This document shows positions 1 through 64,000 of a stretch of 64,000 nt of DNA, piece after piece. Origin of the DNA: Rhizobium sp. Q54 (GTDB lineage Bacteria > Pseudomonadota > Alphaproteobacteria > UBA2966 > CAIVPW01). The translations under genes and the position numbers were made by a program. Numbering within the stretch: the stretch's first letter is position 1; every line of letters starts with the position of its first letter. Under the pieces are notes generated by a model that worked only from the letters and a program-made list of their open reading frames with translations, had not been told where the DNA came from and made no database searches. The stretch covers positions 30,582 to 94,581 of the forward strand of contig CAMEYM010000001.1 in the NCBI GenBank assembly GCA_945947575.1. The letters run 5' to 3'.

Positions 1-403
1 GGGCACCGCGGTGGCCGCCAAGCCGGTGGTGCTGTTCCGCTCGCACCGCGCCGGGGTTGCCGATGGCGACCAGGCGCGCGACTTTGTCTACGTCGATGAC
101 GCCGTCGACGTCGTGCTGTGGTTCCTCGACCACCCGGAGGTGTCCGGCCTGTTCAATCTCGGCTCGGGCAAGGCGCGCTCGTTCAAGGATCTCGCCCATG
201 CGGTGTTCGCGGCATCCGGACGCAAGGCGAACATCGAGTTCATCGACACGCCCGCCGCGATCCGCGAGCGCTACCAGTACTTCACCGAGGCGCCCATGCG
301 GCGGCTGCGCGACGCAGGCTACACGCGCCCGTTCACGTCGCTGGAGGATGGCGTGCGCCGGTACGTTCAGGACTTCCTGGCGACCAACCACCCCTATCGC
401 TGA
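1..403 (+). CDS. hldD: ADP-L-glycero-D-manno-heptose 6-epimerase / NAD-dependent epimerase, C-terminal part (5' end outside window)
   Basis: Reading frame open to the window edge; DGDQARDFVYVDDAVDVVLWFLDHPEVSGLFNLGSGKARSF and YFTEAPMRRLRDAGY are typical of HldD/RfaD. Confidence 0.85.
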   Translation, partial: GTAVAAKPVVLFRSHRAGVADGDQARDFVYVDDAVDVVLWFLDHPEVSGLFNLGSGKARSFKDLAHAVFAASGRKANIEFIDTPAAIRERYQYFTEAPMRRLRDAGYTRPFTSLEDGVRRYVQDFLATNHPYR

Positions 404-405
404 GC

Positions 406-894
406 TTAGAACTCGACGTCCTGCACCAGCGGCAGGCTCGGGTCATAGGTGCTGCTGAGGCGGAACGCGGCGGCGCGGGCGAAGCGCAAGGTCAGCGCCT
501 TGCGGCGCGCTGCGGCGATCGGGAGCGTGCTGGGAGCAGCGCGCAGCACTTGACCGCCAAAGCGATCGGCGATGATCAGCCCGGTATCGGCCGGCAGCAC
601 GTCGCGCGGGAACGTCTCCGGCACGGCGAAGTAGAAGACGTCGCAGAAACCGAGGTACTCGGTCCACTTCTTGTCGGCGCGGAAGTCGGCCAGGCTCGAC
701 TTGACCTCGGCGATGGCGACGGTGCCGTCCCGGCGCAGGCCCGCCACGTCCACCCGCCGGCCGATGCCGAGGGGAAACTCCAGTAGCGCGCAGTAGCCCA
801 TGTCGTGGAACAGTCGCGCCACGCCGCGCGCCAGGGCCATGCCGTCCGGCGACAGCGGCGCCTCGTCATTGGGGAACGGCAGCGATTCATCCAT
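406..894 (-). CDS. mmcB: MmcB-family DNA repair-associated protein
   Basis: ORF with ATG at 894; RRVDVAGLRRDGTVAIAEVKSSLADFRADKKWTEYLGFCDVFYFAVP motif of the alphaproteobacterial MmcB family. Confidence 0.8.
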   Translation of the reverse strand: MDESLPFPNDEAPLSPDGMALARGVARLFHDMGYCALLEFPLGIGRRVDVAGLRRDGTVAIAEVKSSLADFRADKKWTEYLGFCDVFYFAVPETFPRDVLPADTGLIIADRFGGQVLRAAPSTLPIAAARRKALTLRFARAAAFRLSSTYDPSLPLVQDVEF

Positions 895-946
895 GACGCC
901 GTTCAGTGTATCTTCCGCGCCCGCCTGACCTGAAGAGTTGAGTGAA

Positions 947-1714
947 ATGAGCTTGCAAGCACTGATCTGGGACGTCGACGGCACCCTCGCCGAGACCGAA
1001 GAAGCCCACCGCCACGCCTTCAACCGTACGTTCAAGGCGCACGGCTACGACTGGGAGTGGAGCCAGGACAAGTACCGCGAGCTCCTCAAGACCACCGGCG
1101 GCGTCGAGCGCATCACGCACTACCTGCGCACCGATCGCCCGGGAGCCCTCCCCGAAGGGGAGTTCATCGACATCGTCAAGAAGCTGCACAAGGCCAAGAC
1201 CGCGACCTACGTCGCCGCCATCGAGAACGGCGAAGTGCCGCTGCGCCCGGGCGTCGCGCGGCTGATGCGCGAAGCGCGCGCCGCCGGCGTGCGTCTCGCT
1301 ATCGCCACCACGACGAGCGCGCCCAACGTCGAGGCGTTGCTCAACAACTGCGCCGAGGGCGTGCGCATGGATTGGTTCGATGCCGTAGGCGCCGGCAACA
1401 TCGTGCCCAAGAAGAAGCCCGCCCCCGACATCTACAATTGGACGATCGAGAAACTTGGGCCCGACCCGCGCGACTGCGTGGCGCTCGAGGACTCGCGCAA
1501 CGGTCTGTTCTCCGCACAGGCGGCAGGCATCCCGTGCGTCATTACGTACTCCAGCTACACCGACGACCAAGAGTTCCCGGGAGCGCTCGCCGTTGCCGAC
1601 ACCTTCGGCGAGCCGAACGAGCCGGTGAAGATCGTCAGCGGCGATTTCGCCGGACGCAAGCATATCGACCTCGATCTCGTGCGCCGCTGGCACGGCGCGC
1701 GGAACACGCGCTAG
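947..1714 (+). CDS. HAD-superfamily hydrolase, CbbY/beta-phosphoglucomutase-like
   Basis: WDVDGTLAETEEAHRHAFN, ATTTSAPNVEALL, KKKPAPDIYNWTIEKLG, ALEDSRNG motifs. Confidence 0.85.
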   Translation: MSLQALIWDVDGTLAETEEAHRHAFNRTFKAHGYDWEWSQDKYRELLKTTGGVERITHYLRTDRPGALPEGEFIDIVKKLHKAKTATYVAAIENGEVPLRPGVARLMREARAAGVRLAIATTTSAPNVEALLNNCAEGVRMDWFDAVGAGNIVPKKKPAPDIYNWTIEKLGPDPRDCVALEDSRNGLFSAQAAGIPCVITYSSYTDDQEFPGALAVADTFGEPNEPVKIVSGDFAGRKHIDLDLVRRWHGARNTR

Positions 1715-1741
1715 GCGCGCGCAGCGCGCCTTCGGCACGAC
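1714..1741. repeat. Dispersed GC-rich hairpin repeat, copy 1 (convergent intergenic)
   Basis: GGCGCGCGCAGCGCGCCTTCGGCACGAC; 27/28 identical to 49438-49465; 7-bp stem GGCGCGC/GCGCGCC. Confidence 0.7.
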
Positions 1742-1743
1742 TG

Positions 1744-3735
1744 CTAGATGCGCGGCTCGACCTGGTTGCGCCGCAGGAAGTCGAACACCTCGGCGTAGTG
1801 GATGGCGAAGTTCAACCCTTGGGTCTCGCGCAGGCCCCAGGTGTTGACGCCGACGACGCGGTCGCCGAGGAACAGCGGTCCGCCAGAGTTGCCGGGATTG
1901 ATCGCCGTGTCGGTCTGCAGGTAGCGGACCCTGGGACCGGCGGTGACGCCCGCCGCTTCCATGTCGCGCACGGCGCTGACGACGCCGCGGGTGAGCGAAT
2001 AGTCGAGCCCCTTGGGATGCCCGATCGCCTCGACCGTGGCGCCCACCGGCAGCGCCGCCTCGCTGCGGAACAGCACGGGTTCTCCGCGCGTCTGCACCGC
2101 CACCAAGGCGAGATCGCGTAACGAATCCTCGGCGATGACGCGGCCGACGCTGTCGGCGCCCGAGAGCTGCTTCACGGTCACCAGGCGGCTTCCTTCGATG
2201 ACGTGGAAGTTCGTCAGCACGAGGTCCGGCGCCACATAGAATCCGCTACCCGACCCGGTCGGCGTCTCGATGGCCACGACGCTGCCGAACCGCCGGTCGC
2301 CCGTGGCCGGTGCTGCCGCGCGCGGGGCGGCGGTGTTCGCCACGGCCGGCGCTGCGGTCAAGGCCGCCCGCAACTCTGCTGCGCTGGGCATGGGCCGGGG
2401 CGTCATGGCTTCCGCGGCGCGCAGGACGTCGGCAAGTCTGACGGTCACGACCGCATCCTCGAACGCCGTGACGTCGCGCTCGGTGCCAGTGCCGGCCAGA
2501 TGCTGCGTTCGGTTGCGATCGTCGGCGTGCAGGTCGTAGACCAGGCGGAAGTCGCGCGACTCGCGCAGGTCCAGTGCGCCCGTGAAGTACGCGTTGCCCG
2601 CCCGGTCGAGCACGTGGAACGCCACCATCCCTGCCTTCTGGACGCCGATCGTGCCGCGCCAGAAGCGATACGAGCGCCACACCGGCTCATCGACCTGCTG
2701 CGGTGTGCGGCCTAGGGTGAGGAGTGCGTCGTCGTACTCCTTGCGCGCCTTCGCCAGTCCTTCGGTCGTCGGCGCGAACGCGCCGAGCAGATTGATCAGA
2801 CGCGCCTGCCCGACCTCCTCACGCTCCACGGCCTGACGCGCGCGCAGAAGGTTCACCTCGGCGATCTGAAACTCGATGTTGGGAACCGTGCGGACGCCGG
2901 CTTTGTATTCCGAGTCAATGGCTTCGCGATTGCTCGCTGTGCGAGTGACGCGCGCCGCGCCGGGAGCAACGACGACCAGCAGTCCGTTGCCGGGTGTGCT
3001 CAAGGCAAGGTCGAGGGACGCGCGCTCGGCGGGGAACCCATCGTTGGCAGCAAGCGCCATCGGGAAGCCACCGCGCTGGGTGGGCGCCGTGGCGATCAAG
3101 TCGACCAACGTCAGCGGCGCGGCCGCGCTGGCGCCCATGGGCAACCCCGCGGCGCGCGCCTTCGCCTGCACTTCGCCGTTGGCACGCGCCGCAGCAACCG
3201 TGCCGCGCTGTCGCGCCGCCGCGATCTCGGCCGCCGCCAGCGCCGCGTGGCGCGTGACCAGCTCGGTGCGCGCCGCGTTCGGCAGGTGGTCGCGGTAGCG
3301 CGCATGCACTTCAGCGAGCTCCGCGCTGGTCGCGAACGCCACATAACGGGCTGCGGCGTCGGCGTTGTCCCGGTGGAACTGCGCGACGTCGAGCGCGACG
3401 GGATACGAGGAAAAGAAGTTCGGCTCGGTGAGCAGCGCGTAGCGCGCAAATGCATCCGCCGCGCCTGCGCGCATCTGCGCTTCGAGGGCGCGCACCTCGT
3501 TCTCGGTCCCGGGCACGGTGCGGGCCTGCTGCAGCGCAGTCTGGATCGTTCGCCACTCGCTCGGCGGCGCCGGCCAGCGCACCGTCGCGAGCGGCGACGG
3601 GGCGGCAACCGCAACGGCGGCGGGGGATGCGTTGGCAAGCCGTGCCGCGCCCGGCTCCGGCGCCGTGGTGGGTGCGCAGGCTGCGACCGACATCGCCAGC
3701 GCCGCCACGAGCATCCGTCCCCACAAACCCGACAT
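1744..3735 (-). CDS. Lipoprotein with C-terminal trypsin-like (S1/DegP-type) serine protease domain
   Basis: Lipobox-like ALAMSVAACAP; LTNFHVIEGS, DLALVAV and NPGNSGGPLFLGD triad motifs. Confidence 0.8.
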   Translation of the reverse strand: MSGLWGRMLVAALAMSVAACAPTTAPEPGAARLANASPAAVAVAAPSPLATVRWPAPPSEWRTIQTALQQARTVPGTENEVRALEAQMRAGAADAFARYALLTEPNFFSSYPVALDVAQFHRDNADAAARYVAFATSAELAEVHARYRDHLPNAARTELVTRHAALAAAEIAAARQRGTVAAARANGEVQAKARAAGLPMGASAAAPLTLVDLIATAPTQRGGFPMALAANDGFPAERASLDLALSTPGNGLLVVVAPGAARVTRTASNREAIDSEYKAGVRTVPNIEFQIAEVNLLRARQAVEREEVGQARLINLLGAFAPTTEGLAKARKEYDDALLTLGRTPQQVDEPVWRSYRFWRGTIGVQKAGMVAFHVLDRAGNAYFTGALDLRESRDFRLVYDLHADDRNRTQHLAGTGTERDVTAFEDAVVTVRLADVLRAAEAMTPRPMPSAAELRAALTAAPAVANTAAPRAAAPATGDRRFGSVVAIETPTGSGSGFYVAPDLVLTNFHVIEGSRLVTVKQLSGADSVGRVIAEDSLRDLALVAVQTRGEPVLFRSEAALPVGATVEAIGHPKGLDYSLTRGVVSAVRDMEAAGVTAGPRVRYLQTDTAINPGNSGGPLFLGDRVVGVNTWGLRETQGLNFAIHYAEVFDFLRRNQVEPRI

Positions 3736-3874
3736 GGCGCGAGCCCCTCCGCGATGAGAACAAAACAGGATCGCCCCGAATCCCAGCTCCGGTCAAGCCC
3801 TCGTCAGGGACGCCCGCGACTCGCCGGGCGTGCGGGAGTATCCTGGCCGCAGTACGAGTTCCGGGGGGTCTTCC

Positions 3875-4882
3875 ATGCAGCGTAGCTTTGTTGCGGCTCT
3901 CGCCGGTGCCGCCGCCAATGTTGTTGTCGCGGCGGCCGCGTCCGCCAATCCCACAGCCTACAACGTCGCCCCACTGCTCCAAGCGCGCGATGCGTTCGCC
4001 GACCGCTTTTGGGGACTGCTGCAAGGACCGGTCGCTCCGGTGCAACCGCCCGCGACGCAGGGCCAGCTCTACGATTTCCGCCAGGTACTGGGTCAGCCGG
4101 ATCCGTTCGCGCAGCGCTTCTACGGCCAGGCCATCCCGCCGCCGCCCGCCGCGACCGCGCCGCAGGCCCGGCTCGCGCCGGCACCCGCGCCCGTTACCGC
4201 GCCTCCCACTGCCGTCCTGGCCGCGCCGGCACCGGTGCCGGTGCAGATCGTCCAGGCGCCGGCGCCTGCCGCGCGTGCGATCCCGCCGGGTCTCGCCCTC
4301 GCCGCCGCAGCCGAGCCGAGCCGCTGGTACATGTCGGGCGCCGTCGGCGCCGCCACCCTCAGCGAGGCGACCACCACGGGCGCCGCCGTCTCCAACCAGT
4401 CTGCCTACGACGTCGGTCCGGTCCTGGCGTTCGCGATCGGCAACCGGCGCAATGCCAACCTCGCCTACGAAGGCGAGTTCTCGATGCGCACGTTCGGTCT
4501 TTCGACCATCACGCCGGCGGGCGGAGCGCCCGCCTCGGCGACGGGCACCGTTTCCAACGTGGCGCTGCTCGCCAACGTCGTGTGGAACACGAACTTCGGC
4601 TGGCGCTTCAATCCGTACCTGTTGGGCGGCGCCGGCCTGGCCCAGCACAAGCTCGACGCCGTCGATGCGCCGGGCATCGTTGCCACCACCGGCGACGATC
4701 TCGTCATCGCCTATCAGTTGGGATTCGGCGCGGACTTGCCGCTAAACCAGCGCTGGTCGCTCGACACGTCCTACCGCTATTTTGCGACGCTTGCGCCGGA
4801 GTTCACCGACGCGGCCGGCAATACATTTGAAACCGCGGTCGCGAGCCACAACTTCCTAGTCGGCGCCCGTTATCGCTTCTAG
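3875..4882 (+). CDS. Secreted outer-membrane beta-barrel protein with Pro/Ala-rich linker
   Basis: Signal peptide MQRSFVAALAGAAANVVVAAAASA; C-terminal barrel-like segments ending VASHNFLVGARYRF. Confidence 0.65.
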   Translation: MQRSFVAALAGAAANVVVAAAASANPTAYNVAPLLQARDAFADRFWGLLQGPVAPVQPPATQGQLYDFRQVLGQPDPFAQRFYGQAIPPPPAATAPQARLAPAPAPVTAPPTAVLAAPAPVPVQIVQAPAPAARAIPPGLALAAAAEPSRWYMSGAVGAATLSEATTTGAAVSNQSAYDVGPVLAFAIGNRRNANLAYEGEFSMRTFGLSTITPAGGAPASATGTVSNVALLANVVWNTNFGWRFNPYLLGGAGLAQHKLDAVDAPGIVATTGDDLVIAYQLGFGADLPLNQRWSLDTSYRYFATLAPEFTDAAGNTFETAVASHNFLVGARYRF

Positions 4883-4902
4883 GCAGGATCGGACCCCCGG
4901 GG

Positions 4903-5505
4903 ATGAGACACGACGCGATGTTCTTTGCCCGCTGGCTGCGCGATCCGCGCGGCATGGGCAGCGTCGTGCCCAGCGGGCGAACCCTCGCGTTGGCAATGGC
5001 CGAGCCCGCCGCCAAAGCCTACAAGACTCCCATCCTCGAGCTCGGCGGCGGCACCGGCACCGTTACCGAAGCTCTGCTGGAGTGCGGCCTCGACCCGAAC
5101 GATCTGATCGTCTTCGAGCGCGACGTGCAGCTGCACCGTCACTTGGAGCAGCGATTCCCGCAGGTGCGGGTGGTGCTTGGCGATGCCGCGCACGCCGATC
5201 GCGTATTGGCGCAGATGGGCGTCGAAGCGGTGGGGGGAGTCGTCTCCAGCCTGCCGCTCCTGTCGATGCCGCTGCTGACGCGCCGGCGCATCCTCGGCTC
5301 GGCGTTCCGCTGCCTCGGGCCCGAAGGATTCCTGCTGCAGTTCACCTACGGTCCGGTGTCGCCGCTGCCCGATCGGATGCTCTCGAATCTCGGCCTGCGC
5401 GGCCGTGCCATCGACCGGGTTTGGCGCAACGTTCCGCCCGCCACGGTGTGGCGCTACGAGCGCCATCCATTCACCGCCGCAGTAGTCCCCAGGCCAAGTC
5501 CTTGA
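4903..5505 (+). CDS. SAM-dependent methyltransferase, phospholipid N-methyltransferase (PmtA)-like
   Basis: ILELGGGTGTVTEALLECGL, LIVFERDVQLHRHLEQRFPQVRVVLGDA, SSLPLLSMP. Confidence 0.7.
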   Translation: MRHDAMFFARWLRDPRGMGSVVPSGRTLALAMAEPAAKAYKTPILELGGGTGTVTEALLECGLDPNDLIVFERDVQLHRHLEQRFPQVRVVLGDAAHADRVLAQMGVEAVGGVVSSLPLLSMPLLTRRRILGSAFRCLGPEGFLLQFTYGPVSPLPDRMLSNLGLRGRAIDRVWRNVPPATVWRYERHPFTAAVVPRPSP

Positions 5506-5528
5506 CTTTCGCGGCAGATCGCCGCATA

Positions 5529-5609
5529 TACCCCTCGTACTCCGGTCCTGACGCGCCAACTCGCCGCTGGTGAGGGCGCGTCTTGCGATAGATGGGGTAC
5601 GAGTAGGTA
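5529..5609 (+). ncRNA. Candidate structured 5' leader RNA upstream of DEAD-box helicase
   Basis: Nested stems: TACC(5529-5532)/GGTA(5606-5609), CTCGTAC(5534-5540)/GTACGAG(5597-5603), GACGCGCC(5550-5557)/GGCGCGTC(5575-5582), CTCGCC(5560-5565)/GGTGAG(5569-5574) with a GCT loop. Confidence 0.45.
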
Positions 5610-5686
5610 CCTCGACGATCGCGCGTGGCTCCAGTCCCTGGAAGCCTCGTCCCGAGTTCCCTAAAGAGTAATACGGCCAGGCCCCG

Positions 5687-6991
<1,305 letters not shown>

Positions 6992-7000
6992 CGGCTTGGA

Positions 7001-7034
7001 ACGGTCCCCTCTCTTGGGAGGGGGAGGGGACCGT
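7001..7034. terminator. Hairpin after rhlE
   Basis: ACGGTCCCCTC(7001-7011)/GAGGGGACCGT(7024-7034); no clear T-tract. Confidence 0.4.
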
Positions 7035-7071
7035 ATCCATTCCTGCCAGACCTAGGATTTCTGCGGCTTCT

Positions 7072-7097
7072 CGGCCCATCGATTTTTCGATGGGCCG
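7072..7097. terminator. Perfect 11-bp hairpin with TTTT loop between rhlE and tRNA-Arg
   Basis: CGGCCCATCGA TTTT TCGATGGGCCG. Confidence 0.4.
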
Positions 7098-7196
7098 TTG
7101 TCGATTCCGGCCGGGGTAGCATCGAGCCCCTCCCGCCGGGAGTGACGCCACTTCGAATAGACGACGTCTATCGCAAGCATCATGTCTTGTGAGGAG

Positions 7197-7273
7197 TGGC
7201 GCGCCCGGCAGGATTCGAACCTGCGACCCCTGGCTTCGGAGGCCAGTGCTCTAATCCACTGAGCTACGGGCGC
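7197..7273 (-). tRNA. tRNA-Arg (anticodon CCG), CCA encoded
   Basis: Reverse complement folds as GCGCCCG-TA-GCTC...GAGC-A-CTGGC-CTCCGAA-GCCAG-...-GCAGG-TTCGAAT-CCTGC-CGGGCGC-G-CCA. Confidence 0.95.
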
Positions 7274-7370
7274 GCGATGGGGTCACCATACTCTGCCCAG
7301 GAAGCCGCGCAAACTGCCGCATACGCCTGCGGTGACGGGCCAAGTCCCGGGCGCTATCATCCGCCCCCTC

Positions 7371-7568
7371 ATGACCGCGACCACCACCACCACCGACGCC
7401 CCCGAGATCGTCCAGTCGGACTCGACCAAGGTCATCTGCGACGGCAATGGCCTCGGCGGCCATCCGCGGGTGTATCTCACCATGGGCGCGGGCGACGGGG
7501 TCGACTGCCCGTACTGCGACCGCCGCTTCGTGTTGAAACCCGGCGCCAAGGCCGCGTCCGGCCACTAG
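7371..7568 (+). CDS. Zinc-finger (CHCC/NDUFS6-like) small protein
   Basis: ICDGNGLGGHPRVYLTMGAGDGVDCPYCDRRFVL. Confidence 0.85.
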   Translation: MTATTTTTDAPEIVQSDSTKVICDGNGLGGHPRVYLTMGAGDGVDCPYCDRRFVLKPGAKAASGH

Positions 7569-7578
7569 GTCCCCCAGC

Positions 7579-8238
7579 ATGCGTATTGTTTCCGTCAACG
7601 TTGGCGGCCTCAGCGAGATGCTGAATCGCCGCGGACAGCCGTATCTATCCGGCATCCTGAAGTCGCCCGTCTCCGGCCCCGTCAACGTCACCTTCGCCGG
7701 CGTCATCGGCGATGCCCAGGGCAACCAGAAGGTGCACGGCGGCCCCGACAACGCGGTGTACGCGTACTCGGCCGATCACTACGCCGCCTGGCGGCGCGAG
7801 GAAGGGCGCGACGACCTGGCGCCCGGCTTCTTCGGCGAGAACCTCACCGTCGCGGCGCTGCACGAACAGGACGTGCGCATCGGCGACGTCTATCGCGCCG
7901 GCTCGGCGCTGCTCGAGGTGACGCAGCCGCGCCTGCCCTGCGACACGCTCGGCGTGCGCGTCGGTGACAAGCATTTCCCCGATCGCTTCCTCAAGAGCCG
8001 CCGCACCGGCATGTACCTGCGCGTGCTCAAGGAAGGCACGGTGCACGCGGGCGACGAGTTTCTTCGCGAGCGCACCGGCAGCGTGACGATTCCCGACGCC
8101 GTCGACATCATCGAGGGCGACGCGGGCACCACCGCAACGCTGCGCAAGCTCTCCGCCGAATCGGCGCTCTCCAAGCGCTGGCGCGCCAAGGTGGACAAGA
8201 AGCTCGCCGACCTGGCCGCTCCGGCCGCCGCGCCATGA
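7579..8238 (+). CDS. MOSC domain protein (YiiM-like)
   Basis: GDAQGNQKVHGGPDNAVYAYSADHYAAW, GFFGENLTV, VTQPRLPCDTLGVRVGD. Confidence 0.88.
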   Translation: MRIVSVNVGGLSEMLNRRGQPYLSGILKSPVSGPVNVTFAGVIGDAQGNQKVHGGPDNAVYAYSADHYAAWRREEGRDDLAPGFFGENLTVAALHEQDVRIGDVYRAGSALLEVTQPRLPCDTLGVRVGDKHFPDRFLKSRRTGMYLRVLKEGTVHAGDEFLRERTGSVTIPDAVDIIEGDAGTTATLRKLSAESALSKRWRAKVDKKLADLAAPAAAP

Positions 8239-9344
8239 TGCGCGGCGCCACTCTCGCCGCGCTGCTCGCCACGGGCGTGGCCTTCGTCGCGCTGGCGCAA
8301 CAGGCGCCGCCCATGCCGGGGATGCCGCCGCCCGCCCAGCCCAACGCGCAAATGCAGCAGGCTGCCGCCGGCGGTCCCAACTGCCACCAGACCCACACCG
8401 CGCTCAGCCGCGACGGCATGGCCTTTAACGCCGAGGGCGAGATCCTCGTGCGCGCCTCGGTGCCCGATGGCGTGCGCCTCCCGGGCGGCACGCTCGGCGT
8501 CTACTACGTCACCGGCGGCGACGACCACGGCATCTTCCTGGGCAAGCCGTCCGGCAATCGCTGGGAGCGCGGCGAGAAGGTGCTGCTCGACGGAGTCTTC
8601 GACGGCAACGCCGTCGATCCCGACGCGGTCAACCTGCCCGACGGGCGCATCCGTCTCTTCTACTACAAGGGTTCGTTCGTCGGCGGCGCGGCGCCGTCGC
8701 CGATCGCGCCGTTCTACTCGGCGATCTCCACCGACGGCGTGCGCTTCACCGTCGAGGGCAAGGTGTTCGAGATCGAAGGCGGCACCGACCCGTCCGTCGT
8801 GGTACTGCCGGACGGCTCCTGGCTGCTCGCGGTGGCGCGCGCCCAGCAGCAGCAGATGGTGGTCGCGCGCTCGACCGACGGCACCCGCTTCGAGACCGTC
8901 GCGACGCTCGCCAACGGCGGCATCCCCGAGCTGCTCGTGCTGCCGAACGGCAGCGTGCGCCTGTTCTTCAACGGCTCCGGCGGCAATGGGGTGCCGCCCG
9001 GCATGGTCAGCCGCATCTCCACCGACGGCGGCCGCACGTGGCGCGACGAGCTAGGCACGCGCCTCAATCACCCCGGCTTCGCCGCCGATCCGTCGGTCGT
9101 GCGCTTGGACAACGGCCAGTACCGGATGTTCTACAAGACCGCCGACCAGGCCTGCGAGCAGGCCAATCGTCCGGCGATGCCGCCTGGCGCGCCCGCGGGC
9201 GCAATGCCCCCCGGCGCCCCCATCGGCCCGCCGCAGACGTTCGGCCCCGGTCAGCAGCCGCTGCCTCCCATGCCGGGCGGCCCCGCGGGCGGCGTACCGC
9301 AAGGCCAGCCAAAAGGCCAGCCCAAGGGCCCGCCCACGCCCTAG
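8235..9344 (+). CDS. Secreted sialidase-like beta-propeller protein
   Basis: Signal peptide; repeated STDGVRF/STDGTRF/STDGGRTW Asp-box-like motifs; Pro/Gln/Gly-rich C-terminus. Confidence 0.6.
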   Translation: MMRGATLAALLATGVAFVALAQQAPPMPGMPPPAQPNAQMQQAAAGGPNCHQTHTALSRDGMAFNAEGEILVRASVPDGVRLPGGTLGVYYVTGGDDHGIFLGKPSGNRWERGEKVLLDGVFDGNAVDPDAVNLPDGRIRLFYYKGSFVGGAAPSPIAPFYSAISTDGVRFTVEGKVFEIEGGTDPSVVVLPDGSWLLAVARAQQQQMVVARSTDGTRFETVATLANGGIPELLVLPNGSVRLFFNGSGGNGVPPGMVSRISTDGGRTWRDELGTRLNHPGFAADPSVVRLDNGQYRMFYKTADQACEQANRPAMPPGAPAGAMPPGAPIGPPQTFGPGQQPLPPMPGGPAGGVPQGQPKGQPKGPPTP

Positions 9345-9372
9345 TTCGGGGCGGCACGGCGCGAACGCGAGT

Positions 9373-9873
9373 CTACTTCGGCAGCACCGCCGGTGCCGTG
9401 AACACGTGGTCGCGGTTGGCGACCGGTGTGTGACATGTCACGCACTCCTGGGAGAATTCGGCGTTGGCGCCGTACGGCCGCTGCTCCGCTGCCAACCAGC
9501 GCGCCCATCCCCAGCCGCGCGTCGCCGCATACTTCTGGGTGTCCTTGAACATAAACTCGGCGTGGACGAAAGCCCCCGGGCCCTTGGCGGTCGGCCAGCC
9601 GGGCACCTCGCCCTCGCGCCACACGACCTTGCCCAGGATGGCTCCGTTCGGCCACGGGTTGGTGTTGCCAGCGCGGGCCGCGGCAACGGCGATATCGTTG
9701 CCGATGACCACGCGAATGGTGTTGTTGTCGGTCCGGTAGCTGGGCGCGACGATCTGCCAGTTCTGCCAGCCGGTCGGATAGGCGATCCCGTTCGGCGCCG
9801 GATCTGCGGCGTACGCCGCGGAAAGAGTCATACCGACCACCATCATCGTGGCGGCGATGAGTTTCGACTGCAT
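9373..9873 (-). CDS. Cytochrome P460-family protein
   Basis: Signal peptide, NNTIRVVIGNDIAV, KVVWREGEVPGWP, C-terminal ECVTCHTPV heme motif. Confidence 0.75.
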   Translation of the reverse strand: MQSKLIAATMMVVGMTLSAAYAADPAPNGIAYPTGWQNWQIVAPSYRTDNNTIRVVIGNDIAVAAARAGNTNPWPNGAILGKVVWREGEVPGWPTAKGPGAFVHAEFMFKDTQKYAATRGWGWARWLAAEQRPYGANAEFSQECVTCHTPVANRDHVFTAPAVLPK

Positions 9874-9986
9874 AGCGTCCCCCCTCAGGTTGCAGGAGCC
9901 TGATCATACCAGCCCCGCAAGCTCAGTCGGAACAGTTCGTCGCCGCGCAGGCCGGCACCTGCCGGTCGCGGTATATATCTGCCCGC

Positions 9987-12860
9987 ATGTCCAAGCCCGC
10001 TGCGCCCGCCGCGACCCCGCTCTACCTGGTTGACGGCTCCGGCTACATCTTCCGCGCCTATCACGCCCTGCCGCCGTTGACGCGCAAGCGCGACGGCACT
10101 CCGACAGGCGCGGTGTACGGCTTCTGCAACATGCTGGCGAAGCTTCTCGCCGACATCGAGGCGCAGGGCGGAGCGGGCCACCTCGCCGTGCTGTTCGACG
10201 CCGGCCGCAAGACCTTCCGCTCCGAGCTCTATCCCGCCTACAAGGCGCAGCGCCCGCCGCCGCCCGATGACTTGGTGCCGCAGTTCAAGCTGATCCGCGA
10301 CGCGGTGCGCGCATTCAACCTGCCGTGCATCGAGCAGGAAGGCTTCGAGGCCGACGACATTATCGCCACCTACGCACGCCTCGCGCGCGAGGCCGGCACC
10401 GACGTGGTGATCGTCTCGTCCGACAAGGACATGATGCAGCTCATCCGTCCCGGCGTGCGCATGCACGATCCCCTCAAGGATCGCGCCATCGGCGAGGCCG
10501 AGGTGAAGGAGAAGTTCGGCGTCGCGCCCGCCCTGCTCGCCGATCTCCTGGCGCTTACCGGCGATACTTCCGACAACGTGCCCGGCATTCCCGGCGTCGG
10601 CCCGAAGACCGCGGCCGAGCTTCTGACCGCCTACGGCAATCTCGAGTCGTTGCTGGAGCACGCCAGCGAGATCAAGCAGCCCAAGCGCCGCGAAGCGGTG
10701 ATGGCCAACGCCGACAAGGCGCGCATCAGCCGCAAGCTGGTGGCTCTCGACGAGAACGTTCCCGTCGCGCACACGGTGGACGACCTCGCTGTGCGCATGC
10801 CGGACCCCAAGGTCCTGTTCCCGTTCCTCGAAGACCTCGAGTTCAGCAACCTGGCGACGCGCCTGCGCGCCCGCTACGGCACGGACACTGCCGCAACGAA
10901 AGCCGACAAGAGTCCGTCACCGGCCGTCGTCGAGTCGGCTCCGGTTCCCGCGCCGCGCGAGCCGTCGGGCGGTACGCCCGCCTACGGCGGGACCCCGCTC
11001 GCCGGTCCCGCCGTGCGCCTCACGCCGCCGACGCGCTACGCGACTCTCACGACGTTCGACGCGCTGGCCGCTCTCGCGGACGAGGCGCGCAGCACCGGCA
11101 TCCTCGGCCTGCACGTCGAGATCGACCCGCCCGACGACAACGGCGGCGACATCGTCGGCGTCGCGCTCGCGGCGCAACCCGGCATCGGCTGGTACGCGCC
11201 TCTCGCGGTTGCGCGCTCGCAATCCTCGCTGGCCATCGAAGGCCCCGACGAAGAGCACGCCTTCGGCCTGGCCGAAGCCCTCGACATCCTCAAGCCGCTG
11301 TTCGAGGACCCCTCGGTCCTCAAGGTTCTCTACGACGCCAAGCGCACCATGAAGGTCCTGGCGCGTCACGGCGTGACCCTGTCGCCGGTCGATGACACAC
11401 TGCTGATGTCCTTCGTTCTCGGCGGCGGCCGCGACGAGCACGGCCACGGCGACATCTGCGAGCGCGAGCTGGGCATGCGCCCGCCGCCGCGCAAGGAGAT
11501 CGTGGGTTCCGGCAAGACCGCGATCTCCTTCCAACAGGTGCCGCTCGATCGCGCCACACCGTATGCCGCCGGCCTGGCCGACACCGTGCTGCAGAGCCGG
11601 GAATGCTTGCGCCGCCGCATCCTCAGCGAACGCCTGGTCTCGGTGTACGAGACCATCGAGCGTCCGCTCGTCCCCGTGCTGCTCGCCATGGAGCAGGCCG
11701 GCGTGCGGATCGACCCCGAGGCGCTCGCGGCACTCTCCGCCGATTTCGGCAAGCGCATGACGACGCTCGAAGCCGACGTCTATCGCGTCGCCGGCCGCGA
11801 ATTCAACATTGGTTCCCCGAAGCAGCTCGGCGAAATCCTCTTCGACACCATGAAGCTCGAAGGCGGCCGCAAGACCAAGACCGGCGCCTGGAGCACCGAT
11901 GCCGACGTCCTCGACGCCCTCGCCGCCGAAGGCCACGAACTGCCGCAGAAGATTCTCGACTGGCGCCTCGTCTCCAAGCTCAAGTCCACCTACACCGACA
12001 CGCTCGGTCATCAGATCGACCGCGTCACCGGCCGCGTCCACACGTCGTACCTGATGGCCGGCGCCGCCACCGGGCGCTTGGCGTCGACCGAGCCCAATCT
12101 GCAGAACATTCCGATCCGCACCGAGGAGGGGCGCCGCATCCGCCGCGCCTTCGTCGCACCCCGCGGCCACAAGCTGGTTTCCGCCGACTACTCGCAGATC
12201 GAGCTACGGCTCTTGGCCCACGTCGCCAAGATCGATTCGCTGAAAGAGGCGTTCCACAAGGGCGTCGATATCCACGCCCTCACCGCGAGCCAGGTCTTCG
12301 GCATTCCGCTCGATCAACTCGACCGCGACACGCGCAACCGCGCCAAGGCGATTAACTTCGGCATCATCTACGGCATCTCGGCGTTCGGTCTCGCCCGCCA
12401 GCTCGGCATTCCGCGCGGCGACGCCGGCCGCTACATCGAGGCGTACTTCGAGCGCTACCCGGGCATCCGCGCCTACATGGATAGCGCCAAGGAATTCGCC
12501 AAGCGCAACGGCTACGTGGTGACGCTGTTCGGCCGGCGCGTGCACATGCCCGGCATCCACGATCGCAACCACTCCATGCGCTCCTTCTCCGAGCGCGCCA
12601 GCATCAACGCGCCGCTGCAGGGCACCGCGGCCGACATTCTGAAGCGCGCCATGGTGCGCATGCACCGCGCCCTCGCCGAGTCGCGCCTCAAGTCGCGCAT
12701 GCTGCTCTCGGTGCACGACGAGCTCCTGTTCGAGGCGCCCAACGGCGAAGTCGAAGCGCTCAAGGCGCTCGCCAAGAAGGTGATGGAGGGGTCGGCGGCC
12801 CTCGACGTGCCGCTGACCGTGGAGACAGGCGCCGGCGACAATTGGGGCGAGGCGCACTAG
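9987..12860 (+). CDS. polA: DNA polymerase I
   Basis: 5' nuclease motifs (YLVDGSGYIFRAYHALPPL, LTGDTSDNVPGIPGVGPKTAAELL) and pol motifs (VSADYSQIELRLLAH, AKAINFGIIYG, LLSVHDELLFEAP). Confidence 0.97.
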   Translation: MSKPAAPAATPLYLVDGSGYIFRAYHALPPLTRKRDGTPTGAVYGFCNMLAKLLADIEAQGGAGHLAVLFDAGRKTFRSELYPAYKAQRPPPPDDLVPQFKLIRDAVRAFNLPCIEQEGFEADDIIATYARLAREAGTDVVIVSSDKDMMQLIRPGVRMHDPLKDRAIGEAEVKEKFGVAPALLADLLALTGDTSDNVPGIPGVGPKTAAELLTAYGNLESLLEHASEIKQPKRREAVMANADKARISRKLVALDENVPVAHTVDDLAVRMPDPKVLFPFLEDLEFSNLATRLRARYGTDTAATKADKSPSPAVVESAPVPAPREPSGGTPAYGGTPLAGPAVRLTPPTRYATLTTFDALAALADEARSTGILGLHVEIDPPDDNGGDIVGVALAAQPGIGWYAPLAVARSQSSLAIEGPDEEHAFGLAEALDILKPLFEDPSVLKVLYDAKRTMKVLARHGVTLSPVDDTLLMSFVLGGGRDEHGHGDICERELGMRPPPRKEIVGSGKTAISFQQVPLDRATPYAAGLADTVLQSRECLRRRILSERLVSVYETIERPLVPVLLAMEQAGVRIDPEALAALSADFGKRMTTLEADVYRVAGREFNIGSPKQLGEILFDTMKLEGGRKTKTGAWSTDADVLDALAAEGHELPQKILDWRLVSKLKSTYTDTLGHQIDRVTGRVHTSYLMAGAATGRLASTEPNLQNIPIRTEEGRRIRRAFVAPRGHKLVSADYSQIELRLLAHVAKIDSLKEAFHKGVDIHALTASQVFGIPLDQLDRDTRNRAKAINFGIIYGISAFGLARQLGIPRGDAGRYIEAYFERYPGIRAYMDSAKEFAKRNGYVVTLFGRRVHMPGIHDRNHSMRSFSERASINAPLQGTAADILKRAMVRMHRALAESRLKSRMLLSVHDELLFEAPNGEVEALKALAKKVMEGSAALDVPLTVETGAGDNWGEAH

Positions 12861-12925
12861 GCGCACCCTTGGACACGGCGGCGGGCGTTCCCATCTAGGG
12901 GGCTCTCGCCTCGGAGCCACCCGCC

Positions 12926-13639
12926 ATGTTCGACGCCAAACGCCTTCTCGATCAGTTCCTCGGTCCCAACTCCGTCGGAGGCCTGCAGCAGCGCGCCAAC
13001 GCGCTCGGCCAGCGTGCCGGCGTCGGCAATATCGGCTCGCGCGACGTCGGAAGTGCCGCGATCGGCGCCGGTCTCACGGCGCTACTCATGGGGGCCGGGC
13101 GCGGCCGCCGCGGCATGGGCATCGGCGAGCTCGGCGGCATGGCCGCCATCGGCATGCTCGCGTACCAAGGCTACAAGAAGTGGCAGGCCGGGCAGGGCGC
13201 CACCGCGATTCCGGCCATGCCGTGGGGCGAGCCGCCCCCCAGCGGCACGCCGTTCAACCCCATCAGCGTGCCCGAACAGCAATCGCTCGGCCGGCACCTG
13301 CTGCGCGCCATGATCGCCGCCGCCAAGTCGGACGGTCACATGGACGCCGCCGAGCAGCAGACCGTCTTTGCCCAAATGGACAAGATGAACCTCGACGCCG
13401 CCGACAAGGCATTCGTCATCGACGAGCTGCGCGCCCCGCTCGACGTTGCCGCGGTCGCGCGCGGCGCGCGCAACCCCGAGGAAGCCGCCGAGATCTACAC
13501 AGCGTCGTTGCTAGCGGTGGACGTGGACCAGCCGTCCGAGCGCGCATACCTCTCCCAGCTTGCGCAGCACCTGAAGCTCGATCCCAAGCTGGCGGAGCAT
13601 CTGCACGCCACCGTCGAGCATGCGACAGTGACCGCATAG
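12926..13639 (+). CDS. TerB-like / DUF533 family protein
   Basis: Glycine-rich N-terminus; LLRAMIAAAKSDGHMDAAEQQTVFAQM, SLLAVDVDQPSERAYLSQLAQHL. Confidence 0.75.
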   Translation: MFDAKRLLDQFLGPNSVGGLQQRANALGQRAGVGNIGSRDVGSAAIGAGLTALLMGAGRGRRGMGIGELGGMAAIGMLAYQGYKKWQAGQGATAIPAMPWGEPPPSGTPFNPISVPEQQSLGRHLLRAMIAAAKSDGHMDAAEQQTVFAQMDKMNLDAADKAFVIDELRAPLDVAAVARGARNPEEAAEIYTASLLAVDVDQPSERAYLSQLAQHLKLDPKLAEHLHATVEHATVTA

Positions 13640-13678
13640 ACTCTAGCGGTTCGGTCTGCCGGTTGACTTTCCCGACGG

Positions 13679-13698
13679 TGCTATCAAAATAGATAGCA
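13679..13698 (+). promoter_or_regulatory. Candidate antitoxin operator overlapping start codon
   Basis: TGCTATC-AAAATA-GATAGCA, 7-bp perfect inverted repeat ending on the A of ATG 13698; TTGACT upstream at 13663-13668. Confidence 0.6.
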
Positions 13699-13934
13699 TG
13701 GCGCAGTTGCTGGTTCGCAATATCGACGATGCGGTCGTCCAGTCGCTGAAGCGCAAGGCGCGGCTCCACGGACGCTCGCTCGAGGAAGAGTTGCGGCTGA
13801 TCTTGAGCGAGGCGGCGAAGCTTTCTCCTGAGGAGCGCGTCGCCGTCGCCAATCACATCCGCGCCATGACGCCATCCGCCGCGCGGCAGACAGACAGCAC
13901 CGACCTCATTCGCGAGGATCGTGATCGCCGGTGA
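13698..13934 (+). CDS. FitA/VapB-type ribbon-helix-helix antitoxin
   Basis: MAQLLVRNIDDAVVQSLKRKARLHGRSLEEELRLILSEAA; overlaps next gene by 4 nt. Confidence 0.85.
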   Translation: MAQLLVRNIDDAVVQSLKRKARLHGRSLEEELRLILSEAAKLSPEERVAVANHIRAMTPSAARQTDSTDLIREDRDRR

Positions 13935-14356
13935 CGCTCGTCGTTGATGCCAGCGTCGCGTTCAAATGGTTCATCGAGGAGCTGCAATCGGACGCCGCGC
14001 TGCGCGTGCCGGCGCTTCCCGAAGACCTGATTGCACCAGATCTCATCGTTGTTGAGGTGGCGAACGCGCTGTGGCGCGGCGTGAGGGACGGGCGGGTGCT
14101 TCCTGTGCAGGCCACGGAGGCTGTCACGTCTCTCCCACGGTTCTTTGCCGAGCTTGCGAGCTCGGCAAGCCTCGCGCCGCGTGCGTTTGCCATCGCCTGC
14201 GAACTGTCGCATCCGGTCTACGACTGTTTGTACCTGGCGCTGGCGGAGCAGCGCGACGCGCGCGTCGTCAGCGCGGACGCGCGACTCAAGAGCAAGGTTG
14301 CGGGGACCGAGTGGGCGCGACGTGTGGTCGGACTTGGAGCGCGGCGGCTTGGATAA
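13931..14356 (+). CDS. PIN-domain VapC/FitB-type toxin
   Basis: LVVDASVAFKWF, DLIVVEVANALW, HPVYDCLYLALAEQRDARVVSADARL. Confidence 0.9.
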   Translation: MTLVVDASVAFKWFIEELQSDAALRVPALPEDLIAPDLIVVEVANALWRGVRDGRVLPVQATEAVTSLPRFFAELASSASLAPRAFAIACELSHPVYDCLYLALAEQRDARVVSADARLKSKVAGTEWARRVVGLGARRLG

Positions 14357-14377
14357 GGAGGCCGGTCGGGCGCCGCG

Positions 14378-15064
14378 CTACCGCTCGATGCGAATCACCA
14401 CGCGCCGGTTCTCGGCGCGATTCTCGGGCAGCGGGTTGCCGGCTTGGTCGCGGTTGGGAAGCTTGGGCTTCGTATCGGCATAGCCAAGCACCGTGATGCG
14501 ATCCGCCTTGACGCCGCGGCTGATCAGGAAGCGCGCCACGGCCGAGGCGCGCGCGCTCGACAGTTCCCAGTTGGATGGGAAGGCCGCCGTGTTGATCGGC
14601 ACGTCGTCGGTGTGGCCCTCGACGTCGATGCGATAGTTCGTTACGCCGAGGAAGATCAGGTTTTGCGCGACGCGGTCGAGGAGCGGCTCGGCCGCCGTCA
14701 GGATGGTGGCCTGGCCCACGGCGAACATGTCGCCGGTCTTGAAGTCGAAGGTCGAGCCGCGCTTGTTCACCTGCGCTTGCGCGGCGTCCATCTCGACGCC
14801 CTCTACCGCCAGCTCCTGCTGCATGTTCTTCACCAGCTGCTGGAACGGCGTCGGCGGCGGTGGCGCGTTCTCCTGGGTGGTGAACGCCTTGGTGATCGAC
14901 TGTGCCGCGGTCTCGAACTTGCCGGGGTCCGGATCCGAGAGCGAGTACAGCACCAGGAACAAGGCCATCATGTTGACGACCAGGTCGGCGAAGCTGAGAA
15001 GCCAGCCCTCTTCTTCTTCCGCTTGATGCGGAGGGTCGGGCGGGCCGCTGCCGCCGCCGCTCAT
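14378..15064 (-). CDS. motB: MotB-like motor protein with OmpA domain
   Basis: WLLSFADLVVNMMALFLVLYS, NYRIDVEGHTDDVPI, RGVKADRITVLGYADTKP. Confidence 0.88.
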   Translation of the reverse strand: MSGGGSGPPDPPHQAEEEEGWLLSFADLVVNMMALFLVLYSLSDPDPGKFETAAQSITKAFTTQENAPPPPTPFQQLVKNMQQELAVEGVEMDAAQAQVNKRGSTFDFKTGDMFAVGQATILTAAEPLLDRVAQNLIFLGVTNYRIDVEGHTDDVPINTAAFPSNWELSSARASAVARFLISRGVKADRITVLGYADTKPKLPNRDQAGNPLPENRAENRRVVIRIER

Positions 15065-15879
15065 GCGGCCTTCTTACCCTTGCCGCCGCCACTCTTCTGG
15101 TCGATGTGGTAGTGGATCGCCGGGTCGAGGTAGCTGTTCATCTTGTCCTGGATGTAGCGCGGGCTCTTCTGGTCCGCGAGCATGGCGAACCCTTCCGACA
15201 CCAGGAAGTTGCGGAAGCGCAGGATCGATTCCTTCTGCATCAGCTTCGACGCGGCGGGCATGAAGATCATGCGCGCGCTGATCACGCCGTACAGCGTCGC
15301 GAGAATGGCGACGGCGAAGCCCTCGCCGATGCCTTCCGGGTTGCTCTGCAACGACTGCAACATGACGACGAGGCCGACGAGCGTGCCGACCATTCCGAAC
15401 GCCGGTCCGTTGCCCGCCATCGACTTGAGAATTTCGACCGGGATGGTCGCGCGGCTGAACGCGCCGTTCGACGCGGCGCCGAGCATCTGGCGCACCTCGT
15501 CACCGGAATAGCCGGTGATGACGAGCTCGATGCCGTAGTTCATGAAGTGGTCCTGGTTCTTCGCGCCCTTGATCTCCTTTTCGAGCGCGACCAGGCCGCT
15601 CTTCTTCACCAGGTAGCCCCAGCGAATGATCTTGCCGGTCTCGACCGTCAGCATCGAGCGGTTGGCCTTGCCACGGATGAACACGCCGCCAACGGCTCCC
15701 AGCGACTGCATCACGTAGCGGAACTCGTAGCCCATGAAGGCCGAGGCCAGCGTGCCGCCAAACACCAGCAGCATGCCGGACATGTGGAAGAACGACGCGA
15801 AATCCGTCGTGATCTCGATGATCACGATGAAGATGATCGCGATGCACGCGAGGAAGCCAAAAAGCGAGGCTAGTGACAT
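15061..15879 (-). CDS. motA: MotA-like motor stator protein
   Basis: GNGPAFGMVGTLVGLVVMLQSL and ILATLYGVISARMIFMPAASKL, multiple TM segments. Confidence 0.88.
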   Translation of the reverse strand: MSLASLFGFLACIAIIFIVIIEITTDFASFFHMSGMLLVFGGTLASAFMGYEFRYVMQSLGAVGGVFIRGKANRSMLTVETGKIIRWGYLVKKSGLVALEKEIKGAKNQDHFMNYGIELVITGYSGDEVRQMLGAASNGAFSRATIPVEILKSMAGNGPAFGMVGTLVGLVVMLQSLQSNPEGIGEGFAVAILATLYGVISARMIFMPAASKLMQKESILRFRNFLVSEGFAMLADQKSPRYIQDKMNSYLDPAIHYHIDQKSGGGKGKKAA

Positions 15880-16056
15880 CTGTGTCGTGGACCCCCGGGG
15901 CAGGGACTATACACGATCCATGCCGCGCCCTTGAAGGCTCCAAAGCCACGGAATCCCTGGTCAAGACCCAGCCACGGGGGGGCTGGCCGGGCCGTCTCTC
16001 CTGGACGCTGCATCGCCCCGTATGGAAAGGTGGCCGCCCTTCGCCTCAGGGCCCCG

Positions 16057-16668
16057 ATGCGCAGCTTTTTCCTCCTAGTACTCACCCTGCTGTGTCTGAC
16101 CGTCGCGCCGGCCCGCGCCCAGGACCTTGATGCCCTGGCGGTCCAGGCACGCGCCGCCTTCTTCGACACCGCCTGGGCCGAGGCCGAGCGCCTCGACCGC
16201 ATCGGCTACGAGGGCGCGGCGCAGGAGTTTGGGCCCGAGTCTCCCGAGGCGGGGTGGTGGCTGGCGGCCCTCGCCGACGCCATGTGCCGCGCCGATTGGA
16301 CGCCCGTGAATCGTCCGTGGACCGATCGCGCCCACAGCCAGGCGCTGCCTCTGGCCGAGCGCGCCGTGCGCATTCTCGAGCGCGCGTACGGCAAGGACGA
16401 CATCCGCACGGCCAACGCCTACATGTCCCTGACGGTGGCGTTGGCGGGGCTCTATCGCCACCCCGAAGGCGACCCCTATGGGCGCGCCGCGCTGCGTATC
16501 GTCGAGAAGACGCAGCCCAGTGCCGAGCGCGACCTGCTGGTGCTGAAGCTTTGGTACTACGCGACGCACCTGCACATCATCGACCACAACGTCGAGGCGC
16601 AGGAATACGAGGAGCGTCTGAGCTTCGCGCAGTACGGGCGCCTGATCGACCCGGCGCGGATCGAGTAG
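16057..16668 (+). CDS. Secreted TPR-like hypothetical protein
   Basis: Signal peptide MRSFFLLVLTLLCLTVAPARAQ; helical repeat-like sequence. Confidence 0.55.
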   Translation: MRSFFLLVLTLLCLTVAPARAQDLDALAVQARAAFFDTAWAEAERLDRIGYEGAAQEFGPESPEAGWWLAALADAMCRADWTPVNRPWTDRAHSQALPLAERAVRILERAYGKDDIRTANAYMSLTVALAGLYRHPEGDPYGRAALRIVEKTQPSAERDLLVLKLWYYATHLHIIDHNVEAQEYEERLSFAQYGRLIDPARIE

Positions 16669-16677
16669 CGGGGAGCG

Positions 16678-16887
16678 CTACTCCCCGATGGCGCGGCGGA
16701 CGTCCCGCCACTGGACGTGGTGCAGGGACGCCTCCGCCCGGTCGAGCTTGGCGCACTCGGCGCACAGCCGCTTGCCGCCCGATCCGTCGATGCGCTGCTT
16801 ACCCGCGAGTCCGCGACCGGCCCAGCAGTCGCTGTTGTCGTGATAGATGCCTTCCAATGGCGCGTGCCACGGCACGGTCCTCGACAT
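16678..16887 (-). CDS. Small Cys-containing (zinc-ribbon-like) hypothetical protein
   Basis: MSRTVPWHAPLEGIYHDNSDCWAGRG...RLCAECAKLDRAE. Confidence 0.5.
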   Translation of the reverse strand: MSRTVPWHAPLEGIYHDNSDCWAGRGLAGKQRIDGSGGKRLCAECAKLDRAEASLHHVQWRDVRRAIGE

Positions 16888-17037
16888 GTTCGTACCCCTA
16901 AGCCCGAAAGCCCCTCGTTCCACGTACGGCTAGGCTAAGGCCTGGTGACGGGATACCACATACGGCACATACCTGAGCGGGGCCGTGCGAAGGGCATACC
17001 TCAAACGAGGCAGGCAGACCCCAGCGCCGCGAACCTG

Positions 17038-17757
17038 CTAGACGGGAGTGGTCGTTGCGGAGTCCAGCGCCGCTCGGATCGCGCCCGGATCCGGTAGCGC
17101 GTCGGCGAACGTCAAACGCGCGGTTGCGGTGTCGGCGCGCACGTCGATGCCTTCGGAATCGATGCCGCAGACCGTCCACTCTCCCGGCCCCAGCTTCCGC
17201 GTCAGCTGGGTGCGCACGGCCGAGTCGTCGTTGAGCATCCCGAGCATCTTGGCCTCGGCCGCCACGAACGCGGCGGCCGCCAAAGGCGGCAGCAGAATCT
17301 CGCGCTCGTCCACCCAGTGGATGCGCCCGAAGCCCGCGACCAGGTGGGCGCGTTCGACCGCGATGCGGAACAATCCGAAGTCGGCGAAGCCCGCGTAGGC
17401 CTCAGCCTCCGGGTGGCGCGCGATGAACCGCCCGAGCTCGCCCTTGTCCGGCGTGCGCATGGCGCGGCCCAGCACGGTGGCGCGGCTGCCGGCGAGGCGG
17501 CTCGGACTCGTCTCCGTGCCGTCGAACAGCAGCGACACGCGCGCGTCGCCGGCGATGTTCTTGGTGTGCTCGGCCAGGCGCGACAGCAGCAGCAGCGGCG
17601 CGCCGTCGCCGGCGGTCGCCACCAGCACCAGTGATGCATAGGGCCAGCCGCTGCCCGCCAGCTGGGTGGCCAGGGTAGCGGTGGCGCGGCCGCGCATCAG
17701 CCGGCGCACTTCGGTGCCAGTGCCCAGGGGTGCGGGGTTGTTCATGAGAGCTCGCAA
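17038..17757 (-). CDS. HugZ-like / pyridoxamine-phosphate-oxidase-fold FMN-binding protein
   Basis: [58 protein letters not shown]-terminal FGRIHWV region. Confidence 0.85.
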
Positions 17758-17933
17758 TTCGCCATCGAAGCGCCCAAATCTCCAGGCATCATGCTGATGT
17801 CTGTTCGGCTAGCAAGGACCGGCGCGCCCCGTGCGTACTGCACGCCAAAGGCGCAACGCCGGCCGTCCTCCCGGAGGCCCTAGTGTATACTCAACGGGAC
17901 GAGACCCAGCCGGCTGCCTTGCTGGGGGATAAC

Positions 17934-18656
17934 GTGCCGCACACCATTGCGCTGGTCGATGACGACTCGAACATCCTGACCTCGGTCTCCATGGCCTTGG
18001 AAACGGAGGGGTTCAAGGTTCGCACCTTCACGGACGGGGCCGAGGCTCTGCGCTCGCTGACTGCGAAGCCGGCCGACCTCGTCGTGCTCGACATCAAGAT
18101 GCCGCGCCTCGACGGCATGGAGCTGCTCTCCCGCCTGCGCCGCATCTCCGACGTGCCGGCGATCTTCCTCACCTCCAAGGACGACGAAGTCGACGAGGCA
18201 CTCGGCCTCAAGATGGGCGCCGACGACTATGTGCGGAAGCCGTTCTCCCAGCGCCTGCTGGTCGAGCGCATTCGCGCCGTGCTGCGCCGTGTCTCGACGG
18301 CCCCCGACAGTGCGGAGGAGGCGGCGGAGAAGCCGCTGGTGCGCGGCGACCTCATGCTCGATCCGATCCGCCACCGCTGCATCTGGCGCGGCCGTGAGGT
18401 CGCGCTCACGGTCACCGAGTTCCTCATCCTGCGCGCGCTCGCCCAGCGCCCTGGTCACGTCAAGAGCCGCGATCAGTTGATGGACATCGCCTACGACGAC
18501 AACGTCTACGTCGACGACCGCACCATCGACAGCCACATCAAGCGCTTGCGCAAGAAGTTCCGCGAGGTCGATCCGGAGTTCTCCAGCATCGAGACGCTGT
18601 ACGGCGTCGGCTACCGCTATAGCGAGCAAGGCGCGCCGGCCGGCGCCGCCGACTGA
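17934..18656 (+). CDS. chvI: Response regulator, ChvI-like
   Basis: [38 protein letters not shown]-terminal wHTH; followed by chvG-hprK-rapZ. GTG start. Confidence 0.9.
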
Positions 18657-18722
18657 AGCGTGTGCGCGTGTCGCGCGGTACGCGCATCAGGCACGCGATG
18701 CGCGCTTTCGTAACGAACCGCC

Positions 18723-20417
18723 ATGGTCGCTGAGACCGAAACTCGCCGGACGCCGCACTTCGGCGCGCATGCTGCGCCCGGGCGCGCCGCTGTCGACGAA
18801 GCGCACGTCGACGCGACGCGGGTGCGGCGCCGCTGGCTGCCGTCGCCCCTCACCGTCCGCATCCTGGCGCTCAACATTCCGGCGCTCGGCATCCTGTTGG
18901 GGGGCGCGCTGTTCCTCGGCCAGTACCGCGAGGGCCTGGTCGAAGCGAAGTTCGAGAGCCTGCGCGCCGAAGGCGCCATCATCGCCGCCGCGCTCGGCGA
19001 AAGCGCCGTGCCGCTCGATGGCCCCAACTTCGAGCGCGACCTCGCCCGCCAACTGGTGCGCCGCCTCGCCGCGACCGGCGCGTCGCGTGCCCGCCTGTTC
19101 GACACCGAAGGCTTTCTCGTCGCCGACAGTCAGGGCTTGGGTCCGGCGGCGCTCGCCGTGCGCGCCCAGAGGCTGCCGGAGCCGGGCCAAGAGTCTTGGT
19201 TCGATCGCGTCGTCGGCGGCATCGACGCGTTCATCCTGCGGGCTCCGCTCAATCCCGAGCGCCTGCCGCCGTACCGCGAGAACGCCGTGCAGCTCGCCCC
19301 CGACTACGACGAGGTGATTCAAGCCCTGTCGGGCGAGATCGGCACGGCGCTGCGGCTGCTCTCCGATGGTGAGCTGCTCGTCTCCGTCGCCATCCCGGTG
19401 CAGCGCTTCAAGCGCGTGCTCGGCGCGCTCATGCTCACCGTCGAGGGCGGCGACATCGAGGAGAAGGTGCGCGACGTGCGCGTCGCCATCCTGCAGGTGT
19501 TCGGTCTGGCGCTCGCCGTCACCGTGCTGATGTCGATCTACCTGTCCGGCACCATCGCCCGCCCGATCCAGAGCCTGGCCACCGCGGCGCATCGCGCCCG
19601 TGTGCGCTCGGGCCGCCGCACCGACATTCCCGACTTCACCGCGCGCAAGGACGAAATCGGCGACCTGTCCGGCGCGCTGCGCGAGATGACCGACGCGCTG
19701 TACAGCCGCATGGACGCCATCGAGGCGTTCGCCGCCGATGTCGCCCACGAGATTCGCAACCCGCTGTCGAGCATCCGCAGCGCCATCGAGCTGTTGCCGC
19801 GCACCGAGGACACCGAGCGCCGCGCCAAGCTGGTGGCGATCATCTACGCCGACGTGCGTCGCCTCGAGCGCCTCATCAACGACATCTCCGATGCCAGCCG
19901 CCTCGGCGCCGAGCTCGCCCGCTCCGAGTCGCACTCGGTCGACATCGTGCTCATCGTGCGCACCCTGGTCGAGGTGCTCGGCGAGACCGAAGCGGCGGCC
20001 AAGGCAGGCGTGACGTTCCAGATCGCCAACGACGGCCCGGTGCCTGTGCGCTGCGTCGAGGACCGCATCGGCCAGGTCCTGCGCAACCTGCTCGCCAACG
20101 CCATCTCCTTCAGCCCGCGCGGCGGCACCATCCGCATTGTGCTGAACCGGGCGCAGAAGGAAGTGGAAGTGGCCGTCGAGGACGACGGCCCCGGTGTGCC
20201 GCCCGACAAGCTCGACGCGGTGTTCGACCGCTTCTATTCGCTGCGTCCGCCAGGCGAGCCGTTCGGCTTGCACTCGGGCCTCGGCTTGTCGATCTCCAAG
20301 CAGATCGTCGAGGCCCACGGCGGCCACATCTGGGCCGAGAATCGCGTCGGACCCAAAGGCCACGGCCAAACTGCCATCCTCGGCGCCCGCTTCGTCTTCA
20401 CCCTGCCGACCGACTAG
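18723..20417 (+). CDS. chvG: Sensor histidine kinase, ChvG-like
   Basis: HAMP region, VAHEIRNPLSSIRSAIELL, NLLANAISFSPRGG, GLGLSISKQIVEAHGG. Confidence 0.92.
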   Translation: MVAETETRRTPHFGAHAAPGRAAVDEAHVDATRVRRRWLPSPLTVRILALNIPALGILLGGALFLGQYREGLVEAKFESLRAEGAIIAAALGESAVPLDGPNFERDLARQLVRRLAATGASRARLFDTEGFLVADSQGLGPAALAVRAQRLPEPGQESWFDRVVGGIDAFILRAPLNPERLPPYRENAVQLAPDYDEVIQALSGEIGTALRLLSDGELLVSVAIPVQRFKRVLGALMLTVEGGDIEEKVRDVRVAILQVFGLALAVTVLMSIYLSGTIARPIQSLATAAHRARVRSGRRTDIPDFTARKDEIGDLSGALREMTDALYSRMDAIEAFAADVAHEIRNPLSSIRSAIELLPRTEDTERRAKLVAIIYADVRRLERLINDISDASRLGAELARSESHSVDIVLIVRTLVEVLGETEAAAKAGVTFQIANDGPVPVRCVEDRIGQVLRNLLANAISFSPRGGTIRIVLNRAQKEVEVAVEDDGPGVPPDKLDAVFDRFYSLRPPGEPFGLHSGLGLSISKQIVEAHGGHIWAENRVGPKGHGQTAILGARFVFTLPTD

Positions 20418-20421
20418 CGCG

Positions 20422-20886
20422 GTGCGCGTTCACGCCACCTGCGTCGCCGTCGCGGACCGGGGCGCGCTGCTGCTCGGCCCCTCCGGCAGTGGCAAGTCGG
20501 ACCTCGCCCTGCGCCTCATCGATGCCGGCGCGGTTCTCGTGGCCGACGATCAGGTTGCGCTCACCGTGCGCGGCGGCGTCCTGGTGGCGAGCGCGCCGCC
20601 CCTGCTGCCGTCGCTCCTCGAGGTGCGTGGCGTCGGCCTCGTCCCCATGCCCCGTCGCGCCGAGGTTGCCGTCGCGGCGGCCTTCGCCCTGCGTCCCGGC
20701 GGCCATCCCGAACGCCTGCCCGAGCCCGCTTTCTGGCGTCACGCCGGCGTCGCGGTGCCCCTGTACACTCTCGATCCGGTGGCCGCCTCGGCGGCGGCGC
20801 GCGTCCGCCTCCTGGTCAGGCAGGCCCCGCTTGCCGTAGAACCGCTGGAGGTGGAGTGGAAGTCCGATGAGCCGACCGGTCCGTGA
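20422..20886 (+). CDS. hprK: HPr kinase/phosphorylase, short alphaproteobacterial type
   Basis: LLLGPSGSGKSDLALRLIDAGAVLVADDQV, LEVRGVGLVPM; GTG start. Confidence 0.88.
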   Translation: MRVHATCVAVADRGALLLGPSGSGKSDLALRLIDAGAVLVADDQVALTVRGGVLVASAPPLLPSLLEVRGVGLVPMPRRAEVAVAAAFALRPGGHPERLPEPAFWRHAGVAVPLYTLDPVAASAAARVRLLVRQAPLAVEPLEVEWKSDEPTGP

Positions 20887-21814
20887 AGGTTCGCCCGCCC
20901 TGGTAGCGGTGCCGTCGGCCGCCCGCACGCCCGTGGTCGTCGTCACCGGCCTGTCCGGCGCCGGCAAATCGAGCGCGCTGCACATCCTCGAAGACGTCGG
21001 CTACGAGGCCATCGACAACATTCCCGTCTCCCTGCTCGGCCGCCTGCTGTGGCCCGGCAACGAGCACAAGCACACTCAGCGGGAGCCGCTTGCGGTGGGC
21101 GTCGACATCCGCACCCGGGACTTTCATGCCGATGCGTTTCCGCGCGAGGTCGCGCCGCTCAGGGCCCGCGCCGACCTCGATCTGAGCCTCGTCTTCCTCG
21201 ACTGCGAGTCGAGCGTGCTGGTGCGCCGCTTCACCGAGACGCGCCGCCGTCATCCCCTGCATCCCGACCGTCCGGTCGACGACAGCATCCGCACCGAGCG
21301 CTCGTTGCTGGCGCCGGTGCGCGAGGCCGCCGACGTCGTCATCGACACCTCGCAGCTGTCGGTGGCCGAGCTGCGCCGCCTGCTCGAGCGCAGGTTTGCG
21401 CCGGAGGGCCAGCACAGGCTCACCCTCTCGGTCGTCTCGTTCGCCTACGGCAAGGGCCTGCCGCGCGAGGCCGACCTCGTCTTCGACGTGCGCTTCCTGC
21501 AGAACCCCCACTACGTCGAAGCGCTGCGCCCGGGCAGCGGCCTCGATGCCAATGTTGCCGCCTACATCGAGCAGGACCGCGGTTTCGCGCCGTTCTTCGA
21601 GTCCCTCACGGTGATGCTCGGCGGCCTGCTGCCGCGCTACCGCGAGGAGGGCAAGAGCTACCTGACCATTGCCGTCGGCTGCACCGGCGGGCGCCATCGC
21701 TCGGTGCTGGTGGCCGAGCGCCTCGCCGCCCACCTGCGCGCCCACGGCGACAACGCGGTCCTGCGTCACCGCGACCTGGAACCGGCGCGCGCGCGTCCCG
21801 AAGACCCGCTATAA
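20867..21814 (+). CDS. rapZ: RNase adapter protein RapZ
   Basis: VTGLSGAGKSSALHILEDVGYEAIDNIP, SFAYGKGLPREADLVFDVRFLQNPHYV, VGCTGGRHRSV. Confidence 0.95.
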   Translation: MSRPVREGSPALVAVPSAARTPVVVVTGLSGAGKSSALHILEDVGYEAIDNIPVSLLGRLLWPGNEHKHTQREPLAVGVDIRTRDFHADAFPREVAPLRARADLDLSLVFLDCESSVLVRRFTETRRRHPLHPDRPVDDSIRTERSLLAPVREAADVVIDTSQLSVAELRRLLERRFAPEGQHRLTLSVVSFAYGKGLPREADLVFDVRFLQNPHYVEALRPGSGLDANVAAYIEQDRGFAPFFESLTVMLGGLLPRYREEGKSYLTIAVGCTGGRHRSVLVAERLAAHLRAHGDNAVLRHRDLEPARARPEDPL

Positions 21815-21823
21815 ATCACCACG

Positions 21824-22114
21824 ATGGTCACGGACGGTGAGCCGTCGGTCCGCGCGACCGTCGTCGTCGGCAATGTGCGCGGCATTCATGCTCGCGCCGC
21901 GGCCAAGGTCGTCAAGCTCGCCAAGACGTTCGAGGCGCGCCTGACCGTCACCAAAGACGGCGAAACCGTGGGTGCCGACTCCATCCTGGGGCTGCTGATG
22001 CTGGCCGCAACCCCCGGCACTACGCTCGAGCTCGCCGCCACCGGCCGCGACGCCGCCGCCGCGCTCGACGCGCTGGCCAAGCTGCTGTCGGCCGGCGACA
22101 TGGGCGAGATATGA
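21824..22114 (+). CDS. HPr-like phosphocarrier protein
   Basis: GNVRGIHARAAAKVVKLAKTF (His15 region), GADSILGLLMLAATPGTTLEL (Ser46 region). Confidence 0.9.
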   Translation: MVTDGEPSVRATVVVGNVRGIHARAAAKVVKLAKTFEARLTVTKDGETVGADSILGLLMLAATPGTTLELAATGRDAAAALDALAKLLSAGDMGEI

Positions 22115-23892
22115 ACGAAAGCGCCGACACCGCGCCCAAGGAAACCAGGACCGAGCGCGTGCTTGAAGGCCTCGGCGTCGCCCCCGGCGTCGCCATCGGC
22201 CCGGCCCACGTCATCGAGGTCGGCCGCCTGCGCGTGCGCGAATACAAGATCGGCGCGGGCGACGTTGCCGCCGAGCGCGAGCGCTTTGCCGAGGCGGTGT
22301 CTGCCTCCGTGCGCCAGCTCAAGAAGCTGCAGGGCCGCACCGAGGGGATGTCGGGCGCGGCTGCCGAGGAGCTCGGCTTCCTGCTCGAGGCGAGCCTGCA
22401 GATCCTGCAATCCTCGCGCCTGATCCGCCGGGTCGACGAGCGCATCGCCGGCGAGCGCGTCAACGCCGAGTCCGCCGTCCAGGTCGAGGTCGGCCGCATC
22501 GAGGCAGAGTTCGCCCAGCTGCCCGACGCGTACCTGGCGGCGCGTGCCCAGGACATCCACGAGGTTGGCGCACGCCTGATCCGCCGCCTGTCCAACGTGC
22601 CCTACGCCGGCTTCGCCGATCTGCCCAAGGGCTCGATCATCATCGCCCACGCCATCACGCCCGCTGACACGGTCTTGATGGACCCCGCCCGCATCGGCGG
22701 CTTCGCCGCCGCGGTCGGCGGACCCGAAAGCCACTCCGCCATCATGGCGCGCTCGCTCGGCTTGCCGGCGGTGCTCGGCATCCAGGACCTCGAGGAGAAG
22801 ATCCCGGCCGGCGAGACCATCATCATCGACGGCGCCATAGGCCTCATCATCGTCGCGCCGTCGTCTGCCACTCTCGCCGAGTACACGCGGACGCGCCGCA
22901 GGCTGGTGCGCGAGCGCGGGCTTCTCAACCGCCTGCGCACGCTGCGCTCGGTCACCCTCGACGGCACCAAGGTGATGCTGCAGGCCAACGTCGAGCTGCC
23001 CTTCGAGGCGGAGGCCGCCGTGCGTGCCGGCGCCGAGGGCATCGGCCTGTTGCGCACCGAGTTCCTGTTCATGAACCGTGACGAGCTGCCCACCGAGGAC
23101 GAGCAGTACGCGGCCCTGAAGCCGTTCGTCGTCGCCATGAACGGCAAGCCCGTCACCATCCGCACCCTCGACGTTGGCGGCGACAAGCTCGCGCCGGCGT
23201 TGCGCGAGAAGATGCCGAGCGGCCCCAATCCGGCGCTCGGCCTGCGCGCCATCCGTCTGTCGCTCAAGTATCGCCCGCTGCTGGAGGCGCAGCTCGCCGC
23301 CATCCTGCGGGTCGGCGCGCTGGGCCCCGTGCGCCTGCTGCTGCCGATGGTCGGCACCGCCAGCGACCTCATCAAGGTGCGCGCTGCCATGGGCCGCGTT
23401 GCGGCGCGCCTGAAGAAAGCCAAGGTGCGCATCGCCGATCCGCTGCCACCGCTCGGCGCCATGATCGAAGTGCCCGCCGCCGCGCTCGCGGTGAAGTCTA
23501 TCGCCGCCGCCGCCGACTTCCTGTCGCTCGGCACCAACGATCTGACCATGTACACGCTCGCCATCGATCGCGGCGACGAGCACGTCGCCGATCTCTACGA
23601 TCCGCTGCACCCTGCGGTGCTGCAGCTCATCCACCACGCCATCCTGGGCGCCAACACCGCCGGCGTCCCCATCGGCCTGTGCGGCGAGATGGGCGGCGAT
23701 CCGCGCTACACCTCGCTGCTGCTCGGCCTTGGCCTGCGCGATTTGTCGATGCGCGCCACCGGCCTCGCTCGCGTCAAGCAGCGCGTGCGCGCCGTGGACA
23801 TTCACGAGGTGACGCGGCGCGCCCACCTGATGCTGGAGCAGCCGGATTCGGCACACATCGCCAAGCTCCTGGAACAACAGAAGGGGGCGTAG
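22111..23892 (+). CDS. PTS phosphoenolpyruvate-protein phosphotransferase (Enzyme I)
   Basis: GGPESHSAIMARSLGLPAVLG, GLLRTEFLFM, DFLSLGTNDLTMYTLAIDR, GLCGEMGGDP. Confidence 0.95.
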   Translation: MNESADTAPKETRTERVLEGLGVAPGVAIGPAHVIEVGRLRVREYKIGAGDVAAERERFAEAVSASVRQLKKLQGRTEGMSGAAAEELGFLLEASLQILQSSRLIRRVDERIAGERVNAESAVQVEVGRIEAEFAQLPDAYLAARAQDIHEVGARLIRRLSNVPYAGFADLPKGSIIIAHAITPADTVLMDPARIGGFAAAVGGPESHSAIMARSLGLPAVLGIQDLEEKIPAGETIIIDGAIGLIIVAPSSATLAEYTRTRRRLVRERGLLNRLRTLRSVTLDGTKVMLQANVELPFEAEAAVRAGAEGIGLLRTEFLFMNRDELPTEDEQYAALKPFVVAMNGKPVTIRTLDVGGDKLAPALREKMPSGPNPALGLRAIRLSLKYRPLLEAQLAAILRVGALGPVRLLLPMVGTASDLIKVRAAMGRVAARLKKAKVRIADPLPPLGAMIEVPAAALAVKSIAAAADFLSLGTNDLTMYTLAIDRGDEHVADLYDPLHPAVLQLIHHAILGANTAGVPIGLCGEMGGDPRYTSLLLGLGLRDLSMRATGLARVKQRVRAVDIHEVTRRAHLMLEQPDSAHIAKLLEQQKGA

Positions 23893-23940
23893 AGGGGCAG
23901 GATAGGGAGCGCCCCAGCGCGCTCTGCCACCCGTCGCGCC

Positions 23941-24456
23941 TCAGCGCCCTTCGCGGCCCATGTCCGGCAGCTCGGCGATCAGGTCCGCCAGGTGTCGCTC
24001 CGGTCGCGGCGCATGCCGGTTCCAGAATGGCAGGCGCACGCGCGCCGGGGGCGACAGCGAAGTGCCCATGTTGGCCAGGAACGTGAGCGAGGGCAGGGCG
24101 ACCAGCTCCATCTGGCAGCTCGTGTTGAAGCCGCGCACCAGGTACGGAATGTAGTAGCCCGAGAAGCTCTCGGTGCATTTCACCAGCGCGACCGTGCCGA
24201 CCTCGTCCGGCGTCTCTGCCCGTACTGTCTCCGGCAGGCGGTCGTGGATGCCATCGACGCGCAGGTTGTCCGCGTCCAGCACCAGCACCCGGCCGCGCCG
24301 CTGGAACGGCGCGACGCTGACCGTGTCTTCCTTCGGCGCAACGAAGAACGCCGCGATGTCGCCCTCGAACGCGGCGCCGCCGCGGTCCCAGCGCGACCAG
24401 ACCAAGACCCCGGCCGCGACCACGGCCGCCACGACAACGATCTCCAAAGGCCTCAT
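23941..24456 (-). CDS. Membrane-anchored hypothetical protein
   Basis: N-terminal TM IVVVAAVVAAGVLVW; two Cys in the soluble part; family unknown. Confidence 0.5.
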   Translation of the reverse strand: MRPLEIVVVAAVVAAGVLVWSRWDRGGAAFEGDIAAFFVAPKEDTVSVAPFQRRGRVLVLDADNLRVDGIHDRLPETVRAETPDEVGTVALVKCTESFSGYYIPYLVRGFNTSCQMELVALPSLTFLANMGTSLSPPARVRLPFWNRHAPRPERHLADLIAELPDMGREGR

Positions 24457-24524
24457 GGCGTCCCCCCGGGCGCGGCCGCAAGCAAGCGCGCAAGTCTAGC
24501 GCACCCGCCTGCTACCATGGAGCC

Positions 24525-25148
24525 ATGTCGCGCCGCACGCTCGCCGCCCTCGTCCTCGGCCTCGCCGCCGCCGCCAGCATCGCCTTCTTTGCGCTTTCCG
24601 GCCGCGGGCCCGACGCGGCCGCGATCCTGACCGTGCGCCCCGACGACGTGACGATCGGTGCGGCCGACGCGCCCGTCGTCGTCGTCGCGTACTACGCGTT
24701 CACCTGCACCGCGTGCGCCGACTTCCATCGCACGACGTTGCCGGCGCTGAAGCAGCGGTGGATCGACACCGGCCGCGTGCTCTTCGTCTACCGCGACCTG
24801 CCGCGCGGCGAGCGCGACCTCGCCATCTCGACCCTGTCGCGCTGCGCCGCCGGTCTGCAGAAGGATCGCTACCTGGTTTGGCTCGACCTGTTGTTCGCGC
24901 GCCAGGCCGAATGGCTGCGCACGCCCGAGCCGCTCTCGACGCTGTTCGACCTGGCCCGCGAAACCGACTTCGTCGGCTTCGACCGTTTCCAGCTGTGCCA
25001 GGGCAATCCCGCCACCGAGGCCGCCGTCCTGGAGGCGGTCGCCCGCACGGAGCGCGCCGGCGTCCGCACCGTGCCCGCGGTCTTCGTTCAGGGCCGCCGC
25101 GTCGCCCCCGCCGCCCTCGAGCGGGCGCTGGCGGCGCTCTCCGGCTAG
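24525..25148 (+). CDS. DsbA-family thioredoxin-fold protein (CTAC active site)
   Basis: Signal/TM; ADAPVVVVAYYAFTCTACADFHRTTLPALKQRW; cis-Pro region RTVPAVFVQGRRV. Confidence 0.78.
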   Translation: MSRRTLAALVLGLAAAASIAFFALSGRGPDAAAILTVRPDDVTIGAADAPVVVVAYYAFTCTACADFHRTTLPALKQRWIDTGRVLFVYRDLPRGERDLAISTLSRCAAGLQKDRYLVWLDLLFARQAEWLRTPEPLSTLFDLARETDFVGFDRFQLCQGNPATEAAVLEAVARTERAGVRTVPAVFVQGRRVAPAALERALAALSG

Positions 25149-25157
25149 ACTGCCCGC

Positions 25158-25778
25158 ATGCGCCGCCCTCGTACGTTGATCGCGCTCGCGCTGCTCGGCG
25201 TCGTCGCCGCGGTCGCCGTGTGGCTGTGGGACCCCGTGCGCGCCGACGTCATGGCCGCGCAGCCCGATGATCTCGTGCTCGGCGATCCCAACGCTCCCGT
25301 GCGCATCGTCGCCTACGTCGCCCCGTCGTGCCTCGCCTGTGGCGCCTTCCATCGCGACCTGGTGCCGCGTCTCAAGGCCGAGTGGCTCGACTCGCGCCGC
25401 GCCGTTCTCGTCTATCGCAACGCACCCACCAGCGACACCGACCTCGTCGTGTCCAAGTTCCTGCGCTGCATCGCCCCGACCAGCCGCCCCGACCAGTCGC
25501 TGGCGTGGCTCGAAGTCGCCTTCCAAACCCAGGCCACTTGGCTCGCCGCATCCGATCCGGTCCAGGGCCTGCAGCGGGCCGGACGCGAGCTCGGTCGCTC
25601 CAACTTCGACCGCCTGTGCCTCGACCATCCGGTGGTCGAGGAGAGCGTCCTGCGCGCCCGCGATGCCGCCGCCGACGCCGGTATCCGCAGTCTGCCGGCG
25701 ATCTTCGTGCAGGGCCGCAAGGTCGCGCCCGCCGACCTCGACCGCACGCTTGCCAAGGTCGCGAACGCCCAACGATAG
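25158..25778 (+). CDS. DsbA-family thioredoxin-fold protein (CLAC active site), tandem paralog
   Basis: NAPVRIVAYVAPSCLACGAFHRDLVPRLKAEWL; SLPAIFVQGRKVAP matches the upstream paralog. Confidence 0.78.
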   Translation: MRRPRTLIALALLGVVAAVAVWLWDPVRADVMAAQPDDLVLGDPNAPVRIVAYVAPSCLACGAFHRDLVPRLKAEWLDSRRAVLVYRNAPTSDTDLVVSKFLRCIAPTSRPDQSLAWLEVAFQTQATWLAASDPVQGLQRAGRELGRSNFDRLCLDHPVVEESVLRARDAAADAGIRSLPAIFVQGRKVAPADLDRTLAKVANAQR

Positions 25779-25840
25779 GGTTTCGATCCGCCGCGTGCTA
25801 CGCGAGGCGCGGGAACGGCGAGTCCGGGGGGACCACACCA

Positions 25841-26371
25841 ATGACCAGAAGCCGGATCGCGTTTTGGCTGCTCTTCGCCGTGACGATGGCGGTGTACGCG
25901 ACCATGCTGTTGTGGTCGCTGCCCATCGTCGCCGCCGCCGCCGGCGGCCAGGTGCCGTTCGACATGCGCCCTGGCGGCTACTCGTTCGCCGAGGCCCGCG
26001 CCTTCCTGATTGCATTGTCGGAGGAGGGACGCGACTTCTACCTCACCGTCCAGCATCGGCTTGATCTCGCGTACCCGGCGCTCATCGCCGCGACGCTGTT
26101 CTTCGCCATCGCCGCGTTGGTGCCGGCGCGCGCCAGGCCCTGGCGCTGGTGGGTCGCCGCACCCGCGCTCGTCATCGCGGCGTTCGACTACGCCGAGAAC
26201 AGCGCGGTCGCCGCCATGCTGGCGGCGGGTCCCGCCGGCCTGTCGCCGGAGCTCGTCGAGCGGGCGAGCCGCTGGACGGTATGGAAGTCGACCCTCACCG
26301 CGGTGGTGATGACCGCGGTGCTCGTGCTGCTCGTCTGGCGTGCGGTCGTCTGGTTCCGCGGCCGCGCCTAG
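25841..26371 (+). CDS. Integral membrane hypothetical protein
   Basis: Four hydrophobic segments; ATG 25841. Confidence 0.6.
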   Translation: MTRSRIAFWLLFAVTMAVYATMLLWSLPIVAAAAGGQVPFDMRPGGYSFAEARAFLIALSEEGRDFYLTVQHRLDLAYPALIAATLFFAIAALVPARARPWRWWVAAPALVIAAFDYAENSAVAAMLAAGPAGLSPELVERASRWTVWKSTLTAVVMTAVLVLLVWRAVVWFRGRA

Positions 26372-27552
26372 GCCGTCGCGCGGGGCGCCCGTACCGGCGC
26401 CAGGTGTGCGCCCACCGAGCGCAGCAACAGAATGTACGCCTGGTCGGCGACCTCGCCGATCGAGCGGGTGCGCGCGAACATGGCGCGCGCTTGCGCCAGA
26501 CACTCCTCGCGGCTCGGCAATTGCGGCAGGTGCAGGCTCGCCAGCACCTCGTGGGCGCGGTCGCGGGCGTGCTCCAACTTGCCCTGCAGCGCGGCCAGCT
26601 CCGGCCCATGCAGCGCCGCGGCTATTGCCGCCGCGATGCGTTCGGAATTGAACTGCGCGGCAAGCTGCTCCGACGCGCGCTCGATGACGCGGCTGCCTAG
26701 GCGCTGCTCGTTGCGCACGACCGCCACGGGCGGCGTCTTCAGGTCCCACACCACGCGCACCCACGACAGCGCGCGCAGGATGTAATAGGTCGGATCGTAT
26801 TCCCACCAGCGGAAGCCCTGGCGCACGCTGCTCTGATAGGCGTGGTGGTTGTTGTGCCACCCTTCGCCCATGGTGAAAATCGCCAGCAGCCAGTTGTTGC
26901 GCGACTCGTCGCCGGTCAGATAGCGCTTGGCGCCGCGCACGTGCGCCAGCGAGTTGATGCAGAACGTCGCGTGATAGACGAGCACCGTGCTCCACAGGAA
27001 GCCGACCACCAGGCCGGACCATCCGGCGATCGCGAAGCACAGCGCCGCCAGCGCGAACGCCGGCGCCAGCTCGAAGCGGTGCAGCAGCATCAGCTCCGGC
27101 GCGCTGGCAAGGTCCGCGACCTTGGTCAGGTCCGTCTTGTCGTGATGCTTGCGATCGAAGACCCAGCCGACGTGGCTGTAGAGGAATCCCTTGCGCACCG
27201 GCGAATGCACGTCGTCCTCGGTGTCCGAGTGCAGGTGGTGATGCCGGTGCTTGGCTGCCCACCACAGGATGCTCTTCTGCGCCGTGCTCTGCGCCAGCAC
27301 CGCGATGACGAAGCGGAACACGCGGCTCGTGCTGTAGGCGCGGTGGGAGAAGTAGCGGTGATAGCCGGCGCCGATGGCGAAGATGCGCACCCAGTACAGG
27401 GCCACCCCCAGCACCACCGCCTCGACCGTCACGCCCGTCCAGATCGCCGCCAGGCAGCCGAGGTGAACGAGAACGAACGGGATCGCCTGCGGATACAGGA
27501 TGTCGTCGTGGACGGCGGGCGCAACGGCGCCCTTCGGGGTCACGTGGTTCAC
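26368..27552 (-). CDS. Acyl-CoA / fatty acid desaturase
   Basis: GAGYHRYFSHRAY, WAAKHRHHHLHSDTEDDVHSP, GEGWHNNHHAYQSSVRQGFRWWEYDPTYY His boxes. Confidence 0.93.
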   Translation of the reverse strand: MNHVTPKGAVAPAVHDDILYPQAIPFVLVHLGCLAAIWTGVTVEAVVLGVALYWVRIFAIGAGYHRYFSHRAYSTSRVFRFVIAVLAQSTAQKSILWWAAKHRHHHLHSDTEDDVHSPVRKGFLYSHVGWVFDRKHHDKTDLTKVADLASAPELMLLHRFELAPAFALAALCFAIAGWSGLVVGFLWSTVLVYHATFCINSLAHVRGAKRYLTGDESRNNWLLAIFTMGEGWHNNHHAYQSSVRQGFRWWEYDPTYYILRALSWVRVVWDLKTPPVAVVRNEQRLGSRVIERASEQLAAQFNSERIAAAIAAALHGPELAALQGKLEHARDRAHEVLASLHLPQLPSREECLAQARAMFARTRSIGEVADQAYILLLRSVGAHLAPVRAPRATA

Positions 27553-27832
27553 GGAGGGCTACTTACTCCAACAGGATGCCGCGCCGGTTCGGGCGGGAAC
27601 GAAGGCCTGCAGACATGCGGGAGCGCACAAGGTGCCACGAAGGCCCCGAACCGTACATAGCGCCAGCGCCCGATCTTGACACGAATAGTATCGTATGTTA
27701 TACAAATAGTGCGAAGGCGTTGCGCGGCTGGGACGGCCTGAGAAACAAGCGGGCCATATTTCCCGTTATTTCCCCGCATTCACCGTACTTCGTAGAGAAA
27801 TTCTCGAATCGTATCGAGCCCTCACATTCCTA

Positions 27833-27850
27833 CATAAAGATTTCCTTATG
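27833..27850 (+). promoter_or_regulatory. Candidate operator palindrome upstream of ahcY
   Basis: CATAAAGATTTCCTTATG, imperfect inverted repeat (7 of 9 arm positions). Confidence 0.4.
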
Positions 27851-27859
27851 CTTCGTGCG

Positions 27860-27904
27860 GGCCCGTGCTATATCGGCGGCGCCCTCCAGGGGGCAGCACG
27901 GGCC
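27860..27904 (+). other. Strong 10-bp stem-loop in ahcY leader region
   Basis: GGCCCGTGCT(27860-27869)/AGCACGGGCC(27895-27904), 25-nt loop with inner GCCC/GGGC. Confidence 0.5.
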
Positions 27905-27967
27905 GACGCCAGGGCATTCAGCACGTGGCGCGCCCATTCCATTCCAGCGCAGAGAGCTGACCGCATC

Positions 27968-29323
<1,356 letters not shown>

Positions 29324-29336
29324 CGTCGCATTGTCA

Positions 29337-29370
29337 CGGCCATGGCGGCGCATCCGCGCTACCATGGCCG
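29337..29370 (+). terminator. Hairpin after ahcY
   Basis: CGGCCATGG(29337-29345)/CCATGGCCG(29362-29370); no strong T-tract. Confidence 0.4.
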
Positions 29371-29405
29371 CTGACGGACGCTGAACGAGCGCGGGGGATG
29401 CGCGC

Positions 29406-31181
29406 GTGTTGAGGCGAGGCGGAGCATGTGCGTGCGTGCTGGCGGGCCTGTTGGCGCCGCTTGCTTCAGCGCATGCGCAGGCCACCAGCCTCGCCGCCGC
29501 CCGCTCCGAGGCCATCGCCGCGCTGGCGCTGACCGGCGCCATCGTCCTCTCCATCATCGCGCTCGGGCTCGGCTTCCTCGTGGCCTGGCGCAGCCGCCGC
29601 CGCGCCGCCGCCGACCGCCGCCGCATCCGCGAGCTGTTCGGCACCCTGGCACGCACCACCGCCGTGCTTGACGCGGCACCCGCCGGCTTCTTCGAGTGGT
29701 CCGCGCTCTCCGGCCTCGAGACCTGCTCGTCCGGCCTCGCCCAGTCGCTGGGCGCATCGCCCGTCGCGGTGAAGACCTTCCGCGACCTGTCGCCCTACTT
29801 CACCGAGACCGACTTCGCCATGCTCGATGCCGCCGTCGATGCCCTGCGCGCCGAGCGCAAACCCTTCGACCGTGTCGTGCGCGCCAAGAACGGCCGCGTG
29901 CTCGAGGCGTGCGGCCGCATCGTGTTCGCCGCCGGCACCGGCGAGCCGCTGTCCTTCACCCTCTGGTTCCACGACGCCACTGCTTTCGCCGGTGACGTTG
30001 CGGTGGGCCGGGCCGCCATCGCCGCCGCCTCGGCCGAGCGCGATCGCCTCGCCGAGATCCTCAACCTCGCGCCCTTCCCGGCGTGGCGGCGCGACGCCGA
30101 CTTGCGCATCGCCTGGGTCAACCGCGCCTACGCCGCGGCGGTCGAGTCCGACCTCGGCACCATCGTCGCCAACTCGGTCGAGTTCGCCCCCGGCGCCGGC
30201 CCGCAGCAGTCGCGCTCGCTGGCCGCCATGTCGCGCGAGACCGGCGTCGCGCAGACCGACACGCGCCGCTTCAACGCCGCCGGCGAGCGCCGCGTCTACG
30301 AGATCACCGAGGCGTCTCTGTCCGACGGCGGCGCCATGGGCTTCGCTCGCGACGTCACGGCCCGCGAGGAAGCGCACGCCGAGCTGAAGCGCCACACCCA
30401 GGCCCACGCCGCGGTCATGGACCGTCTGCGCTCGGCCATCGCCATCTTCGGCCCCGATCGCAAGCTGCGCTTCTTCAACGAGGCCTACTTCCGCCTGTGG
30501 AAGCTCGACGAGCCGTGGCTGCAGACCGGCCCCAGCCACGCCGAGATCCTCGAAGTGTTGCGCGAGGCGCGCCGCATCCCCGAGGCTGCCGACTTCCGCG
30601 CCTACAAGTCCCAGGTGATGGGCCTGTACGCCTCGGTGCTGGCGCCCGAGGAAGAGGTGCAGCACCTCCCCGACGGCCGCACCCTGCGCGTCATCACGTC
30701 GCCGCATCCCTTCGGCGGCCTGATGTTCCTCTACGAGGACGTCTCCGACCGCCTCGAGCTCGAACGCGCCCGCAACACGCTCGCCGAGGTGCAGCGCGCC
30801 ACCTTCGACCACCTGTTCGAGGGCGTGGCCGTGTTCGGCGGCGACGGCCGCCTGAAGCTCTACAACAAGCGCTTCGCGTCCCTGTGGGCACTGGAGGAAA
30901 TGTTCCTCAAGTCCGAGCCCCACGTCGCCGACGTCGCCGAGCGGTGCCGCGACCTGTTCCCGCACGGGGGCGCGCCGTGGCCGGTGCTGAAGGACAAGAT
31001 CGTCAGCCGCGCCCTCGACCGCACCGCGCGCAACGCCCGCCTGACGCGTCCGGACGGATTGGTGGTGCAGTACGCTTCGGTACCGCTGCCGGACGGCAAC
31101 ACCCTCTACACCTACCTCGACATCAGCGAGGAGCGTCCGGCATCGGTGACTCACCGGAGGGGAGCCGCGGGCGCCAGCTGA
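29406..31181 (+). CDS. Membrane-anchored PAS-domain sensor lacking a visible kinase/output domain
   Basis: N-terminal TM, several PAS-like segments (FFEWSALSG, AIFGPDRKLRFFNEAYFRLWKLDEPWL, VFGGDGRLKLYNKRFASLWAL); ends TYLDISEERPASVTHRRGAAGAS with no H-box or ATPase motifs. Confidence 0.75.
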   Translation: MLRRGGACACVLAGLLAPLASAHAQATSLAAARSEAIAALALTGAIVLSIIALGLGFLVAWRSRRRAAADRRRIRELFGTLARTTAVLDAAPAGFFEWSALSGLETCSSGLAQSLGASPVAVKTFRDLSPYFTETDFAMLDAAVDALRAERKPFDRVVRAKNGRVLEACGRIVFAAGTGEPLSFTLWFHDATAFAGDVAVGRAAIAAASAERDRLAEILNLAPFPAWRRDADLRIAWVNRAYAAAVESDLGTIVANSVEFAPGAGPQQSRSLAAMSRETGVAQTDTRRFNAAGERRVYEITEASLSDGGAMGFARDVTAREEAHAELKRHTQAHAAVMDRLRSAIAIFGPDRKLRFFNEAYFRLWKLDEPWLQTGPSHAEILEVLREARRIPEAADFRAYKSQVMGLYASVLAPEEEVQHLPDGRTLRVITSPHPFGGLMFLYEDVSDRLELERARNTLAEVQRATFDHLFEGVAVFGGDGRLKLYNKRFASLWALEEMFLKSEPHVADVAERCRDLFPHGGAPWPVLKDKIVSRALDRTARNARLTRPDGLVVQYASVPLPDGNTLYTYLDISEERPASVTHRRGAAGAS

Positions 31182-31237
31182 CGGGACTACTCCCGAAGGG
31201 CGCCCCGGGCCCGCTCGAGCCCGCGCTAGGCTCCGGC

Positions 31238-31621
31238 ATGCGCCCAATCCTCGTCGGCCTCGCCATCCTGGCTCTCAGCGGCTGCGCCGCCGTGGGAGGT
31301 CCGGTTCGGCTCGCCACGGGCGTCGAGGTCCCGTGTGATCTGCCCGCCGAGGAGCTGCGCAACCTGCGCGGCCGCACCAGCGCCATGGAGCGCCTCGAGA
31401 AGGCGGAGCTGAGCCGCTCCCTGGCCCTCGTCGATGCCGCCGCGATCCTCGGTGGCGACGTGCGCGCCATCCGCCAGGGCCTGATCGACCGCTCCAACGC
31501 CAACCTGCGCTTGGCCATCGGCCTCGAAGCCGACATCGCCTGCGGCTACGCCGCGCCGCGTGCGCCGCTCGCCCAACCGGCACAGGCGTTGCGCCCCGCC
31601 ATTCCCACCGTCCGCATTTGA
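31238..31621 (+). CDS. Small lipoprotein, hypothetical
   Basis: Lipobox LAILALSGCAAV; ATG 31238. Confidence 0.6.
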   Translation: MRPILVGLAILALSGCAAVGGPVRLATGVEVPCDLPAEELRNLRGRTSAMERLEKAELSRSLALVDAAAILGGDVRAIRQGLIDRSNANLRLAIGLEADIACGYAAPRAPLAQPAQALRPAIPTVRI

Positions 31622-31631
31622 AGGAGCCCCC

Positions 31632-31883
31632 GTGGTCATCAACAAGAACAACAACCCGGTGTGGCTTGCCGCCGGCATCGCGCTGGGCATGCTGATCGGG
31701 GTCAGCATCCGCACCACACCCGTGGTAGCCGATCAAGGCACCTACTCCGCCGGCAACTGGGTCGTGGTGGACGTGACGGGCGAGGCGCCGAACCGCGAAG
31801 TGGTGCGCTACAACGCCGCGACCGGCGTCATGCATCTGTGCAACTTCACGACACTAACCTGCGGCAACACCTTGTTGCCGTAG
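31632..31883 (+). CDS. Small secreted/TM hypothetical protein
   Basis: GTG start; NPVWLAAGIALGMLIGVSI TM; two Cys in C-terminal MHLCNFTTLTCGNTLLP. Confidence 0.45.
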   Translation: MVINKNNNPVWLAAGIALGMLIGVSIRTTPVVADQGTYSAGNWVVVDVTGEAPNREVVRYNAATGVMHLCNFTTLTCGNTLLP

Positions 31884-31919
31884 GCACTGCCGCTAGATCG
31901 GGTGGAGAACCCAGTAGCG

Positions 31920-32459
31920 CTAGTGAGTGTCGGTTGGCAGGCTAGCGAAGTACTCGTCCTCGCCGCCGACGTTGGCTTTCTCGAATCGCTGGTCGGCGAT
32001 TCGTGCAGTGGTCCCTTGCATGTGGTACGCCGGGTCAAACGCAAACTGCCGTACGAAGTCCTCCCAGGTGTAGACGATCATTCTCCCGCTGAGCGCCACT
32101 ATCAAAGGGAACTTCCCTTCACCCCAGAAGTGTCGTGAGGCCTCGTGGGACGGATCAGAGAACCGATGGACGACCCGGCCGGCGTAGCGAAAAAGTTTGC
32201 TCTCTAGGAGTAGGAAGTAGTCACCAACCTTCATCTTGCGGAGCACACGCTCTGCTCCTGCGGGCAGGCCCCAGATCTGAAAGCCGTCTGGGGCTAATCG
32301 CCGAATGCGCTCCGCTGCACCTGTCGTGTCGCCAACGGTGAGCGATGCTGGCAAGTCTTGCCACCCGAAGCGGCACATCCCGTGCACCGGATGTCGAATG
32401 GTCTGCGGGCAATCTCGTTGCCATAGGTGCAGGCCAATGTGCTGATAGAAGACGCTCAT
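31920..32459 (-). CDS. Hypothetical protein, possible PUA/EVE-like fold
   Basis: MKVGDYFLLLESKLFRYAGRVVHRFSDPSHEASRHFWGEGKFPLIVALSG; local GC about 59 percent by hand count over 31921-32280. Confidence 0.5.
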   Translation of the reverse strand: MSVFYQHIGLHLWQRDCPQTIRHPVHGMCRFGWQDLPASLTVGDTTGAAERIRRLAPDGFQIWGLPAGAERVLRKMKVGDYFLLLESKLFRYAGRVVHRFSDPSHEASRHFWGEGKFPLIVALSGRMIVYTWEDFVRQFAFDPAYHMQGTTARIADQRFEKANVGGEDEYFASLPTDTH

Positions 32460-32469
32460 GTCCCGCCCT

Positions 32470-33516
32470 TCAATTCGCGCCCGGTACGCCCTTCGAGGTC
32501 GAGTACTCGAAGTGCAGCGCCTTGTCGGGGTTGAGGATGGGGTGGATGGCGTGGGCAGCCTGTGCAGCCTCGGCGAAGCCCGACAAAATGAGCTTCAGCT
32601 TGCCCGGATAGGTGGCGATGTCGCCGACCGCGAACACACCGTGCAGGTTGGTGGCGCACGTCGCCGGATCCACGACGATGTGCTTCATCTGGTCCAGCGT
32701 GATGCCCCACTCGGCGATCGGGCCGAGGTTGTTGACGAGTCCGAAGAACGCCAGCACCACGTCTGCGTCGAGCGCCTTCTCCTCGCCATCCAGGGTCGCG
32801 ACCTTGACGGCACTGAGGTGCCCGCCTTGGCCTTCGAGACCGGACAGCTGATAGGGGATGACCATCTCGATGGCGCCGCTCGCCGCAAGCTCGTGCATCT
32901 TGCGCACGCTCTCGGGTGCGGCGCGGAACTTGTCGCGCCGGTGCACGACCCACACCTTGGCCGCGATGCCGGCCAGCGCCAGCGCCCAGTCCACCGCCGA
33001 GTCGCCGCCGCCGGCGATGACGACGCGCTTGCCGGCGAGGTCGCCCTTGCGTCGCACCAAGTAGAACACCGACTTGCCTTCGAACGCCTCGACACCCGGC
33101 AGCGGCAGGCGCACCGGTCCGAACGCGCCCGTACCGCCGGCGATGATGACTGCGCGCGCTTCGATGGCGGCGCCGCCGGCGATCTCGAGCCGCCAGCCGT
33201 CGTTGCTGCCGTCGGGTCGCGCGCGGATCGGCGACACGCGCAGCACCGGATGGCCGAGTCGATAGTTGGGCTTGAACGGGGCGGCCTGCTCCAGCAGGCG
33301 GTCGATCAGCTCCATCGCCATCACCGAGGGGTAGCCGGGGATGTCGTAGATCGGCTTCTCTGGATAGAGCGCCGCGCACTGACCGCCGGCCGTGTCGAGC
33401 ACGTCCACCACGGTCGAGCGGAAGCCCAGCATCCCGACCTCGAACACCGAGAACAGGCCAACGGGGCCTGCGCCGATGATGGCGACGTCGGTCATGACAT
33501 CTGCGTGCGCGTCCAT
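32470..33516 (-). CDS. Ferredoxin--NADP+ reductase, thioredoxin reductase-like type
   Basis: DVAIIGAGPVGLFSVFEVGMLG, AALYPEKPIYDIPGYP, VVIAGGGDSAVDWAL, VFAVGDIATYPGKLKLILSGFAEAAQAAH. Confidence 0.9.
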   Translation of the reverse strand: MDAHADVMTDVAIIGAGPVGLFSVFEVGMLGFRSTVVDVLDTAGGQCAALYPEKPIYDIPGYPSVMAMELIDRLLEQAAPFKPNYRLGHPVLRVSPIRARPDGSNDGWRLEIAGGAAIEARAVIIAGGTGAFGPVRLPLPGVEAFEGKSVFYLVRRKGDLAGKRVVIAGGGDSAVDWALALAGIAAKVWVVHRRDKFRAAPESVRKMHELAASGAIEMVIPYQLSGLEGQGGHLSAVKVATLDGEEKALDADVVLAFFGLVNNLGPIAEWGITLDQMKHIVVDPATCATNLHGVFAVGDIATYPGKLKLILSGFAEAAQAAHAIHPILNPDKALHFEYSTSKGVPGAN

Positions 33517-33579
33517 CGGGTTACCTTGTAGGCAAGCGTAGGCGCCGCGCAAGGCCGCGCGGCGGGGCCCAGAGCGGGC

Positions 33580-34221
33580 CTAATTCCCCCAGTAGAACGT
33601 GCTGAAAAGGCGCAGGAAGTCGATGCGCCGCGCGTTGAACGCTGCGTCGGCCGCCTTCAGGTCGGCGCCCGTGGTCGCACAGGTCACGTGCCAGACGCGC
33701 CCGGGCGGCGTGCGCACCAGGAACATCATCATCACCGTCGGTTGCTGCGCCCTGGTGTCAGTGGCGGCGATCATCGACACGCGCGCCGGCAGGTTGCCGA
33801 TCTTGGTGGGAAGGAGGTCGCGCACCTCTACGTTGGTGTAGCGCGCCGCCGGCAGCCCTTCGGCCATATGCTCGTTGAAGGTCGGGTGGTTGTTCATGCC
33901 CCAATCGAGCTGCGGTTGGGTCAGGCCCCAATACTCATCGACGTCGCGCAGGATGACCTGACAGCTCGCCGGGTTCGGACCCGGTGGCGAGTAGAGCACC
34001 GTCTTGACGGTCGGCTCGGTCGCCTCGCCCACGACCCAGTCGGCCGGGTGCGCCAGGCGGAAGCCGAACTCGGCATTGCGCAGGCTGCGCTGGCCAACGG
34101 CCTGAGCGAGCTGCACGCCCTGTGGTGCGCCCACCGCGGGTGCGGCGTACTCGGCCGTCACCGCCGGTGGGGCGCATAGGGCCACAGCGACGGCCAACAG
34201 GGATGCATGGCGTGCGTCCAT
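33580..34221 (-). CDS. Secreted hypothetical protein
   Basis: Signal peptide; NAEFGFRLAHPADWVVGEATEP. Confidence 0.6.
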   Translation of the reverse strand: MDARHASLLAVAVALCAPPAVTAEYAAPAVGAPQGVQLAQAVGQRSLRNAEFGFRLAHPADWVVGEATEPTVKTVLYSPPGPNPASCQVILRDVDEYWGLTQPQLDWGMNNHPTFNEHMAEGLPAARYTNVEVRDLLPTKIGNLPARVSMIAATDTRAQQPTVMMMFLVRTPPGRVWHVTCATTGADLKAADAAFNARRIDFLRLFSTFYWGN

Positions 34222-34310
34222 TGCGCGTAGCTTGGCCGGGCGCGCGCGCAGGCGCAAGACCCGCCGAATCGGGCTACAAACAGGGCGGGGGACGGGCGTC
34301 TCAGCGCACC

Positions 34311-34766
34311 ATGCACGTGAATCTGCGCAATTTGGATGACACCGAGCGCCTTGCGGCGCGCGTCGCCGTGCGGGCGCTGGCCGGCGACTTCATCGGCCTG
34401 TCCGGCCCGCTCGGCGCCGGCAAGACGGCGTTCGCCCGCGCCTTCCTGATGGCGATGGCGGCACGCCAGAGGGTGCCGGCACCGGCGGAGGTGCCGAGTC
34501 CGACCTTCACGCTGGTGCAGAGCTACCAGCTCGGCGCCATCGAAGTGGCGCACTACGACCTCTATCGCATCAACTCGCCCGAGGAAGCGGCCGAGCTCGG
34601 CCTCGATGAGGCGCATGCGCGCGGCATCGTCCTGGTCGAATGGCCCGAGCGCCTCGGCGATCGTCTGCCGCGCGACCGCCTCGATATCGCGCTGTCCGTG
34701 GACGCAACCGAGCAGCGCCAGGCGACCCTGACCACGCACGGCACGTGGCGGACGCGCGCCCTATGA
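34311..34766 (+). CDS. tsaE: tRNA t6A biosynthesis ATPase TsaE
   Basis: LSGPLGAGKTAFARAFL, SPTFTLVQSY, HYDLYRINSPEEAAELGLDE, VLVEWPERLG. Confidence 0.93.
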   Translation: MHVNLRNLDDTERLAARVAVRALAGDFIGLSGPLGAGKTAFARAFLMAMAARQRVPAPAEVPSPTFTLVQSYQLGAIEVAHYDLYRINSPEEAAELGLDEAHARGIVLVEWPERLGDRLPRDRLDIALSVDATEQRQATLTTHGTWRTRAL

Positions 34767-37700
34767 ATCCGACCCCGACGGTCTTCAACGTCCCGCCCGG
34801 CGTCGCCTTCGTCGACGCGCTGGTCGCCGGCATCCGCGCCAGGCACGGCATCGACCCGATCGCGCTCAGCGGTGTCACCGTGTTGCTGCCGACGCGCCGC
34901 GCCTGCCGTGCCTTGCGTGACGCCTTCCTGCGCCTGTCCAACGGCCGCCCGACGCTGCTGCCGGTTATGCGTCCCATCGGCGACGTCGAGGAGGACGAAC
35001 TGGCGCTCGCGCTCGGCGAGCAGGATTGGGAGGGGGACGATCCGCGCGCAACGCTGGATCTTGCGCCGGCTCTCTCGCCCCTGCGGCGGCGCCTGCTGCT
35101 GTCGCGCCTGGTGCTCGCCAGCCGTCCCGACACGCCGCCCGACCAAGCGTTGTTCCTAGCGGGCGAACTCGCACGCTTGCTGGACCAGATGCAGATCGAG
35201 GAGGTCTCGTTCGACGCGCTGCATGGAATCGTGCGGCCCGACCTCGCCGAGCATTGGCAGAAGATCCTGACCTTCCTCGAGATCCTGTCGCACGCTTGGC
35301 CCGCCATTCTGCAGTCGGAGGGCATGCAGGATCCCGCGGTGCGGCGCAGCAAGCTGCTCGACGCGCAGGCCAAGGCGTGGGGGCGCCAACCACCGCACGG
35401 ACCTGTGATCGCCGCCGGTTCGACCGGCACCGTACCAGCTACCGCGCGCCTGCTGCGCGTGATCGGACGTCTGCCGCAGGGTTGCATCGTGCTGCCGGGC
35501 CTCGACGGCGCCATGTCCGAGGCGGTGTGGGAGCAAATCGATCCGACTCACCCGCAATTCGCTATGAAGCATCTCCTCGATCGCCTGGGTGTTGCGCGCG
35601 GTGCGGTGCAGGATTGGCCGTCCGGCCTTGGCCTCGCGTCGTCACCCGCGCGGATTGCGTTGCTCGCCGAGGCGTTGAAGCCGCCGCCGGCGTGGGCCGA
35701 GCCATCGCCCGTGCGCATCGATGCGGCAGCCTGCGCGGGAGTGCATCGCCTCGACTGCGCCAATCCCGAAGAAGAAGCGCGCGCCGTCGCCCTCGCCATG
35801 CGCGAGGCCCTCGAGACCGAGGGACGCACGGCGGCGCTAGTCACACCCGATCGCGGCTTGGCGCGGCGCGTCACCGCCGAGCTCGCGCGCTGGGACTTGG
35901 CGGTGGATGACTCCGCGGGCACGCCGCTTGGTCTCACACCGGCCGGAACGTTCCTGCGCCTCACGGCGGTGATGATCGCGGACCGGCTCCCGCCGGTCGC
36001 ATTGCTGGCGGCGTTGAAGCATCCGCTCGCCGCCGGCGGCGGCGAAGCGTGGAAGTTCCGCCGACTCGCACGACGCCTCGATCGCACCGTGCTGCGCGGT
36101 CCGCGCCCCGCGCCCGGCTTCGCCGGACTGCAGCGCGCCGTCGATCTGCTGCCCAAGGAGGCCGCCGAGACCGCAGCAGAACTGCGCCCCTGGCTCGCGC
36201 ACCTCGCCGCCCTCGCCGCCCCGTTCGCGGCCGTGATCGAACAGGCCGATGTCGAGCTTCCCGCGCTGCTGCGCACCCATGTGCGCTTGGCGGAAGCGCT
36301 CGCCGCTGACTCGGACAAGGCCGACGCTGGCCTGCGGCTGTGGGCCAACGAGGACGGCGAGGCCGCCGCCGTGTGGCTCGAGGAGTTGTTGCGCGTCGCG
36401 GCGGGAGATACTGCGCCGCGGTTCGACGGCCGCCACTACCCGCGTGTGCTCGCCGAGCTGATGGCGGGAGTCACGGTCCGCCCGCGCTACGCAAAGCATC
36501 CGCGGCTGCACATCTGGGGTCCGTTGGAAGCGCGCTTGCAGCAGGCCGACGTGGTGATCCTCGCTGGCCTGAACGAAGGTACGTGGCCGCCCGATGTATC
36601 GACCGACGCGTGGATGTCGCGGCCGATGCGTCACAAAGCCGGCCTGCCCGTGCCCGAACGGCGGGTCGGCCTTGCCGCCCATGACTTCGTCCAGGCCGCC
36701 GCGGCGCCGCTCGTGTTGCTGACGCGCTCGACCAAGGTCGATGGCGCGCCGACCGTGCCGTCGCGCTGGCTCGACCGTCTGCAGGCGGTGCTCGGCGCCA
36801 ACGCCCTCACCCTTCCCAGCGTGCACTGGCTCGACTGGCAGCGGAAGTTGGTCGACCCCGAGCGGGTGAATCCGCTGCCCGCCCCGGCGCCACGGCCGCC
36901 GGTTAGCAAGCGGCCGCGGGCGATGTCTGCCACCACTATCGAAAAGTGGGTGCGCGATCCGTACGAGATCTATGCAAAGCACGTTCTGCGCCTCAGGGCC
37001 CTCGACAAGATCGACGAGGACCCCGGCGCGCGCGAGCGCGGCCAGGTCATCCACGACGCGATCGACAGGTTCCTCAAGTGTGGCATCGACGCGCGCGCGC
37101 CCGAGGCCTTGGCGCAGATGATCGAGTCGGGCCGCATGGCGTTCGACGAGCTGCTCGTGCGTCCGGGCGTCTGGGCGTTCTGGTGGCCGCGCTATCGGCG
37201 TATCGCCGAGTGGTTCATCGCAACCGAACGCGGCCGCAGCCCCGAGGCGCGCCTGGCGGCGAGCGAGATCAAGGGCAGCCTCGATATCGGCGGCTTCACC
37301 GTCAGCGCCACGGCCGATCGCATCGACCGGCGGACGGACGGCAGCCTGGTCATCATCGACTACAAGACCGGCTCGGTGCCGACCGGCCCCGAAATCGAAC
37401 GGGGCTTTGCGCCGCAGCTCCCCATCGAGGGGATGCTCGCCGCCGCCGGCGCCTTCCCCGGTGTGCCCAAGGACATCGTGGCGCAACTCTCGTTCTGGAA
37501 GCTGAGCGGCCTGCGCGAAGGTGGTGCCATCTCGTTCCCCGCCGAAACGCCCGATGAGGCCAAGGACCTCATCGACAAGTTGACGGAAGGGCTGCGCGCT
37601 TTCATCGACGCCTTCGACGATCCGAACATGCCGTACCGCTCGCGGCCGCGGCCCGAGTTCGGTCCGCGCTATTCGGATTACGACCACCTGGCGCGCGTGC

Positions 37701-37768
37701 GCGAATGGTCGGCCGGTCCCGGCGAGGACGACGTCATCGCCCTGGTGCCGCTGCAGGGGCCGCGGTGA
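34763..37768 (+). CDS. addB: Double-strand break repair protein AddB
   Basis: GVTVLLPTRRACRALRDAFL; ADVVILAGLNEGTWPPD; nuclease VIIDYKTGSVPTGPEIERGFAPQLPIEG. Confidence 0.94.
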   Translation: MNPTPTVFNVPPGVAFVDALVAGIRARHGIDPIALSGVTVLLPTRRACRALRDAFLRLSNGRPTLLPVMRPIGDVEEDELALALGEQDWEGDDPRATLDLAPALSPLRRRLLLSRLVLASRPDTPPDQALFLAGELARLLDQMQIEEVSFDALHGIVRPDLAEHWQKILTFLEILSHAWPAILQSEGMQDPAVRRSKLLDAQAKAWGRQPPHGPVIAAGSTGTVPATARLLRVIGRLPQGCIVLPGLDGAMSEAVWEQIDPTHPQFAMKHLLDRLGVARGAVQDWPSGLGLASSPARIALLAEALKPPPAWAEPSPVRIDAAACAGVHRLDCANPEEEARAVALAMREALETEGRTAALVTPDRGLARRVTAELARWDLAVDDSAGTPLGLTPAGTFLRLTAVMIADRLPPVALLAALKHPLAAGGGEAWKFRRLARRLDRTVLRGPRPAPGFAGLQRAVDLLPKEAAETAAELRPWLAHLAALAAPFAAVIEQADVELPALLRTHVRLAEALAADSDKADAGLRLWANEDGEAAAVWLEELLRVAAGDTAPRFDGRHYPRVLAELMAGVTVRPRYAKHPRLHIWGPLEARLQQADVVILAGLNEGTWPPDVSTDAWMSRPMRHKAGLPVPERRVGLAAHDFVQAAAAPLVLLTRSTKVDGAPTVPSRWLDRLQAVLGANALTLPSVHWLDWQRKLVDPERVNPLPAPAPRPPVSKRPRAMSATTIEKWVRDPYEIYAKHVLRLRALDKIDEDPGARERGQVIHDAIDRFLKCGIDARAPEALAQMIESGRMAFDELLVRPGVWAFWWPRYRRIAEWFIATERGRSPEARLAASEIKGSLDIGGFTVSATADRIDRRTDGSLVIIDYKTGSVPTGPEIERGFAPQLPIEGMLAAAGAFPGVPKDIVAQLSFWKLSGLREGGAISFPAETPDEAKDLIDKLTEGLRAFIDAFDDPNMPYRSRPRPEFGPRYSDYDHLARVREWSAGPGEDDVIALVPLQGPR

Positions 37769-40700
37769 CCAAGCAGCACACCGCGCGACCTAAGGCGACG
37801 CTCGATCAGTCGGCGGCGTCGCACCCACGCGTCTCGTCGTGGGTGACGGCGTCCGCCGGCACCGGCAAGACCCAGGTGCTCACCGACCGCGTCCTGCGGC
37901 TGCTTCTCGCGGACGCGAGGCCGGGCGCCATCTTGTGCCTCACCTTCACCCGTGCCGCTGCGGCGGTGATGAAGGCACGCGTCACCACGGCACTCGCCAA
38001 GTGGGCCACCGCGCCCGACGACGTCCTGCAAGAAGACATCCGCCGCATGCGCTACGGCGAGGCGGCGACAGCGGCCGAGGTCGCCAAGGCGCGGCGGCTG
38101 TTCGCCGATGTCCTCGACGCACCGGGCGGGCTGCGCATCGTCACCATTCACGCGTTCTGCGAATCGCTGCTGGCGCGCTTTCCCATCGAAAGCGGCGTGG
38201 CGCCGCACTTCCAGGTGATGGACGAGCGCACTGCCGCCGAGCACCTGGAAGAGGCGCGCGACCACGTGTTGGAGCGCGCCCGCCAGGACGAGAGTCTGGC
38301 GACGCGCATCGGCGGCGTTACCGCCCGCGTCAACGAGCAGCGCTTTGGCGAACTCATGGCCGAGCTTGCCAAGCAGCGCGCCCGCGTCGGGCCCCTGGTC
38401 GACCCGAATCTAAACGCCGGGCTCGCCCGCATTCGCGCGTGCCTGTTATTGGAAGAGGGCGAGACGGCGGACAGCGTTCTGGCGGCGGCGTGCGCCGAGA
38501 GCGCCTTCGATGCGCTCGGTCTCGAAGGAGCCTGCCGCGAGCTCGCCAAGGGCGCCAAGACCTACATGGCCCGCGGCGCGCTGATCCGGTCGTGGCTCAC
38601 CGCCGAGGTCGCGGGGCGCTCGGCGCGCTGGTCCGAATACCGGCACGCCTATTTCCAGAAGAGCAAACCCGCCGAGCAATACGCCGACCTGATCGCCAAG
38701 AAGGCGGCCGACGCGATGCCGCACGTCGAGCGCGCCCTGCGGCGAGAGGCCGAACGGATCGCGGCCGTGGTCGAGCGCCTGAACAAGGTCGAGGTGTACG
38801 AGGCGACCGCGTGCCTGCTCGCCTTCGGCGTCGAGCTGCTGGAGGAGTACCGGCGCGGCAAGCTGCGCCACGCGCTGCTCGACTACGATGACCTCATCCT
38901 CAAGACCATCGATCTGCTGGAGCGCGAGGGCGTGGCACCGTGGGTGCTCTACAAGCTCGACGGTGGCATCGACCACATCCTGATCGACGAGGCACAGGAC
39001 ACCAATCCGGGCCAGTGGCGCGTCATTCAGGCGATCGCGGGCGAGTTCTTCGCCGGCAAGGGCGCCTACGACGAGCGGCAGAACGGCGCCGCGCCGCGCA
39101 CGGTGTTCGCGGTCGGCGACGCCAAGCAGTCCATCTACAGCTTCCTGCAGGCCGACCCCCATGCGTTCCAGGACATGAAGCACTACTTCGCGCAGCGGGT
39201 CACCGCTGTCGAGGAGGACTGGAAGCCGCAGGACCTGTTCAACTCGTTCCGCTCCGTCGAGTCCGTGCTGAAGGCGGTCGACTTCGTCTTCGCCGAAGGA
39301 CCGGCCCGCGATGGCGTGGTGCCGTCGGACCAGCCCGCGATCCGTCACGTTGCCAGCCGCCGCGGCCAAGCGGGCTACGTCGAGCTGTGGCAGGAAGTGC
39401 GCGAGGAGGACCCGCCGGAAGCGCTTGCATGGGACCCGCCGCGCGAGCAGCAGCACCGCCACTCCGCCACCGCCATCGTCGCAGAGCGCATCGCGCGCAC
39501 CGTGCGGGAGTGGATCGGCACCGAGTTCCTGCCGGCGCGGGGACGCACCGTGCGTGCCGAGGACATCCTGATCCTGGTGCAGCGCCGCGGCACCTTCGTC
39601 GAGGAAGTCATTCGTGCCCTCAAGACCAAGAACGTGCCGGTCGCGGGCACCGACCGCATGCTCATCACCGAGCAATTGCCGGTGCAGGACCTGATGGCAC
39701 TCGGCGCGTTCGCGCTGCTGCCCGGCGACAGCCTCAATCTTGCCGCCGTGCTCAAGGGTCCGCTCGTCGGGCTGTCCGAGCAGGCGCTCTACGACCTCGC
39801 CGTCGACCGCACGGGGTCGCTATGGGAGGTGCTGCGCGCGCGCGCCGCCGAGCGGGCGGACTTCACGGCGGCGCACAAGTTCCTGAGCGGCATCTTGGGC
39901 CGCGCCGACTACGCCACGCCGCATGCGTTCTACGCCAACCTGCTTGCCACCGGGGGCCGGCGGGCGATCCTCTCTCGCCTCGGCCTCGAGGCGAACGATC
40001 CCATCGACGAGTTCCTCGCCCGGGCGCTCGAGTACGAGCAGGCGCACGCACCGTCGCTGCAGGGCTTCCTCGACTGGATCGGCCGCGGCCAGGTGGTCGT
40101 CGCCCGTGACCTCGAGGTCGGGCGCGACGAGGTGCGCGTGCTCACGGTGCACGGCGCCAAGGGTCTGCAGGCGCCGATCGTGTTCCTGCCCGACACGTTC
40201 TTCATCGGCCAGGGCGAGCCGCTGATCTACTGGCGCAAGCAAGACGCCACCGATGTACTGCTGTGGATGCACCTCGCCAAGAATGCCGACGCGGTTCTGA
40301 CCGCCGAGCGCGAAGCCGCCAAGCGCCAGCGCGAGGAGGAGCATCACCGGCTGCTCTACGTTGCGATGACGCGCGCCGAGGATCGCCTCATCGTGTGCGG
40401 CTTCGCGCCGAAGAAGCCGAAGAGCGGCGAGAGCAAGCGTGAGGCGCGCACCTGGTACCATCTGATCGCCGAAGGCCTCACCCGCATGGGCGCAGGCATC
40501 CCGCACGGTCCGGACGTCTTGCGCTGGGAAAACGCCCAGACCGAGCTGCCCGACGGCGGCAAGGGAGAGGATGCGGCGGCCCAAGGGGCGCCACCGCTGC
40601 CCGCGTGGGCGCACCGCGCCGCCCCGGCCGAACCGGCGCCCAAGAGCCCGCTGACGCCGAGCCGTCCCAGCGGCATGGAGCCTCCGGCCTACTCCCCGCT

Positions 40701-41223
40701 CACCGGCGCCGCCGACAACGCCGGCATCCGCCGTGGTGTGCTGATTCATCGCCTGCTCCAGCTGCTGCCGCAGCTGCCTCCGGACGCGCGCACGGTGGCC
40801 GCGCAGCGGTTCCTCGCCGCGAACGCTGCCGAGTTCGCCGCTGCGGCGCGCGAGGAGATGGCGAGCGCGACCCTCGCCGTGATTGAGGAGCCGTCGTTCG
40901 CGCACCTGTTCGGTCCGAACAGCCGCGCCGAAGTGCCCCTCGTCGGTGCGGTGCGCCTGGGCAAGGATCACGAGGCCGTGCTGGCCGGGCAGATCGATCG
41001 TCTCGTGGTTGGGGAGAAGGACGTCCTCATCGTCGACTACAAGACCCATCGTCCGGCGCCGCAAGATCTGGCCGGAGTACCGCCGATCTATCGCCAACAG
41101 ATGGCGGCCTATCGCGCCGCCCTCGCGGCGATATACCCCGGGCGGACGATTCGCTGCGCGCTTCTGTGGACCGATGGGCCGCGCCTCATGGAGCTGCCGG
41201 CGGCGCAATTCACTAGTGTCTAA
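37765..41223 (+). CDS. addA: Double-strand break repair helicase AddA
   Basis: VTASAGTGKTQVLTDRVLRLLL, ILIDEAQDTNPGQW, AVGDAKQSIYSF, LTVHGAKGLQAPIVFLPDT, LLYVAMTRAEDRLIVCG, LIVDYKTHR; GTG start. Confidence 0.96.
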   Translation: MTKQHTARPKATLDQSAASHPRVSSWVTASAGTGKTQVLTDRVLRLLLADARPGAILCLTFTRAAAAVMKARVTTALAKWATAPDDVLQEDIRRMRYGEAATAAEVAKARRLFADVLDAPGGLRIVTIHAFCESLLARFPIESGVAPHFQVMDERTAAEHLEEARDHVLERARQDESLATRIGGVTARVNEQRFGELMAELAKQRARVGPLVDPNLNAGLARIRACLLLEEGETADSVLAAACAESAFDALGLEGACRELAKGAKTYMARGALIRSWLTAEVAGRSARWSEYRHAYFQKSKPAEQYADLIAKKAADAMPHVERALRREAERIAAVVERLNKVEVYEATACLLAFGVELLEEYRRGKLRHALLDYDDLILKTIDLLEREGVAPWVLYKLDGGIDHILIDEAQDTNPGQWRVIQAIAGEFFAGKGAYDERQNGAAPRTVFAVGDAKQSIYSFLQADPHAFQDMKHYFAQRVTAVEEDWKPQDLFNSFRSVESVLKAVDFVFAEGPARDGVVPSDQPAIRHVASRRGQAGYVELWQEVREEDPPEALAWDPPREQQHRHSATAIVAERIARTVREWIGTEFLPARGRTVRAEDILILVQRRGTFVEEVIRALKTKNVPVAGTDRMLITEQLPVQDLMALGAFALLPGDSLNLAAVLKGPLVGLSEQALYDLAVDRTGSLWEVLRARAAERADFTAAHKFLSGILGRADYATPHAFYANLLATGGRRAILSRLGLEANDPIDEFLARALEYEQAHAPSLQGFLDWIGRGQVVVARDLEVGRDEVRVLTVHGAKGLQAPIVFLPDTFFIGQGEPLIYWRKQDATDVLLWMHLAKNADAVLTAEREAAKRQREEEHHRLLYVAMTRAEDRLIVCGFAPKKPKSGESKREARTWYHLIAEGLTRMGAGIPHGPDVLRWENAQTELPDGGKGEDAAAQGAPPLPAWAHRAAPAEPAPKSPLTPSRPSGMEPPAYSPLTGAADNAGIRRGVLIHRLLQLLPQLPPDARTVAAQRFLAANAAEFAAAAREEMASATLAVIEEPSFAHLFGPNSRAEVPLVGAVRLGKDHEAVLAGQIDRLVVGEKDVLIVDYKTHRPAPQDLAGVPPIYRQQMAAYRAALAAIYPGRTIRCALLWTDGPRLMELPAAQFTSV

Positions 41224-41331
41224 AGGCTGCAGTCCGCGACCTTGACGATGGGGGGTGGCCTCCCTACTTTTGTGCACACGCCTCCGCGATGGCTACCGCC
41301 GCGCGGGGGCGCTTGATCCTAGGAGCGCACC

Positions 41332-41667
41332 ATGAGCCAGGCCACCAGCGACGACACCTTCGATGCCGATGTGCTTGGCAGCAAGAAGCCCGTGCTCGTC
41401 GACTATTGGGCTGAGTGGTGCGGGCCGTGCTTGCAGATCGCTCCGGCGCTCGAAGAGATTGCCAAGGAGTTCGACGGCAAGCTGACCGTGGCCAAGCTCA
41501 ACATCGACGATCACCCGATGACGCCGACCAAGTACGGCGTGCGCGGCATCCCGACGTTGATGCTGTTCAAGGACGGTCAGGTCGCGGCGACCATGGTCGG
41601 CGCTCGCCCCAAGGGCAAGCTGGTCGAGTGGATCAACTCGGTTATCGGCCCTGCGGCTGTCGCGTAA
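41332..41667 (+). CDS. trxA: Thioredoxin
   Basis: [37 protein letters not shown]. Confidence 0.96.
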
Positions 41668-41920
41668 GCCTGCCGTCGCCTAACCGTCTCGCGAGCTTAG
41701 CACCCCCACCCCTGTCGCGCGGAACGCGCGCCCCTTGATTTGAGGGCGCGCCTCTGGCGCGGCGCGCGCTCCTCACGGGGCGCGCCGGGAACCTGTCTGC
41801 GATCGAGCTCCTCCCGCCATCCTGGGAGCTCGGCGGGTCATTGGCCTGCACGCGGATTGCGTTGTCCCCGGTCGACGCGCGCCTTGGACGCGTGCTGGCG
41901 CCGGGTGGGGGTGCGATGAC

Positions 41921-43261
41921 CTATTTGGAGAGGTCGCGGCCGTCGGCCTCGAGGATGTGGCCGGTGAGGTAAAGGGAGCCGGTAATCAGCACGCGTGCCG
42001 GGGGGCCCTTGTCGGTCGCCGACGCAGCCTGCTCGTAGGCGTCCGCCAGCGACTTTGCCGCCTTCGCCTTGATGCCGGCCTTGGCTGCTGCGGCGGCCAG
42101 CTCCTTCGCCGGGATGCTCGCCTCCTGGCCCGGCACGTCCACCGTCACCAGCGCCTGCACGTGCGGCGCCAGCGGCTTGAAGTAGCTGACCGCGTCCTTG
42201 GTGTTGATCATGCCGACGATCAGCACCAGCGGCTTCGGCGACTTCTTCTTCCACTCGGCAAAGGTCTCGGCCAGAGCGGCCGCGGCGCCCGGATTATGCG
42301 CGCCGTCCACCCACAGCTCGGTGCCCTGGTTGAAGTTCTTGATGAGCTTGCCGTCGTCGATGCGCTGCAGCCGCCCCGGCCACTTCACGTCGCGCAAGGC
42401 CTCGGTCAGCGCGTAATGGCCGACCATGTACTCGCCGAGCTGGTCGACGGCGGTCACCGCGAGGCCGGCGTTGAGCAGCTGATGCGGCCCGGCGAGTCCC
42501 GGCACCGGCAGGCGCTCGTAGGTGAGTGTCGGCACCTTCACATGGATCTTGTCGTCCTCGTGCTCTGAGCGCCGCACCGACCAGTCGCGGCCGTGCAGGA
42601 TGAGCTTCTTGACACCGACTTCCTCGGCGCGCTTCTCGATGGCGGCAAGCGCCGCCGGCTCTTGCGGCCCGATCACCGCGACGACGTTCGGCTTAAGGAT
42701 GCCCGCCTTCTCCGCGGCGATACCGGCGAGATCGTCGCCGAGGAAGGCGACGTGGTCGATGGACACGGGAGTGATGACGGATAGGCGCGTCTTCGGAATG
42801 ACGTTGGTGGCGTCGAGGCGGCCGCCCAGACCTACCTCGAGGATGACCGCTTCGGCGGGCGCGCGCGAGAACGCGAGGAACGCCGCCGCCGTGGTGATCT
42901 CGAAGAAGGTGATCGGATCGCCCTCGTTGACCTTCTCGACCTCGTCGAGCACCGCGACCAGCTCTTCCTCCGTGATCAGCGACGAGACGGAGGCGCGCCG
43001 GGCGAGGCGGATACGCTCGTGGAAGCGCACCAGGTGCGGCGACGTATAGGTGTGCACGCGCTTGCCGGTCGCCTCCAGCGCGCCGCGGATGTACTGCACC
43101 ACGGAGCCCTTGCCGTTGGTGCCGGCGACGTGGATGACCGGCGCCAGGCGCTGCTCGGGGTTGCCGAGCTTGTCGAGCAGGCGCTGGATGCGATCCAGCG
43201 AAAGGTCAATCTTCTTGGGATGGAGCGCAGCCAAGCGCTCCAGGACTTCGTTGCTGGCCAT
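41921..43261 (-). CDS. folC: Bifunctional folylpolyglutamate/dihydrofolate synthase
   Basis: HVAGTNGKGSVVQYIRGALEATG, EVGLGGRLDATNVI, WVDGAHNPGAAAAL. Confidence 0.95.
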   Translation of the reverse strand: MASNEVLERLAALHPKKIDLSLDRIQRLLDKLGNPEQRLAPVIHVAGTNGKGSVVQYIRGALEATGKRVHTYTSPHLVRFHERIRLARRASVSSLITEEELVAVLDEVEKVNEGDPITFFEITTAAAFLAFSRAPAEAVILEVGLGGRLDATNVIPKTRLSVITPVSIDHVAFLGDDLAGIAAEKAGILKPNVVAVIGPQEPAALAAIEKRAEEVGVKKLILHGRDWSVRRSEHEDDKIHVKVPTLTYERLPVPGLAGPHQLLNAGLAVTAVDQLGEYMVGHYALTEALRDVKWPGRLQRIDDGKLIKNFNQGTELWVDGAHNPGAAAALAETFAEWKKKSPKPLVLIVGMINTKDAVSYFKPLAPHVQALVTVDVPGQEASIPAKELAAAAAKAGIKAKAAKSLADAYEQAASATDKGPPARVLITGSLYLTGHILEADGRDLSK

Positions 43262-43271
43262 GGGGGCTAGA

Positions 43272-44234
43272 CTATTCGGCGGCGCGTTTCAGGTCGCTGT
43301 CTTCGTTGGCGCTATCGCCGCGAAAGACCGAGGGCGGGCTGAACGGAATGGCGATGGTGCCGTCCGCGTCGCTCGCCTCGCCACGCTTCTTGTTCATCAG
43401 CAGGTCGATGACGCGGATTAGCGTGTCGCGCAGTTCGCGGCGGTGCACAACCATGTCGACCATGCCGTGGTCCAAGAGGTACTCGGACTTCTGGAAGCCG
43501 GCGGGGAGCTTTTCCTTGATGGTGTTCTCGATGACGCGCGGGCCGGTGAAGGCGATCAGCGCGCCCGGCTCGGCGATGGCGATGTCACCCAGCATCGCGA
43601 ACGACGCGGTGACGCCGCCGGTGGTCGGATCAGTCAGCACGACGATGTAGGGCAGGCCGGCGTCGCGCACCATGCTGGCCGCGACGATCGTGCGCGGCAT
43701 CTGCATGAGCGACAGGATGCCTTCCTGCATGCGCGCGCCGCCCGAAGCGGACAGCGCGATCAGCGGCGCCTTGCGCGCCACGGCTTCGCGCGCTGCGGTC
43801 ACCAGCGCCTCGCCGCCCGCCATGCCGAGCGAGCCGCCGAGGAAAGCAAAATTCTGCGCGGCCACGACGACTTCGTTGCGGCCCATGGTGCCGCGCGCCA
43901 CCAGAATGGCATCGTCGTCACCGGTCTTGGCGCGGTTCTCCTTGAGGCGCTCGGAGTAGCGCTTGGCGTCGCGGAACTTGAGGGGGTCGGCGACGACGCT
44001 GGAGACCGCGATCTGCTCGTACTCGCCGCGATCGAACAGGCTCTTCAGGCGGTCGCGCACGCCGAGGCGCATGTGATGCTCGCAATGCGGGCACACCGAG
44101 AGGTTGGCCACCAGGTCGCGGTGGAACACCATCTTCTCGCAGCCGGTGCACTTCTCCCACAGGTTCTCCGGCAGCTCGCGCTTGCGCACGAGGGAGCGGA
44201 TGGTGGGGCGAACGAAGTTGGTCAGCCAGTTCAT
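43272..44234 (-). CDS. accD: Acetyl-CoA carboxylase carboxyltransferase subunit beta
   Basis: Zn-ribbon CTGC...[61 protein letters not shown]. Confidence 0.97.
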
Positions 44235-44248
44235 GCGAACCTCATGAG

Positions 44249-45087
44249 CTACTGCCTGGACGCACGCCGCACGCCCCCCGCGAGCTCGCGGGTGAGCGCC
44301 GCTGCGCTGGCCACGATTTCCGCTGGTTTCTTACCCCCGGCGGCGGCCTCTCCGATGCAGTCTACCAAAGCCGAGCCCACCACGGCAGCGTCCGCGACGC
44401 GAGCAATGGCCTCGGCCTGGCTGGCGGTGCGAATGCCGAAGCCCACCGCCACCGGCAGGGGGGTCTTGGCCTTCAGGCGCTGGACGGCCGCCGCGACCGC
44501 CGCGGGGTCGACCGCCCCCACCCCGGTAATGCCCGCGAGAGACACGTAGTACAGGAATCCGGAGGTGTTCTGCAGCACCTTGGGCAGGCGCTTGGCATCG
44601 GTGGTCGGGGTCGCCAGGCGGATGAACGAGAGCCCGACGGCGCGGGTGGGGAGGGCCAGCTCCTGGTCCTCCTCGGGTGGCACGTCCACGCAGATGAGGC
44701 CGTCGCATCCGGCCGCCTTCGCGTCCTTCAGGAACGCCGGCACGCCGTACGCATGGATCGGGTTGTAGTAGCCCATCAGCACGACCGGGGTCATTTGGTC
44801 GGTTTTGCGGAACTGCGTCAGCATGGCGAGCGTCTTCTTGACCGTCACGCCGGCCTTCAGCGCACGCAAGTTGGCGCGCTGGATGGCGGGGCCGTCGGCC
44901 ATCGGGTCGGTGAATGGCATGCCGATCTCGATCAGGTCGGCGCCCGCCGCCGGCAGCGCCTTCAGCACCTCCAGCGACGTCTCCATGTTGGGATCGCCCG
45001 CCGTCAGGAACGTGATCAGTCCGCTGCGCTTCTCGGCCTTCAGCGCTGCGAAGCGTGCCGCGATGCGCGGCTCCCCCGTGGCAACCA

Positions 45088-45088
<1 letters not shown>
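44249..45088 (-). CDS. trpA: Tryptophan synthase alpha chain
   Basis: [61 protein letters not shown]. Confidence 0.96.
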
Positions 45089-46302
<1,214 letters not shown>

Positions 46303-46304
46303 CG

Positions 46305-46943
46305 CTAGAGCGCGCGGACTATCTTCAGGAATTCTGCAATCCGTTCGGGACTCTTGTGCCCGGGCTTGTCCTCGACGCCGGAGGATACGTCCACCGCGGC
46401 CGCTCCGCTCGCCTTCACCGCCTGGGCGACGTTGGCGGCGGTCAACCCACCGGACAACATCCACGGCTTGCGCCATTTGGTGCCGGTCAGGAGCTTCCAG
46501 TCGAACGACGTGGCGTTGCCGCCGGGAAGCGATCCGCTTGTAGGCGGTTTGGCATCGAACAGCAACCAATCGGCCACGCCCTCGTAGGCCTTGGCCGCCG
46601 TTACGTCCGCCGCGTCGCCGATGGATATGGCCTTCATCACCGGCCGGCCGGTGCGCGTGCGGATCGTCTCGACGCGCTGCGGCGTTTCGGCGCCGTGTAG
46701 TTGGATGACTTCGATCGGCACCTGGGCCAGCACGCGCTCGAGCTGCGGATCGGTCGGATCGACGAACACGCCGACTCGTTGCACGCTCTCCGCGCGCCCG
46801 GCGAGCTTGGCGGCGTCCGGCGTCGCGACGAAGCGCGGCGACTTCTGCACGAACATGAATCCGACGAAGGTGGCGCCACCGGCAACAGCGGCGTCGATCG
46901 CCGCGGCGCTGTTGACGCCGCAGATTTTTGCTTGCACGGGCAT
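46305..46943 (-). CDS. trpF: Phosphoribosylanthranilate isomerase
   Basis: [60 protein letters not shown]. Confidence 0.95.
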
Positions 46944-46947
46944 GGTC

Positions 46948-47694
46948 CTAATGTGCCTTGGCGCGGCGCGCCGCGGCGACTTCATCCCACAGCGCCGCTG
47001 CGGCGCTGCGCGGATCGGGTGCCTCGGTGATGGGGCGGCCGATCACCAGGTAGTCGGCGCCGTTGCGAATGGCGTTGGCGGGCGTGTCCATGCGCTTCTG
47101 ATCTTCGTTCTTGGCGGCGCCGCCGCTGCGCAGTCCTGGCACCAGCAGCAGGAATTCCGGTGATAGCGCGTCGCGTAGCATGCGCACCTCTTGGGGCGAG
47201 CACACGACGCCGTCGCAGCCCGCGTCCTGCGCAAGCTCCGCGAGCGCACGCACGTGCGCGTGCACCGCGCGCTCGACGCCGAGGTCCTTGAGGTCGTTGA
47301 GGTCCAAGCTGGTCAGCATGGTCACGGCGAACACCTTCGGCGGCTTCTCGGCCTCGCGCGCCGCTTTCACTGCTGCTTCCATCATGCCGCGACCGCCGTT
47401 GGTATGGATCGTCGTCAGTGCGACACCCAGCTTAGCCACGCCGCGCATCGCCGCCGCGACCGTGTTCGGAATGTCGTGCAGTTTCAGGTCCAAGAAGATC
47501 GGCAGCCCTTCGCTGGTCATCGCCTTGATGCCGGCGGGACCCTCGGTGGCGAAGAACTCCAACCCGAGCTTGAGGCCGCCGACCGCGCCCTGCACTTGGC
47601 CGGCGAGCTTGCGCGCGGCAGCAAGGCTCGGCGTGTCCACGGCGACGAAGATCGGGTTGGCGACAGTGGTGCCGGCGGTGGCGACGGGACTCAT
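46948..47694 (-). CDS. pyrF: Orotidine 5'-phosphate decarboxylase
   Basis: FLDLKLHDIPNTV, GCDGVVCSPQEV, LLVPGLR, YLVIGRPITEAPDP. Confidence 0.95.
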   Translation of the reverse strand: MSPVATAGTTVANPIFVAVDTPSLAAARKLAGQVQGAVGGLKLGLEFFATEGPAGIKAMTSEGLPIFLDLKLHDIPNTVAAAMRGVAKLGVALTTIHTNGGRGMMEAAVKAAREAEKPPKVFAVTMLTSLDLNDLKDLGVERAVHAHVRALAELAQDAGCDGVVCSPQEVRMLRDALSPEFLLLVPGLRSGGAAKNEDQKRMDTPANAIRNGADYLVIGRPITEAPDPRSAAAALWDEVAAARRAKAH

Positions 47695-48026
47695 GGGCCG
47701 GCCCCCGGAGCGGCGATACGCGGTGCCTGGGTGGCCGAGGGCTGTGCCGTGCGTGCACGGAAGCCCTCGATCTCGCCTTCCAAGTGCTTCACCCGGCGGT
47801 GCAGATCGCGGGCGCGGGCGCGCCAATGGTGCTGGCCGAACCAGGTGGCGACGCCACCGATCATCAGGCCGAAGAACACGGCGCCGATCAGCAACAGGTA
47901 CAGAGGCATCTCCAGGGCGTAGGGCAGGGGCTGGAAGTCGACGAAGGCCGCCTCGCGGTTGTTGACCGCGAACACGGCCATGGCTACCGCAAGCGGCAGG
48001 ATCACCAGCCAGAACAGGAATCGCAC
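47691..48026 (-). CDS. LapA-domain membrane protein
   Basis: Two TM segments; AMAVFAVNNREAAFVDFQPLPYALEMPLYLLLIGAVFFGLMIGG. Confidence 0.85.
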   Translation of the reverse strand: MRFLFWLVILPLAVAMAVFAVNNREAAFVDFQPLPYALEMPLYLLLIGAVFFGLMIGGVATWFGQHHWRARARDLHRRVKHLEGEIEGFRARTAQPSATQAPRIAAPGAGP

Positions 48027-48117
48027 GGCCCCTACTTACATCAACTTTTGCGGCCCGGCACTGGCCGCGGGCCCCAGATTGCGCGCCCGGGCACGCCCAG
48101 GTGCGACGGCCGCAAGC

Positions 48118-48435
48118 TCAGCCGGGGACCTTGGCGCGGGCCGCCGGGGCGGGGCCGTCCGAATTCAGGCGCTGGCGCAGCTCCTTGCCGGTCTTGAAGA
48201 ACGGCACATGCTTCTCGGCCACGTAGACGGCCTCGCCGGTGCGGGGATTGCGCGCCATGCGCGAGGCGCGGCGCTTCACCGAATAGGCGCCGAAGCCACG
48301 CAACTCGACGCGGTCGCCGCGCGCCAAAGCCCGGGAAATCTCGTCGAAGATCGTCGTGACGATCCGCTCGATGTCGCGCTGGAACAGGTGCGGATTCCGC
48401 TCCGCCAGACGCGCGATCAGCTCGGACTTGACCAT
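48118..48435 (-). CDS. ihfB: Integration host factor subunit beta
   Basis: [62 protein letters not shown]. Confidence 0.93.
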
Positions 48436-48476
48436 TCGGGGCCTCCCGCCGGGGCCCCGACCCCTCCGGTCAAGGC

Positions 48477-49388
48477 TTAGCGAAGGCCTTCAGGTTGCCA
48501 GAGCGATATTAGGCCGTCAATCCTAAGTGTTTCAGAAAACAGCGTTTTTCGCACCAGACCGAACACCCCGGTGGGCACGTCGAGGCCGCGGCCGGGCTCG
48601 ATCCGGTCGAGGGGGAGATCCCGGCTGACGTCGCGCGCCTCGGCCAGCCAGACCCGAGCCTCGTCGATCCCGCCGGTGGCGTCGATCAGGTTCAGGGACG
48701 CCGCTTGGCGGCCGGTGTAGATGCGGCCATCGGACAGCTGCAGGGCGGCGGCTGGGGCCAATCCGCGGCGCTGCACCACCAGCTCCACGAACCAGCGGTA
48801 GGTGTCGTCCACGACTGCCTGGATGGCCGCCCGCGCCGCCGGCGTGATCGGCTCGAACGGGTTCGGCTGGTCCTTGAGCGGCGCGCTCTTGATCAGGGTC
48901 GGCGTGACGCCGAGCTTCTGCATGGTTCCGCTCAGGTCGAAGGTCTGCAGGACCACGCCGATCGATCCGGTGATGGAGTTCTCGCGGGCGATAATGCGAT
49001 CCGTGGCAAGCGCCACCATGTAGGCCGCTGAGGCGCCGGTGCCGGCGATGATCGCCACCACCGGCTTGGTCGCCGCCAACTCCCGCACCGCGCGATAGAG
49101 CTCTTCACCGGCGACCACGGTGCCGCCGGGGCTATCGATGCGCAGGATGATCGCCTTGACCGAATCGTCGGCGCCGAGCCGCGCCAGCGTACGCAGGCGT
49201 TCTTCGTCGTTGAGGATGACGCCGTCGATTTCGATCTGCGCGATGCGATCGCCAAGAGAGATGCGGTCGTCGTCCCACACCAGGAATCCGACCGCGCCGA
49301 TCGCGATCACCACGGCGAGCAGGCGCCAGAAGACGAGACGGCGCTTCAAGCGGCGGCGGTCGGCAATTGCGTCGGCGTCGAGCGACAT
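48477..49388 (-). CDS. sppA: Signal peptide peptidase SppA
   Basis: [51 protein letters not shown]. Confidence 0.92.
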
Positions 49389-49405
49389 GAGCTTGGCCCT
49401 AACAA

Positions 49406-49481
49406 TAACCCCTCGACGTCGCGCGTGTCGCGCGCCGGGCGCGCGGAGCGCGCCTTCGGCACGACGGCCGTCGAGGGGTTA
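49406..49481. repeat. 76-bp MITE/REP-like compound inverted repeat
   Basis: TAACCCCTCGACG(49406-49418)/CGTCGAGGGGTTA(49469-49481), 13-bp perfect arms; contains the 28-nt repeat at 49438-49465. Confidence 0.6.
49438..49465. repeat. Dispersed GC-rich hairpin repeat, copy 2
   Basis: GGCGCGCGGAGCGCGCCTTCGGCACGAC; one mismatch (in the hairpin loop) versus 1714-1741. Confidence 0.7.
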
Positions 49482-49511
49482 CTAGCGTTAACAGCGAATG
49501 TCGCCAGAGGG

Positions 49512-51284
49512 TTACTCGGCGTCGGCCTCGCCGCCGCCTTCGTCGTCCTTGGCCTTCTTCTTGGTGCCGGCCTTCTTGGGCTCCACGTCGCCCTTGGCGC
49601 GCATGGCGGCGCCGAGGATGTCGCCGAGCGAGGCACCCGAGTCGGACGAGCCGTAGGCGGCCATTGCCTCCCGCTCGTCGGAGATCTCCAGCGCCTTCAC
49701 CGACAGCCCAATCTTGCGGGCGTCGGCGTCGATGTTGGTGACCTTGGCGTCGACCTTGTCGCCGACAGCGAAGCGCTCGGGCCGCTGCTCGGAGCGGTCG
49801 CGGGCGAGGTCCTGCTTGCGGATGTAGGACGTCAGGCCTTCGCCGAACGCCACGTCGATGCCGCCGGCATGGACCGCCGAGATGGTGCAGGTGACGGTGT
49901 CGCCCTTCTTGTACTTGACGACGCCCGCCTGTGGATCAGCGCCCAGCTGCTTGATGCCGAGGCTGATGCGCTCCTTCTCGACGTCCGTGTCGAGGACCTT
50001 CGCCTCGACCATGTCGCCCTTCTTGTAGTCGTTGATGACCGTCTCGCCCGGCTTGTCCCAAGACAGGTCGGAGAGGTGCACCATGCCATCGACGCCGCCG
50101 TCCAGGCCGATGAACAGGCCGAACTCGGTGATCGACTTGATCTCGCCCTTGATGACGGTGCCGGGCGGGTGACCTTCGGCGAACTGGCCCCACGGATTCT
50201 CGGTGCACTGCTTGATGCCGAGCGAAACGCGGCGGCGGTTCGGATCGACGTCGAGCACCATCACCTCGATCTCCTGGGAGGTCGAGACGATCTTGCCTGG
50301 GTGCACGTTCTTCTTGGTCCAGCTCATCTCGGAGACATGGACCAGGCCTTCGACGCCCGGCTCCAGCTCCACGAAGGCGCCGTAGTCGGTAATGTTGGTG
50401 ACGCGACCCTTGAACTTGGCGTTCACCGGGTACTTCGTGTCGACGCCCTGCCACGGATCGGCCTCGAGCTGCTTCATGCCCAAGGAGATGCGCTGGGTAT
50501 CCGGGTTCACGCGGATAACCTGCACCTTCACGGTATCGCCGATGGCGACGACCTCGGTCGGGTGATTGACGCGGCGCCACGCCATGTCGGTGACGTGCAG
50601 CAGGCCGTCGATGCCGCCGAGGTCCACGAACGCACCGTAGTCGGTGATGTTCTTGACCACGCCTTCCAGCACCTGACCCTCGGTCAGGTTGGCGATCAGC
50701 TCCTGGCGCGCTTCCGCACGAGTCTCTTCAAGAACCGCGCGGCGCGACACCACGATGTTGCCGCGGCGGCGATCCATCTTGAGGATCTGGAACCACTGGT
50801 CGGTGCCCATCAGATGCGAGACGTCCCGCACCGGACGCACATCGACCTGGCTGCCCGGCAGGAACGCCACGGCGCCGGAAAGATCGACGGTGAAGCCACC
50901 CTTCACGCGGCCGAACAGCACGCCCTGGACGCGCTTGTTGGCCTTGAACGACTTCTCGAGTTCGGCCCACGCCTCTTCGCGACGTGCCTTCTCTCGCGAC
51001 AGGACGGCTTCGCCCTGGGCGTTTTCCATGCGCTCGAGGAAGACTTCGACCTCGTCGCCCGGCTTGATCTCGGCGGCGCGGCCACGCTCGGAGAACTCGC
51101 GCAGCGAGATGCGGCCTTCGGACTTCAGGCCGACGTCGATCAAGGCGGTGTCGTTCTCGATCGAGATGACGCGCCCTTTGACGACCGACCCCTCGAGGCC
51201 GTCGCTGGAGCCGTAGGACTCTTTCAGCAGGTCGGCAAAAATCTCTTTGGACGCGGAAGCAGCGGTGGTGGTGGGTGGGGTCAT
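49512..51284 (-). CDS. rpsA: 30S ribosomal protein S1
   Basis: Multiple S1 repeats (ITDYGAFVDLGGIDGLLHVTDMAWRR, ITEFGLFIGLDGGVDGMVHLSDLSW). Confidence 0.97.
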   Translation of the reverse strand: MTPPTTTAASASKEIFADLLKESYGSSDGLEGSVVKGRVISIENDTALIDVGLKSEGRISLREFSERGRAAEIKPGDEVEVFLERMENAQGEAVLSREKARREEAWAELEKSFKANKRVQGVLFGRVKGGFTVDLSGAVAFLPGSQVDVRPVRDVSHLMGTDQWFQILKMDRRRGNIVVSRRAVLEETRAEARQELIANLTEGQVLEGVVKNITDYGAFVDLGGIDGLLHVTDMAWRRVNHPTEVVAIGDTVKVQVIRVNPDTQRISLGMKQLEADPWQGVDTKYPVNAKFKGRVTNITDYGAFVELEPGVEGLVHVSEMSWTKKNVHPGKIVSTSQEIEVMVLDVDPNRRRVSLGIKQCTENPWGQFAEGHPPGTVIKGEIKSITEFGLFIGLDGGVDGMVHLSDLSWDKPGETVINDYKKGDMVEAKVLDTDVEKERISLGIKQLGADPQAGVVKYKKGDTVTCTISAVHAGGIDVAFGEGLTSYIRKQDLARDRSEQRPERFAVGDKVDAKVTNIDADARKIGLSVKALEISDEREAMAAYGSSDSGASLGDILGAAMRAKGDVEPKKAGTKKKAKDDEGGGEADAE

Positions 51285-51419
51285 GAATGGGTGCCGGAAT
51301 TCTTGCCCGCGGCGGGGGATTAAGGGTTGCAACAGGCGGGGACGCACACGTCTCAGGACGAAAGGGTCCCACCGTTGCGTCGCTCTAGCGACACAACCGC
51401 AGGACCTCTGCGAACCACG

Positions 51420-52052
51420 CTAGTTCTGGCCGGAAACAAAGGCTTTCGCGGCGTCGAACGCCGCGTCTATATCCAGTTTCGTCGTATCAAGCAAGAACGC
51501 CCCCGCGGCCATGCGGAGGGAGGACTGGGCCCGTTCCTGGTCGCGGCGGTCCCGCTCGACCACGGATTTCAGCACTTCTGCGAGGGTCACAGCCGCCCCG
51601 CCGGCCGCCAGTTCGCGCCAGCGCCGCTCCGCCCGAACCTCCGCCGAGGCCGTGACGAACAGCTTCTTGTCGGCATCGGGGAGTACCACCGTGCCGATGT
51701 CGCGGCCTTCGACCACAGCGCCCGGGCGGCCCTCGGGCGGGTGCCGGGCGAACGTGCGCTGGAACTCGAGCAGGGCGGCGCGCACGCCCGGTACTGTCGC
51801 CACCCGCGATGCGGCGTCGGAAACGCGCTCGGTGCGCAGGTCGGAGGCGCGCAGGTCGGTGCCGGTCAGCGCTTCCGCTTCGCGCGCCGCGGCGGCGGCG
51901 TCGTCGGGGCTCGCCCCGGCGCGCAGTACGCGCGACGCCACGGCGCGATAGAGCGCGCCGGTGTCCAGATGCGCGAAGCCATAGTGGTCGGCGAGCTTGC
52001 GCGCGAGCGTGCCTTTGCCCGCTGCGGCGGGCCCATCGATGGCGACGATCAT
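51420..52052 (-). CDS. cmk: Cytidylate kinase
   Basis: MIVAIDGPAAAGKGTLARKLADHYGFAHLDTGALYRAVA, VVEGRDIGTVVLPDADKKLFVTA. Confidence 0.96.
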   Translation of the reverse strand: MIVAIDGPAAAGKGTLARKLADHYGFAHLDTGALYRAVASRVLRAGASPDDAAAAAREAEALTGTDLRASDLRTERVSDAASRVATVPGVRAALLEFQRTFARHPPEGRPGAVVEGRDIGTVVLPDADKKLFVTASAEVRAERRWRELAAGGAAVTLAEVLKSVVERDRRDQERAQSSLRMAAGAFLLDTTKLDIDAAFDAAKAFVSGQN

Positions 52053-52065
52053 CGCTTCGCCAAGA

Positions 52066-53406
52066 TCAGCGGTTGGGAATCACGATGGAGGCGCCGAGGC
52101 TGCCCATCAGCGACGCGAACCCCGGAAAGCTGGTGGCGATGGTCTCGGTGCCATCGACGCCGATCGGCGATCTGCTCGCCAGTCCCAGCACCAGGAACGC
52201 CATGGCGATGCGGTGGTCGAGCGCCGCGTCCACCATCGCGCCGCCGGGCGGTGCGCCCCCCAGTCCCTCGACGGTCAGCGCGTCGCCGTCCTCGGCAACG
52301 CGCACGCCGCACGCCTTCAGGCCGACGGCGATCGCCGCAAGGCGATTGCTCTCTTTGACCTTCAGCTCAGCAAGTCCTTCCATGCGCGTCGTGCCCTTGG
52401 CGAGCGAAGCAGCCATGGCGAACACCGGATATTCGTCGATCATGCTCGGCGCGCGCTCGGCCGGCACGGAGATGCCCCGCAGCCGGCTCGCCTTGACGAC
52501 GATGTCGGCGGTCGGCTCGTCGTCCTGGTCGCGGCGGTTCTCGAAGCGGATGTCGGCGCCCATCTCGCGTAACGAATCGAAGATGCCGGTGCGCAACGGG
52601 TTCATGCCGACGTTCTCGATGCGGATCTCCGATCCCGGCACGCTCAGCGCCGCGACGGTAAGGAACGCCGCCGAGCTCGGATCGCCCGGCACGTTGACCG
52701 CATTCGGGCGCAGCTCCGGCTCGCCCACGATGGTGACGTGGCGCAGCTTCTTGCCGCCCACCAGCTTGTCCCCGACGCGCACGGTGGCGCCGAAGCGGCG
52801 CAGCATGCGCTCGGTGTGGTCGCGGGTCGGCTCCGGCTCGATCACGGTCGTCTCGCCGGCGGTGCCGAGTCCGGCGAACAGGATCGCCGACTTCACCTGC
52901 GCGGACGGCACGGGCAGCGTGTACTCGATCGGCGTCGTCTCCTCGGAGCCGGTGATGGCGAGCGGCAGCCGCGCGCCCGTGCGCGCCAGCACCTGCGCGC
53001 CCATCTTGCGCAAGGGATCGGTGACGCGCGCCATCGGCCGCTTGCACAGCGACGCGTCGCCGGTGAAGAAGCTGGTGAACGGTTGGGTCGCGACGACGCC
53101 CATCATCAGGCGCGCGCCGGTGCCGGAGTTGCCGAGGTCGAGCACGCCGGCCGGCTCCTGGAACGAGCCGAGTCCTGGCCCATCCACCACCCAGCGGCCG
53201 TCGGGCTGGCGCTCGATGCGGGCGCCGAGCGCGCGCAGCGCCCCTGCGGTGGACAGGATGTCGTCGCCTTCCAGCATGCCCGTGACCGTGGTGCGGCCTG
53301 CCGCCAGCGCCCCCACGATCAGGGCGCGGTGGGAGATCGACTTGTCACCGGGAACGCGGACGGCGCCGCGGAGCGGCCCGGACGGAGATGCGCGAAGCTT
53401 TGCCAT
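52066..53406 (-). CDS. aroA: 3-phosphoshikimate 1-carboxyvinyltransferase
   Basis: GAVRVPGDKSISHRALIVGALAAGRT, LGNSGTGARLMMGV, KVKESNRLAAI, DHRIAMAFLVLG. Confidence 0.96.
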   Translation of the reverse strand: MAKLRASPSGPLRGAVRVPGDKSISHRALIVGALAAGRTTVTGMLEGDDILSTAGALRALGARIERQPDGRWVVDGPGLGSFQEPAGVLDLGNSGTGARLMMGVVATQPFTSFFTGDASLCKRPMARVTDPLRKMGAQVLARTGARLPLAITGSEETTPIEYTLPVPSAQVKSAILFAGLGTAGETTVIEPEPTRDHTERMLRRFGATVRVGDKLVGGKKLRHVTIVGEPELRPNAVNVPGDPSSAAFLTVAALSVPGSEIRIENVGMNPLRTGIFDSLREMGADIRFENRRDQDDEPTADIVVKASRLRGISVPAERAPSMIDEYPVFAMAASLAKGTTRMEGLAELKVKESNRLAAIAVGLKACGVRVAEDGDALTVEGLGGAPPGGAMVDAALDHRIAMAFLVLGLASRSPIGVDGTETIATSFPGFASLMGSLGASIVIPNR

Positions 53407-53732
53407 GGTCCAATGGGTTGGCCGCGAGCCTCGCGGCGGCCGGAGAAGCGGCGCGTCTGTAGCATACGCCTCCGGATGCTAGCCAGGGCGCCAGCGGCCC
53501 CCGGACGCGGCCGGCTACGCCGTCTGTCGAGGTGCCTCGGGGCGCGCTTCCGTGCAAACCTGTGGACATGCCGGTGCCTTCGTGGCACACGGACGCGCCA
53601 ATTTTCAGTGCCCTCCGGCCCGTGGGCCGCGCTATTCCAGAGGTTGGCGATCGCGACTTGGCCAAGGGACATGGGCCGGAGGAACTCGCGGGGCAATGGC
53701 CCCGTGTGGGCTCGGCCGCAGGAGGTTCATAG

Positions 53733-54068
53733 GTGGCGAAAGCGGAACTCGGAGCCAAGCGGGAATGCCAGTCCTGCGGTACCAAGTACTACGACCTCGG
53801 CAAGGAGCCGCCGGTGTGCCCGCGCTGTGGCACCGTGTACAGCGCCACAGCCGCTAAGGCCGCCTCCGCGCCCGCACCCGTCGAGAAGCCGAAGCCGAAG
53901 CCGAAGCCGGCGCCGCGCGTCGCGCCGGTTGCCGCCGAGGGCGACGAGGAGGCGGAGCCGACCGTCGCCGACGAGGAGGCCGAGTTCGTCGACGACGAGG
54001 AGGAGTTCGTCGAGGAGGAGGCCGAAGAAGAGGAGGCCCCCTTCGAGCCGGAGCCGGAGGAAAAGTAA
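53733..54068 (+). CDS. TIGR02300/FYDLN-type protein with acidic tail
   Basis: AELGAKRECQSCGTKYYDLGKEPPVCPRCGT; C-terminus almost entirely Glu/Asp. Confidence 0.88.
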   Translation: MAKAELGAKRECQSCGTKYYDLGKEPPVCPRCGTVYSATAAKAASAPAPVEKPKPKPKPAPRVAPVAAEGDEEAEPTVADEEAEFVDDEEEFVEEEAEEEEAPFEPEPEEK

Positions 54069-54195
54069 GCTCCTTGATTCCCAAGAACGGCCGGACATAA
54101 GGTCTGCCGCCGCCGGGCTCTCGCCCGCCCAAGACTTTCGCCCGGAGCTCACCTCCGGCCAAAGTGAGAAAGAGAAAGCACGCCGCAGGCGTGAC

Positions 54196-54271
<76 letters not shown>

Positions 54272-54281
54272 GTTCACGAAG

Positions 54282-54308
54282 GGCCCGGCCGCAAGGTCGG
54301 GCCTTTCT
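54282..54308 (+). terminator. Rho-independent terminator after tRNA-Ala
   Basis: GGCCCGGCC-GCAA-GGTCGGGCC then TTTCT. Confidence 0.85.
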
Positions 54309-54357
54309 GATTCCGAGCATCCTTTCGCCGCGGTTACGAGGCGGCTAGAACGGACGC

Positions 54358-55725
54358 ATGCCGGCACGGCCATGGCTGCTGCTTCCCGTCGAAGTCAAAG
54401 TCCGCGAATTCCACGCCAAGGTTCTGCAGGCGGTGGTCGCGGCCGAGCACGGCTTCGATGTGGTTCTGGGCGAGCAGAACGCGCTGCAGCGAGGTCTTGA
54501 TCTGCTGCCGCGCGGCATCGTCATCGACAAGAGCGTCGATCGCTCCAAGGCGCCGATCTTCCGGCGCGCCGTTTCGTTCGGCGATCGCCTGGCCTCGTGG
54601 TGCGAGGAAGGCCTCGTGTACCGGGACCGCGACACCTACCTGCACGAGCGCGTGCATCTGGAATCGCTCGCCCAGGTCGATCGCTTCTTCGCCTGGGGCG
54701 ACGTCCAGCAGGCCGACATCCTGCGCAAGGCGCCCGATGCCGCGTCGAAGATTCTTGTCACCGGCCATCCGCGCTTCGACTTGCTGCGCCCCGATGTGCG
54801 CGCCGTGCACGACCCCGATGTCGCCGACCTGCGCCGCCGCTTCGGCCGCTACATTCTCGTCGCGACCAACTTCAGCCGCTTCAACCACTTCATGGGCTAC
54901 GACTTCTGGATCGAGGCGCTGCAGCGGCGCGGCACCATCGCGACGCCCGAGCAGCTCGCCTTCTTCCACCGCTGGCGCGACTACATCGAGGTTCTCTACC
55001 GGGCCTTCGTCGCCGTCATCCCGGTGCTGCGGCGGGCCTTCCCCGATCACACCATCGTGGTACGCCCGCACCCGTCCGAGAACCACGAGCGTTGGCGCCA
55101 GGAAGCCGCGTGGCTCGACCGCGTCGCCGTGGTGTTCGAGGGCAGCGCCATCCCGTGGATCGCCGGCTGCGACGCGATGATCCACAACAGCTGCACCACC
55201 GGCGTCGAGGCGTACCTGCTCCACCGCCCGACCATCGCCTACCGGCCCGTGACCGACGAGGTGCTGGATTCGCATCTTCCACACGCGCTGAGCGAACAGG
55301 CCGCGACCGGCGACGACCTTGTCGCGCGTATCACCGCTGCGCTCGCCGGCAACGCGCGCGTCCCCTCCGGCGCTGCCGCCGAGGCAGCCCGCTACATTGC
55401 AGCGATCGACGGGCCGTTGGCGGCTGAGCGCGTCGTCAGCGGCCTCGCTGCGTTGAACATCGCTCCGCACGACTACCGCCCCGGTGCACGTGTCTACGCG
55501 CGCGTGGCGTTCGATCGTGTGCGCGAGACCGTCGCGCCGCTGGTGCGGCGCTGGCGTATGGGCTCGGGCTACGCCGCGTATGGAAAGCAGAAGTTTCCCG
55601 GCATCGCGCTCGGCGAGGTCACCGAGTTCGTCGCGCGTCTCGACGCCGTGACGGGGCGCTTCGGCGACGTCCGCGTGACACCGCTGCCGGTCCCGAGCTG
55701 CTTCCGGATCGGCCTTCACCGATAG
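54358..55725 (+). CDS. Surface carbohydrate biosynthesis protein
   Basis: PWLLLPVEVKVREFHAKVLQAVVAAEHGFDVVLGEQNAL, KILVTGHPRFDLLRPD, HNSCTTGVEAYLLHRPTIAYRP. Confidence 0.8.
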   Translation: MPARPWLLLPVEVKVREFHAKVLQAVVAAEHGFDVVLGEQNALQRGLDLLPRGIVIDKSVDRSKAPIFRRAVSFGDRLASWCEEGLVYRDRDTYLHERVHLESLAQVDRFFAWGDVQQADILRKAPDAASKILVTGHPRFDLLRPDVRAVHDPDVADLRRRFGRYILVATNFSRFNHFMGYDFWIEALQRRGTIATPEQLAFFHRWRDYIEVLYRAFVAVIPVLRRAFPDHTIVVRPHPSENHERWRQEAAWLDRVAVVFEGSAIPWIAGCDAMIHNSCTTGVEAYLLHRPTIAYRPVTDEVLDSHLPHALSEQAATGDDLVARITAALAGNARVPSGAAAEAARYIAAIDGPLAAERVVSGLAALNIAPHDYRPGARVYARVAFDRVRETVAPLVRRWRMGSGYAAYGKQKFPGIALGEVTEFVARLDAVTGRFGDVRVTPLPVPSCFRIGLHR

Positions 55726-55746
55726 GCGCGTCGCAGCCAACAGCGG

Positions 55747-56625
55747 CTAGCGCCGGCGCAGCACCAAGAAGCGGATGTGGTAGGCGAACGGCGACAGCAG
55801 CAGGTTGCCGAGCACGTAGAAGGCGCGGAACGGTGGGAAGCCCTGGTGGGTCTCGACGTAGTGCAGAGCGCGGCCGAGCGGGCCGATCTCCTCGCGCAGT
55901 CCGATCATGCCGCCGCGGCCTTCCTCGTGCACGAGTTCGAAGCCGGCGCGGGCGAAATCCGCCGCGATGGTCGCGCTCGGAAACGCAAACTGCCAGAAGG
56001 CAGCGCGCTGCTCGGGGCCGTCGCGGTACTCCGGGTAGGCGCCGCGCCGGATCCCCAGCCGGTTGAGTGGCGACAGAGACGGGAAGGTCAGGAAGAGCGT
56101 GCCGCCCGGCCGCAGCACGCGCCGGATCTCCTCCTGAATGTTGCCATAGCCGCCGAAGAAGTGCTCGATGACGCCGAGCGACCAGTAGCCGTCGAAGCTC
56201 CCGTCACCAAAGGGTAGCCGCCGCACGTCGCCGCACACGATCGGCATCTCTGGCACCGCGGCGTGCACCGCGCGCACCGTCTCCGGCGCGAAATCGAGGC
56301 CGACCGCGTCGAACCCGGCGCGCCGCAGGGCATACACCTTGTCGCCAAGGCCGCAGCCGCCGTCGAGCACGCGCGCACCTGCCGCGAGGTGCCTCTTGCT
56401 GTTGCCGACGACGAACCAATTGCGCGGCGCAGTCACGGCGCGGCGCAGCGCGTCGTCGCCGCCCTTGGCGGCGCTATTCGCGCCGACGCCGCCCTTGGCG
56501 GCGCTATTCGCGCCGACGCGCCACCAGTCGTCCCATGCTGCCGTGGTGGCGGCGCGCCCGACGTACACGAGGCGGTCGTTCGCGCGGTCGTAGTAGCGGA
56601 CGTTGGTGGGCGGCGCGCCGGTCAT
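55747..56625 (-). CDS. Class I SAM-dependent methyltransferase
   Basis: VLDGGCGLGDKVYALRRAGFDAVGLDFAPETV, DGYWSLGVIEHFFGGYGNIQEEIRRVLRPGGTLFLTFP. Confidence 0.85.
   Translation of the reverse strand: MTGAPPTNVRYYDRANDRLVYVGRAATTAAWDDWWRVGANSAAKGGVGANSAAKGGDDALRRAVTAPRNWFVVGNSKRHLAAGARVLDGGCGLGDKVYALRRAGFDAVGLDFAPETVRAVHAAVPEMPIVCGDVRRLPFGDGSFDGYWSLGVIEHFFGGYGNIQEEIRRVLRPGGTLFLTFPSLSPLNRLGIRRGAYPEYRDGPEQRAAFWQFAFPSATIAADFARAGFELVHEEGRGGMIGLREEIGPLGRALHYVETHQGFPPFRAFYVLGNLLLSPFAYHIRFLVLRRR
56458..56517. repeat. Perfect 30-bp in-frame tandem duplication
   Basis: gccgcccttggcggcgctattcgcgccgac twice; encodes VGANSAAKGG x2. Confidence 0.95.
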
Positions 56626-56792
56626 CGCGCGGACGGTAGCATCGCCGCCCGGCAGGGCGCGAATGCGGGGTCAGGTGTCACGCCGAAAGAATGCTGTGCG
56701 GGCCTAGCGTGCTCGCACGACGTCCGCGTTGACGCCGGGCTTCTGCCTGGGCATGGTCCGCGCGCCGCCCCCGCTCGCAAGGAATCGCATCG

Positions 56793-57920
56793 ATGACCAC
56801 CACCTGGTTCGACGAGACGCTGTACCCGTTCTATCGCCAAGGCATCCGCGTCGACGGCGTGCTCTTCAAGGGCCAGACCAAGTTCCAGACCGTCGAGATC
56901 CTTCAGAACGAGCGCTTGGGGCGAGTGCTGTGCCTCGACGGCGTCGTGCAGACCACCGAAGGCGACGAGTTCTACTACCACGAGAGCATGACCCACGTGG
57001 GCATGCTGGCCCACGGCCGCGTCGAGAGCGTACTCATCATCGGCGGCGCCGACGGCGGCATCCTGCGCGAGGTGCTCAAACATCCGAACGTCAAGGAAGT
57101 GGTCATCGTCGACATCGACGCCGAGCTCATCGACATGTGCAAGGAGCACCTGCCGCTCCACCACGCCGGCGCGTTCGACGATCCGCGCACCATCAACCTG
57201 CCCGGCGACGGCGCCGCCTACGTCGCTGAGACCGACAAGCGCTTTGACCTGATCCTGGTCGATTCAACCGACCCCCAGGGCCCCGGCATCGTCCTGTTCC
57301 AGGCGCCCTTCTTCCGCAACTGCAAGCGCGTCATGAAGAAGGGCGGCCTGATGGTCACCCAGAACGGCGTGTCGTTCTATCAGCAGGACGAGTTGCGCGA
57401 CGCCCACCACCACCGCCTCGAGGTGTTCAAGAACGCTGGCGCGTATCTGTCGCCGGTGCCGTGCTACGTCGGCGCCCACATGGCGTTCGGCTGGGCCAGC
57501 GACTCGATGATGCTGCCGAGCATTCCCCACGCCACCATCGCGCGCCGCCTGAGGCAGTCGGGTATCGAGACGCGCCACTACAATCCAGAGATGCACGCGG
57601 CGTACTTCGCCATCCCGAACAACCTGCGGCCGTTGCTGGCCGAAGGCCACGAGCGCACCGGCCTCGTCGGCCTGGTGAAGGCGATCGCCAGCCGCCTGGG
57701 CCGCAAGGCCAAGAAGGCCGCCGCCAAGGCGGCCCCCAAGAAAGCCGCTCCCAGGAAGGTTGCCGCCAAGAAGCCGGCGGCCAAAAAGGCCCCCGCGAAG
57801 AAGGGCGCGGCGCGCCGGTCTGCCCCAAAGGCGAAAGCCAAGCGTTCTGCCCCCAAGGGACGAGCCGCAGCCAAACGGGGCACCAAGGCGAAGAAGTCGG
57901 CTCGTTCGCGCCGTTCCTGA
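56793..57920 (+). CDS. speE: Spermidine/polyamine synthase with histone H1-like basic C-terminal tail
   Basis: WFDETLYPFYRQGIRVDGVLFKGQTKFQTVEILQNERLGRVLCLDGVVQTTEGDEFYYHESMTHV, IIGGADGGILREVLKH; tail RKAKKAAAKAAPKKAAPRKVAAKKPAAKKAPAKK... Confidence 0.93.
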   Translation: MTTTWFDETLYPFYRQGIRVDGVLFKGQTKFQTVEILQNERLGRVLCLDGVVQTTEGDEFYYHESMTHVGMLAHGRVESVLIIGGADGGILREVLKHPNVKEVVIVDIDAELIDMCKEHLPLHHAGAFDDPRTINLPGDGAAYVAETDKRFDLILVDSTDPQGPGIVLFQAPFFRNCKRVMKKGGLMVTQNGVSFYQQDELRDAHHHRLEVFKNAGAYLSPVPCYVGAHMAFGWASDSMMLPSIPHATIARRLRQSGIETRHYNPEMHAAYFAIPNNLRPLLAEGHERTGLVGLVKAIASRLGRKAKKAAAKAAPKKAAPRKVAAKKPAAKKAPAKKGAARRSAPKAKAKRSAPKGRAAAKRGTKAKKSARSRRS

Positions 57921-57925
57921 CGCTT

Positions 57926-57954
57926 CTTGATCGGGGCGGCTCTGCCCCCAATAT
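57926..57954 (+). promoter_or_regulatory. Candidate RpoH-type promoter upstream of hsp20
   Basis: CTTGAT (57926-57931) and CCCAATAT (57947-57954), 15-nt gap. Confidence 0.35.
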
Positions 57955-58065
57955 TGGTCTTCTGACACAGCCGGTACCGCATGTCGGGCCTGCGGTGTCA
58001 TGGGCGGCGGGAAGGTGCCGAATTCGGGTCTTCCCGCGCCACTCGCTCTGGACGAGGAGACCTGT

Positions 58066-58524
58066 ATGACGCTGTTCGAAAGCCCCTTCCTGCTCGGGTT
58101 CGAGCAGTTCGAGCGAACCTTGAACCGCATAGCCAAGTCGGCGGGGGACGGCTACCCCCCGTACAACATCGAACAAGTCGGTGACGACGGCATTCGCATC
58201 ACCATCGCCGTTGCCGGCTTCACCAAAGACGACCTCGATGTTGCGCTGGAAGAGAACCAGCTCGTCATCCGTGGCAAGCGCCGCGGCGAACAGGACGAGC
58301 AAGATCGCGTCTTTCTGCATCGCGGCATCGCCGCGCGCCAGTTCCAGCGGGCGTTCGTGCTCGCCGACGGGATAGAGGTGGTCGGAGCGGCCCTCGACAG
58401 TGGCCTGCTCAGCATCGACCTCCGCCGCCCGTCACCGGAAACGGTGAGCCGGAAGATCGAGATCAAGGCCCCCGCCAAGACCGAGACGGCTATCAACGCC
58501 CCACGTCTCAAGGCCACCGGTTGA
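58066..58524 (+). CDS. Small heat shock protein, Hsp20/IbpA family
   Basis: YPPYNIEQVGDDGIRITIAVAGFTKDDLDVALEENQLVIRGKR; FQRAFVLADGIEV. Confidence 0.95.
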   Translation: MTLFESPFLLGFEQFERTLNRIAKSAGDGYPPYNIEQVGDDGIRITIAVAGFTKDDLDVALEENQLVIRGKRRGEQDEQDRVFLHRGIAARQFQRAFVLADGIEVVGAALDSGLLSIDLRRPSPETVSRKIEIKAPAKTETAINAPRLKATG

Positions 58525-58552
58525 ACCGGTCGCCTCTAGGAGGAGTTGGATC

Positions 58553-58756
58553 ATGGAACGCATCGAATTTGGACGCGCGGAGCTGCCGCCGCTGATCGAT
58601 CCGACGGTAGCGTACGTCAAGGCCGTCACCATCGAAGGTGTGCGCGCCTATGGCATCTACCTCGCGGACGGCACCCAGCTCGCGATTGCGCCGAGCCGCG
58701 ACGTTGCCTTCGCCGCCGTGCGCCAGCACGAACTGGAGCCGGTGTCGGTTCACTAG
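58553..58756 (+). CDS. DUF1150-family small protein
   Basis: AYVKAVTIEGVRAYGIYLADGTQLAIAPSRDVAFAAVRQHELEPVSVH; typical partner downstream of hsp20 in alphaproteobacteria. Confidence 0.85.
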   Translation: MERIEFGRAELPPLIDPTVAYVKAVTIEGVRAYGIYLADGTQLAIAPSRDVAFAAVRQHELEPVSVH

Positions 58757-58843
58757 GCCTGCTGATCGCGGGTTGGGCTTGCGTTCGGCCCATACCCTGG
58801 CACGATCAACCCCCACAAGCTGAAGCGGAACACGCGCCGAAAC

Positions 58844-58884
58844 GCGCACGGCGCCGGCAGCATTTGCTGTCCGGCGCCGTGCGC
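58844..58884. terminator. Convergent bidirectional terminator-like hairpin
   Basis: GCGCACGGCGCCGG(58844-58857)/CCGGCGCCGTGCGC(58871-58884), 14-bp perfect stem plus CAG/CTG. Confidence 0.6.
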
Positions 58885-58899
58885 TCGTATGGGGGTCCG

Positions 58900-59364
58900 C
58901 TAGGCCGCGTGCGGCGTCGCGCTCTCCGTGAGCAGTGCGTACAGCGCGTCGGCGTTGCGCGAGCCGCGCAGCTTCTCGCACATGGCGCGGTCGCGCAGGA
59001 CGCGGCTGACCTTGGCGAGGGCCTTGAGGTGATCGGCGCCGGCGCTCTCGGGCGCCAGCAGCATGAACACGAGGTCGACGGGCTCGCCGTCGATGGCGTC
59101 GAAGTCTACGGGCGTCTCGACGCGCGCGAAGAATCCGTACAGCCGATCGAGGCCGGGCACTTTGCCGTGCGGAATGGCGATACCGCCGCCGATGCCGGTG
59201 GTGCCCAGGCGCTCACGCTCCTGCACCACCTCGAAGATCAGGCGTTCGTCGAGCTTGGTGACCTTGGCGGCTCGCGCCGCCATCTCGGCAAAGACCTGCT
59301 TCTTGCTCGTAGCTTTGAGCGTCGGCACGACGTTGCCAGGGCCAAGCAAAGCGTTCAAATCCAT
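58900..59364 (-). CDS. ptsN: PTS IIA-like nitrogen regulatory protein PtsN
   Basis: LNALLGPGNVVPTLKATSKKQVFAEMAARAAK, GTTGIGGGIAIPHGKVPGLDRLYG. Confidence 0.95.
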   Translation of the reverse strand: MDLNALLGPGNVVPTLKATSKKQVFAEMAARAAKVTKLDERLIFEVVQERERLGTTGIGGGIAIPHGKVPGLDRLYGFFARVETPVDFDAIDGEPVDLVFMLLAPESAGADHLKALAKVSRVLRDRAMCEKLRGSRNADALYALLTESATPHAA

Positions 59365-59953
59365 GATCGAACCTCGCCCCCGTACTGAAAATGTGGGCAA
59401 CACACGCGTCTTCGGCCGGCGCTCATCGGCGCTGTCGGAGGACGCCATCCGTTCTGGGATCAGGCCGCGAATGACGACGACCCATGGAAACGCACCCGGG
59501 GGGGCTCCGTGCCGGCCACGATCATGGCCGGCCAAGCCAGACTCCGTCGAAAAAACGGGCACCCGGCGCATTTGGGACGCGGGACCATAGGCCCGCCCCC
59601 TGGGGGTGTCAACCGAACAGAATATGACAGTTTCGCAAGGGTCTCCGGCCGATTCCGCGCCTCCGGCGTGGCCTTGGCGGCGCACTCCTGCGACCGTTTG
59701 GCGCGGGAGGGGTGCCCCGCAAAGCGCCCCCGCCGGCGACCGAGTTCTTGGTTACGGTGCGTTGCCGTCGAACCGCCTGTCACGTGTTGTTACAAAACAG
59801 CCCTCCCTGCTACCCGCAGTGGGCATATTGCTGGCACCGCAAGCGCTTACATGTGATCGAGCGCAGCGCGGCGTGCCGATCGGAACACCCTGTCCTGTCC
59901 TCCCCGGGGTTCCCCGGCGCGCCACGCGCGCACTCGTTTGTCCGGGACCCGTG

Positions 59954-61429
59954 ATGGGATTGGTCGGCAGAATGGTACGGCTACGGTGGCTGCAGACCCG
60001 GTGGCGGTGGACCGCCGCCGGCTTGGCGCTGGTGGCTGGCGCAGGCGCCATGTGGGCGATCACCCGTGGCGGCGATGCTGGCAGTGCCGCGCTCCGTACC
60101 GCCACCATCGACCGCGGCTCCATCGTCACCGCCATCCCGGCGAGCGGCGCGATCCAGGCGATCGGCAGCGTCAACATCATGACGCAGGTCAGCGGCCAGC
60201 TCACCGAGGTCAACGTCGACTACAACACTCCTGTCACCGCCGGCATGGTGGTGGCGCGTCTCGATCCCGAGCTGTTCCAGTCGCGCCTCAATTCGGCCGA
60301 GGCCGACCTGGTGATGGCGCGCGCCGGTCTCGTCTCCGCCGAAGCGGCGGTCGATCGCGCCCGCACCGACATCCGCAGCTCCGAGGCCTCGCTCACCGCC
60401 AACCGCGCCCAGCTGGCCAATGCGCAACTGGCTCTGGAGCAGGCGCAGCGCGATCTCGATCGCGCCGCCGAGTTGTTCTCGCGCAACGTCGTCACCCAGG
60501 TCGCCGTGCGCGACGCCGAGACCAAGGTCAACCAGGCGCGCACCCAGATCGAGCAGACGACCGCCAACATCAACGGCCAGATCGCCAGCCTCGACGGCCG
60601 CCGCTCGTCGCTCATCATCGCCGAGGCCGGCGTGACGTCGGCGCGTGCCACCATTCAGCAGAAGCAGGCGTCGGTCACCGAGGCCAAGACCGAGCTGGAG
60701 CGCACCGTCATCAAGGCGCCCGCCGACGGCGTCATCATTGCCCGCAACGTCGAGGCCGGCCAATCGGTCATTGCCGGCACCAACCAGCCGACCATTCTGT
60801 TCAGCACCGCCCGTGACCTCGCCCAGATGGAGCTCCTGGTCAGCGTGGACGAATCCGACATCGCCAAGGTGCAGGTCGGACAGCCGGTGATGTTCACGGT
60901 CTCCAGCTACCCCGGCCGCAACTTCGCCGGCCGGGTGGCGCAGGTGCGTCTCGCCGCCAAGACGGTGCAGAACGTCACCACCTACCAAGTCGTCGTCGCC
61001 ATCAATAACAGCGACCTAGCCTTGCTGCCGGGCATGACGGCAAGCGGCAGCATCGTTCTCGCCCAGCGCGACGTGCTGCGCGTTCCCAACACGGCGCTGC
61101 GCTATGCGCCGGCCGGCGCCGTCACGGTCACCAACGCCCAGGCGCCCATGCAGAACGGCGGCCGCGCCGGCCGCGTGTTCGTCGAGGACGAAGCGGGCAA
61201 GCCGCAAATGGTGGCGATCGCCATCGGCGTTACCGACGGCCGCTTCACCGAGGTGCTGGCTGGCAATCTGACGCCCGGCCAGAAGATCATTACCGGCACC
61301 ACCGCCGATGTGGCGGCGCCCGCCGCGCCACAAGGTCCGCAGTTCCAGGTGTTCGGTCCCGGCGACGCCCCGCCGCCCGGCTTCCAGGCGCCGCCGGGCG
61401 CGCAAGTGCAGATCCGGATCGGTGGATAG
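59954..61429 (+). CDS. HlyD/MacA-family efflux periplasmic adaptor subunit
   Basis: N-terminal TM; GSVNIMTQVSGQLTEVNVDYNTPVTAGMVVARLDPELFQ; coiled-coil; IKAPADGVIIARNVEAGQSV. Confidence 0.88.
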   Translation: MGLVGRMVRLRWLQTRWRWTAAGLALVAGAGAMWAITRGGDAGSAALRTATIDRGSIVTAIPASGAIQAIGSVNIMTQVSGQLTEVNVDYNTPVTAGMVVARLDPELFQSRLNSAEADLVMARAGLVSAEAAVDRARTDIRSSEASLTANRAQLANAQLALEQAQRDLDRAAELFSRNVVTQVAVRDAETKVNQARTQIEQTTANINGQIASLDGRRSSLIIAEAGVTSARATIQQKQASVTEAKTELERTVIKAPADGVIIARNVEAGQSVIAGTNQPTILFSTARDLAQMELLVSVDESDIAKVQVGQPVMFTVSSYPGRNFAGRVAQVRLAAKTVQNVTTYQVVVAINNSDLALLPGMTASGSIVLAQRDVLRVPNTALRYAPAGAVTVTNAQAPMQNGGRAGRVFVEDEAGKPQMVAIAIGVTDGRFTEVLAGNLTPGQKIITGTTADVAAPAAPQGPQFQVFGPGDAPPPGFQAPPGAQVQIRIGG

Positions 61430-61450
61430 CGTCGTCCCGAAGGGGCGCAG

Positions 61451-62953
61451 CTAGGCGATCATCTTCTTCAGACGCCGGCGATCCACCGACGAGGGAATGC
61501 GCATGGCTTCGCGGTACTTGGCGACCGTGCGGCGCGCGATGTCGATGTCGGCGCCGCGCAGGATCTCGACGATGCGATCATCGGACAGGATCGACTCCGG
61601 CGTCTCGTGATCGATCAGCTGGCGGATGCGCGCGCGCACCGATTCGGCCGAGTGATTGGCGCCGCCGTCGGCGGACGCGATCGCCGACGTAAAGAAGTAC
61701 TTCATCGGGAAGATGCCGCGCGGCGTCGTCATGTGCTTGTTCGCCGTGACGCGGCTCACCGTGCTCTCGTGCATGCTGATCGCCGTGGCGATATCGCGCA
61801 GGTTCAGCGGGCGCAGATAGGCGACGCCGTGCGTGAGGAACTCTTCCTGTTGCGCCACGATCTCGGTCGCAACCTTCAGGATGGTGTTGGCGCGCTGATC
61901 CAGCGACTTCACCAGCCAGTTGGCCGAGCTCAGCTTCTCCGAGAGATACGACTTGTCCGCTTCGGAGTTGGCGGATGACGAGATCCGCGAGTAGTAGCGC
62001 GTGTTGACGAGGACGGAGGGGAGCGTGTCGGCGTTGAGCTCGATCAGCCAGCCACCCTTCGGCCGGGCGCGCACGAACACGTCGGGCACCACGGTTTGGG
62101 CGAGGTCGGTGCCGAACGCCAGGCCCGGCTTCGGGTTGAGCGATTTGACCTCGGCGATCATGTCGAGCACGTCTTCGGTGCTCTGGCTGCAGACCTTGCA
62201 CAGCGCCGGCACGTCATTGCGCGCCAACAGGTCGAGACGGCTCAGCATCGCCTGCATGGCGGGATCGAGGTGGTCGCGCTCCTTGAGCTGGATCGCCAGG
62301 CACTCCGCCAACGTGCGTGCGAACACGCCGGGGGGATCGAAGCGCTGCAGGCGCGACAGCGTGCCCTCGACGCGCTCGACGGTAGTACCGACCGAATCGG
62401 CCACCGCTTCGAGGTCGCCGACCAGGTAGCCCGCCTCGTTGACGAGGTCGATGAGCTGCACTCCGATCAGCCGATCGACCATGTCGCCGACATCGAGGCC
62501 GAGCTGCGAGCGCAAGTGATCCTGCAGCGATTCGTCCTTCGACGTGGACTGCTCGAAGTCGAACTCCTCCGAGTCGAAGTCGCTGCGCCCGCCCTTGCTG
62601 TGCATGTAGAGGTCGCCACCGACGCCGTCGCCGGCGGACGGCTCGTCGGCGTTCATCGCCTCGTGCATGCCGACATCGAGCGGCGTGTCGTCCGTCTTAC
62701 CCTCGCGAACAATCTGATCGAGCGTCGTCGTGGAGGAGTCGCCCGTCGTCTGGGCGACCTGGTCGCCCGGCTCGTTCTCGACCGTGCGCTCGGCCTCGCG
62801 CTTCTCCAGCAGCGGATTCTGTTCGAGCTCACCCTCGACGTACTCGGCAAGCTCAAGATTGTTCAGCTGCAGCAGCTTGATTGCCTGCTGCAACTGCGGG
62901 GTCATCACCAGGGTCTGTGCCTGGCGGAGCTCTAGTCTGGGTGTGATTGCCAT
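61451..62953 (-). CDS. rpoN: RNA polymerase sigma-54 factor
   Basis: LELRQAQTLVMTPQLQQAIKLLQLNNLEL, VSRVTANKHMTTPRGIFPMKYFF, RRTVAKYREAMRIPSSVDRRR. Confidence 0.97.
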   Translation of the reverse strand: MAITPRLELRQAQTLVMTPQLQQAIKLLQLNNLELAEYVEGELEQNPLLEKREAERTVENEPGDQVAQTTGDSSTTTLDQIVREGKTDDTPLDVGMHEAMNADEPSAGDGVGGDLYMHSKGGRSDFDSEEFDFEQSTSKDESLQDHLRSQLGLDVGDMVDRLIGVQLIDLVNEAGYLVGDLEAVADSVGTTVERVEGTLSRLQRFDPPGVFARTLAECLAIQLKERDHLDPAMQAMLSRLDLLARNDVPALCKVCSQSTEDVLDMIAEVKSLNPKPGLAFGTDLAQTVVPDVFVRARPKGGWLIELNADTLPSVLVNTRYYSRISSSANSEADKSYLSEKLSSANWLVKSLDQRANTILKVATEIVAQQEEFLTHGVAYLRPLNLRDIATAISMHESTVSRVTANKHMTTPRGIFPMKYFFTSAIASADGGANHSAESVRARIRQLIDHETPESILSDDRIVEILRGADIDIARRTVAKYREAMRIPSSVDRRRLKKMIA

Positions 62954-62964
62954 GGCGGGGTGCG

Positions 62965-63759
62965 CTAGAGGCTGAAGCGCTCTCCCAGGTACACACGGCG
63001 CACGTCCTTGTGCGCGACGATTTCGGCGGGCGGGCCCTCCATGAGCACGCGACCCTCGTGCAGGATGTAGGCGCGGTCGACGATGTCGAGCGCCTCGCGC
63101 ACGTTGTGGTCGGTGATCAGAACGCCGATGCCGCGGTCCTTCAGGTGCGACACGAGATCGCGGATGTCGGCGACGGCGATCGGGTCGATGCCGGCCAGCG
63201 GCTCGTCGAGCAGCATGAACGACGGCCGTGTCGCGAGCGCGCGCGCAATTTCCACGCGGCGGCGTTCGCCACCGGACAAGGCCTGCGCCGGCGTGCGGCG
63301 CAAGTGGCTGATGGAGAATTCGGCGAGCAGCTCGTCCAAGAGCGCCTCGCGCGCGTCGCGCATTGGCTCGACCACTTCGAGCACGGCGCGGATGTTTCCC
63401 TCGACCGTGAGGCCGCGGAAGATCGACGCCTCCTGCGGCAGGTAGCCGACGCCCAGCCGCGCGCGGCGGTACATGGGCAGATTGGTGATGTCGTGGCCGT
63501 CGAGGAAGATGCTGCCGTAGTCCGGCGCGATCAGTCCCGACAGGATGTAGAAGCAGGTCGTCTTGCCGGCGCCGTTCGGACCCAAGAGGCCGACCGCTTC
63601 GCCGCGCTGCAGCGACAGCGATACGTCGCGGAGAACAGGGCGCTTCTTGTAGGACTTGCCCAGCATGTTCGCGAGCAGGCCGTCGTTCGAGGCAACTAGG
63701 CGTGGACCGTTCGGGTCCTGGTTGGCGGATGAACCGGGAAGAGTGCCTGGGGCGCTCAT
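62965..63759 (-). CDS. lptB: LPS export ABC transporter ATP-binding protein LptB
   Basis: [76 protein letters not shown]. Confidence 0.96.
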
Positions 63760-63778
63760 GGGTACCGCGCGGCGACCC

Positions 63779-64000
63779 CTACTTGGGGTTGCCGGCTGCC
63801 TCCGGAACGAAGACGCCGCGGACCCGGCCATCGGCGCCCACTCCGGCGGCGCCTTCCATGCGGCTTGTGCCATTCGCAAGGTTCAGTACCAGTCGTTCAC
63901 CACGCAGGACGTTCTCGCCTCGGGTGAGTACCACGGCACCGGTTAACGTAATGATACCGGGGGCCACCTCGTACACGGCGGTGTTGCCCTGGGCCGTTTC
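63779..64000 (-). CDS. lptA: LptA/OstA-family LPS transport protein, C-terminal part (continues beyond window)
   Basis: [42 protein letters not shown]; adjacent to lptB. Confidence 0.85.

What the first reader, a model, noticed from the sequence alone, without database searches (positions are those of the whole stretch)
57702..57917. Spermidine synthase with a 72-residue histone H1-like tail
Seen: the SpeE ORF runs in frame without a stop into RKAKKAAAKAAPKKAAPRKVAAKKPAAKKAPAKKGAARRSAPKAKAKRSAPKGRAAAKRGTKAKKSARSRRS. Hand count: 21 Lys, 10 Arg, 25 Ala and no Asp/Glu in 72 residues. Established: AK/PAK-rich tails are the hallmark of bacterial H1-like nucleic-acid-binding proteins; canonical SpeE ends after the Rossmann domain. 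Inference: the enzyme may be tethered to DNA or RNA, producing a nucleic-acid-binding polyamine in situ, or the tail may be acylated as a regulatory switch.
Basis: partly seen in the sequence, partly recalled or inferred. Interest (0 to 1): 0.75.

Follow-up and report, generated by a model that had tools for sequence, protein, structure and literature searches.

The report
Spermidine synthase with H1-like tail
A freshwater alphaproteobacterium makes a normal-looking polyamine enzyme (spermidine synthase) with a long, floppy, lysine-rich tail of the kind that sticks to DNA or RNA; the tail is real, kept in sister species and evolved at least twice, but whether it anchors the enzyme to nucleic acid has not been tested.

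Summary
The 375-codon ORF 56793-57920 (+) is a SpeE (TIGR00417 and PRK00811 above cut-off; best structural match E. coli SpeE 3o4f). After the catalytic core (aa 1-283) and a short linker it runs in frame into a 72-residue tail with 21 K, 10 R, 25 A and no D/E. It is not a frameshift: four of five held genomes of the genus carry an 81-104-residue basic extension. The fifth genome and one family member carry short basic stubs. Closest-pair dN/dS in the tail is 0.11, and positive charge is kept despite extensive sequence turnover. A second H1-like SpeE tail arose independently in another alphaproteobacterial genus, which also shows a stub and tailless members. About 90 other SpeE loci inspected lack a comparable tail. 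Best reading: a disordered non-specific polyanion tether, as in PhaF, AlgP and HupB, on an oligomeric enzyme. Nucleic-acid binding is inferred, not shown. Against "spermidine made in situ": no AdoMetDC (SpeD) was found in any of the seven SpeE-bearing genomes of this family, although speD sits beside speE in nearly all other relatives. That SpeE-without-SpeD gap is unexplained. New variant of a known kind.

The parts
56793..57641 (+). SpeE core, aa 1-283: N-terminal tetramerisation beta domain (aa 5-56) and Rossmann aminopropyltransferase domain (aa 59-238 by Pfam, fold to ~283)
   Evidence: PF17284 52 bits, PF01564 177 bits; TIGR00417 281 bits vs cut-off 249.55, PRK00811 329 vs 260; AlphaFold pLDDT mostly >90, top PDB match 3o4f E. 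coli SpeE
57642..57701 (+). linker, aa 284-303 (EGHERTGLVGLVKAIASRLG); modelled as a helix at moderate confidence (aa 291-313)
   Evidence: alignment A2, model; helix amphipathicity not kept in species L003
57702..57917 (+). H1-like tail, aa 304-375, 21 K + 10 R + 25 A + 6 P, no D/E; predicted disordered (block-mean pLDDT about 49-64 beyond aa 310)
   Evidence: conserved in genus
57918..57920 (+). stop codon TGA of the speE ORF

Best explanation
A genuine SpeE-type aminopropyltransferase carries an intrinsically disordered, roughly +31 lysine/alanine-rich C-terminal tail that works as a non-specific polyanion tether, most likely for DNA or RNA. SpeE relatives are dimers or tetramers (prior knowledge of solved structures; not tested for this protein), so each enzyme particle would carry two to four tails, giving avidity and keeping it on the nucleoid or RNA pool. 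Shown: the ORF, core family, tail composition, predicted disorder, conservation in the genus, retained charge, and a second independent gain. Inferred: binding, localisation, and that placement of the enzyme is what is selected.
For: Tail present in 4 of 5 genus genomes, stubs in G004 (17 aa past the core) and family member G007 (22 aa). Tail dN/dS 0.11 in the closest pair, core 0.06. In a neutral-drift simulation the chance of keeping net charge >=25 is 0.006 and 0.0002 at the divergence of L002 and L003, whose observed tails (slightly longer segments) have net +27 and +37. Second, independent H1-like tail on SpeE of genus g181: 4 long tails, 1 stub, 4 tailless; two changes on the tree, each group on its own supported branch. 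Tail predicted disordered. Precedents: PhaF, AlgP and HupB tails of K/A/P make-up bind DNA and fix location (PMC3574117, PMC9239181, PMC5676037); K/R-rich prokaryotic low-complexity regions are enriched in DNA/RNA-binding proteins (PMC6821194).
Against: No binding or localisation data. Tail sequence and length turn over fast (dN/dS up to 0.85 between distant pairs), so low-complexity expansion could also keep the composition. Tail is dispensable: absent or a stub in relatives. Another enzyme in the genome has a short basic tail. No dcAdoMet source found.
Confidence: 0.5

Rival explanations
1. The tail binds another polyanion, chiefly polyphosphate granules (as AlgP does) or acidic membrane lipid through the helical linker plus basic tail, and so places SpeE elsewhere than on the nucleoid.
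For: AlgP, with a KPAA-rich H1-like tail, associates with polyP granules and needs its tail for granule spacing (PMC9239181). Linker modelled as a helix, amphipathic in three of four species.
Against: Linker amphipathicity lost in L003. No polyP gene analysis done. Same charge logic fits nucleic acid equally.
Confidence: 0.17
2. The tail is a nearly neutral low-complexity extension grown by codon-repeat expansion past an old stop, tolerated because it does not harm the enzyme, perhaps aiding solubility.
For: Stepwise stub-to-tail series in two clades; fast turnover and length change; tailless SpeE is the norm; AroQ of the same genome ends in a basic extension.
Against: Low dN/dS in the closest pair (0.11) and retained charge against the drift model; two independent gains of the same composition on the same enzyme.
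Confidence: 0.25
3. SpeE here no longer makes spermidine: with AdoMetDC gone it was kept for another job (other donor, or as a binding protein).
For: No SpeD in any of 7 SpeE-bearing family genomes; family-wide changes G86A, V112L, Y174F at positions otherwise at least 97% conserved.
Against: Catalytic motifs intact, including D87, whose exchange in plants turns the enzyme to SAM-dependent methyl transfer (PMC3725402); core under strong purifying selection; G86A and L112 also occur in L019, which has SpeD; an ODC-like gene is present in most of these genomes.
Confidence: 0.15

Closest known systems
SpeE spermidine synthase (E. coli, PDB 3o4f; TIGR00417)
   Same: Whole core aligns (about 42-46% identity, TM-score to target 0.93-0.96), catalytic motifs kept
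   Different: 92 extra C-terminal residues; GGADGG in place of GGGDGG/A; no SpeD partner found in the genome
PhaF phasin C-terminal domain (Pseudomonas putida)
   Same: Disordered lysine/alanine-rich tail on an oligomeric protein; works by non-specific DNA tethering (PMC3574117)
   Different: PhaF is a granule protein with a regular repeat; here an enzyme with irregular KA motifs; binding untested
AlgP (Pseudomonas aeruginosa)
   Same: H1-like K/A/P tail (PMC9239181)
   Different: AlgP tail is 154 aa of near-perfect KPAA repeats; binds DNA and associates with polyP granules; not an enzyme
HupB/MDP1 of mycobacteria
   Same: PAKK/KAAK motifs at C-terminus (PMC5676037)
   Different: HupB core is itself a DNA-binding HU domain
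AdoMetDC-SpeE fusions (Ca. Pelagibacter)
   Same: SpeE with an extra domain (PMC11107197)
   Different: The extra domain there is catalytic and N-terminal

Membership tests
SpeE spermidine synthase | Curated family models above cut-off | tested here: met
   TIGR00417 281.2 vs 249.55; PRK00811 329.2 vs 260; PF01564, PF17284
SpeE spermidine synthase | Catalytic and dcAdoMet-binding residues (Q32, YHE 62-64, D87, D107, D139, D157/D160) | tested here: met
   Kept in all 7 family members in alignment; roles from solved relatives and PMC3725402
SpeE spermidine synthase | AdoMetDC in the same genome to supply the donor | tested here: not met
   No PF02675 match in 8 family genomes; control rang in 8 of 14 known genomes; SpeD profile at E<=10 gave only one weak match, E 0.07, in G003. 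MAGs 79-98% complete. PF01536 search uninformative, as its control was silent
SpeE spermidine synthase | Spermidine-forming activity | not testable with these tools
   No assay; hence filed as SpeE by sequence only
Bacterial H1-like tail | K/A/P-rich, no acidic residues, PAKK/KAAK-like motifs | tested here: met
   21 K, 25 A, 6 P, 0 D/E in 72 residues; KPAAKKAPAKK present
Bacterial H1-like tail | Intrinsic disorder | tested here: met
   Block-mean pLDDT about 49-56 beyond aa 320 in the AlphaFold model, a proxy only
Bacterial H1-like tail | Nucleic-acid binding | not testable with these tools
   Inferred from composition and precedents
PhaF/AlgP tail | Tandem KPAA repeats | tested here: not met
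   Irregular motifs, no regular tetrapeptide repeat by eye in the tail sequence
SAM-dependent methyltransferase derived from SpeE (PMT-like) | Loss of the GGGDGG aspartate | tested here: not met
   D87 kept in all 7; PMC3725402

The most novel reading that the evidence does not exclude
In this family SpeE lost its donor-making partner SpeD, and in one genus it became a nucleic-acid-tethered protein whose main role is on the nucleoid or RNA: a polyamine enzyme turned nucleoid-associated protein, or an aminopropyltransferase fed by an unknown dcAdoMet source.
Probability: 0.15. Interest if true: 0.7.

Novelty: new variant of a known kind. Interest (0 to 1): 0.45.

Why it matters
H1-like tails are known on nucleoid and granule proteins. 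No paper on a spermidine synthase with one was found in the held library (open-access papers only). Two independent gains on the same enzyme suggest that placing a polyamine enzyme near nucleic acid may be useful, which is directly testable. The missing AdoMetDC is a separate puzzle: either these bacteria have an unrecognised way to make dcAdoMet, or SpeE does something else.

Tried and rejected
Frameshift or read-through artefact: rejected, as the tail is in frame in four species. Chance reading of GC-rich DNA: rejected by dN/dS and the gene survey. Tail shared by recent transfer with other genes of the genome: a BLAST of the tail against the genome found only itself and three weak matches, E >= 0.07; BLAST is a poor tool for low complexity. 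Tail common to SpeE in general: rejected. Tail tied to SpeD loss: rejected, since genus g181 has tails with speD adjacent. Methyltransferase conversion: disfavoured by D87. Class 2 AdoMetDC (PF01536): search uninformative, as the control was silent. The third PF02784 gene (L136) was seen but not identified further. No paper on an H1-tailed SpeE was found.

Full report
What is there. The ORF at 56793-57920 (+) encodes 375 aa. Residues 1-283 are a SpeE-type aminopropyltransferase: TIGR00417 281 bits (cut-off 249.55), PRK00811 329 bits (260), PF01564 and PF17284. The nearest solved structure is E. coli SpeE 3o4f. Then come a linker (aa 284-303) and the 72-residue tail named in the finding; its count is exact (21 K, 10 R, 25 A, 0 D/E). 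AlphaFold gives a confident core, a moderately confident helix at aa 291-313 and a low-confidence, extended tail.

It is not an artefact. The window's genome (G000, 2.49 Mb, 40 contigs, 95.7% complete) has one SpeE. Four of the five held genomes of the genus carry an 81-104-residue basic extension from the TGL linker on (net +27 to +37). The fifth has a 17-residue stub ending RRAAKRKA, and family member G007 has a 22-residue stub AKPKARAKAAKPKARRSR. The gene order speE, hsp20, ptsN-like gene is kept across the family, with rpoN after them wherever the contig reaches it. In the closest pair dN/dS is 0.06 in the core and 0.11 in the tail; in distant pairs the tail turns over quickly (0.3-0.85) with many in-frame length changes. 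A neutral-drift simulation loses most of the charge at these distances (mean net +16 and +11; chance of net >=25 is 0.006 and 0.0002), whereas the real tails hold +27 and +37 (the real segments are slightly longer than the simulated 72 residues). Selection seems to act on composition, not sequence; repeat expansion could contribute.

How widespread. A search with a profile including the tail hit 152 of 387 alphaproteobacterial genomes and 62 of 399 genomes across the phylum at E<=1e-40 (the two samples overlap). About 90 loci were inspected individually, including those whose match ran past residue 300. One further lineage has an H1-like tail: genus g181 (G216 and kin), with four long tails (about 38-54 aa), one 15-residue stub and four tailless members. 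On a SpeE tree the tail trait needs two changes, and the two clades lie far apart, each on a supported branch. In both clades tailless or stub members branch beside tailed ones, which suggests growth from a short basic stub. No plasmid-borne SpeE covers the tail.

How special within the genome. In about 428 genes called on 459 kb, only this gene and one protein of no Pfam family (G000:C1:171483-172298, between recR and an RmuC-like gene) end in 60 residues with at least 40% K+R and no D/E; type II dehydroquinase carries a shorter basic end. So the tail is rare, but not unique to polyamine metabolism.

A second anomaly. Nearly all other alphaproteobacterial SpeE loci have speD (AdoMetDC) adjacent, including the sister family in the same order and the tailed genus g181. 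In the window's family, none of eight genomes has a PF02675 match, though seven have SpeE. An alphaproteobacterial SpeD profile at E<=10 gave only one match, E 0.07, over a third of the model. All eight are MAG-quality genomes (79-98% complete), so a gene consistently missed in binning cannot be fully excluded. The family's SpeE keeps its catalytic residues, including D87, the aspartate whose loss turns plant SpeE to methyl transfer (PMC3725402), but has family-wide G86A, V112L and Y174F. The first two also occur in a SpeD-bearing relative, so they do not prove a new function. Most of these genomes have a second PF02784 gene resembling ornithine/lysine decarboxylases, so putrescine may be available while the aminopropyl donor has no known source.

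Mechanism. Tails of this make-up bind DNA non-specifically and fix location in PhaF, AlgP and HupB (PMC3574117, PMC9239181, PMC5676037); AlgP also associates with polyphosphate granules. The best reading is that this tail is a disordered polyanion tether on an oligomeric enzyme. Binding, ligand identity and benefit are inferred. The claim of spermidine made on the DNA is weakened by the absent AdoMetDC.

Verdict. Observation confirmed; interpretation partly supported; a new variant of a known kind.

Noticed in passing
family f1 genomes (G000-G004, G006, G007); window 56793-57641: SpeE without any detectable AdoMetDC/SpeD in seven genomes, although relatives carry speD beside speE; donor source unknown.
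   Followed up: partly
L143:17481-18299 (G000:C1, about 171480-172298), minus strand: A protein of no Pfam family whose last ~95 residues are an H1-like K/A/P tail, between recR and an RmuC-like gene; N-terminal part is charged and low in hydrophobic residues.
   Followed up: partly
L156:3753-4283, minus strand: Type II dehydroquinase (AroQ) ending in a basic extension NRTSRKAAPSRTPNKASRAARTATKKKRS, so another metabolic enzyme in this genome has a basic tail.
   Followed up: no
window 53733-54068 (+): FYDLN_acid family protein with a strongly acidic C-terminal tail (EEEEFVEEEAEEEEAPFEPEPEEK), about 2.7 kb upstream of the basic-tailed SpeE.
   Followed up: no
window about 56461-56520, in the minus-strand methyltransferase 55747-56625: A 30-bp tandem duplication (VGANSAAKGG twice) in the N-terminal part; the same gene in L003 and L005 appears 20 codons shorter.
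   Followed up: no
L112 (G021): SpeD and SpeE lie in one 438-aa open frame, a possible SpeD-SpeE fusion in another alphaproteobacterium.
   Followed up: no
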